Assembly (NCBI GenBank): GCA_002335605.1
Contig: BEDY01000004.1
Location: 62,001 to 126,000, forward strand
DNA from: Prillingera fragicola
Taxonomy: Eukaryota; Basidiomycota; Tremellomycetes; Trichosporonales; Trichosporonaceae
DNA length: 64,000 nt
Reading direction: 5' to 3'
Shown here piece by piece: positions 1-64,000 of the stretch. The notes beneath the pieces were generated by a model that did not search any database, was not told the origin of the DNA, and worked only from the letters and a program-made list of their open reading frames with translations. Each line of letters starts with the position of its first letter. The first letter of the stretch is position 1. The translations under genes were made by a program, and so were the position numbers.

Positions 1-1
1 T

Positions 2-1269
2 GTCAAGGAGATCAAGAAGAACCAGAACGCCATTGAGCGTACTGTGTGGACCTTGATCATGATTTTCGGCTTCATCTGTGAGTACCCGTCAATGGGAACC
101 GGGAGCGTGCCTAACATTATCCAGCTCTTCTCTGTCTTGGCCACCCCTACATGATTATTCTCGTCCTGATCTGTCAGGCTCTCGTTTACAAGGAGGTCAC
201 TGCGCTCTTCAACCTCCGTGACCGTGCGTACAAGTGTTTGAGCAATGCTGACAAACTAGACGGTGTCAATCAGATCAAGGATGGCGAGAAGGGCGACCCC
301 TGGAGCAAGACTCTCAACTGGTACTTCTTTGTTGTTACCAACTACTTCCTTTACGGCGAGTCGATCATCTACTACTTCAAGCACATTGTCTTTGTCGACG
401 CGTACTTTACGACGTTTGCCAAGAACCACCGCTTCATCAGCTTTATGCTCTACGTGATCGGCTTTGTGGGCTTTGTCGCCAACCTCCAGCGCCAGTACCT
501 GCGCCAGCAGTTTGCCCTCTTCTGCTGGGTGCACATTACCCTCCTTCTCACCGTTGTCTCGAGCCACTTTATCGTCAACAACATTCTTGAGGGCCTGATC
601 TGGTTCTTTGTCCCCGCGTCTCTGGTTGTCAACAACGACGTCATGGCCTACATCTGCGGCAAGTTCTTTGGCCGCACGCCTCTCATCAAGCTGTCCCCCA
701 AGAAGACTGTCGAGGGCTTTGTTGGCGCGTTCATCCTCACTCTCATTTTCGGCATCTGCTGGGGAACCTTCTTTATGCGCTTCGACTACATGGTCTGCCC
801 CGCCAAGGACCTCGGTGTCAACGCCTTCTCGAGCATCACCTGCAAACGCAACCCCGTGTTCCTCTGGCATACAATCGAGCTGACGGGTCTTGCTCGCACC
901 ATTGCTGCTCCCTTTGGCCTCACTTCCATCCAGTACGCTCCGTTCCAGTACCACTGCCTTGTCATGGCTACTTTCGCGTCGCTTGTCGCTCCCTTCGGTG
1001 GTTTCTTTGCCTCGGGCTTCAAGCGCGCCTTCAACATCAAGGACTTTGGCCACTCGATCCCCGGTCACGGTGGCATGACCGACCGTATGGACTGCCAGTT
1101 CATGATGGGACTCTTTGCCTACGTCTACTACAGCTCGCTCATCCGCATCCAGCAGGTGTCGGTCGGCTCGCTCCTGCAGACTGCTGTCACTGCTCTCACC
1201 GCCGACGAGCAGCTCGAGCTCATTGCCGACCTGAGGCGTTTCCTCGAGGGCCAGGGCATCAAGGCCTAA
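2..1269 (+). CDS. CDS1: Phosphatidate cytidylyltransferase (CDP-diacylglycerol synthase), 5'-truncated by window edge
   Basis: The enzyme makes CDP-diacylglycerol from CTP and phosphatidic acid in the ER membrane, the branch point to phosphatidylinositol, phosphatidylserine and cardiolipin. Two exons are visible, 2-77 and 125-1269, joined across a 47-base intron (GTGAGT donor, CCTAAC branch site, CAG acceptor). About 406 residues are present and the N-terminus lies outside the window. The translation shows several hydrophobic helices and the family signature near the C-terminus: a KR followed by NIKDFG, then IPGHGG and TDRMDC, which hold the metal-binding acidic residues. The frame before residue 'MIILV' joins well to the first exon, so that Met is internal. 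Identification is secure from the signature; the gene start is not visible. Confidence 0.93.
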
Positions 1270-1773
1270 TGTTTCTTACATAGATAGAGACAGTGGCGGA
1301 GCTACCTAATCGGCACGGAGTGTAGTCGTGCGTTTCAACGAACCCGAACACGAGGACGAGGACTAGGAAGAGTCAAGCCAGGGAGCAGGGCTGCTCTGGC
1401 GTAGAGCGAGATATCCATTTTGACTAGCGTCTCGGCGGCAGTAGATGGCCGCTAAAAGTACTACATGCATACCTGTTCATTGCCAGCATTGCGCTCATTG
1501 CTGGCTGTGGTTCAGGGTCCGTGGTGCATGGTGTAGGTAGGTAGTCGCGGGAGCAAATAAGCATCTCGGCTTTCTGAAGAACGTCATTCACAGTCACTCT
1601 GCCGCTAGCTGCTAGTTGAGATTCTCTCACTGGACCATCATTAGCAAGACTACATCACGCACCGCACCCATCACTGCATCAGACTCGAGCATTCTACGCA
1701 TCACACGCCCCGCCACCACACCCGCGCACCACCCGCGCGTTTCCCACCCACCACCACCGCACGACCACCCATC
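1270..1773. other. Intergenic region between CDS1 and ISD11
   Basis: About 500 bases hold the CDS1 3' end and the ISD11 promoter/leader. The last 150 bases are rich in C and A (CACC/CACCACC tracts just before the ATG), as in leaders elsewhere in this window. I see no gene; short open frames here have no recognisable protein character. Confidence 0.6.
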
Positions 1774-2112
1774 ATGTCCGGCCGCGTCCCAACCCTAGCC
1801 CAAGCGCAACAGCTGTACGCAGCGACCAAAAAGGCCTCTGCACGCTTTGCGGGGTACAATTTCCACGCCTATTTCCTTCGGCGCGCAGACGAGGCGTTTG
1901 CGCCTGCCCTCGCCTCGCTGGGCGACACGTCTACCATCCCGGGAGCGAAGGCTGGGGCCGCCAACAAGATGAGCGACGAGGAGCTGGCGAGGTGGTATGC
2001 TGAGCGGTCGGCTGCGCTGCCTGCTGTCGAGCGGGCGGGGGAGACGAATGCGTTGTATAAGGGGGAGAAGAAGTTGGTCGTTGAGATGAGGCACGGGCCA
2101 GAGGAGAGCTAA
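1774..2112 (+). CDS. ISD11: ISD11-like LYR-family protein (Fe-S cluster assembly, cysteine desulfurase partner)
   Basis: ISD11 (LYRM4) binds and stabilises the mitochondrial cysteine desulfurase Nfs1 together with acyl carrier protein. This intronless 112-residue protein matches the family along its length: an N-terminal helix with a Leu-Tyr core, then GYNFHAYFLRR, which corresponds to the conserved YNFR-YF-RR block, and near the C-terminus LYKGEKKLVVE, matching the LY-x(4)-KLIIE block of animal homologues. The tripeptide that names the LYR family reads Leu-Tyr-Ala here. The insert between the two blocks is longer and rich in Ala/Gly compared with animal proteins. The ATG at 1774 is preceded by a C-rich leader and is the first in frame. 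The assignment rests on the two blocks and on length. Confidence 0.82.
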   Translation: MSGRVPTLAQAQQLYAATKKASARFAGYNFHAYFLRRADEAFAPALASLGDTSTIPGAKAGAANKMSDEELARWYAERSAALPAVERAGETNALYKGEKKLVVEMRHGPEES

Positions 2113-2341
2113 GCCGGGTGGACCGGAGGTGGGACCTTGCGCGCGCCGGGGTCGATGAGATGGATGGGACGGAACAGCGCTCTCAGCTGCGGTTCTCTGT
2201 CCCCGCGGCGCAAGTCGACACCGGTGCGCTGGGGCGACACAAGTAGGAACAGCGCAGGCGATGACACTCGAGCGATTCTCGACGCGAGCTGGATGGACAT
2301 GGGATCTATGGTATGCATATCACTCAATCTATCTCGTTCCC

Positions 2342-2387
2342 GTGTGGACTGACTGGACTCGAGACGGTGTGGACTGACTGGACTCGA
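2342..2387. repeat. Direct repeat, two 21-bp copies
   Basis: GTGTGGACTGACTGGACTCGA occurs at 2342-2362 and again, exactly, at 2367-2387, separated by four bases. It lies in the intergenic region after ISD11 and could be replication slippage. No protein is associated. Confidence 0.85.
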
Positions 2388-2828
2388 CGAGGGGGATGGA
2401 GGGAGTGTAATGGGTAATGGGAAGGACAATGACTGATAAGCTCCTCGCCCAAGGCTCTATCAGGCTTATTCGCCGTGGCTGAATCCACAGGCGGATCCAG
2501 AGCTCCAGAGCTCCACCCCCAGCATTCACGACGAGGACCATACCCCGCCCCCGGATCGAGGTGCGAGCGGGCAAGCCTCCAGCGATGCTCGCACCGTTGC
2601 CCCGCACCAGCACGGAGGTCTAGAGGTGTGGGATGAAGGTGCTGGTGTCATCTAGGCCATTCAGGTGTGTTGGGTATCTAGTGAGCTCCCCGCCAGCCAA
2701 GGTCAATCGAAGTCTCGCTGGCGGACCGTACAGCGTGCTTCACATTGCTGCGGAATTAGAGATGAACCCAAATAATGGTCGTGTGCGGGTGCGACACAAG
2801 CTAGTTAGTAGCTGGCACGCCACAGGTA

Positions 2829-2875
2829 GTGAGAGGTGTGTGAGAGGTGCGTGAGAGGTGTGTGAGAGGTGTGAG
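2829..2875. repeat. Minisatellite, 11-bp unit GTGTGTGAGAG
   Basis: Three full 11-base units (2836-2846, 2847-2857, 2858-2868) are flanked by partial units. The middle unit has one change (GTGCGTGAGAG). It is intergenic. Confidence 0.85.
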
Positions 2876-3705
2876 TAAGACATGACATCAGCCGAAACAG
2901 GTTTTACCGATGCCCGAAGCTTTCTATCTGATATCGCAAGTTCAAGCCGATGGTCTAGACCTGCAGTCGACGCCGCCTAGTGTCGTGGCTGCAGGTAGCA
3001 TGGCAGTCTCTTGGGCTTGAGACGTGCAGTGAAGGCCTGCTGGGGACCGCGTAGACAATTCTGAATCAGTGTCCTCTCCACGACTCCGCCGACTGATGAC
3101 GTTGTGTGATCGCCATACGTAACTCTGACGCGAACCCCACGATGGCCGACTGGTGTGAGAGGGGATAGAGAGAGTGGGATGAAGATGTTCGCCACTCTTG
3201 CAGAATGGACACGTTCTTTGACAGACTTTTGGACGAGCACCCACCAGGCCTACCTCCACCAACCCCACCAACAGTGGCGAGATTGAGTATGCAAGGACGG
3301 ACATGCTCAGGTCGGAGAACCGGCCCGGAGATGATGAGCGGTAGATGAGCGGGAACTGTGCTCCGCTCTTGCAATGTCCGCCTCGGGGTTGAGCGGTCCG
3401 CCTCTGCTCTCCTGCCTCGCACACTGGTGACGATGGTGGTGTATTTCAGGGCCCAGCATCCAGGCCGGGACCAATTGTCGCTGGCTGGTGGGAGGGCTGA
3501 CTATGGCGACACCCATTCAACACCCCACAGGAGATTCCACCCCACTGGCTGAGAGCGCGTTCCTCGCCAGGCAGACGTTTCCTACTCTCCATCCTCTTCT
3601 TCTCACTTCTACTCGTCACCCATTCTCTTTAAAAACAAATTAGAGTAAGCACATTCTCTCTCTAGCTCATTCTCTTCAACACTGTCTGACTTTTCCCAAA
3701 GCATA

Positions 3706-6082
3706 ATGGCCCCCCAGAAGAACGACGAGCTCGCAGTCAAGTAAGTGTCGTCACAAAGTCTCGCCCACACCCCCCATGTACGGAGCCGCCGGCAACCGCC
3801 AGGCCTTTATCGGCAGCTCTGCAAACTATCATGGAGCGTTTAAAAGACATTTACTGACTCCTTTAGCACCATCCGCACCCTCGCGGCTGATGTTGTCGCC
3901 AAGGTGTGTACTTTGACGCGGCCTCGTCGATATTTCCGTACTGACACGTTCCCAGTCCAACTCGGGCCACCCCGGTGCTCCCATGGCGAGTAGAGCGTTG
4001 TAAACTCGGTATGATATTGTACTAACCCCCTTGCAGGGCATGGCCCCCGTTGCCCACGTCCTTTGGACCAAGTTCCTCAACTACAGCCCCAAGAACTCGC
4101 ACTGGTTCAACCGTGACCGCTTCGTCCTCTCCAACGGCCACGCGTGAGTAGTGCTGCGGACAACGTGTGTGCGCTTTTACTCACGCTTTCCTAGTTGTGC
4201 TCTCCAGTACATCATGCTCCACCTTGCCGGCTACAAGCTCTCGATGGACGACCTCAAGAACTTCCGTCAGGTCGACTCGAAGACCCCTGGTCACCCCGAG
4301 GTCCACCACACCGACGGCATTGAGGTCACCACCGGCCCCCTCGGCCAGGGTGAGTTGTTGCGCTGGTACTCTTGGAATTGAGCTGACGTGACAGGTATCT
4401 CGAACGCTGTTGGTATTGCCATCGCCGAGGCCCACATGGCCGCCACCTTCAACAAGGACGGCTTCCCCCTTGTCGACAACAAGACCTACGTCTTCCTGGG
4501 TGACGGCTGTCTCCAGGAGGGTGTCGCTTCCGAGGCCTGCTCGCTTGCCGGTCACCTCCAGCTCTCCAACCTGATTGCCATCTACGACGACAACCGCATC
4601 ACCATTGACGGTGACACTGCCGTCTCGTTCACCGAGGACGTTGAGGAGCGCTTCCGCTCGTACGGCTGGGACGTTCTCCACGTTGACGCTGGTGACAGCG
4701 ACCTTGCCGCCATTGAGGGTGCCATCTCGCAGGCCCGCGACCAGAAGAAGAAGCCCACCATCATCAACCTCAAGACCACCATTGGTTACGGTTCGCTCAA
4801 GCAGGGCAGCCACGATGTCCACGGCGCTCCCCTCAAGGCCGACGACATCAAGCAGCTCAAGAAGAAGTGGGGCTTCAACCCCGACGAGACCTTTGTCATC
4901 CCCCAGGAGGTACAGGCCCTCTACGACGAGCGTGGTGCTTCGGGTGCCAAGCTCGAGTCTGAGTGGAACGACCTCTTCAAGTCGTACGGAGAGAAGTACC
5001 CCAAGGAGGCTGCCGAGCTCACCCGTCGTCTCGAGGGTCGCCTTCCCGAGGGCTGGGAGAAGGCTCTCCCCACCTTCAAGGCTGGTGACGCCGCCGTCGC
5101 TTCGCGCAAGCTTTCGGAGAACATTCTCAACGCCATTGCCCCCGTCATCCCTGAGCTCATTGGTGGCTCGGCCGACCTTACCGGCTCCAACCTTACCCGC
5201 TGGAAGGACGCCGTCGACTTCCAGCCCCCTTCGACTGGCCTCGGCTCGTACGCTGGTCGTTACATCCGTTTCGGTGTCCGTGAGCACGCCATGACCGCCA
5301 TCTGCAACGGTATCGCCGCCTACGGTGGTCTCATCCCCTTCGGCGCCACCTTCCTCAACTTCGTCTCGTACGCTGCCGGTGCCGTCCGTCTCTCGGCTCT
5401 CTCGAACCTCCACGTTCTCATGGTTGCCACCCACGACTCGATTGGTCTTGGTGAGGACGGCCCCACCCACCAGCCCGTGGAGACCGCCGCCTGGCTCCGT
5501 GCCCTCCCCAACCTGCAGTTCTGGCGCCCTGCCGACGGTAACGAGACCTCGGCCGCCTACAAGATTGCTCTCGAGTCGGTTGAGACCCCCTCGGTCTTTG
5601 CTCTCTCGCGTCAGAACCTCCCCCAGCTCGAGGGCTCGTCCATCGAGAAGGCCTCAAAGGGTGGTTACGTCCTCGAGGAGGCCAAGGATGCCGACATCAC
5701 CCTTGTCTCGACCGGTTCCGAGGTCGGCATTGTCGTTGACGCCGCCAAGGAGCTCCGCTCCAAGGGCCTCAAGGTCCGCGTCTCGTCGCTCCCTTGCTTT
5801 GAGCTCTTCAAGGAGCAGCCCAAGGACTACCAGATCTCGGTCCTCCCCGGTGGTGCCCCCATTCTCTCGGTTGAGGCCTACGCGACCTTTGGCTGGGCCT
5901 CGTACGCCCACGAGTCGTTTGGTCTCCCCGCCTTTGGCGCTTCGGGACCTTACCTCAAGGTCTACGAGAAGTTCGACATGACCCCCGCCGGTGTTGCCGC
6001 CAACGCCCAGAAGGTCGTCGACTTCTACAAGAAGCGCGGTGGCGACATCTTCTCCCCCCGCGAGACTGCTCTTGACTTCTAA
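3706..6082 (+). CDS. TKL1: Transketolase
   Basis: Transketolase moves two-carbon units between sugar phosphates in the non-oxidative pentose phosphate pathway, using thiamine diphosphate. Six exons (3706-3740, 3867-3903, 3956-3985, 4037-4143, 4195-4349, 4395-6082) give 683 residues, the usual fungal length. The N-terminus carries [20 protein letters not shown] and then [12 protein letters not shown]. The ThDP motif GDGCLQEG follows, and the pyrimidine-domain motif RFGVREHAM is at mid-protein. Five introns crowd the first 650 bases while the last 1.7 kb is one exon, a pattern common in highly expressed genes of this group. Codon use in the large exon is strongly biased to C-ending codons. The third intron (3986-4036) appears to use a GC donor; see findings. 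Family assignment is certain. Confidence 0.97.
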
Positions 6083-6742
6083 GCGTGTTAGGATTTAGTG
6101 GATAAAGCAGAAAAGTAGAATGCAACGTGGTTGCTGGTACGATGGTGCAACTGATTTTGTGCTTACCACGGTCTTCCTCGTCGACCAACTGCATCTTGCA
6201 ACTGTACACTGACAAGCTCTCGAGCTCATAGCTATGTGCCTGTACGAGCTGGCCGCATTTCGCGCAAACGGACCAAAGGAACAATTTGCCGATCACTCTC
6301 GCACCAACAATGACCCGACCAAGTGGCAAGTGGCGAGTGCCACACACTCTCCACCCTTCATGTGCATACTCACACGCCAGACACTTATTATGGCCGCATA
6401 GCATACCAGTCGAGAAAGCTCTCTTGATGCAAGAATATATTCTCGAATACATTCGTACCGACTCGTACGCAACCGCACGCCCGTTCGACTCCTTCCCCCT
6501 CCAACCAGGAAGAGTGAGCAAGGTCTTTCAATGATGCATAACTGCCGGCGTTCTGCCGGTTTGCGGCTAGCCGAGTTCTTTGGCCATGTTGTCTGTAATT
6601 AACCATCTTTCGGGGCTGAAACAAAGTCTTTCTCATTCGTTCTTTTTGGACAAGCATGCTGGGGAAGGCAGAGTAGGGGACAACGAAGGGGATTCTTTTT
6701 GCTGCAGCTATCATACATTTCCAGTCTGCGCCACAGGAGCGC
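6083..6742. other. Intergenic, convergent 3' ends
   Basis: About 660 bases lie between the stop of transketolase (plus strand) and the stop of the minus-strand gene at 6743. They should hold both 3' UTRs. I see no additional gene. Confidence 0.6.
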
Positions 6743-7687
6743 CTACATGTACATGCCACCAAAGTCTGTCGTCGGCGTACTCGTGTCAAACACCTTGCCC
6801 TTGGACGGGCGCTTGCCCATGCCCAGGGCGGCGAATGGCTCGTCGTCGCCTTCGGTCCAGGGGACGTTGCGTGCCAGAGCCTTGCCAGCGGTGGGAGGCA
6901 GAGTGGCGATGGCCGCTGCGGCGGCTGCGGGAGCAAGGGTCGAGAAAGGGAGAGGCAGAAGGAAGAGCGTGAGGGCGGCAGAGATGGGGAGTGGGGAGGC
7001 TGGGTGGGTCGCCTGGAAAGTCAGTCAGAGTAGTCGCTGGAAGAACTTACAAGTGACAGGAAGGCACCAGCTAGTCCGGTCACATAGTTGGGCGCGTCGT
7101 AAGCGGCGATACGCTTGTCAACTCCCTCGAGAGCTTTGCCTCCACGAGAGATATAGCGCACAGGTGGGTCGACAGTGTACAGCTGCTCCCTCGGGTCGGG
7201 AATGTACATGGCCGGCACATAGCTCGAGAACAGCGACCTTCGTCGTCAGCTTTGGACTCGTCCCACTGCATACGCACCAGTTCTCGACGCCAGGCAACAG
7301 CTTGGCAAGCCCGTCCACGACATCAAACGCCGTTCCCTGCTCGTCCCCTCCATCCTGCATAGCCAGGAGCACCCCGTCGCCGGCCTCACCGAGCGCAAAC
7401 CCAGTGCCGAGGCGCACACCATCGACATCAACCTCAAGCACCGCCATGCGCGCATTGCCGCGGCGAGCGAGATACTTGCCCGCCTGCCCGACACCAAGCA
7501 CAACGCTACGCACGGCGGTGAAGTCCAGGTCGTCGCCGAGGGCCCGCACGCTCACGCGCGGCGCGGGCGGGGCACGGCGGGGAGCGGGGGGGGGGGGATA
7601 GGCGCCTTGGCCTTCTTCGTCAGAGCTGTCCGACTCGAGAAGGTAGCGTGGCGGGGGCGCTGTGTGCTGTGAAAGTGGGTCGAGCAT
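6743..7687 (-). CDS. Hypothetical protein, possibly proteasome assembly chaperone 1-like
   Basis: Three exons on the minus strand (7687-7278, 7237-7051, 7012-6743) give 288 residues; both introns are short (40 and 38 bases) with good donors and a CTGAC branch site. The protein opens with DPLSQHTAPPPRYLLE and an acidic DSSDEE stretch, followed by a Pro-rich tract encoded by a run of twelve C. A predicted alpha/beta region around residues 55-135 contains VLGVGQAGKYLA. The C-terminal half has an Ala-rich helical stretch and ends in DFGGMYM. The length, the acidic start and the AGKALARNVPW segment loosely recall proteasome assembly chaperone 1 (PSMG1), but no residue pattern is decisive. The gene model is firmer than the function. 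Confidence 0.6.
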
Positions 7688-7893
7688 TGTTATTGCACTT
7701 GGTTGGTGTTGTGCGGTTGTGCGGTGGTGGTGAGAACAGTGTTGTCGTCGCTGGATCGTGAAGTCATAGAAAGTTGAACGCGACAGCGTCCCACGTGGCT
7801 ATCGGCGGCTTAAATCACCCGACTTTGCGCCGAGAGTCCATGATCAAAGAGTGCGGCGGCACATGAATGTGCATGGTAATGTATTGATCTATG

Positions 7894-9569
7894 CTAATGA
7901 CTGCGGAAGTACGCTCCGATGAGTCCCATGACGCCTACAGCAAGCGCACCACCGACGACACCTACGGCTGTGGCAGCAGCGAGGTCGCGCTCAGGTGACG
8001 GCGCAGCAATCTGGGTGAGCTGTGCCGTGGCCCAGATGAGAACGGTGCCCTGGGGCGAGTCGGCCGGGACGGATGCCGAGATGTGCTCCAGAGGTGACCT
8101 GCTGTCGTTAGAAGCGGGGGAGGGAGACTCGGCCTCGAGTGGTGGCAACGGCATCGATTCTGCGACCTCCTCAACCGCCTGCACTGCTGAAGGGCCAATC
8201 GCGAGAGGTGCCACACCCGACGTGGCGACGTTGGCATCGAGGCGGTCAACACTGTCGGCGAGCACACGAATCTCGCCCTCGACCCTTGACATCATGCCCT
8301 TGACCTGTTCCTCGAGCTTGTCGACCAATCGGCGTCGTTTCCAAGGCTCGATGAATACAATGGCGCTCATGAACACGATCAAGTTGGCAGCGAGAACAGC
8401 AAGCTGAGCCCACGTGCTCACACTGCGGATCTTGTCGCTCCACACCTGCTCCTCGTGGTAGCGTTCAAGAATCGACTGCATGAGCGCGGTAAACGCCTTG
8501 TCGACGAGCAGCTCCGCGGTCTGCAGCCTCGCTGCAGTTTCTGTGACCGAGTGACGGGATGAGTGGTCGGAGCGCACCAGTTGCGTAAACTTGGCCACAT
8601 CGGCGTCTGTCCAGCTGTGCTTGCGCTCGAGCAGATTGTTGACGTCGGCTTGTGATGTCGTGCGCGTAGTCACAGCCTCGTCATAGGCCTTCTTGGCAAT
8701 GCGCGCTTCCCGTCGCCTGTCGGCAAGGTCGATCTCTGCCATGTCAGTACCATTTTCAGGCCGCAGTACGCACCCCTGGTCTTGACCGAGTCCTTCAGCT
8801 GTTCAACCTCACGGTAGCCAGTGACCTCATTTATCCGCCGTCCCAGGAGCGTAAAGTTGGTATTGGCCGTCTTGGCGAGCTCGCGAGCCTTCTTGTCCAG
8901 CGCAGCCCGCCAGTCCTCCAGCTGCTTGTGGTACTCGTCAGGGATGCGCGCCTTCATTGAGGCAGCGTCCCAAGCCATGTTGTTGGCGTCCTCCCCACTG
9001 GCGTTCTTGGGCTGCTCCGCAGTGCTCCCGTTGGAGCTCGCGTTCGTATTCCTACCGCCAGTCGGGGCTGCGCTCGAGCCCGCGGAATCTTGGGCTGATT
9101 TGTCGCTATTAGCCGCCGGAAACGCCGAGCTTGACGGAGTCGAGTCGGCTGTCTCTGGGAAAAAGGTAGAAGCAGATTCGGTGGTCGAAGACGCGTCCTT
9201 GGTCTCTTCAGGTGAAAGCGCCGGTGGTTCAGCCTCTGAGACAGGCTCTGCCTGTGGTGGTTCCTTAGGTGCAGCTGCCTTGGCCTGAGCCTCAGCCAGA
9301 GCAGAAGCAATCTTCTGATCCCATTCTGCCTCCTCATTCTTCACTTCTGTCGAGCTGCCTAACCCGTTGCCGTCGTTGGGCAGCCGAGGACCAGCCGAGG
9401 ACCCCGACGGAGGCGGCGTGAGGTTGATGACGTCCGATTCCGAGTCATTCTTGCTGTCTGGAGTGGGTGTGCGGGACGGTGGCGGCGGTCCAGTGCGTAT
9501 CAGACGTTGCTGTTGCGCAACTGCGCGTGTTAGAGTGACAGCGGCGCGGCGGCTGTAGAGGAGGGCCAT
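7894..9569 (-). CDS. SHE9: She9/Mdm33-like mitochondrial inner-membrane protein
   Basis: She9 (Mdm33) is an inner-membrane protein of fungal mitochondria needed for normal organelle shape and proposed to act in inner-membrane fission. Two exons (9569-8774 and 8735-7894) give 545 residues. The N-terminus is Arg/Ala-rich with no acidic residues over 25 positions, like a mitochondrial presequence. A disordered Ser/Pro/Ala-rich region runs to about residue 200. The conserved part follows: INEVTGYREVEQLK, a coiled coil with NNLLERKHSWTDADVAKFT, RYHEEQVWSDKIR, a transmembrane helix, and the diagnostic EPWKRRRLV. A second hydrophobic helix ends the protein. The 38-base intron lies just after the GYREVEQLK block. 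It shares a 184-base divergent promoter with CSN7. Confidence 0.92.
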
Positions 9570-9753
9570 GGCATGCTGTGGTCGCCGAAGTCAACAAATC
9601 GCAAGAGATGGGAGACGCGACACGGCCGGCCGCATTGCCCGAGGACCAAATCAGCCGTCGACCGTGGGAAACCTGATGACCCAGTGCGGTCACCTCACCT
9701 GTCCACCGAGATCACCTACTGCTTGCCATTGTCAACTCTCCAACAACGGAACC
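9570..9753. promoter_or_regulatory. Short bidirectional promoter, SHE9 and CSN7
   Basis: Only 184 bases separate the two start codons, so the promoters of SHE9 (minus) and CSN7 (plus) must overlap. I see no clear TATA element. Confidence 0.6.
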
Positions 9754-10823
9754 ATGGCTGAGCAGAACTCTCGCCTGGAGCCCTTCCTTTTGCTGGCTCG
9801 CAGCACCAAGGGTGCGGCAGCTGCCAAGGTTGTCATGGACGCTACAGCCGCTGTGAGTCGACCAGCTATTGATGTCTCGAGCTTCCAGCTGATCCTCCCA
9901 GAACGGCGTCTACACATTCTCAGAGCTCATGGATCTCCCAAATATCAAAGACGTGCGTCTCAGTGTTGTTCCTTGGGCCTCTTTCTGACTTCTGTAGCTT
10001 GACAAAGACCCCGCATTCCAGAAGCAGAGCGCTCTGCTGAAGCTGTTCGCCCATGGCACGGTCAAGGACCTCGCGGCTGGTGAGTCTGCTCGACCGGGCG
10101 TAGGAACTAACGGTGCAGCTCCTGACAACTATCCATCCCTCTCCTCCGCTCAGCAGACCAAGTTGAAGCACCTCAGTCTCGTGTCGCTGGCTCTTCAGCA
10201 CCGCGTAAGTGGCCAAGCACGTGACTTGTCTCTGACAACCCAGAGCCTTCCCTATGCACAGATCGCCGAGGCGCTACAGGTCGACTCGACGAGCGAGGTG
10301 GAGAATCTAATCATCGACGTCATCTACGCAGACCTCATGGGCGGCAAGATGCACCACCACGAGCGGGTCCTGCACGTCGACTGGGTCACCAGCCGCGACC
10401 TGACCAAGACGGACCTCGTCGACGTCAAGGCGCGCCTCGACAACTGGTGTCAGAATGCGGACACCATGCTCTCAGCCCTTGACCAGCAAATTGCTGCTGT
10501 TCGCGCCCAGAATGTCAATGAGGCTCAGGAGTCTGCGGCGTACCAGGCGAAACAGGACAAGTTCTTTGCTGCGGTCAAGGCGGATCTAGACAACAGTGAA
10601 AAGAAGCAGCTGTTCAACCGGATGGGTGGTCAGAAGCAAATGTTGATGGGCGGGGGCATGGAGGGCCCTGACTCGCCCATGTTTGACGGAGGACGCGTGT
10701 GGGTGCGCACGGCCAATGACGAGCGACAGAGAAAACTGACAACCTCGCAGCAGCAGCCAGCGTAGCCAAGACTCGATAGATGAGCTGCCCAACACGCGCG
10801 CCAAGAAGCGCGCCAAAGACTAG
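9754..10823 (+). CDS. CSN7: COP9 signalosome subunit 7
   Basis: CSN7 is a PCI-domain subunit of the COP9 signalosome, which removes NEDD8/Rub1 from cullins. Six exons (9754-9852, 9902-9952, 9998-10079, 10119-10204, 10244-10698, 10751-10823) give 281 residues. The start EPFLLLARSTKGAAAAK is very close to animal CSN7 (FLLLAKSAKGAA), followed by a GVYTFSELMDLPNIKDL block and LKHLSLVSLALQHR. The PCI end reads EDLIxxxIYAD-like (LIIDVIYADLMGG). The last intron (10699-10750, with an AACTGAC branch site) changes the C-terminus. Spliced, it ends in a basic tail with DELPNTRAKKRAKD; if retained, a stop is reached at 10763-10765. The exact acceptor within the CAGCAGCAG run is uncertain. APC2, a cullin-like protein, is also in this window but unlinked. 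Confidence 0.9.
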
Positions 10824-12364
10824 GTGTTCGGCGACCTTGTGTAATGGCGTGTGCGCGTGTATGTTGGCAGCGTCGGACAGAAGACGGGTGTGTGTATAGA
10901 GTTGTTTACTGGCATATTGTAACATGCATGGCCGCATTGGCCCTAGGTTAGCACGAGACTACGAGGTCTATTCCAGCGCCAAGGCCCTGGCGGCGCAACG
11001 CGCACCTGTCGCTGTCTGTCGCATCTCGGCGACGGAGACTGTGATACCCGGTGAGCACGTCTGCCATTAGGCCTCGGCATGAGAGACCATTGGACGAGCG
11101 GAGCACCTCATGGGCGCCGGTTAGCACTTGAACAATGCCCCGGTCGGTGCATTCAGAGACCCGGCGGAAGGTGGTAGTCGACCGCCAAGCTCCGCGACCG
11201 TGGGCCGAAAGTCCGTCGCATTCATGGTACCACACCTCCACGCCTCCTTCATTGGAGCTCGCTACGCTCCGCTCTGTGCCCGCTGTGTCACCGACCAAGT
11301 GAACCGGGCAGCCGGCCATGTCCCCGGCGCACAGTCTTCTAGCCCACCAGAGTAGAGAGTAGCCGGAGTACTGAGTTACCCACCAGTGTGGTCGGTGCAA
11401 CGCAAGGGCAATGCCAGGCCGCAACCCTGGTCGCCACCAGCAACAGCTCCTGATACGTAGGTCCGTTGGGGGTCGACGCCGGGTGTTGCCGGGGTATCGC
11501 GGGGGCAGGGGGTGTGATTGGGGCCACACACACGGGGTCTTTGCGTTATTTTGTCCTGTGGCGGCGGCGGCATCGACAGGCGGCATCATCGTCAGTGCGT
11601 CAATTGCGTCAGCGTCAGCGGCCGATCGGCGGTGCGGAGACATAAGAACTGGTACTTGGCCGTTAACAGCGGTGCTGGCTGCGCTGCTGTTTGTGCTGGG
11701 TATGCAATCAGTGAGCATGCAGCTGCTGGGAGAGACTCTGAGCGAACAGTCAATGGGCAGACGGAGTGTGGGAAGGAATGGCAAAAGGGCAACCGTCAGG
11801 GTTTCAAACGGCAGCAGCTGGAACAAGGCCTACGAGGGTCACTAATCAAGCAGCGCTGTTGGTAACGAGGGCGGCTTGCAGAGGTCATGGCCGCGCGATG
11901 TTGGAGCATGGTTTCGCCGAGATCAATGCAGAGTGTAGTGCGTCAATGCTGATTCCGCGCGCGCCGAAAGAGTGCCAGCATGATGTCCAATCTACTTCGG
12001 AACGAAAGCAAGATGCGGTGGGATGTTCCGCAGGGAGCGGCGTCAGGCACCATGACGTTCGGTGCATCCTGCGCGTGCGCTGCACACCACCCATGCGAGT
12101 GGCACCCCGCCCGCCGGCTGGTGATGGCCCGGGTCGACCGGCTGTGGCTGCAGAGCGGCGGGGCTGACTTGGGATACCCAGCGAGCGTCTCTTTCGGATT
12201 TCCGAGTTAACCCACCCCCATTATCTACTTAAGCCGCACAACCACTGACATTTCATGCTCTCGCCAAGCCAGCCCTCTCTGCTCACCACCACCACCATCG
12301 ACGCCGCCCACTCCCATCGCCCACGTCTCTCTCCCCCATTGACGCCTCACCACCTCTACTCATA
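10824..12364. other. 1.5-kb region without a supported gene
   Basis: This region holds the CSN7 3' end and the promoter of the SET-domain gene. A 292-codon open frame on the minus strand (10948-11826) overlaps plus-strand frames. Its predicted protein is rich in Arg, Ser, Cys and Trp with no recognisable motif, so I do not call it. The last 120 bases before 12365 are CT/CA-rich leader. Confidence 0.5.
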
Positions 12365-13352
12365 ATGACCTCGGACGCTCAAGTCAACGGCAGCGCCGCC
12401 AATGCCTCCATCGCCTCGCTCAAGGCCAAGGCCGCTGCCGCCTCTGCTGCCGCCGCCGCAGTTCTCCCAGCCGAAGCACCCGCCTGGACCAAGCCCCTCA
12501 ACTCGACTGGCTACAAGCCCTCACACCCGGGAGCCTTCCATGTCGTCTTTCAAGAGTCTGCTGAGTCCGGTGTCGAGGCTTTCAGCAGCAAGCTAGTGGT
12601 TGACCGGGTGAGTGCAAATACATATTGTGCCGGGTAGCATCACTGGTCGTCAGACGCACGGTGCTTGTGTGTGACCGGGAAACATCGCACCTCTCGCAAG
12701 CTACTCACCCGTCGTTGCGTGTCTTCGAAGATCGCTTCTTTGTGGCACACCCACTTCGCTACCAAAGCGGCGCACAGAAGCTGACCACCTCAGGCCTATG
12801 GCCCCGGAGAGCAGCTCGCCCCAATCTCCGCCTCGCAGGCCCCCGTCAAGGCCTACTCGTCGGTTCAGTACGGCACCGGGCCTCACGACCACTTTGAGTT
12901 CCACTCGGACCTCCTCTTCAGTGCGTACACCCCTAATCCGTGCGCCACTACACCCTATCGCTACGCTTCTCGTTAGCCGTGACTGACACTGTTTTCCTTC
13001 CAGTGAACCACTCGTGCGAGCCTTCGGCCGAGATGATCCTTGTTGCCGGTGCTCCCGACCGTTGGGAGGTCCGCGTTGGCCCCAAGGCCCTGGCGGCCGG
13101 AGATGAAGTGACATTCTTCTACCCCAGCTCAGAGTGGGACATGGCCCAGGGCTTTGACTGTGGCTGCGGCAAGGCTGTGAGTTTTGGCTGTACCATGCAA
13201 AGTGGGGCGAGTGCTGACGGGGAGCGCAGACCTGCGTGAAGCACGTCACTGGCGCCAAGGACCTTTCTCTCGAAGAGCTCGAGGCCCACGGCTACGTCAA
13301 CGAGCACATCCGTGTCCTCAAGGCCGAGCAGGCTCTCCTCAACGGCAACTAA
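12365..13352 (+). CDS. Small SET-domain protein (putative lysine methyltransferase-like)
   Basis: Four exons (12365-12607, 12794-12920, 13004-13176, 13230-13352) give 221 residues. An Ala-rich N-terminus (residues 10-38) precedes a truncated SET core. The readable SET features are NHSCEPSAEM, which matches the NHSCxPN motif that forms the S-adenosylmethionine site; GDEVTFFYPSSEW, matching the GEEIxxDY segment; and a post-SET cluster CGCG...TC with the cysteines expected to bind zinc. The N-terminal half of a normal SET domain is short, as in a widespread family of small fungal SET proteins whose activity is unknown. The first intron is 186 bases, longer than others here. Substrate cannot be inferred. 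Confidence 0.8.
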
Positions 13353-13897
13353 AACAGTACCCCGCTTTGGTTGTGAGACTCGGACCTCCGATTGAGTACG
13401 ACAACCGGCACATGGGTGATCAGAACGATGAGAATGTGAGAAGAAGAAGAAGAAGAAGAAGAATGAGATTCAGAGACCATCTTGGGCGGCGTAGGCGTAT
13501 CATTCAAACAAAATGTGCAAGTAGAAGCCCCATGCATGTATACATGAGCTCGGCGTGGACTGCTCCTTTGGTTTATGCTCGCTCGTCCGAGACGGGGGAA
13601 GGTATGTGCCTAATCCAACGCCTGCTCATGCTGCAATTCTAAGGTACTAGCTACCAAGCACCATAACCATGTGTGCATGCAGCTCATCGTTGTAGCAAAG
13701 GAAAGAGACGTGGCGATAAGAGCAGAGTGGATGTGATTGTGCCACAGGTCAGTCACAGCTTACCAAGAAATGACGTCGGTTTGATCGTCTGTCCACCTCA
13801 CCCACCTTGCCCACTACTTATGCATGCTCCGTTATGCAGCACTGCCACTGTCGCACACTGCCTCATCTACCACTCACCCGGACGCTATCCATCCACC
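13353..13897. other. Intergenic with AGA trinucleotide repeat
   Basis: About 545 bases between the SET gene and the GFA gene. An uninterrupted AGA/GAA run lies at about 13439-13463. No gene is seen. Confidence 0.6.
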
Positions 13898-14626
13898 ATG
13901 CCAATGCTTCTTGAAGGGTAATGCTATGACTGCTGATCACTGCTGATGGCTAGATCCTGCCACTGCCGCAAGGTCAAGTACTCGGTCGAGGTGCATTTCA
14001 CAACCGCGTACTGTACAGCACTGACACGTCAGTCCAACACCCCCGTGCCCTACCAGGTAAGTCTGCACGCTGCGCTCCCACCACCCACACAGAAACACGA
14101 GCTAACCCGCAGCTCTGCCAATGCAGCATCTGCCGCAAGACGGGCGGCTACATGGGCAGCGTCAACATTATGGGCAACACGGCTACGCACAAGATCACCA
14201 AGGGCGAGGACCTCCTAAAGTACTACATCGCGCCCCTGGAGTTTGACAAGGACGACAAGCCGACCAAGAAATGCAACTCGAAGCGCGCCTTCTGCTCAGA
14301 GTGCGCGTCCATGCTCTGGGTCTACGACGACGCCTGGGCCCAGGTGTGTCGCTCTGCTGTCGTCCGCGTTCGGGCTGCTAAACGCTGACGGACAGTGGAT
14401 CTACCCTTTCGCCGCGTCTATTGACACTGACCTGCCTGTGCCGCCCAAGGGTGCCCAGTCGTTCTCGATCCTCCGCGCCAGCTGCCCCGACTACGTCCCC
14501 ACCCCCGAGGGGTGGAAGGTGTTCCCCGTGTACCCTCCCGGGGAGGGTATCGAGGTGAGTGGACCGCAGTGAGCGGTTGCTGACACGCAGGAATGGCACA
14601 AGGAAAATGGCGCCTGGATCGATTAA
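13898..14626 (+). CDS. GFA/CENP-V domain zinc protein
   Basis: Six exons (13898-13917, 13954-13990, 14033-14056, 14113-14343, 14396-14554, 14591-14626) give 168 residues. The family (glutathione-dependent formaldehyde-activating, or CENP-V/GFA fold) binds zinc through cysteines, seen here as GSCHCRKVKYSVE near the start, CQCSICRKTGG, and later CSECASMLWVY. Aromatic and acidic residues follow as usual. The first coding exon is only 20 bases and the third only 24, so automatic predictors may miss them. The second intron (13991-14032) is 42 bases without a stop and can be read through, but splicing gives the expected SVE-SNTPVPYQ junction. Enzymatic activity cannot be told from sequence. It converges on COQ7 with only 36 bases between stops. 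Confidence 0.88.
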
Positions 14627-14662
14627 GTTGTACTACTTGTATCGTATGCATCCCTTGCTGCG

Positions 14663-15510
14663 CTACACTTTTGACGCGACCGCGATGCCAATCCTGCACG
14701 CGGCACCGACTGCGGCGCTCAACAGCGAGTGGCCGGGTGCCTTGAGGGCTCCCTCCTCGACTGCCGTGTCGAGGTGGGCGAGCTCGTCGTCGCGGAACTC
14801 CTCAATGATCTCTGCAAGCAGTGGCAGTGATGGGTCGGGGTTGGCTTTGGCCGCATTCTCTCGCAATACAGGCTGCAGGGCACGGAGTTGGCTGCATGTT
14901 AGCACAGCCTGTGTGGCCGCTACCCTACTCACTCATCATAATGCTCTCCAATGACAGTCTCAACAGCCTCCGTACACGCCATAGCAGCCTCCTTGCCCAT
15001 GAGCGCCGTACTCGCTCCCAGTCCCCACGCAAGCACCTGCCACACGGGGTAGAGCGCTGTTGGCCGCACCCGGTGCTGCTCAGCGACGCGGGTCAGAACA
15101 GAGAGATGGTGTCGCTCATTCTCCCACATTCCCTGTAAAGTCAGCTTGCCCGCGAGCACAGCTCCAAGCCATAGCCGACGCACCTCGACCTGCTTTGCCG
15201 TAACGCGGTCGCCCCTCATCTGGCTAGCCCATTTCTGTCCCCTGTAGATCCAGTTGGCGCCGAGCTCGCCGGCATGGTCGACGCGAACTACCTCTTCAAG
15301 CAGCCTGCGCTGAGCCTCGGGCAGCTCGGGCGACAACGTGGTCGCTGGGTTGGGCGGCTTTGGCGTCGAAGGGCCAGCAATGTTGGGAGGAGGCCCAGGT
15401 GGACCGGGAGGTCCCGGTGGGCGTTGCGGGGCTGGAGGAACGTAGGCGTGCGACGCGAGAGATCGGCTCAAGCGCACCGAGTGAGCGGGGAGCGAAGGGC
15501 GAAGAAGCAT
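14663..15510 (-). CDS. COQ7: 5-demethoxyubiquinone hydroxylase
   Basis: COQ7 (CAT5) is the di-iron hydroxylase of ubiquinone synthesis on the mitochondrial inner membrane. Three exons (15510-15184, 15132-14933, 14891-14663) give 251 residues. The iron ligands are visible: E in LLEEVVRVDHAGELGA, MWENERHHL with its ExxH, the second-repeat Glu in TEAVETVIGEHYD, and FRDDELAHLD with ExxH. The N-terminus is Arg/Ser-rich, as a mitochondrial targeting sequence should be, then has a Pro-Gly repeat (PPGPPGPPGPP) before the catalytic domain. The first intron (15133-15183) is 51 bases without an in-frame stop, so retention would add 17 residues between VE and MWEN, next to an iron site. The family assignment is certain. 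Confidence 0.94.
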
Positions 15511-15726
15511 TGTTGTGAGCTGTGGTTGGTATTGTTGTGAGAAGGAGGCGTCGCCGAAAGTAGGTGGTCATGAACATGAGGACGACCTGTTGTAATGCTA
15601 AAATAATCCCGCTAATGGTCCCTGAGACGAGTTAATCCTCGTTTGTATTGGGTTGCCTTGCGTGTTCTCGTTTTCCTTCCACTCTCCACACACTCGCAGC
15701 CGTCGTCCACCCCCACTGAGGTCACC

Positions 15727-18463
15727 ATGGCCGAGCCCGTCTCGGTAGAGCACCTCACAGTACAGGAGAAGCTCCTCTTGTCACAGGCGGTGTACAAGGT
15801 CGGCGCCGTCAACTGGGATGTGATCAGCAAGCTGCTGGTCGAGCACCCTTGTATCGTCGGCCGACCAACAGAGTACTTCTCGCCAGAGGCTTGTGAGCAG
15901 GCATACGTTGCGCTCATGACTTCTATTGAGATTAATGTGTAAGTCTGTGATGCGAGAGTTGCTGCTACCACGCACTCCCAAGATCCTGCCATAGAGAGTC
16001 GCTCACACAACAGACCGGCTCCCGATGCTGCAAAGCCGCAAGGTTCGTCACCCATCGGCTTTTCTGGACTGTTACTGACCCAGCCGCAGCAAAGGTTCAT
16101 CTTCAGCTTGCGCGCAACTTTTACTTTGCGCGAATGCAGGAGCTGCAGACGCAGATCACCACTTATGAGCACCGATTCATGTAGGTCTTCCCCGTGAACA
16201 TGAGGACATCCCTGACACCCACAGCGAGCTCATGAGCGAGGTCAACTCTATCAAATCGGGCGAGATGGACTCCAAGATCCACGCAGAGATCCGCGCCGCC
16301 CTTGCAAAGAAGTATGGCAAGAAAATGGTCGATACTTGGGCACCACTGCCCGAGGAGGTTCAAGAGGTTATCGCAGCTGGACCCGAGTCTGCCAAGACCC
16401 CTGCGCCGGCTGCTGAGGACCAACAGCCCAAGGACGAAGTCGTCGAGGAGCCTGCTGTGGCCGCTACCGACGCTGCCGCCGAGACACCTGCATCTACAAA
16501 GAACGCCAAGGCTGAGGCGGAGACCACGGACGAAACCGAGGCATCAGTGGAGCCAGTAGCTGAAGCAACCGCCGAGTCTGCTGAACAGCGCGAGGAATCT
16601 GCCGAGCCTGTGACGCCCATTGAGGAGGTGGAAGAATCCCCTGAGGAGGCTGCTGCTGAGGAGGCGAACACGGAGGAAGCTACCGAGTCGCCCGAGGAGC
16701 CGACTGTCGCCGAGGACGCCGAGGCTGAGCCTGAGACAGAAGCTGCTACCGACGCAGATGGAGACGTCGATATGGCCACCGAGGACGAGCCGGCAGAGGA
16801 AGAGGCTGAGCCCGTCGCCGAGGACGCCGAGGACGAGGAGGAGAAGGAAGAGGTCGAAGAGCAAGACCGCGAGTCGCCCATTGAGAAGGAGGAGGAGGCT
16901 CTGATTGCCGAGGAGGACAAGGAGGCGGCAGAGGCAATGATGAAGGAGCAAGATGAGGATGAGGCAGCGGAAGAGAGGATGGAGGAGGAGGTCGCAGCAG
17001 GGATGCCTCCCGAGATCGAGGACGGCTCCAATGCCTCCTCCCCGGTTGAGGATCAGGCAGAGGTCGAGCCTGCTGAAGCTGAGCCCGTCACCGAGGTTGA
17101 GGCCGAGGTCTTGGCTCATGCAGAGGACGTTGATGAGGAGGAGGAGAAGAAAGAAGAGGCCAACGAGGACGCAGAGGACAGGGAGGAGGCTGGTACCCGG
17201 GAAGAGACCGAGTCCGCCGCGGCTTCCCCCAAGGCGCCGGCAACCCCTGCCTCATCTCATGGCTCCGCCCTGTCTCCAGCATCGGAACTCTCACCACTGC
17301 CAGGAGACGATGCCTCGCAGAAGGAGGCTCCTTCGTCGCCAACACCCGCCTCTCGCCGTGGACGCAAGCGCAAAGCAGGTGCTAATCCTCGCGGAGGGCC
17401 TCCTTCCAAGCGTGGTGGCCGCCGCGCAGCTTCACCTGTTCCCAGCGACCACGCCAGTGAACACGAGGATGAGGACGAGGTCAAGGAGGAGGAGGAAGAG
17501 GAGACTGGTCGCGGCCGTCGCTCCACTCGTCGTGGCAGGAAGGCCGGAACACCGGCCAAGGACGCATCGCCTACTCCTAAGCGCGGCACCTCGGCGTCCT
17601 CGGCCGCCTCTGGTACCCCCACTGCGCCCGAGGGTCGCCGCCGTGGCCGCCCCAGGGTTATGCGTGACGATGTTGTCTCCAAGTCTGTCCGCGGAGCCAG
17701 CGAGGCGACCTCAGTCAAGGAGGAAGAGAAGGAGGACGAGGACATGGACGAGGACCACGAGGATCACGAGGACGAAAAGCCAGCTACCCGTACATCTGGT
17801 CGGCGCAAGGCTGCTGCTGCTGAATCTACACCTGTGCAACGCGGCAAGCGCAGTGGAAGGAGTGAGTGTCTTCCACCTTTGTCGTCTCTAATCAACAGGA
17901 GGGCGGCGGTTATGACGTGCTGACACGTAGCCCCGCGTGCAGGCACTAGAGAGTCGGTGGGCGTTGATGAGGACGGTGACGAAAGTCCTGCAAGCGCACC
18001 AGCAAGTGCGCCAGTGAGCGCGGGGCCTGCGTCGACGGCTCGAGGGAACAAGAGCGCTCAAAAGTTGATTCTGTCCCTCCTCGACACGATCCACCAGCAC
18101 AAGAATGCGTCGGTGTTTGCTGCCCCCGTTAAAAAGGTAGATTGGCCTCGGTGGACGAACGGGGTTAACCGCACAGACCGAGGCGCCAAACTATACCGAA
18201 GTCATCAAGCGTCCCATGGATCTCAAGACGATCCGCGCTCGTATCAAGGATGGCAGCATCTCCACCATTGACGAGTTTGAGCGCGATCTTCGCCTCATGT
18301 TTGCGTACGTTCCCCTCATCGCAACTTGAGCTGACGCCGTAGCAATGCGATAGTGTACAATGCCCGCGGCTCGCAGGTGTACCAAATGGCACGCGATATG
18401 CAGGCCGAGAGCGAAAAGCACATTGCACACTACAAGAGCATGCAGCACCACCTCAGCAGGTAG
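15727..18463 (+). CDS. BRD8-like acidic bromodomain protein (putative NuA4 subunit)
   Basis: Seven exons (15727-15938, 16014-16042, 16084-16180, 16225-17861, 17931-18136, 18177-18304, 18343-18463) give about 809 residues. The N-terminal 150 residues resemble BRD8 and S. pombe Bdc1: EKLLLSQAVYKVGAVNW, GRPTEYFSPEACEQAY, then a coiled coil with GEMDSKIHAEI. A long Glu/Ala/Asp-rich region (about residues 170-440) and a basic stretch with AT-hook-like RRGRPR follow. The C-terminus is a bromodomain, with NYTEVIKRPMDLKTI and then NAIVYNARGSQVY, which provides the acetyl-lysine Asn. BRD8/Bdc1 belong to the NuA4/TIP60 histone acetyltransferase complex, which is the likely role here. The acceptor of the third exon is ambiguous by six bases (16084 or 16090). 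Confidence 0.85.
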
Positions 18464-18981
18464 CGCGTCATGTGAATAGAGCGGGCGGGACGTTGGTTGT
18501 CATTATAGCATATGCATTGTGAATAGGTCAAAGGCAGCCGAAGTTGCATTGTGTTACCGAGCGCCCTCTTGACTGCACGACATCTTGTGCAGCCTCCCAT
18601 ATCGAGGGCTTGTACAGCCGCCCGTAGCCGCCCGTATGTTTCGAGGGCGCTCTCTTCGCGCTATTTCCTCTTCAGAAGCGTGTGCATCTGGACATTTGCA
18701 CGCCACGGCGGCGTCGAGAGCGATTCTCTCCGCAATGGTTGTCAATTCGGGTAGGCCGCTTAACCGAGTCGTCGATAGACGAGATTTCTTCGAGTAACAT
18801 TCTTCAGCCTGAACAATTGCAAGCCAGCGCATACCTCTGACGAGTAAGTAAGTGGTGCAAGACTGTGCGTCGCGGTCATCAGGTTAGTATCATGTTTCGC
18901 CAAAGCGCGCCTTTAGATGCCTAGAAATGCATATCCAATCTCGCCTCACAACAGCTACACATACTTTTCTTTAAGTGGAAT
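18464..18981. other. Intergenic, convergent 3' ends
   Basis: About 520 bases between the stops of the bromodomain gene and homocitrate synthase. No gene is supported. Confidence 0.6.
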
Positions 18982-20766
18982 CTACTCGGCGTCGGTACGG
19001 GCGCGCTTGGCGGGGGTTGCCCTGCTGGGCGAGGCGTCGCGCGAGGCGACGTGCTCCTCGAGGAGACGGTCAAAGACCTGGGGCTGGCCAATCTCAAGCT
19101 TGCCGGCCTGGACGGCGTTGTGGTAGACACGGAGGATCATGTCGACGTCCTCCATAGACTGGGTGCGGACGTCGGCCAGCTCCTTGATCTTGGCGGTGGC
19201 GTCCTTGACCTGGTCGTCGGTGAGCTCGAGGTTGAGCTGCTCGACTCGCGACTTGACGGCGTTCCAGCCCGTCAAGCGGTGGCCAATCGAGACATAACGG
19301 GTCATGCCAAAGTCGGCGGGGTTGAGAATCTCGTAGGTCGAGGGGTTGGCAAGGATGGCCTTGGCGTGGATACCGGCCTTGTGGGTGAAGGCGCAGAAGC
19401 CAGTAATGTAGTTGTTGAAGGGGACCTGAATCTCGACGGCCTCGGCGACAAGGTTCTCGACCTCACGGAGCATGGTGAGGTTGTACTTGGACTTGACGTA
19501 CTCGGGGTCGGCGACCATCATACGGGCAATGAGACCACCAAGGGGGGTAATACCGTTGCGCTCTCCGATACCGAGAACCGAGGTGTCAATGTGGGTGGCA
19601 CCGGCCTCGAGGGCGGCATAGGCGTTGGCAATGGCACAGCCAGTGTCGTTGTGGAAGTGGGTCTCAATGTCACAGCCGACAACACCACGGAGGGTGCGGA
19701 CAAGCTCGTAGACCTGGCGGGGGTCGGCGCAGCCGACAGTGTCGGCAACACCAACACGGTTGACACCAATCTTGTCAACGGTGCGGTAGATCGACAACAG
19801 GTCGACGAGCTCCGAACGGAACGAGTCCTCGGACGAGAAACGGATCTCAATGCCCTTCGACTTGACAAACTCAATAACCTCGATGGCGGTCTTGGTGATC
19901 CAGGTCATGTCCTTGCCGTGCGAGTGCTCACGGAGGAACGACGAGGTGCCGATAACGACGTCAACACCGTCAACACCAGTCTCGACTGCGATACGGGCGT
20001 CGTCCATGTGGCAACGGATGTGGGTAAGAATCTTGGAGCGCTTGAGGCCGAGGTTGCAGATGGCCTCGCAGTGTGCACGCGACTCGGGCGAGGCAGCGGG
20101 CGAGGTGATCTCAATGTACTCAACTCCAAAGTCGTCGAGGGCGCGGGCAATCTTGATCTTGGTCTCAAGGTCTGTGGAGCGTAAGCAGAGCTCTGGTTTG
20201 TAGATGTATGCCTCCACAGCGTCCAGAGACATGCCAAGGGACGCAAAGAAAGGCAGAGACGCAAATTCAGATGGAGAAAACAAACCCAGTGTGGCACAGG
20301 GCTTTGTCTTCCCACATCATCGTCTGCAATCTACAGCCAGCGCTTCTTTGACGTCGTCTTTGCCGCTCCGTTCGTCGTGAATACAAGCATGAAAATGCGA
20401 CGCACCAAAGAAGGCATTTGCGAACTGCTCTCCCTCACGAAGAGTAGACTCGATGATCTGCAGACGTGTGAGCGATGGACAAGGCGTCAAGAAGTCCAGA
20501 GCAGTCATGATGATGACGGATGATAGCGGTGACACACCTCCACCTCACCGCCACAACTCATGCTCCTACTCTGGAACCGGACTCACCTTCCAGTTGCTGG
20601 TGTTGCTCAAAAAGTCGGAGGGGCGGGCGTAAAATCCGACCTTCGAACCGTGGACGTGCTTGCCGGCTGCGGGCTTGACGGCGTTGCCGAGGTCGACAGA
20701 GACCATCTCCTCAGTTCCGTTGGCGGGGGGTGCGTCAGGAGGGGGGCACATTGCGTAGATATTCAC
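18982..20766 (-). CDS. LYS20: Homocitrate synthase
   Basis: This enzyme condenses acetyl-CoA with 2-oxoglutarate, the first step of the fungal alpha-aminoadipate route to lysine, and is normally feedback-inhibited by lysine. Three exons (20766-20587, 20457-20406, 20171-18982) give 473 residues. The catalytic start of the TIM barrel, [17 protein letters not shown], is encoded by the tiny second exon. The remaining motifs are [41 protein letters not shown] with the metal-binding Hx[12 protein letters not shown], and [10 protein letters not shown] in the C-terminal half. The C-terminus ends in a basic KRARTDAE. Introns are 129 and 234 bases, both long for this genome; the longer one is discussed in findings. 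It diverges from importin beta across 1.2 kb. Confidence 0.95.
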
Positions 20767-21990
20767 GAGGGGGGTTGAGTCGATAAGAGTGTTATATAGG
20801 GGGCCGGCGTGTAGCTAGGCGTTTTTGAGAGCAAGGGAAGGTTTGAGGATGTCAAGAGATTGAATGACTCGTAGAGGTTTGCTTGGGTGAGCGAGTGGAA
20901 TTTTGCTTCCGCACTCGGCGTCGTCGCGGCTTCTTGCAGGAGGAATTAATTCGAATTGATGACGACTGCGACGGAGGTGGTCGGCAGGATTTTTTTTCGA
21001 TTAATGGATTAGAACTGACTCGATTAGCACAGGTTGGCCCGGCGACTGCTGACGACCCTCGGTGTAGCAGCTCGGTAGGTGCAGAATGATTCAGCCGGAA
21101 GTACAGGTCTGCAGAGTCAGCCAATCAGCGCAGGCAGGTTCTTACCAGGGAGGATGTGTTAGATAATCCGAAATGAGCGGCATATCTCTCCTCGGCCCCA
21201 TAGAGTCCGCTCAAGGGTGAGTGGCTGCAAGGCCAGAGCAAAGACAAGGACGGTGAGAGGGACGACAGTGCTTGGCTCGCTTTGGCCTCCCGCTTGCTGT
21301 GCCTCAGTTAAATGACTTCAGTGCTGGCAGGCAACCTGGAGAATTGCAGGGAGGAGAACCAAGAGCATTGCCTGCGCCGAAACTTGCAGCGCACTTAATC
21401 CGAGGTACGTACCCCGAACTCGCAGGTGGTCAGGAAAGCATTCGCCATGCATCACTCACGTGAGCTGAAAGGCCGCACTCTGGACACAAGTCGCGCAGAG
21501 GTGGGGAGATCGTCGGAGATTCAAATCAGCCTGATTCTATGCATTGGCGGCAACATTAAGCCTTTATCATGAGCAACCACACACACATTGATGTACAGTC
21601 GCTGGTAAACGGTAAATTAGTTGGCTCCGCCACATGCCGCGACCCCGATAACAGTTTACGTAAATTATTTTTGGAGAAATCACAATAACAGGCCAAAAAC
21701 TAATATCTCACGTGGCTTTCGTCACCGAAGCTGACGGGGAACCTGGGCTGCATGGGCTGGGCTGGGCTGGCGCGTGTGCTGCAGCACTGGGACGCACTGC
21801 ACCGTTGACAACACCTCTTGACTTCTCTACCCATTTGCACGTCACTCACGACCCCCATACAGATACACTTCACGGCTCATAGCGACGCCCGTTGAACACT
21901 GCCTTGTGTCTCCCCCATCCCCTTCCCTCCCTTTCCATTCTTATAATCCCTCTTTCCTCAAAAAAATCAACCCCTTCCCACAATATAAAC
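20767..21990. promoter_or_regulatory. Divergent intergenic region, homocitrate synthase / importin beta
   Basis: The 1.2-kb gap holds both promoters. Near 21752-21771 there is a GGGCTG-type tandem (GGGCTGGGCTGGGCTGG). The 150 bases before the importin ATG are CT-rich. Short open frames in it look random, and I see no RNA gene. Confidence 0.55.
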
Positions 21991-24749
21991 ATGAACGCCG
22001 CCACCCTCCTCTCCAACGCTCTCTCAGTCGGTGCGTCCTTGTGTCCCCCTGTAACGCGTTGTAAGCTAACAATGCACAGACGCTGCAACTCGTCAGAACG
22101 CAACCCAGCAGCTCGAGGCAGCTGAGAGGGACAACTTTGTGAGCACCAAACACCAACCACTAGGATGCTAACGCCATCAGCCTGCCTACCTGCAAACCCT
22201 TGCCCAGGAGCTCGCAAGCGAGTCCGCCGACCCCAATATCCGTAACTCGGCAGGTCTTGCATTTAAGAATGCTCTCTCGGCTCGTGTACGTCCATGCTTG
22301 CGCTTCTGTAGCTGACCCCCAGGACGCCGTGAACCAGCCCGCGCTGTCCGACAGGTGGATGAACCTGGGCGAGGATATTCGTGGTCCCCTCAAGCACTCG
22401 CTTCTTTCGTCGCTCGCATCCCCAGTGCACAAGGCGGCATTCGTCGCCGCCCAGTGCGTTGCCGCGGTGGCGGCCATCGAGTTGCCCCGTGGTGGGTGGC
22501 CCGAGCTCATCGCTCAGTTGCTCGAGTGCGTCTCGAACCAGGAGAACACTGGCCTCCGCATTGCCACCCTCCAGGCAATCGGATACGTCTGCGAGGTTAT
22601 CCAGCCCCAGTACTTGTCGTCGAGGTCGAACGAGATTCTCACCGCCGTTGTCCAGGGTGCGCGCAAGGAAGAGACTAGCACCGAAGTCCAGGCCGCCGCT
22701 ATCCATGCGCTCTACAACTCGCTCGAGTTTATTCGCGACAACTTTGAGCGCGAGGGCGAGCGCAACTACATCATGCAGGTCGTCTGCGAGGCTACCCAGA
22801 GCTCGTCGGTCACCGTTCAGGTCGGTGCCTTCGAGTGTCTCGTTCGCATCATGAGCTTGTACTACGAGAACATGGAGGTCTACATGGAGCGCGCGCTCTT
22901 TGGCGTAAGTGCTACAACACAGACAACGCTGACCCAACAGTTGACCATTATGGGTATGAAGCACCACGAGGAGTCAGTTGCGCTCCAGGCTATCGAGTTC
23001 TGGGCCACCGTCTGCGAGGAGGAGATTGACATTGGCATCGAGACCCAGGAGGCTCTCGCCTACGGCGAGGACCCCGCTATGGAGTCGAAGCACTTTGCCA
23101 AGATGGCTCTTGCCGAGATTCTTCCCGTTCTTCTCGAGCTTCTCTCGCAGCAGGAGGAGGACGTTGACGAGGACGAGTGGACCAAGTCTATGGCCGCCGC
23201 TTCTTGCCTCGAGCTGCTTGCCCGCGACGTTGGAGATGCCATTGTTCAGCCCGTCGTTCCCTTCGTCGAGGCCGGCATCCGCCGCCCCGAGTGGCAGCAC
23301 CGCGAGGCCGCTGTCATGGCCTTTGGCTGTATCCTTGACGGCCCCGACTCGGCTACCCTTGCTCCCCTCGTCAGCCAGGCTCTTGGCACCCTCATTGGCA
23401 TGCTCCAGACCGACCCCGACGTCCACGTCAAGGACTCGGTCGCATGGACTCTGTCCAAGATTACCGAGCTCATGCTCGACGTTGTCGACCCCAGCACCTA
23501 CCTCCAGAGCCTCGTCACCGCTCTCGTCATGGGTCTCAGCGCTTCGCCTCGTATCATCAACTCGTGCTGCTCGGCACTCAACAACCTCGTCTCGCAGCTC
23601 CTTCCCGCTGACGCCATCGGCGAGGACCCCTCGACCTCGCCCATGTCCATGTACTACGAGGGTATCTTCAAGGCTCTCATGCCCGTGTCCGAGAAGAACT
23701 CAAACGAGGCTAACAGCCGCTCGGCCGCTTACCAGACCATGTCGACCTTCATCTCATGCTCTGCCCTTGACACCTTGCCAATCGTCGAGGAGGTGGCCCG
23801 CGCCATGCTCGACCGCCAGGAGGCTCTCATTGGCATGCAGAACCAGCTCCTCGGCATGGACGACCGCAACAACTGGAACGACATTCAGATCAACATCTGC
23901 GTCATCCTCCAGTCGTTCATCCACAAGTCGCCTGCTCTCGTTGCCCCCTATGCCGACCGCATCATGACCAACCTCTTGACTGTGCTGTCAACTGCTGGCA
24001 AGGATGCTGGTGTTCTTGAGGACATTCTGGCCACTGTGGGCGCTCTTGCTGGCGCCCTCGAGGCTGGCTTCCTCAAGTACATGGAGGCCTTTGCCCCCTT
24101 CCTCTTCCAGGCCCTCAACTCATTCGAGGACTACGCCGTCGCCCAGGCCGCCGTCTACTGCGTCTCGGACGTTTCGCGTGCCATCACCGACAACATGGTC
24201 AACTACGCTGAGCGCATAATGGTTGCCCTCATCGACATTCTCCGCAGCCCCGTCATCCAGCGCCAGGTCAAGCCCAGTGCCATTACCGCTATCGGAGAGG
24301 TCGCCCTCGCCATCGGCACTGCCTTTGTCCCCTACCTCGAGACCACCATGGGCATTCTCAGCCAGGCCGGCTCGACCGCTGCTTCGGCCACTGACCTTGC
24401 CCTCAACGAGTTTGTCTGGACTATGCGCGAGGCCATTGTCGACGCCTTCACTGGCATCATGAACGGCCTCAAGGCTGGTGACCCTGCACCTTTCCTGAAC
24501 TACGTTCCCGGAATTCTTGGCTTCTTGCGCACCTGCCTCGCCGAGGACGACCGCACCGAGGAGTTTATCACTGCCTCGCTGGGTCTCATTGGTGACTTTG
24601 GTGACACCTTCAAGCAGGCCGTCCACGATGAGCTCGTCCAGGAGTGGGTCCAGGCCGCCGTCGCAAGTGGCCGCCAGCGTGGTGCCTCGAAGCAGTCGCG
24701 CACCAACGCCGCCTACGCCCAGAAGGTCATCAAGGACCTTTCCAAGTAG
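21991..24749 (+). CDS. KAP95: Importin subunit beta-1 (karyopherin)
   Basis: Importin beta carries importin-alpha-bound cargo through the nuclear pore and releases it on Ran-GTP. Five exons (21991-22030, 22080-22138, 22181-22285, 22323-22904, 22941-24749) give 864 residues, the length of yeast Kap95. HEAT repeats fill the protein. Recognisable blocks include ADPNIRNSAGLAFKNAL in the Ran-binding N-terminus, GLRIATLQAIGYVCE, an acidic loop DVDEDEW that corresponds to the conserved acidic loop of HEAT 8, and HREAAVMAFGCILDGPD. The fourth intron (22905-22940) is 36 bases with no stop in frame, but splicing restores the expected ERALFG-LTIMGMKHHEES junction. Codon bias is strong. Confidence 0.96.
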
Positions 24750-24983
24750 ACGAAGTCGCCAGAACAACCCACGATACCCCCCGATACCCCACGTTCCGCC
24801 TTTCCCTTGATTGCATCAACAGCATCGAATCGTCTCGCATGTTGCAGCCGCGCCCTGTCGTCCAAGGACGAACACTCGCCGCACACACACCATCTAGCAT
24901 TTGCACCGCGACCGAGGTCGCATCTTCTGTACCGGCTACGGGGGGTTTGGCCCCCACTAGAGCCACGGAGATTCAGATAGAGT

Positions 24984-25029
24984 AGGAGAGAGAGAGAGAG
25001 AGAGAGAGAAGGAGAGAGAGAAGGAGAGA
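24984..25029. repeat. GA-rich simple repeat
   Basis: A (GA)n run with a few GGA interruptions lies in the gap between importin beta and the first small paralogue gene. Confidence 0.85.
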
Positions 25030-25168
25030 AGCCGAGAGATCTCGTGCATGTTAGTCTGTCTTTGAACTGGTTGCAGTGTGTGTGGGGCGTTGTGGGACTC
25101 ACACAGTGTCGTGAGGAGTATGATGCTCTCACAACTCTCAATAACGTTCTCACACCACACTTCACACC

Positions 25169-25532
25169 ATGGTTAAACGTTCAGCTTCAGAGTCTGCGTC
25201 GCCACCGTCGTCTCCCAAAGAACGTAAACACGTGCCTTCCGACGACAAGGCCACAAACGCGACAGGCAGCAACTCCAAAGCTCGACTCTCACCCGCTGCC
25301 AAGTCTGCTCTGGCCGAGTCCATCATCCGCCGCGGGGTGGCTGCCGCCTTGTCGGATCTTGACACTATCGTTAACGAGGTAAGTGGGCACGAGCCTGCTG
25401 CAATGGGTGGCTGGGTGAGAGACGAGCTCATATCAGACCGGCATGACGAAACAGCAAGCTCGGTCACAGCTCGTGGCGAACCGCCAGAATGTGCACCGTG
25501 CGCTGCTTGAAGTTGCGCGGGATGTAAAGTAG
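25169..25532 (+). CDS. Small basic protein, member A of a three-gene family of unknown function
   Basis: Two exons (25169-25378 and 25437-25532) encode 101 residues. The start has MVKRSASESASPPSSPKERK, basic and Ser/Pro-rich, with KERK as a possible nuclear localisation signal. Then comes a helical core, AKSALAESIIRRGVAAALSD. The phase-0 intron follows at the end of that helix. The second exon carries a charged helix and the ending NVHRALLEVARDVK. The genes at 28497 and 29487 share the same layout, intron position and phase, and the motifs AE-x-(I/V)I-x-x-G-(L/V)AA and NV(H/R)RALLEV. No known family is recognised. The leader contains TCTCACAAC at 25127-25135, also found before member B. Function is unknown; nuclear location is only inferred from composition. 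Confidence 0.75.
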
Positions 25533-26501
25533 AAAAGAGAGTTTAAGAAGCGTCGTGTGTGTCGAGAGTCCACGTAATTCACGTCGCTTGTGTCTAGAAG
25601 CGAATACAGAGCGGGAACGTGGAACACCAGGTACCAAACGTTTGGCCATCCAGCAACTTCTGGTATTCTGGCGTGGTGGCGAGAGTACGCAGTAGTAGTG
25701 CGCGAATGTATTTCCATGGATCCTTGCCCTGGACGCCAAGCCGTCTGTGCCTGCTCGACGACTTCCTTTGTCCACCCCATCGCACTCCTCTTCTGCCCAG
25801 GCCATGCTCCTTTCAACGGCCAGGCACAACGAACCGTCTGCTGTTTTGCTGGGTTTGTGTGGTAGCAGCCTTGACCCCCTCTGCGTCAGAGAATAACCTG
25901 AGCCGCGTTTTGCATGGTACGTTGCGCAGAACCGTGACAAGCACACCCTAAAGTTTGATACTGGTTGTTAGGGTTGTGGATAACAAGTTTCACCTTGCAA
26001 GAGTTGCGAAGCAACGCCGCGCGCCACCTGTCAACAAAAGTCGCTTGCACTCCCGTCTCAGCAGCCAGCGGCCTCGGCGTTCGCTTAGGAACGACGCTTA
26101 GGAAGGTCCTGGACAGCCCGCAAGTCTGATGTCTGCGTGGACGATCTCGCAATTGTCGAGGCACCTCGGTATGGCTTCGGCGACATTTGAGGGTAAATAT
26201 TTTGCAGCCCTGGCCTGCCGGTTCACCTCTTGCAGGCAGCTCCGCCGTCGCAGCCACAATGAGGCACTCAAAGCCTGTCAGGCTGGGACTGACTGAGCCT
26301 AACGTCAACATTGAAAGGGCTCGCTCCCTGCAGATGGGCTTCAGCGTCAACGCCGGGCCTGGTGGTTGCGCGGTCACCACATTCGCCGAGCACAATACGC
26401 ACAGACGTTCACGACCGTTCTTGTACAATGCCCGGAGTACCAGAGTTCTGATCACCTCAGACTTCTCATTGCTCTGTTCATCACTTGCACATTTCACGGC
26501 A
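25533..26501. other. Intergenic region before the GT18-like gene
   Basis: About 970 bases. A 258-codon minus-strand open frame (25886-26662) overlaps the start of the glycosyltransferase and has no family features, so I treat it as chance. No other gene is seen. Confidence 0.5.
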
Positions 26502-28277
26502 ATGATCTCTTTTCGGGACCCAGCAGCGCGGCTGCCGAACAGCTTGCGCCGGTACATTGTCGTCTTCTCTGTGGTGGCCGCAGCCTGTCTTGTCATGTTG
26601 GCGGTGCTGAGCCGAAACATGGACTCGCTGCCAGCAGATGCTTCGTGGACAAACCTCCTCACCCACTCGAGGGTTTCCTTGACCTACAAAAAACCACCAC
26701 CTCCGCACGCACAAGAACATGATAAGGCGCTGGAGCGTCTTACCAACATTCCTTCCTTCCCCGAGAACCACCCAAATTCTGGTCTCAACTACAAGTGGAT
26801 CACAGAGGCCAAGTTGCGAAACCTGACAAGCTGCATGAGTCGCCGGGACTGCCACCCCAATGCCCACAAGGTGAGTTTATCCTCCAACTTGGGCGACGCT
26901 GACCGGCAGGTCGTCATTGTCAGCGGCTGGCACTGTCACTGGGCGCTCCACACTGGGTATCACGGTGGTGAAGGAGTATGGTGTATCGGCATTATTCGCG
27001 CGCTCGAGCGTCAGGGCTACACGGTTCTCGAGGCTGGTGACAATGATTGGCGTACGTCAATCGGCCGTGTGTGAGTCGCGGAGCTAACGTTATGCAGACT
27101 ATATCTACCATCTCCACCGCCAGCTTGGAGACATGGTCAAAGTCGTCTTTTCAGATGGCGGCGAGAGCGGCCACAAGGGAACGTGGGATGAGTACCGCAA
27201 GACAGACGATCGCTTGGACGGCATTCCAGCTTGGAAGGTGAGTATCCAGAGAAGACGTTTGCTGGTTGCAACGCTCACACTCGCGCAGTGGTTCCGAGGC
27301 TCCTACTTTCCTACTGGCGACACGGGCGTCGTTGGCAGGGCCTGGATCATTAGCGCCGAGCCGAGCGGCTGGCCAGCGCCCCTCGAGTTCAAGCAGGATG
27401 ACCGCCACAGGAACATACAGTGGCTCCACACTGGTCATGAACAGTTCCACATGAAGGTCGCTCCCAACGAGGCCGACTTCACCTATATCGGCTACGCCCT
27501 CAAACCTCTTCCACAGGACACCACGATTATTCCCTGGTCCCAGCGCCCCAATCGCGTCTACCTCCTCGCCAAGACGGCAAAGTACTTTTTGAACCACGAG
27601 CACATGTACGAGTTCGACTACTTTGTGCGCGCGCACAAGGAGTTGTCAGCAGAGTTTCCTGGATTTGAGTTTGTCGGTGGCTGGCAGGACGACCGCAGCG
27701 AGGACGAGAAGAAGAAGGAGGGCCCCGTGCCCGACGTTATCAAGAACTTTGGGATCATGGAGCCAGCAAAGTTCGACGAAGAGTATGGCAAGTCAAAGGT
27801 CCTCCTGGGTATAGGGGCACCCAACCAGAGCCCTAGCCCCTACCGCGCACTGGCACACGTGAGTTTGCTCTCCACTTTGTGGACGTCGTGGAGCTGACCT
27901 GACAGGCCGTTCCCTTCATCAACCCGCACACGGTCGACGACAAGGGCAAGCGGAAGCACATTCAGCACGAGGGCCTCGAGAACATCCCCGAGCCATATGT
28001 CTACCAAGTCATTGGCTTCAACTACACCTCGTTTGTCGACGGCATCCGCAAGGCGTTGAAAACGGAGATTGCGCCGTAAGTGTCACTTCAACCACTGCGT
28101 TCCCCAAGCTCACCTTGCAGAATGCGCATGGAACGCATGCGCGAGGAAGTCGTCGATGGCCGCCTCGCAGCCTGGATTGAGGCCGACTGGCGCACTGAAG
28201 CCGAATGGATTCTCCGGGAGCGCAAGGCGGGCAATGAGACGCAGAGGACCATCAACGCCAAGGAGTTTGAGATGTAG
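26502..28277 (+). CDS. GT18-like glycosyltransferase (MGAT5-type catalytic domain), type II membrane protein
   Basis: Six exons (26502-26870, 26910-27051, 27098-27237, 27289-27858, 27906-28075, 28121-28277) give 515 residues. A short basic N-tail is followed by one transmembrane helix at about residues 17-36, then a lumenal stem, as expected for a Golgi type II enzyme. The catalytic region shows VVIVSGWHCHWALHTGYHGG, YLLAKTAKYF, a donor-binding-like segment GKSKVLLGIGAPNQSPSPYRAL, VPFINPHTV and QHEGLENIPEPYVYQVI. These match the layout of the family-18 N-acetylglucosaminyltransferase domain found in animal MGAT5 and in uncharacterised basidiomycete proteins. Sugar donor and acceptor in fungi are not established. 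The gene sits between members A and B of the small paralogue family. Confidence 0.78.
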
Positions 28278-28496
28278 TGGCGGCAGAGGTTGCGGTAGTC
28301 GGGTCATGGTTATCTAGAGCTTTTCATATCATTGTTGTTCATTAGTTAGATGCGCGAGTATGTTACGCATGTGCCGGGGATGTGTAAGCTCGCCCTCGTC
28401 ACACAACGCGAGGCGCATAAGTCATGCCTTCATGCCCTCACGTTGTCATCAGCTTCAGGCCACTGTCTGATTCTCACAACACCCATATACCACAAC

Positions 28497-28930
28497 ATGG
28501 CCAGACACCACCTCAAGCGTAGCCCCTACACTCCCGACTCCGCGGGCAAGTCCGACGGGGAGGCGCGGCCATCCAAGACCCCACGTCTCGAGCCCGACGA
28601 CGAGAACAAGGACGTCAAGCCGTCGCTTCCCAGCCCCAAGTCTCCCGCCAAAGGCAAGAGCTCCACCAAGACGGCTAGCACCGCTACGTCCCCCAAAGCA
28701 GTTGTCGCCGAGGCGGTCATCAATCAGGGTCTCGCTGCTATGACCAAAGAAGTACTTGATGAGCTCGCCAAAAGTGTCAGTTTTGGTCAGCTCATGTCGG
28801 TAGAGCACTCGCTGATGTGGCACAGACGGGCAAGGACAAGCAGTGGCTCCGCAACCAGCTCAAAGACGGGCGGCACAATGTTCGTCGGGCTCTGCTGGAG
28901 GTTGTTGCTTCGCTTGAGAAGGAGGGTTGA
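28497..28930 (+). CDS. Small basic protein, member B of the three-gene family
   Basis: Two exons (28497-28775, 28826-28930) encode 127 residues. The N-terminal half is rich in Lys, Ser and Pro (for example SLPSPKSPAKGKSSTK) and has KTPRLE near residue 27, with possible nuclear localisation signals. The core helix reads AVVAEAVINQGLAAMTKEV, followed by the phase-0 intron. The second exon gives TGKDKQWLRNQL and then NVRRALLEVVASLEKEG. The alignment with members A and C is strongest on each side of the intron. The leader has TCTCACAAC at 28472-28480, 16 bases before the ATG. Function is unknown. Confidence 0.75.
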
Positions 28931-29486
28931 AAGCACAAAGAGTTGGACGGGCTAGGAGAAGTTGATGTATGTACGCGATAACTATGGTTCATTTTGGTCC
29001 GCCACTCCGTACTTTGGCCAGCCACTGCGAGAAGCGTTTTGCTGGAGTTCTTGGAATGCGAGCGAGCGTGGTGATACGTTTCAACGGTTGATGGCTCTGA
29101 AAAGGCCTCGTGCATGCACAAGTTGCATAAGTGATATCTTGTGAGGCGAGGTGCTAGAGCCAGAGTATGATATGAAGAGGGGTGGTGACTTGGTCGAGTG
29201 GTGGGTACAATTGTTCGTAATTGCGTTGTGCAGCGTAGTGTGCCGTTGGCCACTATGGTGGTGTGATCGGTGTGAGTGGTGAGCAGGATGAGGGCACGAG
29301 AGCGTAGTAGAGAGATGTGGGCATCTATGCGCCCCTGTCCGATCGCACACACACACGCACACACAAACAAACACGGTCAGCTCTGTTGGACGCGTCAACT
29401 TTTGCCACCACATCTTCCCTTGTCTTCTCCCAATAGCCCCATCTTCCCCTCTTTTAGTATCTATTACCCTCTCATTCTCATTCATC
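28931..29486. other. Intergenic region between family members B and C
   Basis: About 555 bases with a CA-rich run (about 29345-29372) and a CT-rich leader before the ATG of member C. No gene is seen. Confidence 0.6.
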
Positions 29487-30124
29487 ATGCCAAAACGCTT
29501 TAGCTCTCTCACCAGCCCTTACACGCAAGGTTCACCCAGCACCGGTCTCTCCTCTCCACCAGCCTCGCCATCCACGGCTGTCGGGAACACCAAGTCTGCC
29601 ACCGACAACGACGAGTCTCTCCCCGCCCTAACTCCAAGCGGCGAATTCACTCCCGAGACCACCAAACCCACCCGCACTCGGTCCACTCGCATCGCAGACG
29701 CCAAAGCTGCTAAAACTACAGCGGCGGCGGCATCCAAGGTCGGCAAGCGTACGGCCCGACCCTCGTCAGAAGCCAAACCCTCCAAGTCCACCAGTGGCAC
29801 TGCCAAAATCTCGACAAAGAAGGCCACTTCGACCCACGCCAGCGGCGGGCGTAGCAAGAAAGCCATCCTGGCCGAGATTGTCATTCAGAAGGGCCTCGCT
29901 GCTGCTTTTGTTGACATTGAGGGCACGATGAAGGCCGTGAGTGCCTTGCTCAGGCGGAGTCACCAGCGCAGCGAACGGCTGGCGCCATTTAATCGGTGTT
30001 TTTTCTGACACCTCAGGCTGAGACCGACAAGGAGTATGTGCGCACTCAGTTTACTGGCGGTCGTGGTGGTCGGGCCGGCAATGTGCACAGGGCGCTGCTC
30101 GAGGTGGTGAAGAAGCTCGAGTGA
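29487..30124 (+). CDS. Small basic protein, member C of the three-gene family
   Basis: Two exons (29487-29936, 30017-30124) encode 185 residues, the longest of the three. The extra length is an N-terminal Ser/Thr/Pro/Lys-rich tail with several short basic clusters. The core helix SKKAILAEIVIQKGLAAAF ends just before a phase-0 intron that has a clear CTGAC branch site. The second exon gives AETDKEYVRTQF, a short Gly/Arg insert (GGRGGRAG) absent from A and B, then NVHRALLEVVKKLE. The RGG-like insert could bind nucleic acid, but that is inference. Members B and C are adjacent and in the same orientation, as expected from tandem duplication. Confidence 0.75.
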
Positions 30125-30371
30125 GGTCGTCCTTTAGCTGGTGCAGCAATTCATGACACTTGTGCTGTTCTGGGGGAGGAAGAGTACCATTCTATTCTGT
30201 TCAGTAGAATGTACACAGTCTTCAGACCGGCACCGTCTCTCGTGCTCACTGCATTCGCAGAGATACACCCAAGGTCGGAAATAACCATGATCGGGTAGCC
30301 GGTGGACTTCCTCCACATTCCACAAACGGAAATGGTCCAACTTGTCGCTTGGCATTACCCACTCAACCACA
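30125..30371. other. Short intergenic region
   Basis: About 250 bases between member C and the membrane-protein gene. It would contain the latter's promoter. Nothing else is seen. Confidence 0.6.
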
Positions 30372-31070
30372 ATGTACGCAGGCCACATAGCTACCGGCAT
30401 CGTCCTGAAGGCGTACAACCCCACGCTCCCAGCCTTTCCCATTATGATAGGTGTGGGGCTCATGGATATCCTTCATGGCCCGCTCACGCTCATGGGTGTG
30501 AACACTATCAAACCAAACCCCTCTGCTGGGCCGTACCTGTTCTTCGACCTGGACTTTATGGACTTTGACCACTCCCTCGCTGCTGCAGTCGTCATCTCCC
30601 TGATCTGGGGGCTGATGTATCGCAGTGACGAAAAGCCCAATCAAGGCTCCATCGCTGCGCTCGCGTGTTTCTCGCATTGGATCTGCGACTGGCCACTTCA
30701 CAATGCCGACCTGGCGGCATATCCATACTCGCACGAGCATTTCGGGTACGGTCTCTGGGCCAAGTGGGGCATTGGCGCGTGGGTAGCCGAGGGGGTCTTT
30801 ACCGCCGTGCTCGTCGAGATTGCTACTCGCAAGTTTGCCGAGCGTGGGGTTTCCATCGCACTGCCCAAAGTCATGGTGGCAGTCATGATGGCGACGCTCA
30901 GCCCGTGGTCGTCGCCCATGCAGCTCGTTTATACGCTGAATGAGCCCTGGTATCGGATTGTGTATGGGGTGATCATTACGCTGGGCTTTGTTGTCCCTGG
31001 GGTCTGGATGAGCGTCTTGCTTGACAACGCTGAGGCAGTGGGGGTCAAGCGAGGGCAGAAGAAGAGCTGA
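30372..31070 (+). CDS. Multi-pass membrane protein of unknown function
   Basis: This intronless frame encodes 232 residues with about five or six hydrophobic segments. Conserved-looking polar residues sit at membrane borders: GHIATGIVLK at the start, LFFDLDFMDFDHSLAAA, and then CFSHWICDWPLHNAD. A DxDHS followed by an SHxxxDxxLH pattern resembles the histidine/aspartate layout of membrane-bound metal-dependent hydrolases of the YdjM type, but that similarity is weak. The C-terminus is basic (KRGQKKS). The ATG at 30372 is the first in frame and precedes the first conserved residues. No signal peptide is evident. Function is unknown. Confidence 0.65.
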   Translation: MYAGHIATGIVLKAYNPTLPAFPIMIGVGLMDILHGPLTLMGVNTIKPNPSAGPYLFFDLDFMDFDHSLAAAVVISLIWGLMYRSDEKPNQGSIAALACFSHWICDWPLHNADLAAYPYSHEHFGYGLWAKWGIGAWVAEGVFTAVLVEIATRKFAERGVSIALPKVMVAVMMATLSPWSSPMQLVYTLNEPWYRIVYGVIITLGFVVPGVWMSVLLDNAEAVGVKRGQKKS

Positions 31071-31154
31071 GCTCTAGGTGGGTCGCCGCTGGGCACACTA
31101 ACGCTCTACACTTGTAGTCGAAGATGTACATGCATACACAAGGTCCCGGGGGTT

Positions 31155-31848
31155 CTACAACTTGGCCACAGCCTCCGCACTGCTGTCAACGGGCACGAGC
31201 TCCTCACCATCTGGGCTGAATAGATGCGTAAACTGCTGCCCAGCGAACAACGCCAGTTGATGATTCCCGTAGGCGACAATCTTGTCGTTGACATACCACG
31301 TCATGCGCACAAAGGCAACTGTGCGGCCTACGCGTCAGCCAAACGCTCCAAGAAGGAGACTTACCATGTTGCATAACCTCGACGACACCAATAAGCTCCT
31401 CGCCCTCCTTGCCCCCTGGCCGGACATAGTCGCACGACAGGTGGGTGCTCACGCACCCGACCCGGGGGATACCCTTGGTCTGGAGGGCCAGAAAGGTGGC
31501 CGTGTCGGTGAGGGAGGTCATTGCGCCACCGTGAACAAACTGTTACAGTCAATACCCGGTTCAGACAAAGTTGGAGCTCACGCCATGGGTGTTGATCAAG
31601 TACTTTGGAATCTTGACGCGCACCTTGATCTGCCCCGGTCTTGCGTCCGTGACCTCGAGCTAGACGACGTCAGCCCACATTCTCCCCAGAGCAAAAAGCA
31701 CTCACAGCTTCGATCACCCGTTGATCATACGAGCTGGACGCGAGCAGCTTGGCCCAAAACTACGACCGGTCAGCCAGCCTGAAACCAGAACAGCACCGAT
31801 TGCCGCATCAGCAAGACTCACGTCGCGAACGTTTTCCACACAAGCCAT
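31155..31848 (-). CDS. HotDog-fold acyl-CoA thioesterase (ACOT13/PaaI-like)
   Basis: Five exons on the minus strand (31848-31822, 31759-31706, 31659-31582, 31539-31365, 31327-31155) give 168 residues. The central helix carries the thioesterase signature: NTHGFVHGGAMTSLTDTATF, with the HGG turn and the acidic residue (Asp of LTD) that acts in catalysis. STHLSCDYVRPGGKEGE forms the next strand, with RTVAFVRMTWYVNDKIVAYG towards the end. These match the ACOT13/THEM2 and PaaI branch of 4HBT enzymes, which hydrolyse medium or long acyl-CoA or aryl-CoA. No organelle signal is obvious. The first exon codes for only nine residues and would be missed by simple ORF searches. Substrate is unknown. Confidence 0.85.
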
Positions 31849-32409
31849 GATCTCCCGGCGTACTGGTCAGATAGAGTACTGTATGAACTCGACATGCCTT
31901 GCATCAACAATCCCTCAACTCGTCGAGCGTTGCCAAGGATGCAAGGTGACTGGCGCTTCCCCGGCCCGCGGCCGTAGATACAGGGAGCCGGTAATTCGGT
32001 CCAGCCGGATAGTAGGATGGTGCCTGTTAGCCTGATCCACGGTCGTGTCCGATAAAGGAACTGGATGATAGCGAACCCCGCCTTGGTAGTGTTGTGTTTA
32101 ATGTACGTATGTATGTATATCTAATCTCGGGTTCCGCTGGAAATGTGAGAGGTCACTGAGTTCCGCACTAGGGATGGACGTCGCTGGCGAGGAGCAAGTG
32201 GCGCACTAGGCACCACCGGTATGGTCATGGCACTGGAGTACTGGGACACGATGCAGATGGCACAGAGAGCATAGTAATAGCATGTATGTATAGTCGCAAC
32301 AATGCTCGTAGAGCTTTAGATTCTCCAAATCCAAATAAATATTAGCCAATGGGTATCAAATCGTCCTTCCTTCGTATGTTTAACTTGGTCGTTCGTTTGG
32401 TGTCGTTCA
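31849..32409. other. Intergenic region between thioesterase and Munc13-like gene
   Basis: About 560 bases containing the thioesterase promoter and the 3' end of the Munc13-like gene. A short (GTAT)n stretch lies near 32102-32117. No gene is supported. Confidence 0.55.
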
Positions 32410-35400
32410 TCAGAAAATACCACCCCCCTGGCGCGCGACCTTTGCACGCACCAGCGCAGCAATGTTGGAGGCCAAAAATTCGCCTGTGTCTGGACGCATG
32501 CGGACGATGCGGAGCAAGACCTCGGCCATACGATCGTTATCGTCGTTGATGCGCTCGCGTGTTGCGCCCATGCTCAAGTGGCGCAGGCCGAGGAGAGGGC
32601 TTGAGGTGCCGCTTGCCGAGCTGCCGACGGCTGCTGCAGCGCGGTCCTTGAGCTGCGGCGTGGGAAGGTCGAGGTACTGCCCGACCATGACAAGGTCACG
32701 ATAGCCATTGTCCTGTAGCTGAGCCATGGGTACGCCGTGCTCGACACCACCCTCGGCTGCGTTGAAAAAGCCGCGCAGTTGATGAAGCCACTTGAAGACG
32801 ACATCAACCTCGGGACCGCCAAGAGTCGTGCGCGCCGTGGGCTTGTCGGACAGTGGTGGAATGAGTAGTGAAATAAGTATGTCGACGACAGAGCGCCAGA
32901 CTTGGAGCATGACGGCGAGGCGCGTCTCCTTTGTAAAAGTGGCAGTAAAGATGGAGAACTAAAAGTAAGCAACGGCCTGGTGCATGACACTCACGTTTTC
33001 GTCAAGGTAGTCGTAAATAGGCGCAAGGGACATGTCAATCTCGGCATCGCTGAGCGCAACACGGCCCCTCTGGCGCTCCCGTAAGGGCTTCACCAGAGCA
33101 GCGACAGTTCGTAGACTGAGCTGACCCTTGAGGTATTCGCTCATGCGGTCAACAATCTCGCGGGTCATGTCGCCACAAGTACGCTCGAGCATTCGAGCTG
33201 CGGTGGTGAGGTGGTATGCCACATCGTGCTTCTCGCCACCCTCGGTACTTATGCGGAGATGCACAACACCGCGAGGAGACAGTGGCACGACAATGTCGCG
33301 GACAAGAACGTCCTCGAAGAGTGCGGGGTCCACCTTGAAAGTGCGGGCGCCAATGCAATCGTGCTTGCCGACCATTTGGCGGTCAAATACGGCGAGCTCG
33401 AGAGACTTGCTTGCACCTAGGCTGACCTCGAACGATTGCTCCCTGTAGAGTTAGAATATTTTACGGACATGGTTGCTTACCATTTGGGGTCCTCAGTTTC
33501 CAAGACTGTGCGTGACTTGAATAGACGCTCCCCAGTCTCCTTGTCCGTGACCGTGACGAGGGCATCGGCCGCCTTGGACGATCCACGGGTGAGGAGGTTC
33601 TCTCCCCTGAGCACCGTAATGGAATAGACCTGGCGAGCAGGACGCTCAGCATGGCTGGCCTTGCCCAGCTTGTGCTCGCGAACGATGCGAGCCGTCTCGT
33701 CGGCCTCCATTGCGTAACCGAGCTCCTCGAGGCAGGCTTGAGCAGCTATCATGTCGGTCACTTTGACGCACGCCGAGGCAGGCACCAGGAAGCCCTCCGC
33801 CCTGCGACGGTCGACGCGCTGCTCCAGCTTGTGGACAGCGTGCTTGCCCTTCGCAAACCACGCGCTGGCCTTGCCACTCATGGGGATAGACGCCAGGTGG
33901 TGCTCCTTCTGAGGTGAGGTCACGGAAGGAGTCATCTCTGCCATGAACAAGGAGTTGACAGCCGACGCATAGTAAGTCACGGCTATGGACGCCGTCTTGG
34001 ACAGGTCAATGAGGAACAAGGCGCGCTTGTAGTCGCTCAGAGGCAAGTCATAGACGACCTTGACCGACGCCCTGATAAAGTCGAACAGGTCGGCGACAGA
34101 CTGGCTGTTGCGTCCGTCGCCTTCAGGGATCCACGCGTCCATGCCAACGGTGCGCGAGACCCAGCGGTGAGTCTCGTGGACCTCGGTCTCGCGAAGCCAT
34201 GTCAAGACGTGAGGCTCAAAGAACGCGTCAAGGTCAAACCCGAGGTCCATCGTGGGGCACACGTCATGAGACAGGTCCAGCAAACGAGCCGTGACCTCGT
34301 AGAGGATAAAGACCTCGCTGGCAGCACTCCTGGCCGTCTCGAGGACCTGAAGCTCGGCCAGGAAGAGAGGCAGCTGCTTGCTAAGAATGATGCCAGCGGG
34401 GTTGAGCAGTGGCCCAAGGCCGCGGCCCCAAACCTTGAGCACATTCTTGATTTCCATCTCAAGCCACCCGGCGACCTTCTCAAAGCTCTCGACAACGGCA
34501 TCCTTGCCGCTCGGGCCGAGACGGGCACCGTATTGGTAAGAGTGGGCACCACCCATCATCCCTCCTGCCACAGTCACGTATTCCATGACGGCACCACCGC
34601 GAAGCTCGTCCGCAACACTATCGATGGCCTTTGCCGCAAACGACGACTCGAGGAAAAGCTCAGGTGCGGCGTTGAGAATGGAGATGACGGAAGATGGTGG
34701 CGGTGGCGGGATCTCACTGGTAGGGAAGATGCTGTGCAGGCTCGAGGCAAGTCGCGACATGAGTCGCTCATAAAGATCCTGGAGCACGGGAGGCATCTTG
34801 TCGGAAGCGGTGAAGGCGCCGGCAAAATCAGCAACAGCGCCACCCAGCTGCTGAGCACATGGAGCCTCATGGGGCGAGCCGTAGCTCTCCTCCCACTGCT
34901 GGACCAGTCTCGCGAGCTCGCGCTCCTGATCGGCACGGCTTTCAACCTCCCAGATCTCCTGGCATCGACCAAGCAGCTCGCGGCCTCGCTTGTCGCTGTC
35001 AGAGACCCGACGGCAGAGGCGAGCAAACACCGCATTCTTGCGAGGTGGTGTGAAGAAGAGGGCAGCGTCACCGGACTGACTCCACTCGACAGGCGATGCC
35101 GGAGCTGTGAGTTCCGGGAAGGCCACGATGAGGTCCCCAACCTTGCGAGACAGTGCTCCGTGGCGGTCGCGCTGGGCCTGTTCCATGTCGGACACTCGGG
35201 ACATTGACGTGAGATTCTTCTTCAGGTCATCCAGGTAGAGCTATTGTCAGCATTGAATGCTTTCGAGTGACCCACCTTCTCTAGTGAGCCATGGTACTGG
35301 TTGGCGTCCACATCCTTGGCCAGCTCTTCGTTCGAGAGACCCCATAACGTGCCCACTGCCTCGACGAGGTTTCCCAAGTCAGCTCCCGCTGCCAGGTATG

Positions 35401-36498
35401 AGGGGCTGGGCTTGCGGCGTGGACTTGATGGTATGCTGCCAGAGCTTGAGAGGACGGGACTGGCCGCAATTCCAAGACCGGCCCTTGCTGCGTGGGCGCT
35501 GGCCACAAGGTCTGGAGTGAACTTAGCCGACGGATCGGGGGAAGAGGGAGCGGCGTGAAGGTACACCTGGACCTCGGCACGAAGACGGAAGAGAAGGTCC
35601 TTGTCCTTGTCGTTACCCGAGCCAGTGAAATAAGACGAAGTGGGGAGAAAGTTGTACAGGAGAGTGAGGAAGCGAGTCTGGTGGGGTCGAACGGCCGACG
35701 AGGGAGGAAAGCAGGATGCGAAGGCTGAACTGTCAGATGGGTGCGACGGAGGTTACTCACTCTCAACAAGGGTAGGGATTTCCCGCAGGTTGGCCCCGCT
35801 TGCTGTCTTTGTGCCCTTCTTCTGCACCATGGTGAGCAGAGCGTTCACCGCCCGTTGCCATGCGGGGTCACCGCCTTCAACCGACAACACTGTCCAAAAG
35901 TCGAGGAGCAGCTCGCGGGGAAGCTTGAGCTCATCCTTGTGACGTCCCAAACGAATGCTGAGAGCCGACTTCTTGCGCTTTATCACTTGCGGAGGAGTGT
36001 CAAACTCGGACGGTAAAGTAATGTCGGGCGACCGGAAGGAGCCATACGTCATACGCGAGCCGGCACCAGCATTGCTGATCAGTGGGCTCGAGTTGAGGGC
36101 CGGCGACTGCGGTGGCGATGTAAAGGAGAACCTGGGGGTCGGCACTGCTAGACGCTGGTGCAGAGCCCTGTATGAGTTAGCCTTGTTCTCGCTCAGATCA
36201 CTCACGCTACACGCAGAGCATAGGTGTACGCAGCCTTGTCGAGCTCATCGGAATCGCCGCTGGAGCGGCGGCCACTTGCACTGCTTGATCCAGAGGCACC
36301 GCTGTTCTTTCGTGAGTCTGATGTGATCACGTGTGCTGGCTTGAGCGAAGTGTGGCCGCTGTTGGGAAAGGTGGTGTGGGAGGAGAGAGTGGAATGGCTC
36401 GCAGAATGCTTCAGTGGTCTTGACGAGGTCGTTGACGATGAGCTGCGGCTCTCCCCGCCTGGCCTTGACGAAACTGGGGGCAGCACAGTGGCCGTCAT
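32410..36498 (-). CDS. Munc13-like C2/MUN-domain protein (Ync13/Git1-like)
   Basis: Six exons (36498-36206, 36167-35761, 35724-35276, 35240-33482+1, 33442-32995, 32958-32410; the fourth ends at 33481) give 1301 residues. The first 270 residues are Ser/Pro-rich and disordered. A long helical MUN/MHD region fills most of exon 4, with PMDLGFDLDAFFEPHV at its centre. A C2 domain lies at about residues 918-1040 (VYSITVLRGENL and later GKHDCIGARTFKVDP), and a second helical MHD2-like region ends the protein. This order matches the fungal UNC13 relatives Ync13 and Git1 of S. pombe. Ync13 acts in vesicle trafficking and cell integrity at cytokinesis; Git1 acts in cAMP signalling. Which role applies here is open. 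ATG 36498 is the first in frame; open frame upstream has no Met. Confidence 0.85.
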
Positions 36499-38206
36499 TG
36501 CGAATGGGTGTGTAGTCGATGAGAAGAGCAGAGGTGTTACGTTTGTTTTGAATATAGGAGCGGGCCAAGTGTTGCTGTGCTGGTTCCCAGGCTGTTCGTT
36601 GGATCGTTGGGCAGGTGTGCTGATGGGCAGAGGTGGTGTTGAGTGATTCACACAGGATCTGGCGATCTCTTTGGCACGGCGCTATAGTAGTGTCTGTGGG
36701 TTCTGGCGGATCGCCTCTGTGCGCTGCGTGTGCGTGTGTGGGGTCGAGTCTGTGCACGCCTGTGCAAGTGCCGTCTGATGGTCAGTCGCTGTAGGGGTTT
36801 GAACCCTCGTCGTCGCTGGATCGTAAGGTGCCCTAGATGAATAAGCTTGAATGCCCGTCGAAGAGGGTTGGTCGTAACCCTCAAGAGGGCGAGCACCTGG
36901 CGCGATGGACAGGCCAGTAGACTGTGATGGTGAACACGACAAGTGGGGAAGTGGAACTGGCGATGACTACTCGTCAATATGTTCCAGTAGTAGCCAGCAG
37001 CTAACCAAGTCTGCTTCCAGCTCGGTCGCAGCAGCATGGCGAGCACCTCTGCCCCCCCCCCCCCAGAGATCCAGAGATCCGTCAGCGCGCGTTAGAGCCA
37101 TCTCGGCGCAGTGGCTTGCGGTCCTGGGCAAAATTGGCTCTGGCAACAACAACAATCAGGGTGAAGTGGACGAAAGACAAAGGGAAAATGGGACAAACGT
37201 CGGTTGCGGCACGGCACGGCCTACCACTACGCGTCAAACCCCGTACACCATCGTGGTGTATGGTAACTTGTTCGCCAGCCCTGCAAACCTAACCTCGGGA
37301 CTGTCGGAAGCACCCAGCTAGCCCCCACCATTGTGAATTGCAGGTGGAGAGTCGTCAATTGGAGATGCCCAAGTACAATTGAGCAAACAAAGACAAGGTT
37401 CATGGGCCCCACCACTAAACTCGCCCACCGGTTGAAGTGTTTCAAGGCCAAAATGCTCGACGCGTCTCAGGGAAGCGACCAACGTGAACGCCAGTCAATT
37501 CAGGCTCGTATGGTAGGCCAAACCATGCATCTCTCTACACCTCCTGCAGGCCTGCAGGTCGAGCCCGGCCGAGCGCTCACGGCAGGAACATCGGTACACC
37601 GGTCACTCTGCCGCCATGGCGTGCGTCACTGAATTGCTGACCTGGGCTGCCCTGCCAGTCACATACCCTCACGCGGACAGAGACGGAGCCTACACTCGAC
37701 CCCAACTGGCCAGCATGGCCAGGCATGCAGGGCTGGGAAAACGAGATCAACTTCCTAGTGATGGACAGTGCATTGGGCACGTCCAGGGTGTTTGGGGGCT
37801 CGGTTGAAGCAGATCATAGATCCTGTTGCACTTGCACTCCTGCACCAAACGGTTGCACATACAACGTGAAGGGCTTACGCGTTGGTGTGGTGACTCGGCC
37901 ACTCGGCAGTATTGCTGTTCTACTCTGTCCACTGTCCTGAGTCAGCGTGAATTAGGAAGGCCAAGCAACAGTGGCCCATGGCCTATGGATCGATGATCTG
38001 TGAGACCAACTTCAAGTACCAAGTGACGGCCCTGTCCAGGACATGACAGATAAGGGGCGAGGAAGGGCCGAAGAAGGTCGGAAAGCGAGGAACCGAGCAT
38101 GAACATTGTTTATGTGCCGCCGACAAGAATGCCGGAGTTAGCACAATTCTAGTATGCATGGCCCATGGGCCCCCCCCCGGCTCATCTATATGACTGCCTC
38201 TGGTGT
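36499..38206. other. 1.7-kb region without a supported gene
   Basis: It includes the Munc13-like gene's promoter. A run of 13 C lies at 37052-37064 and nine C at 38170-38178. GAGATCCAGAGATCC follows the first run. Open frames on both strands are short, overlap one another and show no family features. Confidence 0.5.
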
Positions 38207-38973
38207 CTAAAGTTTGCGATCCAGGAATGACTTGGGCGGCACATCTTCGGTGTTGAGGGGTCGCAGTGGCCTGCCTTGAGCTGCTTCCCAGTCGGCATCG
38301 TCCTCGACACGGCAGACATTGGCTCTGTGCCCCAGGGACTGACTTGACCACACGCTGAAGTGGGCGTGTTGGTGGCCCACAGCGGATTGTAACCTGGTGG
38401 CACCTGCTCTACGCGCTCAACCACTGCTCCTCCGTTTTGGGCCTGATCGTATCGCACGTTCTCGACTGGACGTGCCACAGTGCCTGTGGCTGCAACTCCA
38501 CTGCGCTTATTAGCAACGCCACTTGCTGACACGTACCCTTTTCTAGAGGGCGCCACGGGTGGGGTGTATGGCGTGTACTTGGCCACGTCGTCGTCGTCGT
38601 CGACCACACAGTCGCTGGAGTCGCCAGGTTGCCTGTCACTGTTCGCATGAGGCGCTGAACGAGGACTTGCAGTGTCGTGTGGCGCTTCCGGCGTTGGCGG
38701 TTGACCCGTGATGTAGGCAGTGATCAACCAGCAGAATGACCCCCACGACTGCACCAGCCTGTCATTAGTCGTTGCACTGGCAGTATTACGCACAGCTATG
38801 CCGGCAAATGCACCCTTCTCAGTGACTTGCGACCAGCGGTCACTGCCGAAGGGCCATCGCCGGGTCTTGTGATGCTGCTTGGAGTTCAGTCGACTGTTGG
38901 CAGGACAACGCCTCGGTGTGTAGCGGTCCACCATGGACTTGGTGTTGCGACCTGTTTTGTTTTGGCAGCCCAT
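38207..38973 (-). CDS. Orphan four-exon gene, hypothetical protein
   Basis: Four exons on the minus strand (38973-38794, 38748-38537, 38500-38404, 38338-38207) keep frame and give 206 residues. The second intron (38501-38536) has a clear GTACGT donor, GCTAAT branch site and CAG acceptor; the first has GTGCGT and GACTAATGAC. The last intron is less certain. The protein has a basic N-terminus, a short hydrophobic stretch (WGSFCWLITAYITG, about residues 62-75), an Asp-rich DDDDD, a YTPYTPP segment, and a C-terminus with RVEDDADWEAAQGRPLRP that reads like real coding sequence. No known family is recognised. The gene model is inferred from splice signals alone, so I hold it at moderate confidence. 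Confidence 0.45.
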
Positions 38974-39466
38974 GGATTATTAGGGTTTTAGATTAGACAT
39001 ATTACACATAATATTAGATGTCAGTGCACACATGCTGTTGGATGTGCCATGCCTTCATGGTGTTGGGAATGAATATGAGCATGTCATATCGTAGGAGAGT
39101 GAGGAAGCTGTGACCGTGAACAAATGTGAATGTCGCCAAAAGCGAAGCCAGGAGGTCCCTCTGGCAGCATTGAGCACATTCCAGCGGCCATATCTTGTCC
39201 TGATGTGAACGATTGAATAAGTAAATATGGAAGTGTGCTCCGCTGAATGGGAATGCTGACAATGGTGACAACCCAGGATTGTCACTGCCAATTTCCACTT
39301 TGGGTGATGGAATCTCATGACTGTGGGGACCCCGCAAAACAGTTGTTCATAAATTTCCCGATACGGCAACTGATTCCCACTGATCATCAAGCAAGCGTCA
39401 CTCGTCGTTAGCAAAGCATTCCGATCTCTTGGACCTTGAGCATCCGTGTCTAGCCGCCAGAACACC
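38974..39466. other. Intergenic region, orphan gene / pirin
   Basis: AT-richer stretch of about 490 bases between the divergent orphan gene and pirin. It ends at the pirin TATA element. No further gene. Confidence 0.55.
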
Positions 39467-39474
39467 TATAAAAG
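39467..39474 (+). promoter_or_regulatory. TATA box of the pirin gene
   Basis: TATAAAAG, with flanks CACC and GAAC, lies 264 bases upstream of the pirin ATG. Transcription would be expected to begin roughly 30-100 bases downstream, which leaves a leader with a long frame open to the pirin ATG (see findings). Confidence 0.65.
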
Positions 39475-39730
39475 GAACAGGCCAACTTCGTTTCGAACTC
39501 CTCATCAACTTTTAAAACAACCAAACACAACTCGTGTGCTCCTACGCACCAACCTACTCCCAGCCACCATACCGGCTTACACCCGCTATCTGATTCTTTC
39601 GCTCGCCGTAGCGCTTGCAGCAACCATTTTCCGTTCAACTCTTACATCTACCACCCGTTCGGTTGCTCGCACTCTTCTCAGCCAGTCTCGGACCTTCTCA
39701 GCCTCGACCGCCACCTCCAACTCCAACGCC

Positions 39731-40576
39731 ATGTCTTCAGCAGTCAAGTTCCTCTACCGCCCCTCCGAAGAGCGCGGCATCGGCAACCACGGCTGGCTCC
39801 GCTCCTTCCACACCTTTAGCTTTGCCGACTACTACGACCCAAAGTTTGAGAACTTTGGCAACCTCCGTGTGATCAACGAGGACCGCGTCGGGGCCTCGAC
39901 TGGCTTCCCGACCCACGCCCACCGCGAGGCCGAGATCTTCTCCTACATTGTCTCGGGCGAGCTGGCCCACAAGGACAGCATGGGCAACGTCGAGTCGATG
40001 AAGCGTGGCGACGTCCAGATGACTTCTGGCGGCACCGGTATTCGTCACTCGGAGTACAACGACCGCAAGGACGTCGACGTCCACATCCTCCAGATCTGGG
40101 CCACCCCCACCGAGCGCAACCTCAAGCCCAAGTACTATGCCCGCCACTTTACCGATGAGGACAAGAAGGACAAGTGGGCTCACATTGTCGCCCCCACAAA
40201 CTTCCCCGGCGTCGAGGACACGCGCGAGGGCAAGGGTCCCACCCCCATCCACTCGAGTGTCAACTTCTTTGCCTCGCTCGTCTCCCCCGGCACCAAGCTT
40301 GACCACTCGCTTGTCGCCCGTGCCGCCGAGAAGCCCGGCAGCAACGGAAAGCTCGTCTACCTCCAGGTCGTCCAGACTACGGGCTTCAACCCCCGCTCGG
40401 CGCCCAAGGACGGCAAGGCCGGTAGCCTCGTAAAGGTCACCATGGGCGGACAGGAGGCTACCCTCGGCGAGGGTGATGGTCTCTTCATCTCGGGATCCAA
40501 TGTTGGTGACAACATTAGCGTCGAGAACATCTCGGACAAGGTCGGCGAGGTTGTCCTCTTTGAGATGGACGCTTAG
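39731..40576 (+). CDS. Pirin (cupin-family iron protein)
   Basis: Pirins are bicupin proteins; some are quercetin dioxygenases and the human one is a nuclear iron-dependent transcription cofactor. The intronless frame from ATG 39731 gives 281 residues. The N-terminal cupin shows the metal ligands in PTHAHREAEIFSYI (HxH) and GTGIRHSEYN (His and Glu), and typical pirin blocks NHGWLRSFHTFSFADYYDP, LRVINEDRV and LQIWATPTERNLKPKY. The C-terminal cupin includes GDGLFISG. Codon use is highly biased, suggesting good expression. The same frame is open for 95 codons upstream of the ATG and encodes a hydrophobic and presequence-like stretch, discussed in findings. Confidence 0.93.
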   Translation: MSSAVKFLYRPSEERGIGNHGWLRSFHTFSFADYYDPKFENFGNLRVINEDRVGASTGFPTHAHREAEIFSYIVSGELAHKDSMGNVESMKRGDVQMTSGGTGIRHSEYNDRKDVDVHILQIWATPTERNLKPKYYARHFTDEDKKDKWAHIVAPTNFPGVEDTREGKGPTPIHSSVNFFASLVSPGTKLDHSLVARAAEKPGSNGKLVYLQVVQTTGFNPRSAPKDGKAGSLVKVTMGGQEATLGEGDGLFISGSNVGDNISVENISDKVGEVVLFEMDA

Positions 40577-41171
40577 ATCCCTTCTTGGTTCAGTGATCGC
40601 GCCAGGCTCTAAGTTTGTGCATAGATCGTGGCCCAAGATTCATGATTCCAGGACGTGTACGATACGAACCATACATAGACACAAAACCCATGCAATGTAC
40701 AGCAGTTTCACATCAGTCTTCAGAAGCAGCAGTCTCAGCTCACAACTTGCCAGCTCATCGTCAGTGGCATCTCGCTCGCTCGTCAGTACAGCAGTGCAAC
40801 TTGAACTTGTCTCTAACCAGTTACATTCACAGATACCCTCTCGGAGCACGGGAACGAATAGTATCAGCCAGAGCGCTGCTCTGGGTGAGAGTGGGTATGA
40901 AGATGGAGAATCACAGTGCGCAAAAGGTCCATAGTGCAGTCGTTTCTATGCAAGGCCAGCCGATAAGACGGAAGCATGCTTGGGGGTGGGAATGAAAAGT
41001 GTCACGTAAACGAGGTCGTGTCAACGCGCGCCAAGGGGTCGCGTGAAGTGGAGAGGGGGTTAAGGACCTGAATGATCGTGGATCGTGGCTCGTTATGTCA
41101 AGTGGAGATGTTTTTGTTGTAGTTGTGAGGGTGGATAGGGGCAGGGAGTCGGGCTCAACAGTATCAAGCGC
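40577..41171. other. Intergenic, convergent 3' ends
   Basis: About 595 bases between the stops of pirin and FKS1. Nothing beyond 3' UTR sequence is seen. Confidence 0.6.
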
Positions 41172-44100
41172 TTAAATGACGCCGTTGAAAGGGGGCGACG
41201 TGGGCGTCCACTTGAGCACCAACTTGAAGATGACGGGCACAACGATGAGGGCCACGAAACAGGCCTGGACGAGGAAGTACACAATAGTGTACTTGGCCAC
41301 GATACGGCGACGGGTGCTGCGCTGGCGCAGCGAGTAGATGGGCGGGCGGATCTGCTGGCTGGGCGAGAGCCAGAAGAGCATGGTGGCGTGCAGGCGGTCA
41401 AAGAAGGGAATGAGCATGGGGAAACTCAGCAGGAACAAGAGCATGTGGCACGCAATAAAGTCTGCCGAGTAGAGACCCATCTCAATAGTCTTGACAATGA
41501 ACTCGCGAGCGGGCTGGCTCAGGACGTGAGCACCGAGGCCACGGTTGAACCAAACACCAGTCCACCAGGCACTGTTGGTCTCGTCGTGCTTGAACTCGCG
41601 CGACAAGAAGACGGCGATGAGGACCTTGAAGATGGCACGCTGCACAGCAATGACGGCAATGATACCCATGACACAGTGCGAGGCGTTCCAGAGCTCAAGG
41701 TACCAGAAGAACTCGAAGAAGGCAACCATGCCGACAACGGCGCCAAAGTGGGCAATAGCAGCCATGGTAGGACCAAACGAGTTGGTGCAACCGTTGAGGC
41801 AGGGACCGACGAAGAGTGACACCAGGAACAAGACGAGGAGGAAGGCCATGTTCCAGACAATGGGGCCAATGGCGATGATCGCGATACGGAGGAGGGCCGG
41901 GATCGTGACACCGTTCTCGGGGAACGACTTGATGAACAGGTAGCAGATGACCATGACGACGGCGAGACAGATGGGACCAAGAATCTCGCCAATGAGGACA
42001 GCCTTCAGGGGCGCGCGGGGCACGTCACTCGACAGCTTCTCCGAGGGGAGACCCAGACGCTTGCGCTTGAAACCAGTGATACGGGTACGCGACAGGCGGC
42101 AGTAGCCGACCCACGAGTTGGCGTGAGTGCGCGAGTTACCACGCGACATCCAGCGAAGGAACTCGCGGTAGTCGATGATGAAGTCGGCATATGAGAACTG
42201 GTGGGGGTTGAACAGGAAGGGAGCAATGCACAGACCGACGACAGTGATCCAGAAGTAGATCAGGTGAGGGACCCAAAGCGCGAGCGTGATGTAGAGCAGC
42301 AAGACGAGAGTACGAATACCAAGGTAGATTGAGGGACCGGCGAAACGCGAGTACAGGATGCTGAACGAGATGCGAGTCGTAGCGAAACCACGTCCGGTGG
42401 CAATGTAACGAGCACCGCCAAAGGTCAAGTTGTTGATGATCGAGTGCATGTAGATCTGCGTCGAGAAGACTTCGAAGACGGGCGAGAGCGACAGGAAGTG
42501 CTTGGCCAGACGAATGATCGCACGGCCAGTTCCACGCTCAGTGAGCTCCTGGACGAAGAGGGGCACGAAGGCGATCCAGAACACGATGAAGATCGAAATG
42601 ATACAGCGCTTGATCCACTTGAAGGCAGGCTGGAGGTTGTAGCAACCAGACTGGCCAGGAATCTTCTCGCCAAAGCTGTTGTACTTGCACACGGCGACCG
42701 ACGAGTTGAGGGTACCTAGGAACACGAGGGTGATCATGAACACCTGGACCGACATCATGACAAGAATGTTGTTGATGTGGAAACCGGGGTGGCCGTAGTA
42801 GAAGGTCAGGAAGCGGTCCATGGGGAGCTGAGTGCCCAGGTAGTAGTACTCGCGCGACAGCATCTGCTCGCCCATACCGGTACCAATCTTGGTCTGGAAG
42901 TTGAGAATGGTGCCGAAACCAAGGTCACGACCCTTTCCACACTGGTAGTACTCGGAGTGCTTGATACGTCCTCCACGCCCGAACGCGTTCATACCGGCGT
43001 AGATGTCTTCGTTGAGATGGAGACCCTTCTGAGCCTTGGAGACACCGCCACGGGTGTTCATGTAGATGGCGTTGAGGAAATCGGGGTGACCGTAGTGGAG
43101 CTTGCCACCGATGAACGAAAGAGAACGAGCAGCGAGGGTACCGAAAGTCTGTTCCTTGCCGGCGGCAATGTCACCGAGAATACCAATGTTCTCCGAGAAA
43201 ATGTACTCGCGAGCACCAACAATGGCGACGGGGAACTTCTTGAAGTCGCGGTGGCCCTGGGGAGCGTACGGCGACTGAGACGAAACCTGGAACTCCTCAA
43301 ACTCGCCAAGGACGTTGCGGATCTTGAGGCACTCCTCGAGGTAGTTGTCCTGGTTGGCATCGATGAGCTGGAGGTACTCTCCGCGGTAGAAGACAATGGC
43401 GTGGTTCTGGTTGTCCGACTTGCCGTCACCGAGAATGGGGTTACCAGGAAGCTCGATGCGGAACTTGGGGCGGCGACGACCGTTAGGGAGGATCTCAGAG
43501 TGACCGTCGACAAGAGCCGAGAAGATGCGAGCCTCGCCACCGTCCTTGCGAGGAGGCTCCTCGTCAAGGTAGGCAATCTGGAGGTCAGGGTAGGCACGGA
43601 GGAGGAACTCGGCGTTCTCGTGCTCCTCCTTGTTGAACTTGGAGTAGCGCTGCATCGAGACGACAAACTTGAACTTGCGGCGGGCCATGCGCTCGAGCTC
43701 GCGCTCAAGCTGGTCGGTGTTGCCGCCAAAGAGCTGAACGACCTCGGGGTTCTCAACACGGTAGAGGAGCTTGATAGCCTTGGAGTAGTTCATGAAACCG
43801 GAAACAGTGCGGTAGAGTGTCTGAGCGCGGAGCGAAGCCCAAATACGAGTACGGAGAGTGTACTCGGGGGCGGCCGACTTGAAACCAACAGTGTAGAAGG
43901 GAATGTCGTCGGCACGCTTGGCGTCCTCCTTCTCGTCGCCGGCGAAGGGGTTGGTCGGGTTATAGATCTGAGACTCCTCGGCGAGAATCTTGGTGTCCTT
44001 GACGAAGTTGTCCCACTCGACAGGGTGCAGCTGCTTGAGGTACTCGAGAAGAGTGACACGAGTGTTCTGATCCTCCTCGCGAATAATCTCACGAAGCGAA

Positions 44101-46653
44101 AGAAGAATCTTCTCCGAGTAGTGAGGAACAAGCACAGTGAAAGTGGGCATGGTGTCGACGGGAACAGGCTCGGGGAGGGTCGTCGTGAGAGACTGGGCGA
44201 AGAAGGAAATGCGACGCTCGGCCTCACTGCCCTTGGGGAAGAACTCGAGGTTGGACTTTGAGTCACCCTGCGAGATGAAGAACGCGGGGGCACGCAGAGT
44301 GCGCTTGCCGGGCTGCTCGGACTGGACCTGGTGGTAGAGAAGACGCTGGACGTGGTCGATCGAGAGCAGGTGCTCGCGGTACATCGAGATGATGACGGCG
44401 TTCCACACCTGCGAGACAAGAACCTTGGGCTTGTACTTAACCTCCATCTCCTTGGTGGCAAGGATCTTGGCGTAGATGCGCTTGGGGAGACGCGAGAAAA
44501 TGTCGGTCCAAGGCGTCCAGATACTCATGCCAATGGCGAACGAACGCGCAATGGAGAAGATGGTGTTCCAAATGACGTACCACAGGAAGGTGTCGAGGAA
44601 GAACAGGGTAAGGTCCATGAAGAACATCACAGCCAGGGTGAACTTGGCCTGGTTCTTGCAAAGACCGTGTCCAAAGTACTTGTCGCGGCAGTTCTGCACC
44701 TCCATCGTGGTCATGACCTGAATGGGGTCACGGAAAGAGAGGGTGAGGAAGAAGTACGACTCGGTGAACTTGCATCCGAAGATGAGAATCCACAGGAGCC
44801 ACGACGCAGCGCGCGCGTTACGCGAGAGGCTGGGGTACGAGGCAGTGAAAGTCTGGTTGGCGAGGTACTTGCGGTTCTTGCCAGCGACACGGTCACCAAA
44901 CATACGTCCCGATGGCAAAACACCGAAGATGATAGTGACAATGATGGCGCAAGCGAACTGGGCAACACCAAGACCAAGGGCAATGGTGCCCTCCTGATTG
45001 AAGAAGGCAATGTAAATCGACGGGCCGAGAGTGATAGCAAGACAGACACCAAGCGCAGCCAGGCGACGCGTCAGGTGCGACGTGTTGTTCCAGGTGGTGG
45101 GGATGTAGCTGAACTCGGCGAGGGTTGCGAGAATCGAAATAATTGTAGCAACGGCACCTCCAAGGGCAGTCATCGACCAAGCCATGGGTGTCGTGGCGCT
45201 GGTACCATTGCCATGACGGTAGATGATAGGCGCGTTGTACGCCGTGTAGAACCAGAAGACGGAGATGTGCAGAGCCCAGATACGGTTGAAGTTGACGAGG
45301 AGGTGGAAGAACGAACGCTTCTCAAGGTAGGTCTTGAAGAAGACCTGCGACCAGTTGATGCGGTCAAACTTCATGAAACGAGCAGAGGGGGCAAGATCGA
45401 CGAGACGCGTGTTGTCGGCAAGAACAATGCGAGCAATGCCCTCGGGGTACCAGAAGAGCTGGTTGACGTCGTCGTAACCAATAATCTTGTCGTGGTCGCG
45501 CTCGCGACGCAGGAACTTGCCGTCCACAACCTCATAACCCTGGTCACGGAGGAAGTTGTACAGGGGCTTGACAACAGCGCGGAGGTACAGACCCTCGGGG
45601 ACAGCGTCCATGCGGTTCTGGCACTCGGGCGAACGGTAGTAGTCGTCGGCGCACTTGAAGATGAAGCACAAGCACTCGGGGACGAAACGAACCTGAGCGG
45701 CTTCACCCCAACAGAGGAGGTAGAGGGCCACCTGACGGAGACGGTCATACTGGCTCATGTTGTTCATGGCTGTACGCCAACGGTTGGTAGCCGAGTCGAG
45801 CGACTTTTCCTGAGCGGTGGCAGGAGGGGGGGCCTTGTTCTTTCCGCGGCGAGCGACCGAGCGCACGCGAGCAAGACCGGGGTTGTTGACGGCACCAATG
45901 GCGTCGTCAAGGTCGAGCTGGGCAGCAAAGTACCACTTCCTGTAGTTGGCGTGCTCGCCACCAATGTAGTCGGCGTGCAGAGTAAGCAGAGCCTGGTTGG
46001 GCGACATGCGCGAAGCACGAGAGTCAAGCTGGATCATGAGGAAGTCGTAAATGTTACGGCACGAGTCCTTCTGGAAACCAAACTTGTTGGCCAGGTCGAT
46101 CAACACGTCCTCGATCTCCTCCTTGGAAAGAGGAATGTTGGCCTCCTGAGTCCATGCTGGCTACACAAAAGTCAGTAACTGGGAAACAGGGCCGAGAATA
46201 GACGCACGTATGGCTCGCGGGGACGGTGTCCGTCCTTGCTACCCTCAGTGTAGGTCGGGGTCGACGAACGCGAGGGATAACCCTGGGGGCCACCCATGTG
46301 CGACTGTTCCGAACCAGCGTAGCCGCCAGGGCCGTCTACTACTGTTAGTCGACGCACAACCAATTCACATCAGTTGACATACCGTGGCCACTCCAGCCGC
46401 TCTCGCTGGCCCAGGTTTCCCGTCCCATGCCGCCACCCTCGTAGCGGGCACCCATGTCCGAGTCATTGTCGTAGTAGGGGGCATAGTTGGTCTGGCCACC
46501 GGCGGTGGCAGGGTTGGGGGGGTGGCCGCCCTGCTGGTGGTCGTAGGCGGGGTTAGGCATGCCGTTGTTGTCGTAGGCAGCGTTAAAAGGGTCGGTAGAC
46601 GATGTCGTCGAGTAATTTGACGGCTTGGGAGGTTCGCCGTAAGGGTTCGACAT
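41172..46653 (-). CDS. FKS1: 1,3-beta-glucan synthase catalytic subunit
   Basis: Fks1 makes the main cell-wall glucan from UDP-glucose at the plasma membrane and is the target of echinocandins. Three exons (46653-46383, 46341-46208, 46160-41172) give 1797 residues; the last exon is 5 kb without interruption. The N-terminal 150 residues are Gly/Pro/Asn/Tyr-rich and disordered, followed by the Fks1 domain, a first block of membrane helices, the large cytoplasmic catalytic loop and a second block of helices. Catalytic-loop landmarks include [55 protein letters not shown] and LNEDIYAGMNAFGRGG. The equivalent of resistance hot spot 1 (FLTLSFRDP) is at about residues 606-614; hot spot 2 differs from ascomycete yeasts (see findings). 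Confidence 0.97.
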
Positions 46654-48524
46654 TATGCTACAGCAATGTTAGCAATGACGAAGAAAAGCGAAAGCGAGAT
46701 GCAAGGCTTTGACTGTGCACCGCATTCCCAAGTAGTCTTAAGCTGTGTCTCCACAACTTTGTCATGAACACACGATGACGCATGGATGCGGGCAACGTGT
46801 TGGAGTAGTCGAGCTCTTGCATTGGTCGCAAGCGCACGACGCTGCACTCTACGTGAAGCATGATTGCAAACACGTCGCACAAAGCAAAGAGGAGGGGGGG
46901 TCCGAGAACTCACTGTCGTTACGCCGCAACCACGGTCTCTAGTTACACGAGTCTAAGATGCCAGACTTTCTACAGAGGTGGTCCTAGGTTGAGCGAGTAA
47001 GGCTTCTAGCGGTGCGTGGGATGAACGAGACAAATCTAGAGAGTCTAGATTATCTCTGCACAGAGAAAGTCGATCCTGTGCGTGAGGAAGATTGGTGTTA
47101 GGAATGTCCTGGGCCCCGTGCCGAGCTGGGGCGTCTAAAGTCGCGCCCGCTAGGTTTCTTGTGTCGGCGAGAGATTGCCGAACAGAAGGAGAGGGCGGCA
47201 AATACAGGAGAGAGAAAGAGAAAGGAAAGGGGAGGAGAGGTAGAAGTCGAGTGGCAGAGAGAAAGAGGGGAATGGGTTTGGTGGTGGTGGTGGTGGTGGT
47301 GGTGGTGTTGGGCTGCAAGCTGGCGCCGTTTGGCTGGGCAGGCTGGGCAGGCTGACGGCTGGCGGACGACGACGGTTCAACGGAGCGAGGAGACCAGGCT
47401 GTGCGACGCCATGGGTTTGGGTCCTGAGCTGCGAAGAGAGACACCCAGGCGCAAAGGCGGCAGATGCACGCGATCCGGCCTGGCGCCGGGAGAGAAGGGG
47501 GACCAAACGCACAGCCCAGAGGCAAAGTCAGGGGCAACAGCCCTACTGTTAGGTTTTTTTTCACCCTGGGGCCTTTCAGCGCCAACGCTCCCCGCCCGCA
47601 CCGGCGGCGCTACCCATTCACCACCCTCAACTCTGCAAACGCTCAACGCATCAAAGCTTCAAAGCTTTTGGAGCTTGGCAAAGTGAGCGTGCCAGGGCCA
47701 GGTCGTAGGTCAAGCACTCGAGCACTCCCGGTCATGGCTGTTGAACCCGCGGCCCAGAAATGTGTGCGCTGGGGTGGCTCAAACCCTTTGTTTCGCGATG
47801 GATTAAGGGACGATCCGCGTCCAAGGTGCAAACGCGTTCTTTCAGTGCAGTGTCAGGCATAGGCAAGCTCTGGGCCTCTGTTCCTTCAATGCTTTGCATG
47901 CTTTGGAGGATACTCAAATGAATGCATGGTAGTCGGCAAATCTGCAATCAATGTCTACGACCGACATGTTGGCGGCCGTCATCGGCCTTTGCACAGTTCA
48001 AAACAGGCACGCGCTACCAAGAATGGGATGATGGGCAATCTCTGATCTCTGACCGCTTGCGCTCTAGCGAACAGGCATTCGTCGACTTATTGCGTTGCCG
48101 CCGGCGCCACCTTGCAAAACAAGGAGCTCCAAGCTCTATGCGAACTGCCTGACCCCCATAACACAGTTTGCTCCTATGGAACGGTGCAACGGTGGCATCT
48201 CCCACATGCCCGTCCTGATCTAAACACAGTCTTTGCCGCAGCCACAAATGTTGAAATGGCCTGCTGCCAGGATCCAGGATCACGCAACACTACAGAAACC
48301 CTTGGCAGCAACAAGAGCAAAATGCTGTGCTCTGACGAGATTATGTAACATCAACGTCACCGTCGTGTGACAGTCGCGTGCATTACTCTCCCACGGCATG
48401 AGCCTGATCAACAGTCCGTTCCTGGCTTGCTCATGAGCTGCAGCCTGGTGTCCACTCACTTGGCACAACAACAAATCAGCAGTCATCCATCAGCTCGTCT
48501 GAGCAGACCCAGAACTTTCCCAGA
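46654..48524. promoter_or_regulatory. 1.9-kb divergent intergenic region, FKS1 / APC2
   Basis: It contains the long FKS1 promoter and the APC2 promoter. A (GTG)n run occurs at about 47280-47306, within a GA-rich then GC-rich tract (47200-47480). Overlapping open frames occur in all phases there because the tract is low in AT; none has recognisable protein features. No RNA gene was found. Confidence 0.5.
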
Positions 48525-51248
48525 ATGGCCCTTGCCGAAGCGCTGAAAGACTGGGATGTTCCCACTACGTCGGCCGAGGGAGCGCGACGCTACAATGGTG
48601 TTGCCAAGGTATGATCACTGGTCGAGACAGCAGCTAATCGACAGGCCATCGAACGGGCACGAGCCTACGTTTACCCACGCGACATCTCCACAACACGGAA
48701 GCCCTGTATGTCTTCAAACTGATCATCTTAGGAGAATGCGCTGACTTGAGCTTAGCGGAGAAACCGGAGGTTGCCGAGGCTTTCGCCTTGTTGCGGTCTG
48801 CGGGTCGACTTGGCCAACTCCAGAGTGACTTCATGGGTATGCAAAGAGCCAGTGTATTACTGACAGACAGACGCTGTAGAGAGTCGGTTCTTCCTTGTCA
48901 GGAATGATCTTACCCGTTTCCTCGATGCCATACAGGTACGTCACGCAATATTGAGAGCTCATAGCTGACCGGTCTCAGGAAACTGGCCCGACACCAGACG
49001 ACAACGACATTACCCCGCTGATGGTCGAAATGCTGGATCGTATGGCGACTTGGCAACGCTCTTGGGGTGTTCCTCTGCGGGTCTTTGAGGAGTATGTGTA
49101 ACTCCGCTTGGATCTCGCTGACCGCCCAGTAACAAGGTCGTCATCAGTTTCACGCTGCACTTTCAAAACTTGCTGTATGCGTCACTGCCCGCTACCTTTC
49201 CTTCCTATCTACACCTCTTCCTTGAAGCATCGCTCTCGTCGCTGCCACAGGACGAAGATGACCAGCAAGCTTCACCGTTGCGGGCAATTCAGCCTGGCAA
49301 GCGCAAGCACGCACCTGCACCGTCGCCTCATCTGAACCGTCTGGCCATTCTTCCCCGGTACGCGACATCGTTGATGCGCGTGGCATACGATGAGATCGAG
49401 AGGATCGTCAAGGAGGAGGCGGCAATGGGTTGGAGTGAGCGAAGGCTGGGGAGGGCCAGGCAGCGCGTGTCTGACAGTGTTGTGACTTGGATGTCGGGTG
49501 TATTTGAAAGTGAGTTCCCGACGTTGATGGGCTCTAACAGCAGATCACGACAACCCGCAGGCGGTTCTGCGCCCAATGTACTCTCGCTTTGACTACTACC
49601 TCTGCAAAGCCTTCTTTGACATCAGGTTGGGTATTTACTCCAGCAGTCGCTAACTTAGCAGGACGAATGAGCTATTTGCGATTATCGTGGACTTTCCAGA
49701 CTCTATGGCCGCTCTGGAAGACTTGAGGGATTGCCTCGTCAAAGTTGACCAGCGCTCCAATTTGGTGGATACCCTTTGCGCCGCGTGAGTTGCTCCTCAA
49801 GGACGCTCTAATCTCGCAGCAATCTGAAGCGCCTGCTTCACCCCGGTGCCGAGACCAAGGACGTCATCAGCCAGTACATCAGCACGATTCGCTGCCTTCG
49901 CATTCTGGACCCCCTGGGCGTACTGCTTCACAAGGTAGCCGAGCCCATTCGGCGGCACCTTCGTGGACGGCCAGACACAATCCGCTGCATTGTGGAAGCG
50001 TTGGTGAAGGGAGAGGAGCTTCAGGACGAGAATGATCCTGCCTCTCTCGACCCCCTCTCGTCGTCCAACGACAACACGGTGGAACGCTTCTGGGATGCCA
50101 AGTGGGACCCCGAACCCAACGATGCTGCCCCAGAGTTCCGTACAGGCAAGGCTGCTGATATTGTGGGCACTCTTGTTAGCATATACGAGACCAAGGAGGT
50201 CATTGTCAAGGAGCTACAGGCGTTTCTGGCCCAGCGGCTGCTGGCCATCACCGACTACGATGCTGTCAAAGAGGTAAGCATAGCCGAGAGAGTCTCATCT
50301 GACGGGCATAGATCCGCACAATTGAGCTGCTCAAGATTCGCTTCGGCGAGGAAGCTCTGCATGTTTGCGACGTCATGCTCAAGGACATGGCAGACTCGAA
50401 GCGTATAGACGACCACGTGCACGGCGACATTGAAGTGAGTGTTCCTGCAATATATGACGCTAACCGTTCGCAGTCAGAGGTCCACCCTCTCATCATCTCA
50501 AGAATGTTTTGGCCCGACCTGCCGGCGTCGTCTCTGCGTCTCACTTCCAAGCTGGAAGAGTAAGTCTCTTTGATGAGCAGCGCTAACGTCCAGGGTGCAG
50601 GCCGACTACGAAGGCGCGTTCCACCACTTCAAGCCAGACAAGCGCCTCCGCTGGCTGCAAAGCCTGGGCAAGGTCACAGTCGAGCTCGAGTTCGACGACC
50701 GCGTCGTGTCGGAGGAAGTTACGCCACTCGAGGCTGCCGTGGCTGAGCTGTTTGAGTCGGCGGAGGAGCGGACAGAGGCAGAACTCGAGGCGGAGCTGGG
50801 CGTGGACAACATCGCGATCCAGAATGCTTGTGCCGTGTGGGCGGGTTATGGAGTCCTCAAGAATGTCGAGGAGGGCGTCTGGCGGCTCTTGGAGACTGCC
50901 GAGGAGCGGGGTGACGCTCATGGTGAGTAGCAGTCCTACTCAGATCTGACGACCCAGTATACGTGCCCAAAGTATCGCCATTCGCTTTCGACGGCCGACG
51001 CAACGCCCAGGTTGTCGACTTTCACTGGACGGTAAGTTGGCAAAAGGAGTTACAAGCTCATTTATCAGTACATCAAGGGCATGTTGAGCAATCTCGGACC
51101 GCAGACTCTGGACATGCTGCAGCAGCATATGTCGAGCATGGACAGCAACTATAACCGGACGACGGACGAGTTGGCCCAGATCTTGGACGCCGCCAAGAGG
51201 GACGGGCAGGTAGAGCGTCGTTCTGATAAGACATGGGCTTTGCTTTAG
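48525..51248 (+). CDS. APC2: Anaphase-promoting complex subunit 2 (cullin-like)
   Basis: APC2 is the cullin scaffold that holds APC11 and E2 enzymes in the anaphase-promoting complex. Fourteen exons between 48525 and 51248 keep frame through 13 short introns and give about 744 residues. Exon borders are 48525-48608, 48645-48705, 48756-48836, 48871-48935, 48979-49091, 49130-49509, 49544-49625, 49662-49784, 49820-50273, 50312-50434, 50474-50559, 50594-50922, 50958-51031 and 51069-51248. The conserved cullin-homology part includes YDYYLC-like SRFDYYLCKAFFDIR, TKDVISQYISTIRCLRILDP, IRTIELLKIRFGEEALHVCDVMLKD-type residues, SEVHPLIISRMFWP, and the winged-helix C-terminus with YIKGMLSNLGP. The exon-7 acceptor is ambiguous by three bases. 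It is the most intron-dense gene here. Confidence 0.93.
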
Positions 51249-51599
51249 ACATGATAGGGTAGATGTTGTCGTACATGCAGCGCATGAGGATCGGAGTTGC
51301 GCGAGATGTATGTAAATATGAGAACACATCCAGTCAAAGGACGATCAGTAGTGGGCAGGGGCAGTGGGCAGGTTGTCATTTTACCGGAAGTAGCAGGCGC
51401 GTCGCGCGGTAGATTATATTTTGCCTGTATTGATTTTTCCTATTCAGGCTGTATTATGACGTTTAAATGGATCATCCCAGCCAATGCCTACTACTCACAC
51501 GGCCAACTTTGATATGAACCGGCGAGTCGTTGGACACTGCAGCATTTGTGTATAACCGACCGACAACAGCAACAACAGCTCAAGGTCGACCCATCAACC
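51249..51599. other. Intergenic region, APC2 to MATE transporter
   Basis: About 350 bases, AT-richer than average, holding the MATE promoter. No gene is seen. Confidence 0.6.
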
Positions 51600-53558
51600 A
51601 TGAGTATGAACACTCAACAGATCTTCAAGCCGGGGGGCCGGCGCGTGTCCGTGTCCATGTCGCCCCCGGCACACCCTTTCGGAATCCCAACAGCGACAGA
51701 GGTCACGCCGCTGCTGTACAAGCGGCCACGGAATCCCACCATTGTCACTGTTCCCAGGCATAGCTCGACGACGTCCCCGGCCATCGCGGCTGCAGCGGCC
51801 GCGGCGACGGCGGCAGTGACGCCCCGTCAGCCTGCTGAGCCTGAAGTAAACTACCACGGCTTGGCGGGGCTCGACAAGCCCGCGTCGACTTGGACAGAGC
51901 TCGTCGTGCTCGTCAACAGCAGTGTTCCGCTATCTGCTGGCCTCATGCTGCAGAATGCGTTGAATACCATCAACATTCTCGTGGTGGGACGCCTGGGATC
52001 GCTCCCGCTTGCTGTTGCGGGGTCGGCGAGTTTACTCGTCATGGTCACTGGTTAGTGGAGCATGAAGGCTTGTGTTGGGTGTGGCTTGCAGGAGGCAAGG
52101 CCTATGGTGCTGGCACCGGCATGAGCGTGGAGAAGTCGTGTGATGGCTCCAATGTGGATGATTGCTGACGATACAGGCTATCCCCTACCCCTCGCGCTCG
52201 CTGCCGCCTTCACCACTATTACCGCTCCCATCTACGCCCAGCCCGAGCACCGCTACATCATCGGTCACACTCTGCAGCGTACACTCCTCTTGTCGCTCAT
52301 TGCCAGCTTCTTTGTCATGCTGTTCTGGTGGAACATCGCGCCCATCCTGCTCATGCTGAAGCAGCCCGAGGACCTCACCGAGGGCATGAAGTGGTTAGTT
52401 TTCCCCGCTCCTGTGGTTGCCATCCTGACGCTCTAGGTACATGCGCTATGCGATCCTCGCGCTTCCTCCCCTCGGTCTTGTCGAGACTATGAAATCCTAC
52501 CTCCAAGTGCAGGGCATCATGCACCCTCCGCCATTGATTCTCCTGGCACTCACGCCCCTCCACACGATCATCACAATCTACCTTGTGCACTACACACCGC
52601 TCGCGGCCGCCGGCGCCGCCCTGGCTATGGCAGTCACTCTCACACTTGCCGGTCTGTGGCTCGTTCTCTACTCTCTCAGGACTCGCGCGCGCGAGTGCTG
52701 GGACGGCTTCCACAGCTCGGCATGGACGAACTGGGGCGACATTATGTGGCTTGCTGTCCCCGGTGCACTGGTGAGTGTTGCACAAAAACGTGTTAGGTGG
52801 CAGGGCTGATTTTTCAACAGATGTTTGGTTCTGAGCTTTGGGCCTTTGAGATTATTGCTCTGCTTGCTGGTCGTCTCGGTGAGACCGCAGTCGCGGCACA
52901 GGCAGTCATCTCCACTCTTGACAACCTCGTGGCCATGGTGTAAGTACCTGGACGTGCATCGTGACAAAACTAACGTTGCAGCCCGTACGCCATTTCCATC
53001 GGTATTGCAAACCGCGTGGGCAACCTTCTGGGTTTCGGCACCCGAGCCATCCGTCGCGCTCGCCGGGCCGTTCGTGCTGGCTTTGTCCTCGAAGTCCTCG
53101 TGTCGGGCTCCACTGGTCTCTCCGTCCTCATCTTCCGTTACAAGCTTGCGCGCATCTTCACCGATGACCCCGAGGTCATTGAAGAGGCTGCCCAGGCCGC
53201 AGTCTGGGTCGCCTCGTATCAGGTCTTCGACGGTCTTCAGAACGTTGGTGCGGCGTGTCTGCGCGCCTTTGGTCGCCAGAACGTGGGCAGCATCATCCAC
53301 TTCTTCGGATACTACGTTATCGGCTTGCCGTTTGGAGCATGGCTCGGACTGGGTCCTCCTCGCTGGGGTCTTGCCGGTCTGTGGGCCGGTGCGGCCCTCG
53401 CTCTCGCCGTCACCTCGGCTGCAGAGCTGCTGTTTGCGTTCACGATCAAGTGGGAGGCAGAGATTGAGCGTGTCCGCGAGCGCGGCGAGGACTCGGACGA
53501 GGATGAGGAGTATGACAGTGCTGGAGATGGGGAGAACGAGCCTTTGCTGCGCGCGTAG
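51600..53558 (+). CDS. MATE-family multidrug/toxin efflux transporter
   Basis: Five exons (51600-52050, 52177-52393, 52437-52770, 52821-52939, 52982-53558) give 565 residues. The N-terminal 100 residues are cytoplasmic and disordered, with an Ala run. Twelve membrane helices are expected. Recognisable MATE blocks are [20 protein letters not shown] in helix 1, the C-lobe start [34 protein letters not shown] and [14 protein letters not shown]. The C-terminus is acidic and ends ENEPLLRA, where the dileucine-type PLL recalls vacuolar sorting signals. MATE carriers use proton or sodium gradients to export organic cations. The first intron is 126 bases, longer than the rest. Substrate is unknown. 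Confidence 0.9.
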
Positions 53559-54172
53559 TGGACGGGACTTTGCATGGGAAAACGGCAAAAGGGTATGAAG
53601 CCAAGACTGTTGCTCGCCAGCTCGCCAGGGCATGCAGTTGGGAAAGCAGACTGGATTTTTATCTTTCAGCCAGACAGTGTATGTACTGTATGCACGCTAT
53701 CAGTTCTTCGCCTGGTGTTATTGTCCAATAGTGCGACAGTCTCTGGGAAGACATTGAGTGTAGCCGGCGCTAATGGACGGGTGGCTTGGGGTACAATTGG
53801 CCAAGGATTGAATGAGTGGAGGCTGGCACTGCAAGATACTTGCGTTAACCTAGAGGCACTACAGCTCCTAGTATCTTAGTGCTCGGTACTCGACATCTCT
53901 ATTGTCCATTCCCGCACTCCTTGTTGTGGTTGCTGTTTACTTACGTTCCATGGACCAAAACGCCTGCTTGGCTTATCATCTTGGCCTTGCTACTCTGTTT
54001 GTATTCCGAGGTTCCGCAAGAACAAGCCATCTTAGCCCACCGGTCAATAAGCCGATACCCGGTCCACATCTCGGCATCCCCATACATTACCATCCACACA
54101 CCTTCCCACACCTCCGTCTCAGCACTTTGGCCAATCAGCCTTGGCTCGTTTGGACGGACACGCACCTCGGCG
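53559..54172. other. Intergenic region, MATE to O-fucosyltransferase-like gene
   Basis: About 610 bases. An open frame runs into the next gene from 53879, but its Met-led start at 54173 coincides with the type II membrane anchor, so the upstream part is treated as leader. No other gene. Confidence 0.55.
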
Positions 54173-56152
54173 ATGCGTTTCACTCTGCCCAACCCCCTCG
54201 GTCCGCCAGTGACGCTCGACGTCGAGTCGTTGCAAGCGCTCAGGAAGTCGCGCTTTGGCCTTGGCGGCGGCGTCCTTGGCCAACGGAGGCTCCAGGTCCG
54301 GGCTCTTACAGTGTTCGTCGTCCTCTGTTTCCTGTATCTTGTGCACCCATCGCCGCCTTTCCCGCCAAGCTACAGGGTGCAGTACTCGGTTGAGCGAAAC
54401 CTAGAGCAACAGAATGTTAGGTTGCCCTTCCCAGAAGGCAAGACTGGTCGGTTTGTCCAGTACGTTGGCTTGGCGTCAATGTCATCCAACGCTGACTAGA
54501 TACACAGCTTCGACATGCCCAAGGGTACAGGTTGGTATCTTTCATGGAGCTGTCATGCGACGGCCGCTCTGCATAGCTAACACATGCAGGTGTCAACCAT
54601 CAACTGCAGCAAGTAATGTATGTTGCACGTGACATTGTTTGTGTCAACAAAGAGCTAACATCCCAGCCTGCAGCACCATCTCGCCGTCCTCGGCAACAGG
54701 TCTCTTGCTTTCCAGCCCTATGTGGCAGATGAAACGGTGCGTGAGGCGATGGCAGCTACGCATGCTTGTGTTTAGGAGCACAGTCACTCACGCAGCAGTT
54801 CCTTCCATTTGTGCCGTATCGCTGGCCGTGGCGCTCGGCTCGAATCCCGCTGTCGGCTTACATCGCAACAGTGATGAGCGGGTTTGAGAGGTTCTACTCT
54901 ACACCACGGGCTGTTACGTGAGTATGCACAGGGCAAGCTCCAGCTCCAGACCGGCGCTGACGGAGGCCAGATCTAAATTCTACTCGCGGGTCTGCTCACG
55001 GTCCCGTGAAAAGGTGTACACGCTCAAGACGGCCAAGACTCCGACCGGCGACCTTGAGCTGGACCCGGATGGTCAGGCGCGCATCCATCAGATCCAGATG
55101 CTACTGGCGTCGGACCCACATGGGTGTATCCGGTTCACAGGCGAAGTGTTTGATGACGAGTAGGTCGAGGCTTTTGGAACGGCACTGACCTGTTCAGCTT
55201 CTTTGATTCTCAGGCGCCACTGGACATGATTGACACCTTTATCAAGTCGCCTGTGGTGGAGCACTTTACGTTCTCGCCCACAGTACTTGGAATCTTGAAC
55301 GAGATGATGCCTGCCATTGCGCCAAACTCTGCCAAGTACGACCTGGCCCAGATTGCGAAGCGCCGCAGCAAGAAGCCTCCAAAGACTGGGCCCATGAAGC
55401 ACATTCTTGCGATCCACTTGCGCAATGGGGAAGGATGGCAGGAGGCTTGCGCGGACAAGGCCCGTCGAGCAGCGTAAGTACTGCCGTCGTCATCAGTTGG
55501 AGCACCGTCACTGACCCTGCGCAGCCCATTTGTGGCGTTCAACAAGCTGCCCAAGCTTCCAGGCAATGAGAACGTCCCTCCACCGGCAGAGATGACTGAA
55601 GCGTCACGAATGGGCTTTTACGAAGCAAAGTGTCTGCCTGACGTCACCCGTATCATTGAAAGGGCTCGGCGCCTGCGCAAGAACCATCCCTTCCTGCGAT
55701 CAGTCTACATCCTCACCGATGGCCCAGACTCTTTCACAGAAGATGTGCGGCATTGGCTCGCTAGTGACGCGTGGGACAAGGTATTCGTAGGCAAGACTGA
55801 CGTCTACCCGAGCTTCGAGGACCGGGAAGTCGGCGTGGCAGTGGACATGGAGGTGGCACGGAGGGCAGGTGTGTTTGTTGGCAACGGAGTGAGTACACTT
55901 GTCTAGGGCGATCTATCGCCCATGTTGTCGACAGATCCTCGTCATCTACGTCACGGAGGGCCCCAATGATCCAATGATCCAAGGGATTGCGCCATTTACT
56001 CGTCCGACCGCCGAGTGATCGACGGCCACGGCCGATATGCCCTGTAGACTCGACGCGTGCTGACACCGACACAGTTCTCTACGACCGCGTCGAACATTGT
56101 GCTGCTCCGGACAAGGGATGGGATCCACCCAGACCTGACCCAGTTTTGGTAG
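54173..56152 (+). CDS. O-fucosyltransferase-like type II membrane protein
   Basis: Nine exons (54173-54459, 54508-54530, 54590-54617, 54667-54736, 54796-54917, 54971-55159, 55198-55473, 55525-55888, 56075-56152) give 478 residues. A cytoplasmic tail of about 45 residues is followed by one hydrophobic anchor (VFVVLCFLYLV) and a Pro-rich stem. The catalytic region starts GTGVNHQLQQVILQHHLAVL, like the GxNNQ donor-site block of GDP-fucose O-fucosyltransferases. HILAIHLRNGEGW holds the Arg that contacts GDP-sugar in the HxRxG(D/E) motif. SVYILTDGPD and GVFVGNGFSTTASNIVLLR form the C-terminal block. The last intron (55889-56074) is 186 bases. Two exons are only 23 and 28 bases. Fungal acceptors are not known, so function is by fold only. 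Confidence 0.82.
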
Positions 56153-56858
56153 TGTACCGATTTGTATGAAGGCTCCCCCCTCAATAGATGTGCGAGACTG
56201 TAGTGGCGATGTTTGGCATAGTTGCTCTGTGCTGGTGAATGACGGAATCAGGGCTAGGGCGTGAACTGGGACTGCGGCAAGAATCACCATGTGGGTGCCA
56301 CCCCCACTCCGGGATCTAGCCATGGGGTAACTGTCGATCTTTGCCCTCTGCCGATCTGATCCGTTCGCCGTCCATGTGCAGCGAGGACCGCGCCTGGAAG
56401 CAACCGAGCCCCACCGTACATCAGTGTGCAGCCCCACACGTATCGGTCAAATGTATGCCAAGGTTTGCCCATACGCAGAATGCATGTATTCCAGTCGGCC
56501 CTAAGGTGGCACCGATCAGAATCCTTGGCTTGGTGTGTACCTGCGTATGTCGAGCCAGTGTCTGACGTCAGAGGCTGCTACCCGAGCCAGCCTGCTGCCA
56601 GGGCGTACGAGTGCGGCATCGATGCGGCGGGGCAGCGGGTGTCGAGGCACAGAGACTGCCGTCTGGCTGCAGGCATGCAGCGCTGACCACTCGCGCTGAA
56701 TGTGTTTACGTGATTGCAAGATTGGCCCGATCTTCATTCGGCTGACTGACTTGGCATTGACCTCTTGCCCGAAAAAACCATCATCGTCTATCTCGTCCTT
56801 ATCCATCATCCATCACTTTAACATTACACATAACACCTCTCAACGACATCTATTCACC
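56153..56858. other. Intergenic region
   Basis: About 700 bases between the fucosyltransferase-like gene and the hypothetical gene at 56859. No gene is supported. Confidence 0.55.
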
Positions 56859-57368
56859 ATGCCCTATGTATCTCCCAACGCCGTGTCGCGGACACCGGAG
56901 CCAGCGCGCGAAACCGCACAAGACGAGATACAGGATACCGCCAATCAACTTGCCGCCGCTCTCGAGGCAACAACGCTGGACAGTGACGCCGTCGCCGCCG
57001 TCCTGGACAACGACGAGTCTCCCCCGTCCCTCTCCACTTGCAACACGCAGTCGTCGAGCTCGCTGCCGACACTGGGCAACAACCACCGTGACTCTGCGAC
57101 CATAGTGACGCCACCGCTCGAGCCGACCACCGAGCTGGTCGACGTTCCCGATTCCGAGGTCCCTATCTTGCTCGACGACGAGGACGGCACACTGTCCGCC
57201 TACATTTCGCCAGCAATGCATGCGTACAGCAAGAGCGTGTACAATTTCACAAAGGGGTTGTATACAGAGGCCCATGCGCAGGCCATTCGCAGTGGAAGCC
57301 CACTGGGCAAGCAGCCTACAGTAGTCCCCGCACCTGGGCCTACCGCCGACACCACTGCATGTGAGTAG
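56859..57368 (+). CDS. Hypothetical protein; 3' end probably spliced onward
   Basis: From ATG 56859 an open frame of 169 codons reaches a stop at 57366-57368. It encodes an acidic, Ser/Thr-rich protein with a folded-looking segment AYISPAMHAYSKSVYNFTKG near the C-terminus. The stop lies inside GTGAGTAG, a perfect intron donor at 57361. If the intron ends at the CAG before 57395, the frame continues through GRHWLGSLGTGGNMDRM and HEAYWNRIGNSAADTLQKLF. That stretch looks like coding sequence, so the protein is probably longer. A further intron may end in a polypyrimidine-TAG near 57573. The true 3' end is unresolved. No family is recognised. Confidence 0.45.
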   Translation: MPYVSPNAVSRTPEPARETAQDEIQDTANQLAAALEATTLDSDAVAAVLDNDESPPSLSTCNTQSSSSLPTLGNNHRDSATIVTPPLEPTTELVDVPDSEVPILLDDEDGTLSAYISPAMHAYSKSVYNFTKGLYTEAHAQAIRSGSPLGKQPTVVPAPGPTADTTACE

Positions 57369-60051
57369 CATCATCGTCATGGTCTTGCGCACAGGTCGTC
57401 ACTGGCTTGGTTCTTTGGGCACTGGTGGCAACATGGACCGCATGACGCACGAGGCGTACTGGAACAGAATAGGGAACTCCGCGGCTGACACTCTACAGAA
57501 GCTCTTCAACGCCACCCCCACGCCCGCTAGCTGGTTGGCACGACGAGACCTAATCTCTCATTTCCTTTGTAGCGTAGGGTCTACTACCCTCTATCAACCC
57601 CCACACACACCGTACAACACTGTACGCCCAAGAGCTGCGCTGTATCCGCGGCCTGTATGTATCCATCCTATTAGTGTTTGTGCCACCCCAAAGGGTTCGG
57701 ACCAAGAACCGACATTCAGAAGAACACGCTCGGGCATGACCTATTGCCTCACTCAAATAGCGAAGCACTGTATGGCCGCGCCTGGACGAAATTTACGCTA
57801 TTACTGTTGGGTGAGCCCAGGAATGGCCCCCGGGTGGGCGGATGCTGGTGACGCGTGGGAGGGCTGGGTCATAATACTCCCGCACAGAATCCCCGTCAGG
57901 CGGCACCGGAGCACAGTGACACGGTACAGCTCTCCCTCCTCGGCCTCGGAGCTGCCGACAAAATGTCCGCGCATGGCGGGCGGAGCGGCGCAGGTCTGCA
58001 CGTCGCTGTGCTGCATGCAGGAGCACTAGCGTCGTTGACAATTTCAGGACCAATCAGGAGCGCCCTTGAAGCGGCAGTGGGCAGCTCGCTCCCCTCTTGC
58101 CACTCGCTGTGGGGACCGGCGGCTGGCTGGGAATTCAGCCGGCACATGGTCATTTATTAGCCGTTCGTGTACCAAGTGCCCAGTCGCGTGCGTTACTGCG
58201 GACGAGAACGAGAGCAAGAGCAACATTGCATCATTGTGTCGGTCCGCAATGTCCGCGCGAGCGCTCGCTATAGGCTGCTGGCAGCCGATGAGCTGCATGA
58301 GTTGTTTGATGAGCCGGACATGTCCTGCCAAGAACGAAACAGCCGAGACGGACGGACCGTCCGATCTTCGTCATGTGTGTTGCAGCGTCTCTCGTTTGCG
58401 CTTTATTGGCCATGGAAGCGCGCAGGACCATGATCAGATGAGCAGACTGATGTCTGTACCGAGCGACGTCCCTACCGGTGGCTGATCGGCTTGGCAGGTA
58501 ATTATCTAGGTGCCGGAGCTCGGCACAACAGTGGCACTCTATGTTTGCATTTGTGTACTCGTTGTCGAGGCATGCATGTTTGAAACCGTGAAGGATGTAT
58601 TGGAGCATACCGTGAGCGTGTGGACTCCAGTAGTGAATATGCATGTCGCAGGAATGCCTGGAGGAATGGATCAGCGCCATGCCTGGCAGTCTGTCACCAG
58701 CGACCGTTCGCTTGCAATCCGAGTGTGACCCTTGCCCCTGACACTCTAGATTGACGCCCAACCGACATTTGCCAGTGCCTGTGTGCCAGAGTACTGCTGC
58801 TGTGCAGCGGCTGCAGATCAACTGCAGACGAGCAGCAACTCTGACGAGCAGTATCGATGAAAGATTGGTGGCGCGGCTGAACTGATTGACTCGGACGTAC
58901 CCCCCAGGCCCATTATACTCGGATGGCCACGATTCCGCGGCCGTGAGTATGTCGTAGCGGTCTTCAGTACGGCTACTTGCGTAGTTGTTAGGCCTCTAGA
59001 GTTCATGTAAAGGCCGTGCTTGCAAGATGCTGCTCACGCTATGCCGGAGCTTGCCGCGGTCACCAGTCGGCAACGGTCCGGTCGGCTCAAGACAGCAATC
59101 AAGCGCGGCCGTGGGCACCGTTCGGCAGTGGCAGGTGATTCTTCTGTAGCCGATGCTGAATGCCTGTACACGGTACGTTGCTGAGGAAGAGGAAGCTGTA
59201 GGGGTTTATCTTGGTCATCCTGCTGGTTGACACCACGGCAGAGAGAAACCCGGATAAGTTCGGCCGCGCGGAGTGCGATGTGCCGCGAACTGCTGTGTAC
59301 AATGTGCCACGGAGTGCTAGGTGCCGCGGGCTGCAATGTGCTGCGGGGTGCTAGGTGCCAAGGAGTGCTAGGTGTCGCGGAGTACTAGGTTCCGCCGCGT
59401 AATCATAGGATAGAGGCAAGGACGTATCATCTGTTGCTTCAAGGACGAGCGCGGAGTGTTGATTGCCAGATACCGATTATGACGCGAACGACTATCTCCA
59501 GATATGACCTCAACTGGAATGAGTAAGCACACTGGCAATGGTGAGTGGGCATGTTACACGGTCGTGACACGAAAGCAGTGACACAAGAGCTAGCTTCAGA
59601 AGGCGCAAGACAGATGCAGAGTGCTGGCACCGCGGGACCGACTGGTCAAAGCCGGCGCCCACTGTCAGCTTGGCCATCAACACCTCATGTAATCATGACT
59701 GTGTTATTCTCATGCTACCTGCATAGGTACAAGCAGCTGCAACCGCGAGCGAGTTGCTGACTAGTCCGCGGCGGACACTGGAGCCACACGATGACTCGAC
59801 GGGTGGTGCTAATTAATTCCTAATTAATTGCCTCCAGCTGCCACTTGCAGACAACCTGCCACATGTCTCTCCCCAACACGAGTGCAGCCAGCAGGACCCA
59901 TTACGCCAAGGACACGCCCCGGCTTTGGCACCTCTGCTCGTTCTCTCAGGAGTAGATGCATAGACGTGGTCTTGACGACCACTCCCATTCCTCCACCATT
60001 CCGTACTGCGCCTCCCCGCTCATCCCCCTCCTCCAACACCCATACTCATCA
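57369..60051. other. 2.7-kb gene-poor region
   Basis: Apart from possible 3' exons of the preceding gene (to about 57.7 kb) I can support no gene. It contains a 17-bp minisatellite at 59304-59388, listed separately. Open frames are Cys/Arg/Ser-rich and scattered over both strands. AATTAATTCCTAATTAATT lies near 59812-59829. Confidence 0.5.
59304..59388. repeat. Minisatellite, five 17-bp units
   Basis: Five head-to-tail 17-base units of the form GTGCCRCGGAGTGCTAG (59304, 59321, 59338, 59355, 59372) with 1-5 differences each, followed by a partial unit. A further degenerate unit precedes at 59280-59296. Intergenic. Confidence 0.85.
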
Positions 60052-60132
60052 GGCATTGTGGCGGAGTGGTTAACGCGATTGACTCGAAATCAATTTCCTT
60101 CGGGAGCGCATGTTCGAATCATGCCAATGTCG
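60052..60132 (+). tRNA. tRNA-Ser (anticodon CGA)
   Basis: A type II tRNA of 81 bases without intron. The acceptor strands GGCATTG and CAATGTC pair with one G-U, the D arm is GCGGAGTGGTTAACGC, and the anticodon arm is ATTGA-CTCGAAA-TCAAT with CGA at positions 34-36. A long variable arm (TCC-TTCG-GGA) marks tRNA-Ser. The T arm GCATG-TTCGAAT-CATGC contains a canonical B box. The discriminator base is G, as serine tRNAs need. No run of four or more T follows before the next tRNA. Confidence 0.95.
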
Positions 60133-60154
60133 AAAACGCAATCCCAGTCTCTCA

Positions 60155-60267
60155 GGCAACGTGGCGGAGTGGTTAACGCGGTTGACTAGAACTACTGTCC
60201 AGCTCAAAGGTGGCTAGTTTGGTATCAACTTCCTTCGGGAGCGCATGTTCGAGTCATGCCGTTGTCG
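60155..60267 (+). tRNA. tRNA-Ser (anticodon AGA) with a 32-base intron
   Basis: Acceptor strands GGCAACG and CGTTGTC pair. The anticodon arm GTTGA-CTAGAA is interrupted after position 37 by a 32-base intron at 60192-60223, then continues A-TCAAC. The intron contains CTAGT, which can pair with ACTAG of the anticodon region, as in other nuclear pre-tRNAs. Long variable arm and T arm are as in the neighbouring copies. The spliced length is 81 bases. It begins only 22 bases after the preceding tRNA. A T4 run follows at 60299-60302. Confidence 0.93.
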
Positions 60268-60298
60268 AAGCATCATCGAGAGCGGGAGTGAGATTGTC

Positions 60299-60302
60299 TT
60301 TT
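60299..60302 (+). terminator. Possible Pol III terminator (T4) after the second tRNA-Ser
   Basis: The first run of four T downstream of the tRNA pair, 31 bases after the second tRNA. A T4 is a weak terminator in fungi. Confidence 0.5.
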
Positions 60303-60469
60303 GCATGGCGTTGCAGCGCACTGCCTTTTTGCATAAAAGGAGCGGGCAGCACTTTCGTGGGTCGACGATTCGGTGCGAGAGTTGCCATACTCCTGAGCGT
60401 GTTTGGCTCTGGGGTTTCGTGCGCCCTATGGTGCAGCCAGCCAGTTGCATTCCAGAGCGCAAGTCGCAA

Positions 60470-60550
60470 GGCATCTTGGCGGAGTGGTTAACGCGGTTGA
60501 CTAGAAATCAACTTCCTTCGGGAGCGTATGTTCGAATCATGCAGATGTCG
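60470..60550 (+). tRNA. tRNA-Ser (anticodon AGA), intronless
   Basis: Acceptor strands GGCATCT and AGATGTC pair with one G-U; anticodon arm GTTGA-CTAGAAA-TCAAC has no intron; variable arm and T arm match the other two genes except a GTATG T stem (one G-U). G discriminator. Followed at 60556 by T6. Confidence 0.95.
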
Positions 60551-60555
60551 CATTC

Positions 60556-60561
60556 TTTTTT
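60556..60561 (+). terminator. Pol III terminator (T6) after the third tRNA-Ser
   Basis: A run of six T five bases after the discriminator base, with a T5 shortly after, is a standard strong Pol III stop. Confidence 0.8.
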
Positions 60562-60807
60562 GTTGTTTTTGGATCGGTCTCGTCTGACATCCCTCTGTCA
60601 TGTGCGAGGGCCTGGAGGGTGGATCAAGCATTGTTTTTGAGTCTGTGAGGTCTGCTCATTGCCGGTGCCGGCTGGCACAAGCTGACTCCCATGTGCCGCA
60701 CGTCTTTCCCACGACTGGCGTAATGACACGATGCATAGGGTATACAAGAAACAATACAGACGAAGCCCCCCCCCAAATAGCTGCCCAGAGCAGCCCCTCT
60801 AACCCGT
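60562..60807. other. Intergenic, tRNA to fusion gene 3' end
   Basis: About 245 bases containing a C-run near 60765-60774, just beyond the fusion gene's stop. No gene is seen. Confidence 0.6.
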
Positions 60808-63693
60808 CTACGAGTGGACCCACTCGCCGCCAAGCTCGGCACTCCACTGCGCAAGCCCCTCTGGCCCGGCAGCCTTGAGCGTGAGCCCGAGCTGGGCAGC
60901 GCGCTCGCCGCGGTGGATACCGAGCCCGGGCCCGCCGAGGCGGGTCAAGTGTGGCTCGGCGCCGAGGTCGCGGAGCTCGGAAAGGAGACGCTCGAGCTTG
61001 TCCTCGGGGAACGCGTCGGGGATGAGCGTCACTGCGCAGCCGCCGCCGCCCGCGCCCGTGAGCTTGGTCGTGAGGCTGAACGGCTCCGCGGCCGTGGCGG
61101 CCACGACGGCCTCGAGGGACGGGTGCGAGACGCCGAGGGTCCGGAGGTGTACGTGGTTGGCCCGCATGAGGGTCTCGAGCCGGTTGACAAAGGCGTCGCG
61201 GTCCACGCCCGTCGTGCCGTCCAGCAAGGCGCGGGCTTCGTCGGCGATCGACTGGATGTCTTCCAGGATTGGCTCGACGACGGCAGGCTCGGCGGCCTTT
61301 TTGGCTGCCACGCCCGCGACGAGGGACTTGGTGTCGCGGGGAACACGGGTGTTGGTGAGCAAGAGGCGGATCGAGTCGAAACCCCTGATACCGTCGAGGC
61401 CGCCCTCCTTGCCGTTAACGGCGCGGGTGAAGGCGACGGCGCCGCCGCGGACGGCAACGGCGTTGTCAATGCCCGAAGGGTTGCCGTGCAGGACCTTTTC
61501 AGCGAGGAAGGCCCAGGCGTCCACCAGGTCGACATCGGGAGCGTGCAGAGAGGTCGCGGGGACGTTGACATAGTCGTTGGCGACGAGCAGGGTCGAAGCG
61601 ACGCATGCGCTAAACGCAGCCGACGAGCCGAGACCGGCGCCGATCGGGAGGTTGGCCGAGACGGTGAGCGTGACAGTCAGGCTGGTGGTTAGCAACCCGC
61701 TGGCAATGGCACAACTTACGCATTCTTAAAAGAGCGAGTCATGGCCATGTAGACATAGAGGAAGGCGACGCTGGCGCTCTGGCCGACCTTTGTGGGCTTG
61801 TCGGCGGCGACAAGAGTCTCGATGGAGCGGAGGAGCACAGGGTCGAGTTGGGCGTCAGCAGTCGAGCCGTCACCCTCGGGGACGACCGCCCAGGGAAGAG
61901 TGGCCAGGTCCCAGGCGTGGTCGACCTCGAGGTCGGGAGCGGACAGAGCGACCTTGGCATCCTCGCGAGCCGAGAGCACACCGTAGCACCGGAGGTTGAG
62001 ACTAGTTGCGATAGCAGTCTGCATTTTGAAGACAACAATGAATATGTGGAGTTTATGTGAGATTTTTACTTCTGAGTATCTATTGGCTATCACCCACCAC
62101 ACCGTGCACGACTGCGTGCTCGCCAAAGAGAATGACCTTGCCAGGTGCGCTGACGACAATGTCGTCCTCGATCGTCTGGCTGTCGCCGTTGCCGAGAGTA
62201 AGACCCTTCTTGACGCCCTCGACGAGGCCGTCGTCACCGCCAGGCCTGCGGAACGCACGCGCACGCTCAGTAGCCCATTTCTTGGGGTCCTGGTCGTAGA
62301 GAATCGAGAGCTTCTCGGATGAGAGAAGGTCAGGGGCCACGGCGGGAACAATGGCACCGGCAATGACAAGAGCGCGCTCGAGGTCGTCGAGCAAGTCGCG
62401 GGGGTCCTCGATACCGATGCAGAGGCGGATGAGGTTCTCGGGGAGACCGCGCTCGGCACGGACAGCGGCAGAGATCGAGGCGTGCCTAAGGATGGTTAGT
62501 GACAACTCTTTCAGCAAGGGGCAAAGACTACTCACGACATGAGACAGGGCATCGAGATGAGCGAGTTGACAGCTCCAAACGACACACTGACACCCCAGAG
62601 GCGGGCGGCGGAAACAATGCGCTCCGACAGCTGCTTGTCGCCAGTGACAAACGACATGACAGCACCGGCACCGCTGGCCTGCTTCCAGTGAATGTCGGCC
62701 TTGGGGTGGCTCTTGAGACCGGGGTAGTGGACGAGGAAGTCGAGCTGGTCGAGATAGTTGGCCACGAGCTGGGCGTTGGCCTCCTGCTTGTCCATGCGAA
62801 GCGCAAGAGTCTTGACACCACGCATAAGAAGGAACGAGTCGAAAGGTGCGAGACCTGATCCGCCGGCGTTGACGTGCCAAGCAACGTCTTTGGCGAGCTC
62901 GGGCTGACCAACAGCAATGATACCAGCCATAAGGTCGTGGTGACCAGAGAGATACTTGGTTCCCGAGTCGTAGACAATGTCGGCACCGTACTCGAGGGGG
63001 CGCTGGAGGTAGGGCGACATCATGGTGTTGTCGACGACAATGATGGCGTTGGGGTAGGCAGTGTGGACAGCGGCAGAGATCTCTGCAATGTCGGCAATCT
63101 TGAGCAAAGGGTTGGTAGGCGACTCGAGTAGGACCATCTTGACCCTAGGTTTTGTCAGCGCAAGTTGTTGACGAGCATTAAGCAACTCACTTGTTTCCAG
63201 GCTCGAGATGCGGCCTCAAAGCGTCGACATTCGTAGTGTCCACATGACGGACGTCGACACCGCCATGGCTCTTGGCGTAGGTAAGAAGACGGTTGGTGCC
63301 GCCATACAAGTCGTCACCGGCAAGGACAGTCTCTCCGGGCCTGACAAGACGCAGAATAACGTCCAAGCAGGTCATGCCAGTCGAGAGGGCAAACGCCGCC
63401 GATGCACTGTAAAGACGCGCGAGGTGAGACTCGAGTCCGCCACGGGTAGGGTTACCACTGCGAGTGTAGTCGTAGGGTCCTTCCATGCCCTTGAAGGTCG
63501 CGGTCTGGAAGATTGGTGTGCTCGAGGCGCCATACTGGTTCTGGCTCGTGTCGGTCGCGACGACCTGGGTAGCGAAACGCCACTTTTGGGCGCGAGCCTC
63601 AAAGGAGTCGCCGTCCGAGGGAGACTTTGAGTCGTAGACCGAGGTCGCGAGTGATGACTCGCCGGGGGAGGAAGGGGCGGCAGACGACGACAT
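60808..63693 (-). CDS. Fused cystathionine beta-lyase / mevalonate kinase
   Basis: Five exons on the minus strand (63693-63191, 63144-62536, 62485-62098, 62018-61720, 61681-60808) form one frame of 890 residues. Residues 1 to about 415 are a PLP enzyme of the Cys/Met family: GASSTPIFQTATF, YDYTRSGNPTR, DSGTKYLSGHHD with the PLP lysine at about 231, and LIRLCIGIEDPRDLLDDLE. The best fit is cystathionine beta-lyase, which makes homocysteine; cystathionine gamma-synthase is possible. A charged linker (about 416-478) leads directly into mevalonate kinase: VVSAPGKVILFGEHAVVHGV, then PIGAGLGSSAA (GHMP ATP loop) and TKLTGAGGGGCAV. Mevalonate kinase makes phosphomevalonate in sterol synthesis. The junction lies inside exon 3 with no stop and no Met. 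ATG 63693 has a good context; an in-frame ATG at 63942 would add 83 basic residues. Confidence 0.92.
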
Positions 63694-64000
63694 GGTTGGA
63701 AGGAAAGGAAGGGGTGGTGCGCGAGACGAGTAGCTTTGTGACGAGGTGTCTATTGTCTCTGCTGCTGCTCTATGTGTTACGGATCTAGAGTGAGAGCGAG
63801 TGTTTCCAAGGGAGCGAGAGAGCTGAAAGTGGCTTGTATGGGTGTGTAAGAGTCGAGTCTGAATGAGTATGATTTCCCGTGGAGTGGATGGGATTATTGC
63901 GTGCTTCGATGGCACGAGTCGGTTCAGTGTACGCGGCGGCATCTTCCACTTCCCGCCCACAGCCAGGCAGGCAGGGAGCGGGGCCAGGATTGGCACACGG
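63694..64000 (-). promoter_or_regulatory. Leader/promoter of the fusion gene (cut by window edge)
   Basis: Upstream of ATG 63693 the frame stays open to the window end and contains an ATG at 63942-63940. The encoded stretch is Arg/Ser/Thr/His-rich. Whether this is leader or coding cannot be told from the window. Confidence 0.5.

What the first reader, a model, noticed from the sequence alone, without database searches (positions are those of the whole stretch)
60808..63693. Single gene fusing cystathionine beta-lyase to mevalonate kinase
Seen: exon 3 (62485-62098) encodes the C-terminal end of a Cys/Met-family PLP enzyme (LIRLCIGIEDPRDLL) and, about 75 codons later with no stop, the first motif of mevalonate kinase (APGKVILFGEHAVVHG). 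Both enzymes are otherwise complete with their catalytic motifs. No Met codon lies between the lyase core and the kinase motif, so a separate kinase could not start normally. Known: in the fungi I know these are separate enzymes, in sulfur amino-acid synthesis and the sterol pathway. Inference: tandem neighbours fused by loss of the lyase stop and the kinase start. The product would couple homocysteine supply to isoprenoid flux or force the kinase into the lyase's compartment. I recall no description of this fusion.
Basis: partly seen in the sequence, partly recalled or inferred. Interest (0 to 1): 0.92.

Follow-up and report, generated by a model that had tools for sequence, protein, structure and literature searches.

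The report
Lyase-kinase fusion enzyme of basidiomycete fungi
One gene carries both a methionine-pathway lyase and the sterol-pathway enzyme mevalonate kinase, each with its catalytic residues in place; the fusion was already reported in 2012 in many basidiomycete fungi, and it would likely yield one two-function protein whose advantage appears untested.

Summary
Five predicted exons on the minus strand (63693 to 60808) give one 890-residue frame, 93.8 kDa, without internal stop. Residues 41-413 are a eukaryotic-type cystathionine beta-lyase (TIGR01329, 527.5 bits, cut-off 487.5); residues 478-858 align with mevalonate kinase 1kvk. All 14 catalytic or motif positions checked are kept. The genome search finds no other mevalonate kinase above the family cut-off and no rival beta-lyase. 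It is not new: Liu et al. 2012 (PMC3342255) called it metC-MVK in 12 basidiomycetes, and PMC3468542 (2012) reported the same fusion with no stand-alone kinase. Of the 120 best matches, 119 are two-domain proteins over 850 residues; on sampled trees both halves separate once from stand-alone enzymes. Added here: catalytic conservation across 120 sequences; no Met between the halves in 81 of 120; apparent split genes that prove to be truncated models; a predicted ordered linker module in a close relative. What joining the enzymes achieves remains untested.

The parts
63191..63693 (-). [quoted passage not shown]
   Evidence: PF01053 from residue 42
62536..63144 (-). exon 2: lyase core with the PLP lysine (K231)
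62098..62485 (-). exon 3: end of the lyase, linker (about residues 414-477) and mevalonate kinase motif 1 (APGKVILFGEH, K487)
62019..62097 (-). intron 3, phase 0, 79 nt; begins GTGGGT and reads an in-frame TAG after 15 nt if retained
   Evidence: 7 other gene models turn into unrelated tails at the same residue
61720..62018 (-). exon 4: kinase N-terminal region
60808..61681 (-). exon 5: kinase motifs 2 and 3, catalytic D672, stop codon

Best explanation
The gene's predicted exons encode, in one uninterrupted reading frame, a complete cystathionine beta-lyase joined by a linker to a complete mevalonate kinase, and it is likely translated as a single protein that performs both reactions independently. 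Shown: the frame, both sets of catalytic residues, no second mevalonate kinase above the family cut-off in this genome, and the same fusion in many other basidiomycetes. Inferred: the fusion arose once, in or before the common ancestor of the sampled basidiomycete classes, by read-through from the lyase's last exon into the kinase's first coding exon. The halves share no substrate, so it probably works by fixed co-expression rather than channelling. The most sensible benefit is that one regulatory input sets both the isoprenoid backbone and the homocysteine, methionine and S-adenosylmethionine supply that C-24 methylation of ergosterol needs (pathway knowledge, untested). In Ganoderma lingzhi the gene called mevalonate kinase is listed as a target of the sterol regulator SREBP (PMC9810662, passages); if that gene is the fusion, the lyase comes under sterol control with it.
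For: Gene model and mass. Lyase: PF01053, TIGR01329 over cut-off, solved homologue 1ibj. Kinase: 1kvk; TIGR00549 pieces together 187.6 bits, cut-off 163.05. Catalytic positions: 13 of 14 invariant in 120 of 120 sequences, the last kept in 119 of 120. Own genome: no other kinase over the cut-off; best rival lyase locus 279.5 bits against the 487.5 cut-off, with gamma-type families ranking above beta-lyase. 119 two-domain proteins over 850 residues among 120 listed matches. Each half's tree puts 23 fused rows on one side of one branch, SH-aLRT 99. No Met between lyase R391 and kinase K487 in 81 of 120. A transcript-derived unigene with both domains is reported in Pleurocybella porrigens (PMC3720577, passages).
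Against: No protein or transcript of this species was available. 39 of 120 fusions have a Met between the domains, 16 of them within 25 residues of the kinase lysine, so internal starts are not excluded everywhere. The linker is poorly conserved overall, which could allow cleavage. The published surveys note exceptions: L. bicolor and Postia placenta. In the genome scan this gene's own exon pieces, taken singly, also fall below the TIGR01329 cut-off; only the spliced protein passes. The AlphaFold model of the relative has pTM 0.52, and its residues 40-79, which hold two lyase catalytic positions, are below pLDDT 50. The sterol-methylation link is reasoning only. The trees are quick ones of 44 and 43 rows that I chose.
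Confidence: 0.85

Rival explanations
1. The gene is translated as a fusion that is then cut in the linker, so that the cell holds a separate lyase and kinase.
For: The linker is 35-106 residues and variable, and residues 456-473 of the modelled relative have pLDDT under 50. In a Phaffia gel study the four peptides reported for mevalonate kinase spanned the kinase domain (PMC3224108, passages).
Against: I did not search for cleavage signals. Four peptides are too few to tell. The frame stays joined in 119 of 119 relatives over 850 residues, which cleavage would not need.
Confidence: 0.08
2. Splicing is regulated: keeping intron 3 makes a lyase-only protein of 505 residues, and removing it makes the two-function enzyme.
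For: Retention reads an in-frame TAG after 15 nt of the intron. The annotated Vanrija humicola protein (506 aa, P0241) and six other models turn into unrelated tails at the same residue.
Against: A retained-intron transcript would usually be degraded (general knowledge). No RNA data were available.
Confidence: 0.05
3. Artefact: two adjacent genes merged by the reader or the assembly.
For: Stand-alone lyase and kinase are what the half-protein searches list from Ascomycota and Mucoromycota.
Against: The join lies inside a single exon with no stop, and it recurs in 119 relatives; four papers report it in other species.
Confidence: 0.02

Closest known systems
metC-MVK fusion of Basidiomycota (Liu et al. 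2012, PMC3342255)
   Same: Cystathionine beta-lyase N-terminal, mevalonate kinase C-terminal, about 886 aa on average, the only protein assigned to either enzyme in the genomes they analysed; here 890 aa.
   Different: No difference established. Their 16-residue insertion in the kinase of 7 of 12 species was not tested here.
STR3 orthologues with a C-terminal mevalonate kinase domain (PMC3468542, 2012)
   Same: Same fusion, in all Basidiomycota they examined except Postia placenta; they found no stand-alone mevalonate kinase in basidiomycetes.
   Different: They describe the extra region as weakly similar to mevalonate kinase (30-40% identity); here the kinase catalytic positions are shown to be kept.
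Stand-alone STR3-type lyases and ERG12-type kinases of other fungi
   Same: Same two enzyme families.
   Different: Separate proteins; the kinase has its own start codon.

Membership tests
basidiomycete metC-MVK (STR3-mevalonate kinase) fusion | N-terminal eukaryotic cystathionine beta-lyase | tested here: met
   TIGR01329 527.5 bits, cut-off 487.5, residues 41-413
basidiomycete metC-MVK (STR3-mevalonate kinase) fusion | C-terminal mevalonate kinase | tested here: met
   1kvk 2.1e-71; TIGR00549 pieces 187.6 bits together, cut-off 163.05
basidiomycete metC-MVK (STR3-mevalonate kinase) fusion | one reading frame without a stop between the halves | tested here: met
   the junction lies inside exon 3
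basidiomycete metC-MVK (STR3-mevalonate kinase) fusion | only mevalonate kinase in the genome | tested here: met
   no other place over the TIGR00549 cut-off; exon-by-exon search
basidiomycete metC-MVK (STR3-mevalonate kinase) fusion | only protein assigned to cystathionine beta-lyase | tested here: met
   four other Cys/Met loci scanned, none over the TIGR01329 cut-off and none with it as best family; this gene's exon pieces score highest in the genome but singly stay under the cut-off
basidiomycete metC-MVK (STR3-mevalonate kinase) fusion | common descent with other fusions | tested here: met
   23 fused rows on one side of one branch in both trees, SH-aLRT 99; chosen rows, quick method
basidiomycete metC-MVK (STR3-mevalonate kinase) fusion | 16-residue insertion in the kinase half (7 of 12 species in the paper) | not tested
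   the sequence of the insertion was not seen
cystathionine beta-lyase | PLP lysine and the conserved tyrosines, arginines and aspartate of the active site | tested here: met
   K231, Y76, Y130, R78, R391, D206, S228 and T230 invariant in 120 of 120; roles recalled
mevalonate kinase | K13, S146, E193, D204, T243 (numbering of 1kvk) and the GAGGGG loop | tested here: met
   K487, S620, E661, D672, T717 in 120 of 120; loop A810 in 119 of 120; roles recalled
both enzymes | catalytic activity of the fusion product | not testable with these tools
   no assay

The most novel reading that the evidence does not exclude
The intron just after kinase motif 1, at the same residue in Tremellomycetes and Agaricomycetes, is a metabolic splice switch: keeping it yields a finished lyase alone, removing it yields lyase plus kinase, so that a cell can uncouple methionine supply from sterol synthesis within one gene.
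Probability: 0.05. Interest if true: 0.6.

Novelty: already known. Interest (0 to 1): 0.25.

Why it matters
Two otherwise unlinked housekeeping pathways are held in one polypeptide across several classes of a fungal phylum, with both active sites kept. That argues for a selective reason, which the papers I read do not test. Where the fusion is the only mevalonate kinase, as here and in the published surveys, removing the lyase gene would remove that kinase too. For this window the finding is a correct rediscovery of a published fusion.

Tried and rejected
Tandem-gene or annotation artefact: rejected because the junction lies inside one exon and recurs in 119 relatives. Split genes in other basidiomycetes: among the rows new (P0241-P0359), 12 of 119 carry kinase motif 1 downstream of the lyase, as does P0113. 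They include every row that I recognise by name as a basidiomycete (Vanrija, Phlebia, Pleurotus, Mycena, Rhizoctonia, Ceratobasidium), so these are cut-short models of the fusion. Among the 120 kinase rows, the rows named as basidiomycetes (Fibroporia, Candolleomyces, Ceratobasidium, Serendipita, Phaffia) are pieces of the fusion: four bear the lyase domain, and the Phaffia one lacks kinase motif 1 and matches part of the fused Phaffia protein P0037. Some unnamed rows with kinase motif 1 and no lyase domain (for example P0153, P0156, P0161, P0168) cannot be assigned to a group. All this covers only the 120 best rows of each search.

Peroxisomal targeting: 0 of 120 fusions end in a PTS1-like tripeptide. 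A review table lists the Phaffia ERG12 product as cytoplasmic (PMC8420053, passages); its basis was not seen. Four of the 119 aligned relatives (P0019, P0028, P0052, P0112) are labelled partial by their source but were kept. In one search my motif patterns were too strict and only 25 sequences were aligned; replaced. In one search exon limits were off by one; corrected. I saw no name of Ustilaginomycotina, rusts or Wallemia among the 120 listed of 628 hits, so their state was not established. Three weak PF01053 matches in the genome (one on C8, read as a 5-aminolevulinate-synthase-like frame, and two on C6 and C1, not read) were not pursued. A paper search on a human MVK intron variant found nothing, so no animal intron is used as evidence. 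A search for erg12 with Cryptococcus and cystathionine found no paper. PMC8058980 and PMC11121823 (passages) say nothing on the fusion in what I saw. The one hit was seen as a listing only.

Full report
What is there. On the minus strand of the window, five predicted exons with GT-AG introns of 46, 50, 79 and 38 nt join into one frame of 890 codons and a stop. Residues 41-413 match cystathionine beta-lyase above the curated cut-off; the best solved relative is 1ibj at 3e-110. Residues 478-858 match mevalonate kinase 1kvk at 2.1e-71. The junction lies inside exon 3. The last methionine before the kinase motif is residue 370 and the next is 591, so no kinase with its first motif could start at an AUG of this frame.

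Both halves look active. I aligned the window protein with the 119 of the 120 listed relatives that exceed 850 residues; the one left out, P0113 (501 aa), is a cut-short model. Eight lyase positions and five kinase positions are invariant in 120 of 120; a sixth kinase position is kept in 119 of 120. The roles of these positions are recalled from the families, not taken from a call. The lyase half is more conserved than the kinase half (mean share of the commonest residue 0.84 for residues 36-415, 0.72 for 481-860).

The linker. Between the conserved lyase end and the kinase it measures 35-106 residues, median 45, over 120 sequences. It is poorly conserved, apart from an arginine (R451 in the window) present in 97% and a leucine (L458) in 92%. 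About a fifth of the sequences have residues in a stretch around the window's 424-444; among the examples that I printed, the named ones with it are Tremellomycetes. In the AlphaFold model of the relative P0001 (Cutaneotrichosporon cavernicola), helices at 427-436 and 438-446 lie in blocks of mean pLDDT 86-94, followed by a low-confidence hinge at 456-473. Overall pTM is 0.52, so the placement of the halves relative to each other is not determined. Residues 1-32, 40-79 and 355-372 of the lyase half are also below pLDDT 50. This may reflect modelling a single chain of an enzyme that, in its family, is a tetramer with shared active sites (recalled).

Copies in this genome. A search of the 20.2 Mb genome with TIGR00549 finds only this kinase above the cut-off; the two weaker matches read as a galactokinase-like and a phosphomevalonate-kinase-like protein, by my own reading of their sequences. 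With TIGR01329, pieces of this gene score highest (304.5 bits for the largest), but no single piece in the genome reaches the cut-off, this gene's included; the spliced protein does. Of four other Cys/Met loci scanned, C11 passes the O-acetylhomoserine sulfhydrylase cut-off. C2 (279.5 bits for TIGR01329) ranks first with cystathionine gamma-type families but passes none of their cut-offs, C7 is a weaker gamma-type relative, and C6 is divergent. The loci were scanned as single open frames, so their scores may be low.

Distribution. The 120 best of 628 matches to the whole protein are, where named (109 of 120), from genera that I know as Basidiomycota: Tremellomycetes, Dacrymycetes, Agaricomycetes and Microbotryomycetes (class assignments are mine, not looked up). 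Searches with each half alone, which admit only shorter proteins, list no intact stand-alone kinase or lyase under a basidiomycete name among their 120 best; named stand-alone ones are from Ascomycota, Mucoromycota, other fungi and, for the kinase, animals. In quick trees of 44 kinase and 43 lyase rows that I selected, the 23 fused rows lie on one side of a single branch with SH-aLRT 99 in both, and the window's nearest row is P0001 in both. This fits one origin; it does not prove it.

The intron. Seven listed models, among them the annotated Vanrija humicola protein (P0241) and a Pleurotus one (P0250), continue to HAVVHGV and then run into unrelated tails. This is what reading into an intron at the window's intron-3 position would give, so the intron position is likely shared between Tremellomycetes and Agaricomycetes. 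Whether its retention is ever used is unknown; annotation error is far more likely.

What is known. Liu et al. 2012 (PMC3342255; section 10 read, and passages) describe metC-MVK in 12 basidiomycetes, not in L. bicolor, and place its origin in the ancestor of Basidiomycota. PMC3468542 (2012; passages) reports the same in all Basidiomycota examined except Postia placenta, with no stand-alone kinase, and notes that the two genes do not appear clustered in ascomycetes. PMC4129116 (2014; passages) and PMC3720577 (2013; passages) add two mushrooms, the latter from a unigene of mycelium. PMC7396576 (passages) notes that mevalonate kinase was the one enzyme of the pathway that KEGG did not predict in Ustilago maydis, which would fit a fusion filed as a lyase, but this is my inference. 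In what I saw of these papers, none tests the function of the joining. My paper searches were made, in one open-licence library.

Mechanism. The two reactions share no substrate or product, so channelling is not expected. I favour fixed co-expression: one promoter supplies mevalonate kinase and the lyase that feeds homocysteine, methionine and S-adenosylmethionine, and ergosterol synthesis uses S-adenosylmethionine for C-24 methylation (pathway knowledge). The Ganoderma lingzhi SREBP study lists its mevalonate kinase gene g3941 among the targets found by DAP-seq, with higher expression on SREBP overexpression (PMC9810662, passages). The passages do not mention a lyase fusion; that g3941 is the fusion is inferred from the other Ganoderma entries.

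Verdict. The remaining question, what selection keeps the two enzymes joined, is real but was already posed in 2012.

Noticed in passing
60052-60132, 60155-60267, 60470-60551: Three clustered tRNA matches on the plus strand just downstream of the fusion gene: two tRNA-Ser (CGA and AGA anticodons) and a third, longer Rfam tRNA match that may hold an intron and that ARAGORN did not call.
   Followed up: partly
62019-62097: Intron 3 ends ATGCAG, with the ATG in frame with the kinase; an unnamed relative (P0123) is modelled as starting at the matching MQ, which lacks kinase motif 1.
   Followed up: no
P0241 (Vanrija humicola), P0189 and P0037 (Phaffia rhodozyma): Public records of this fusion are cut short or differ at their ends: P0241 turns off at the intron-3 position, P0189 lacks the lyase and kinase motif 1, and P0037 and P0189 differ in their C-terminal tails.
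   Followed up: partly
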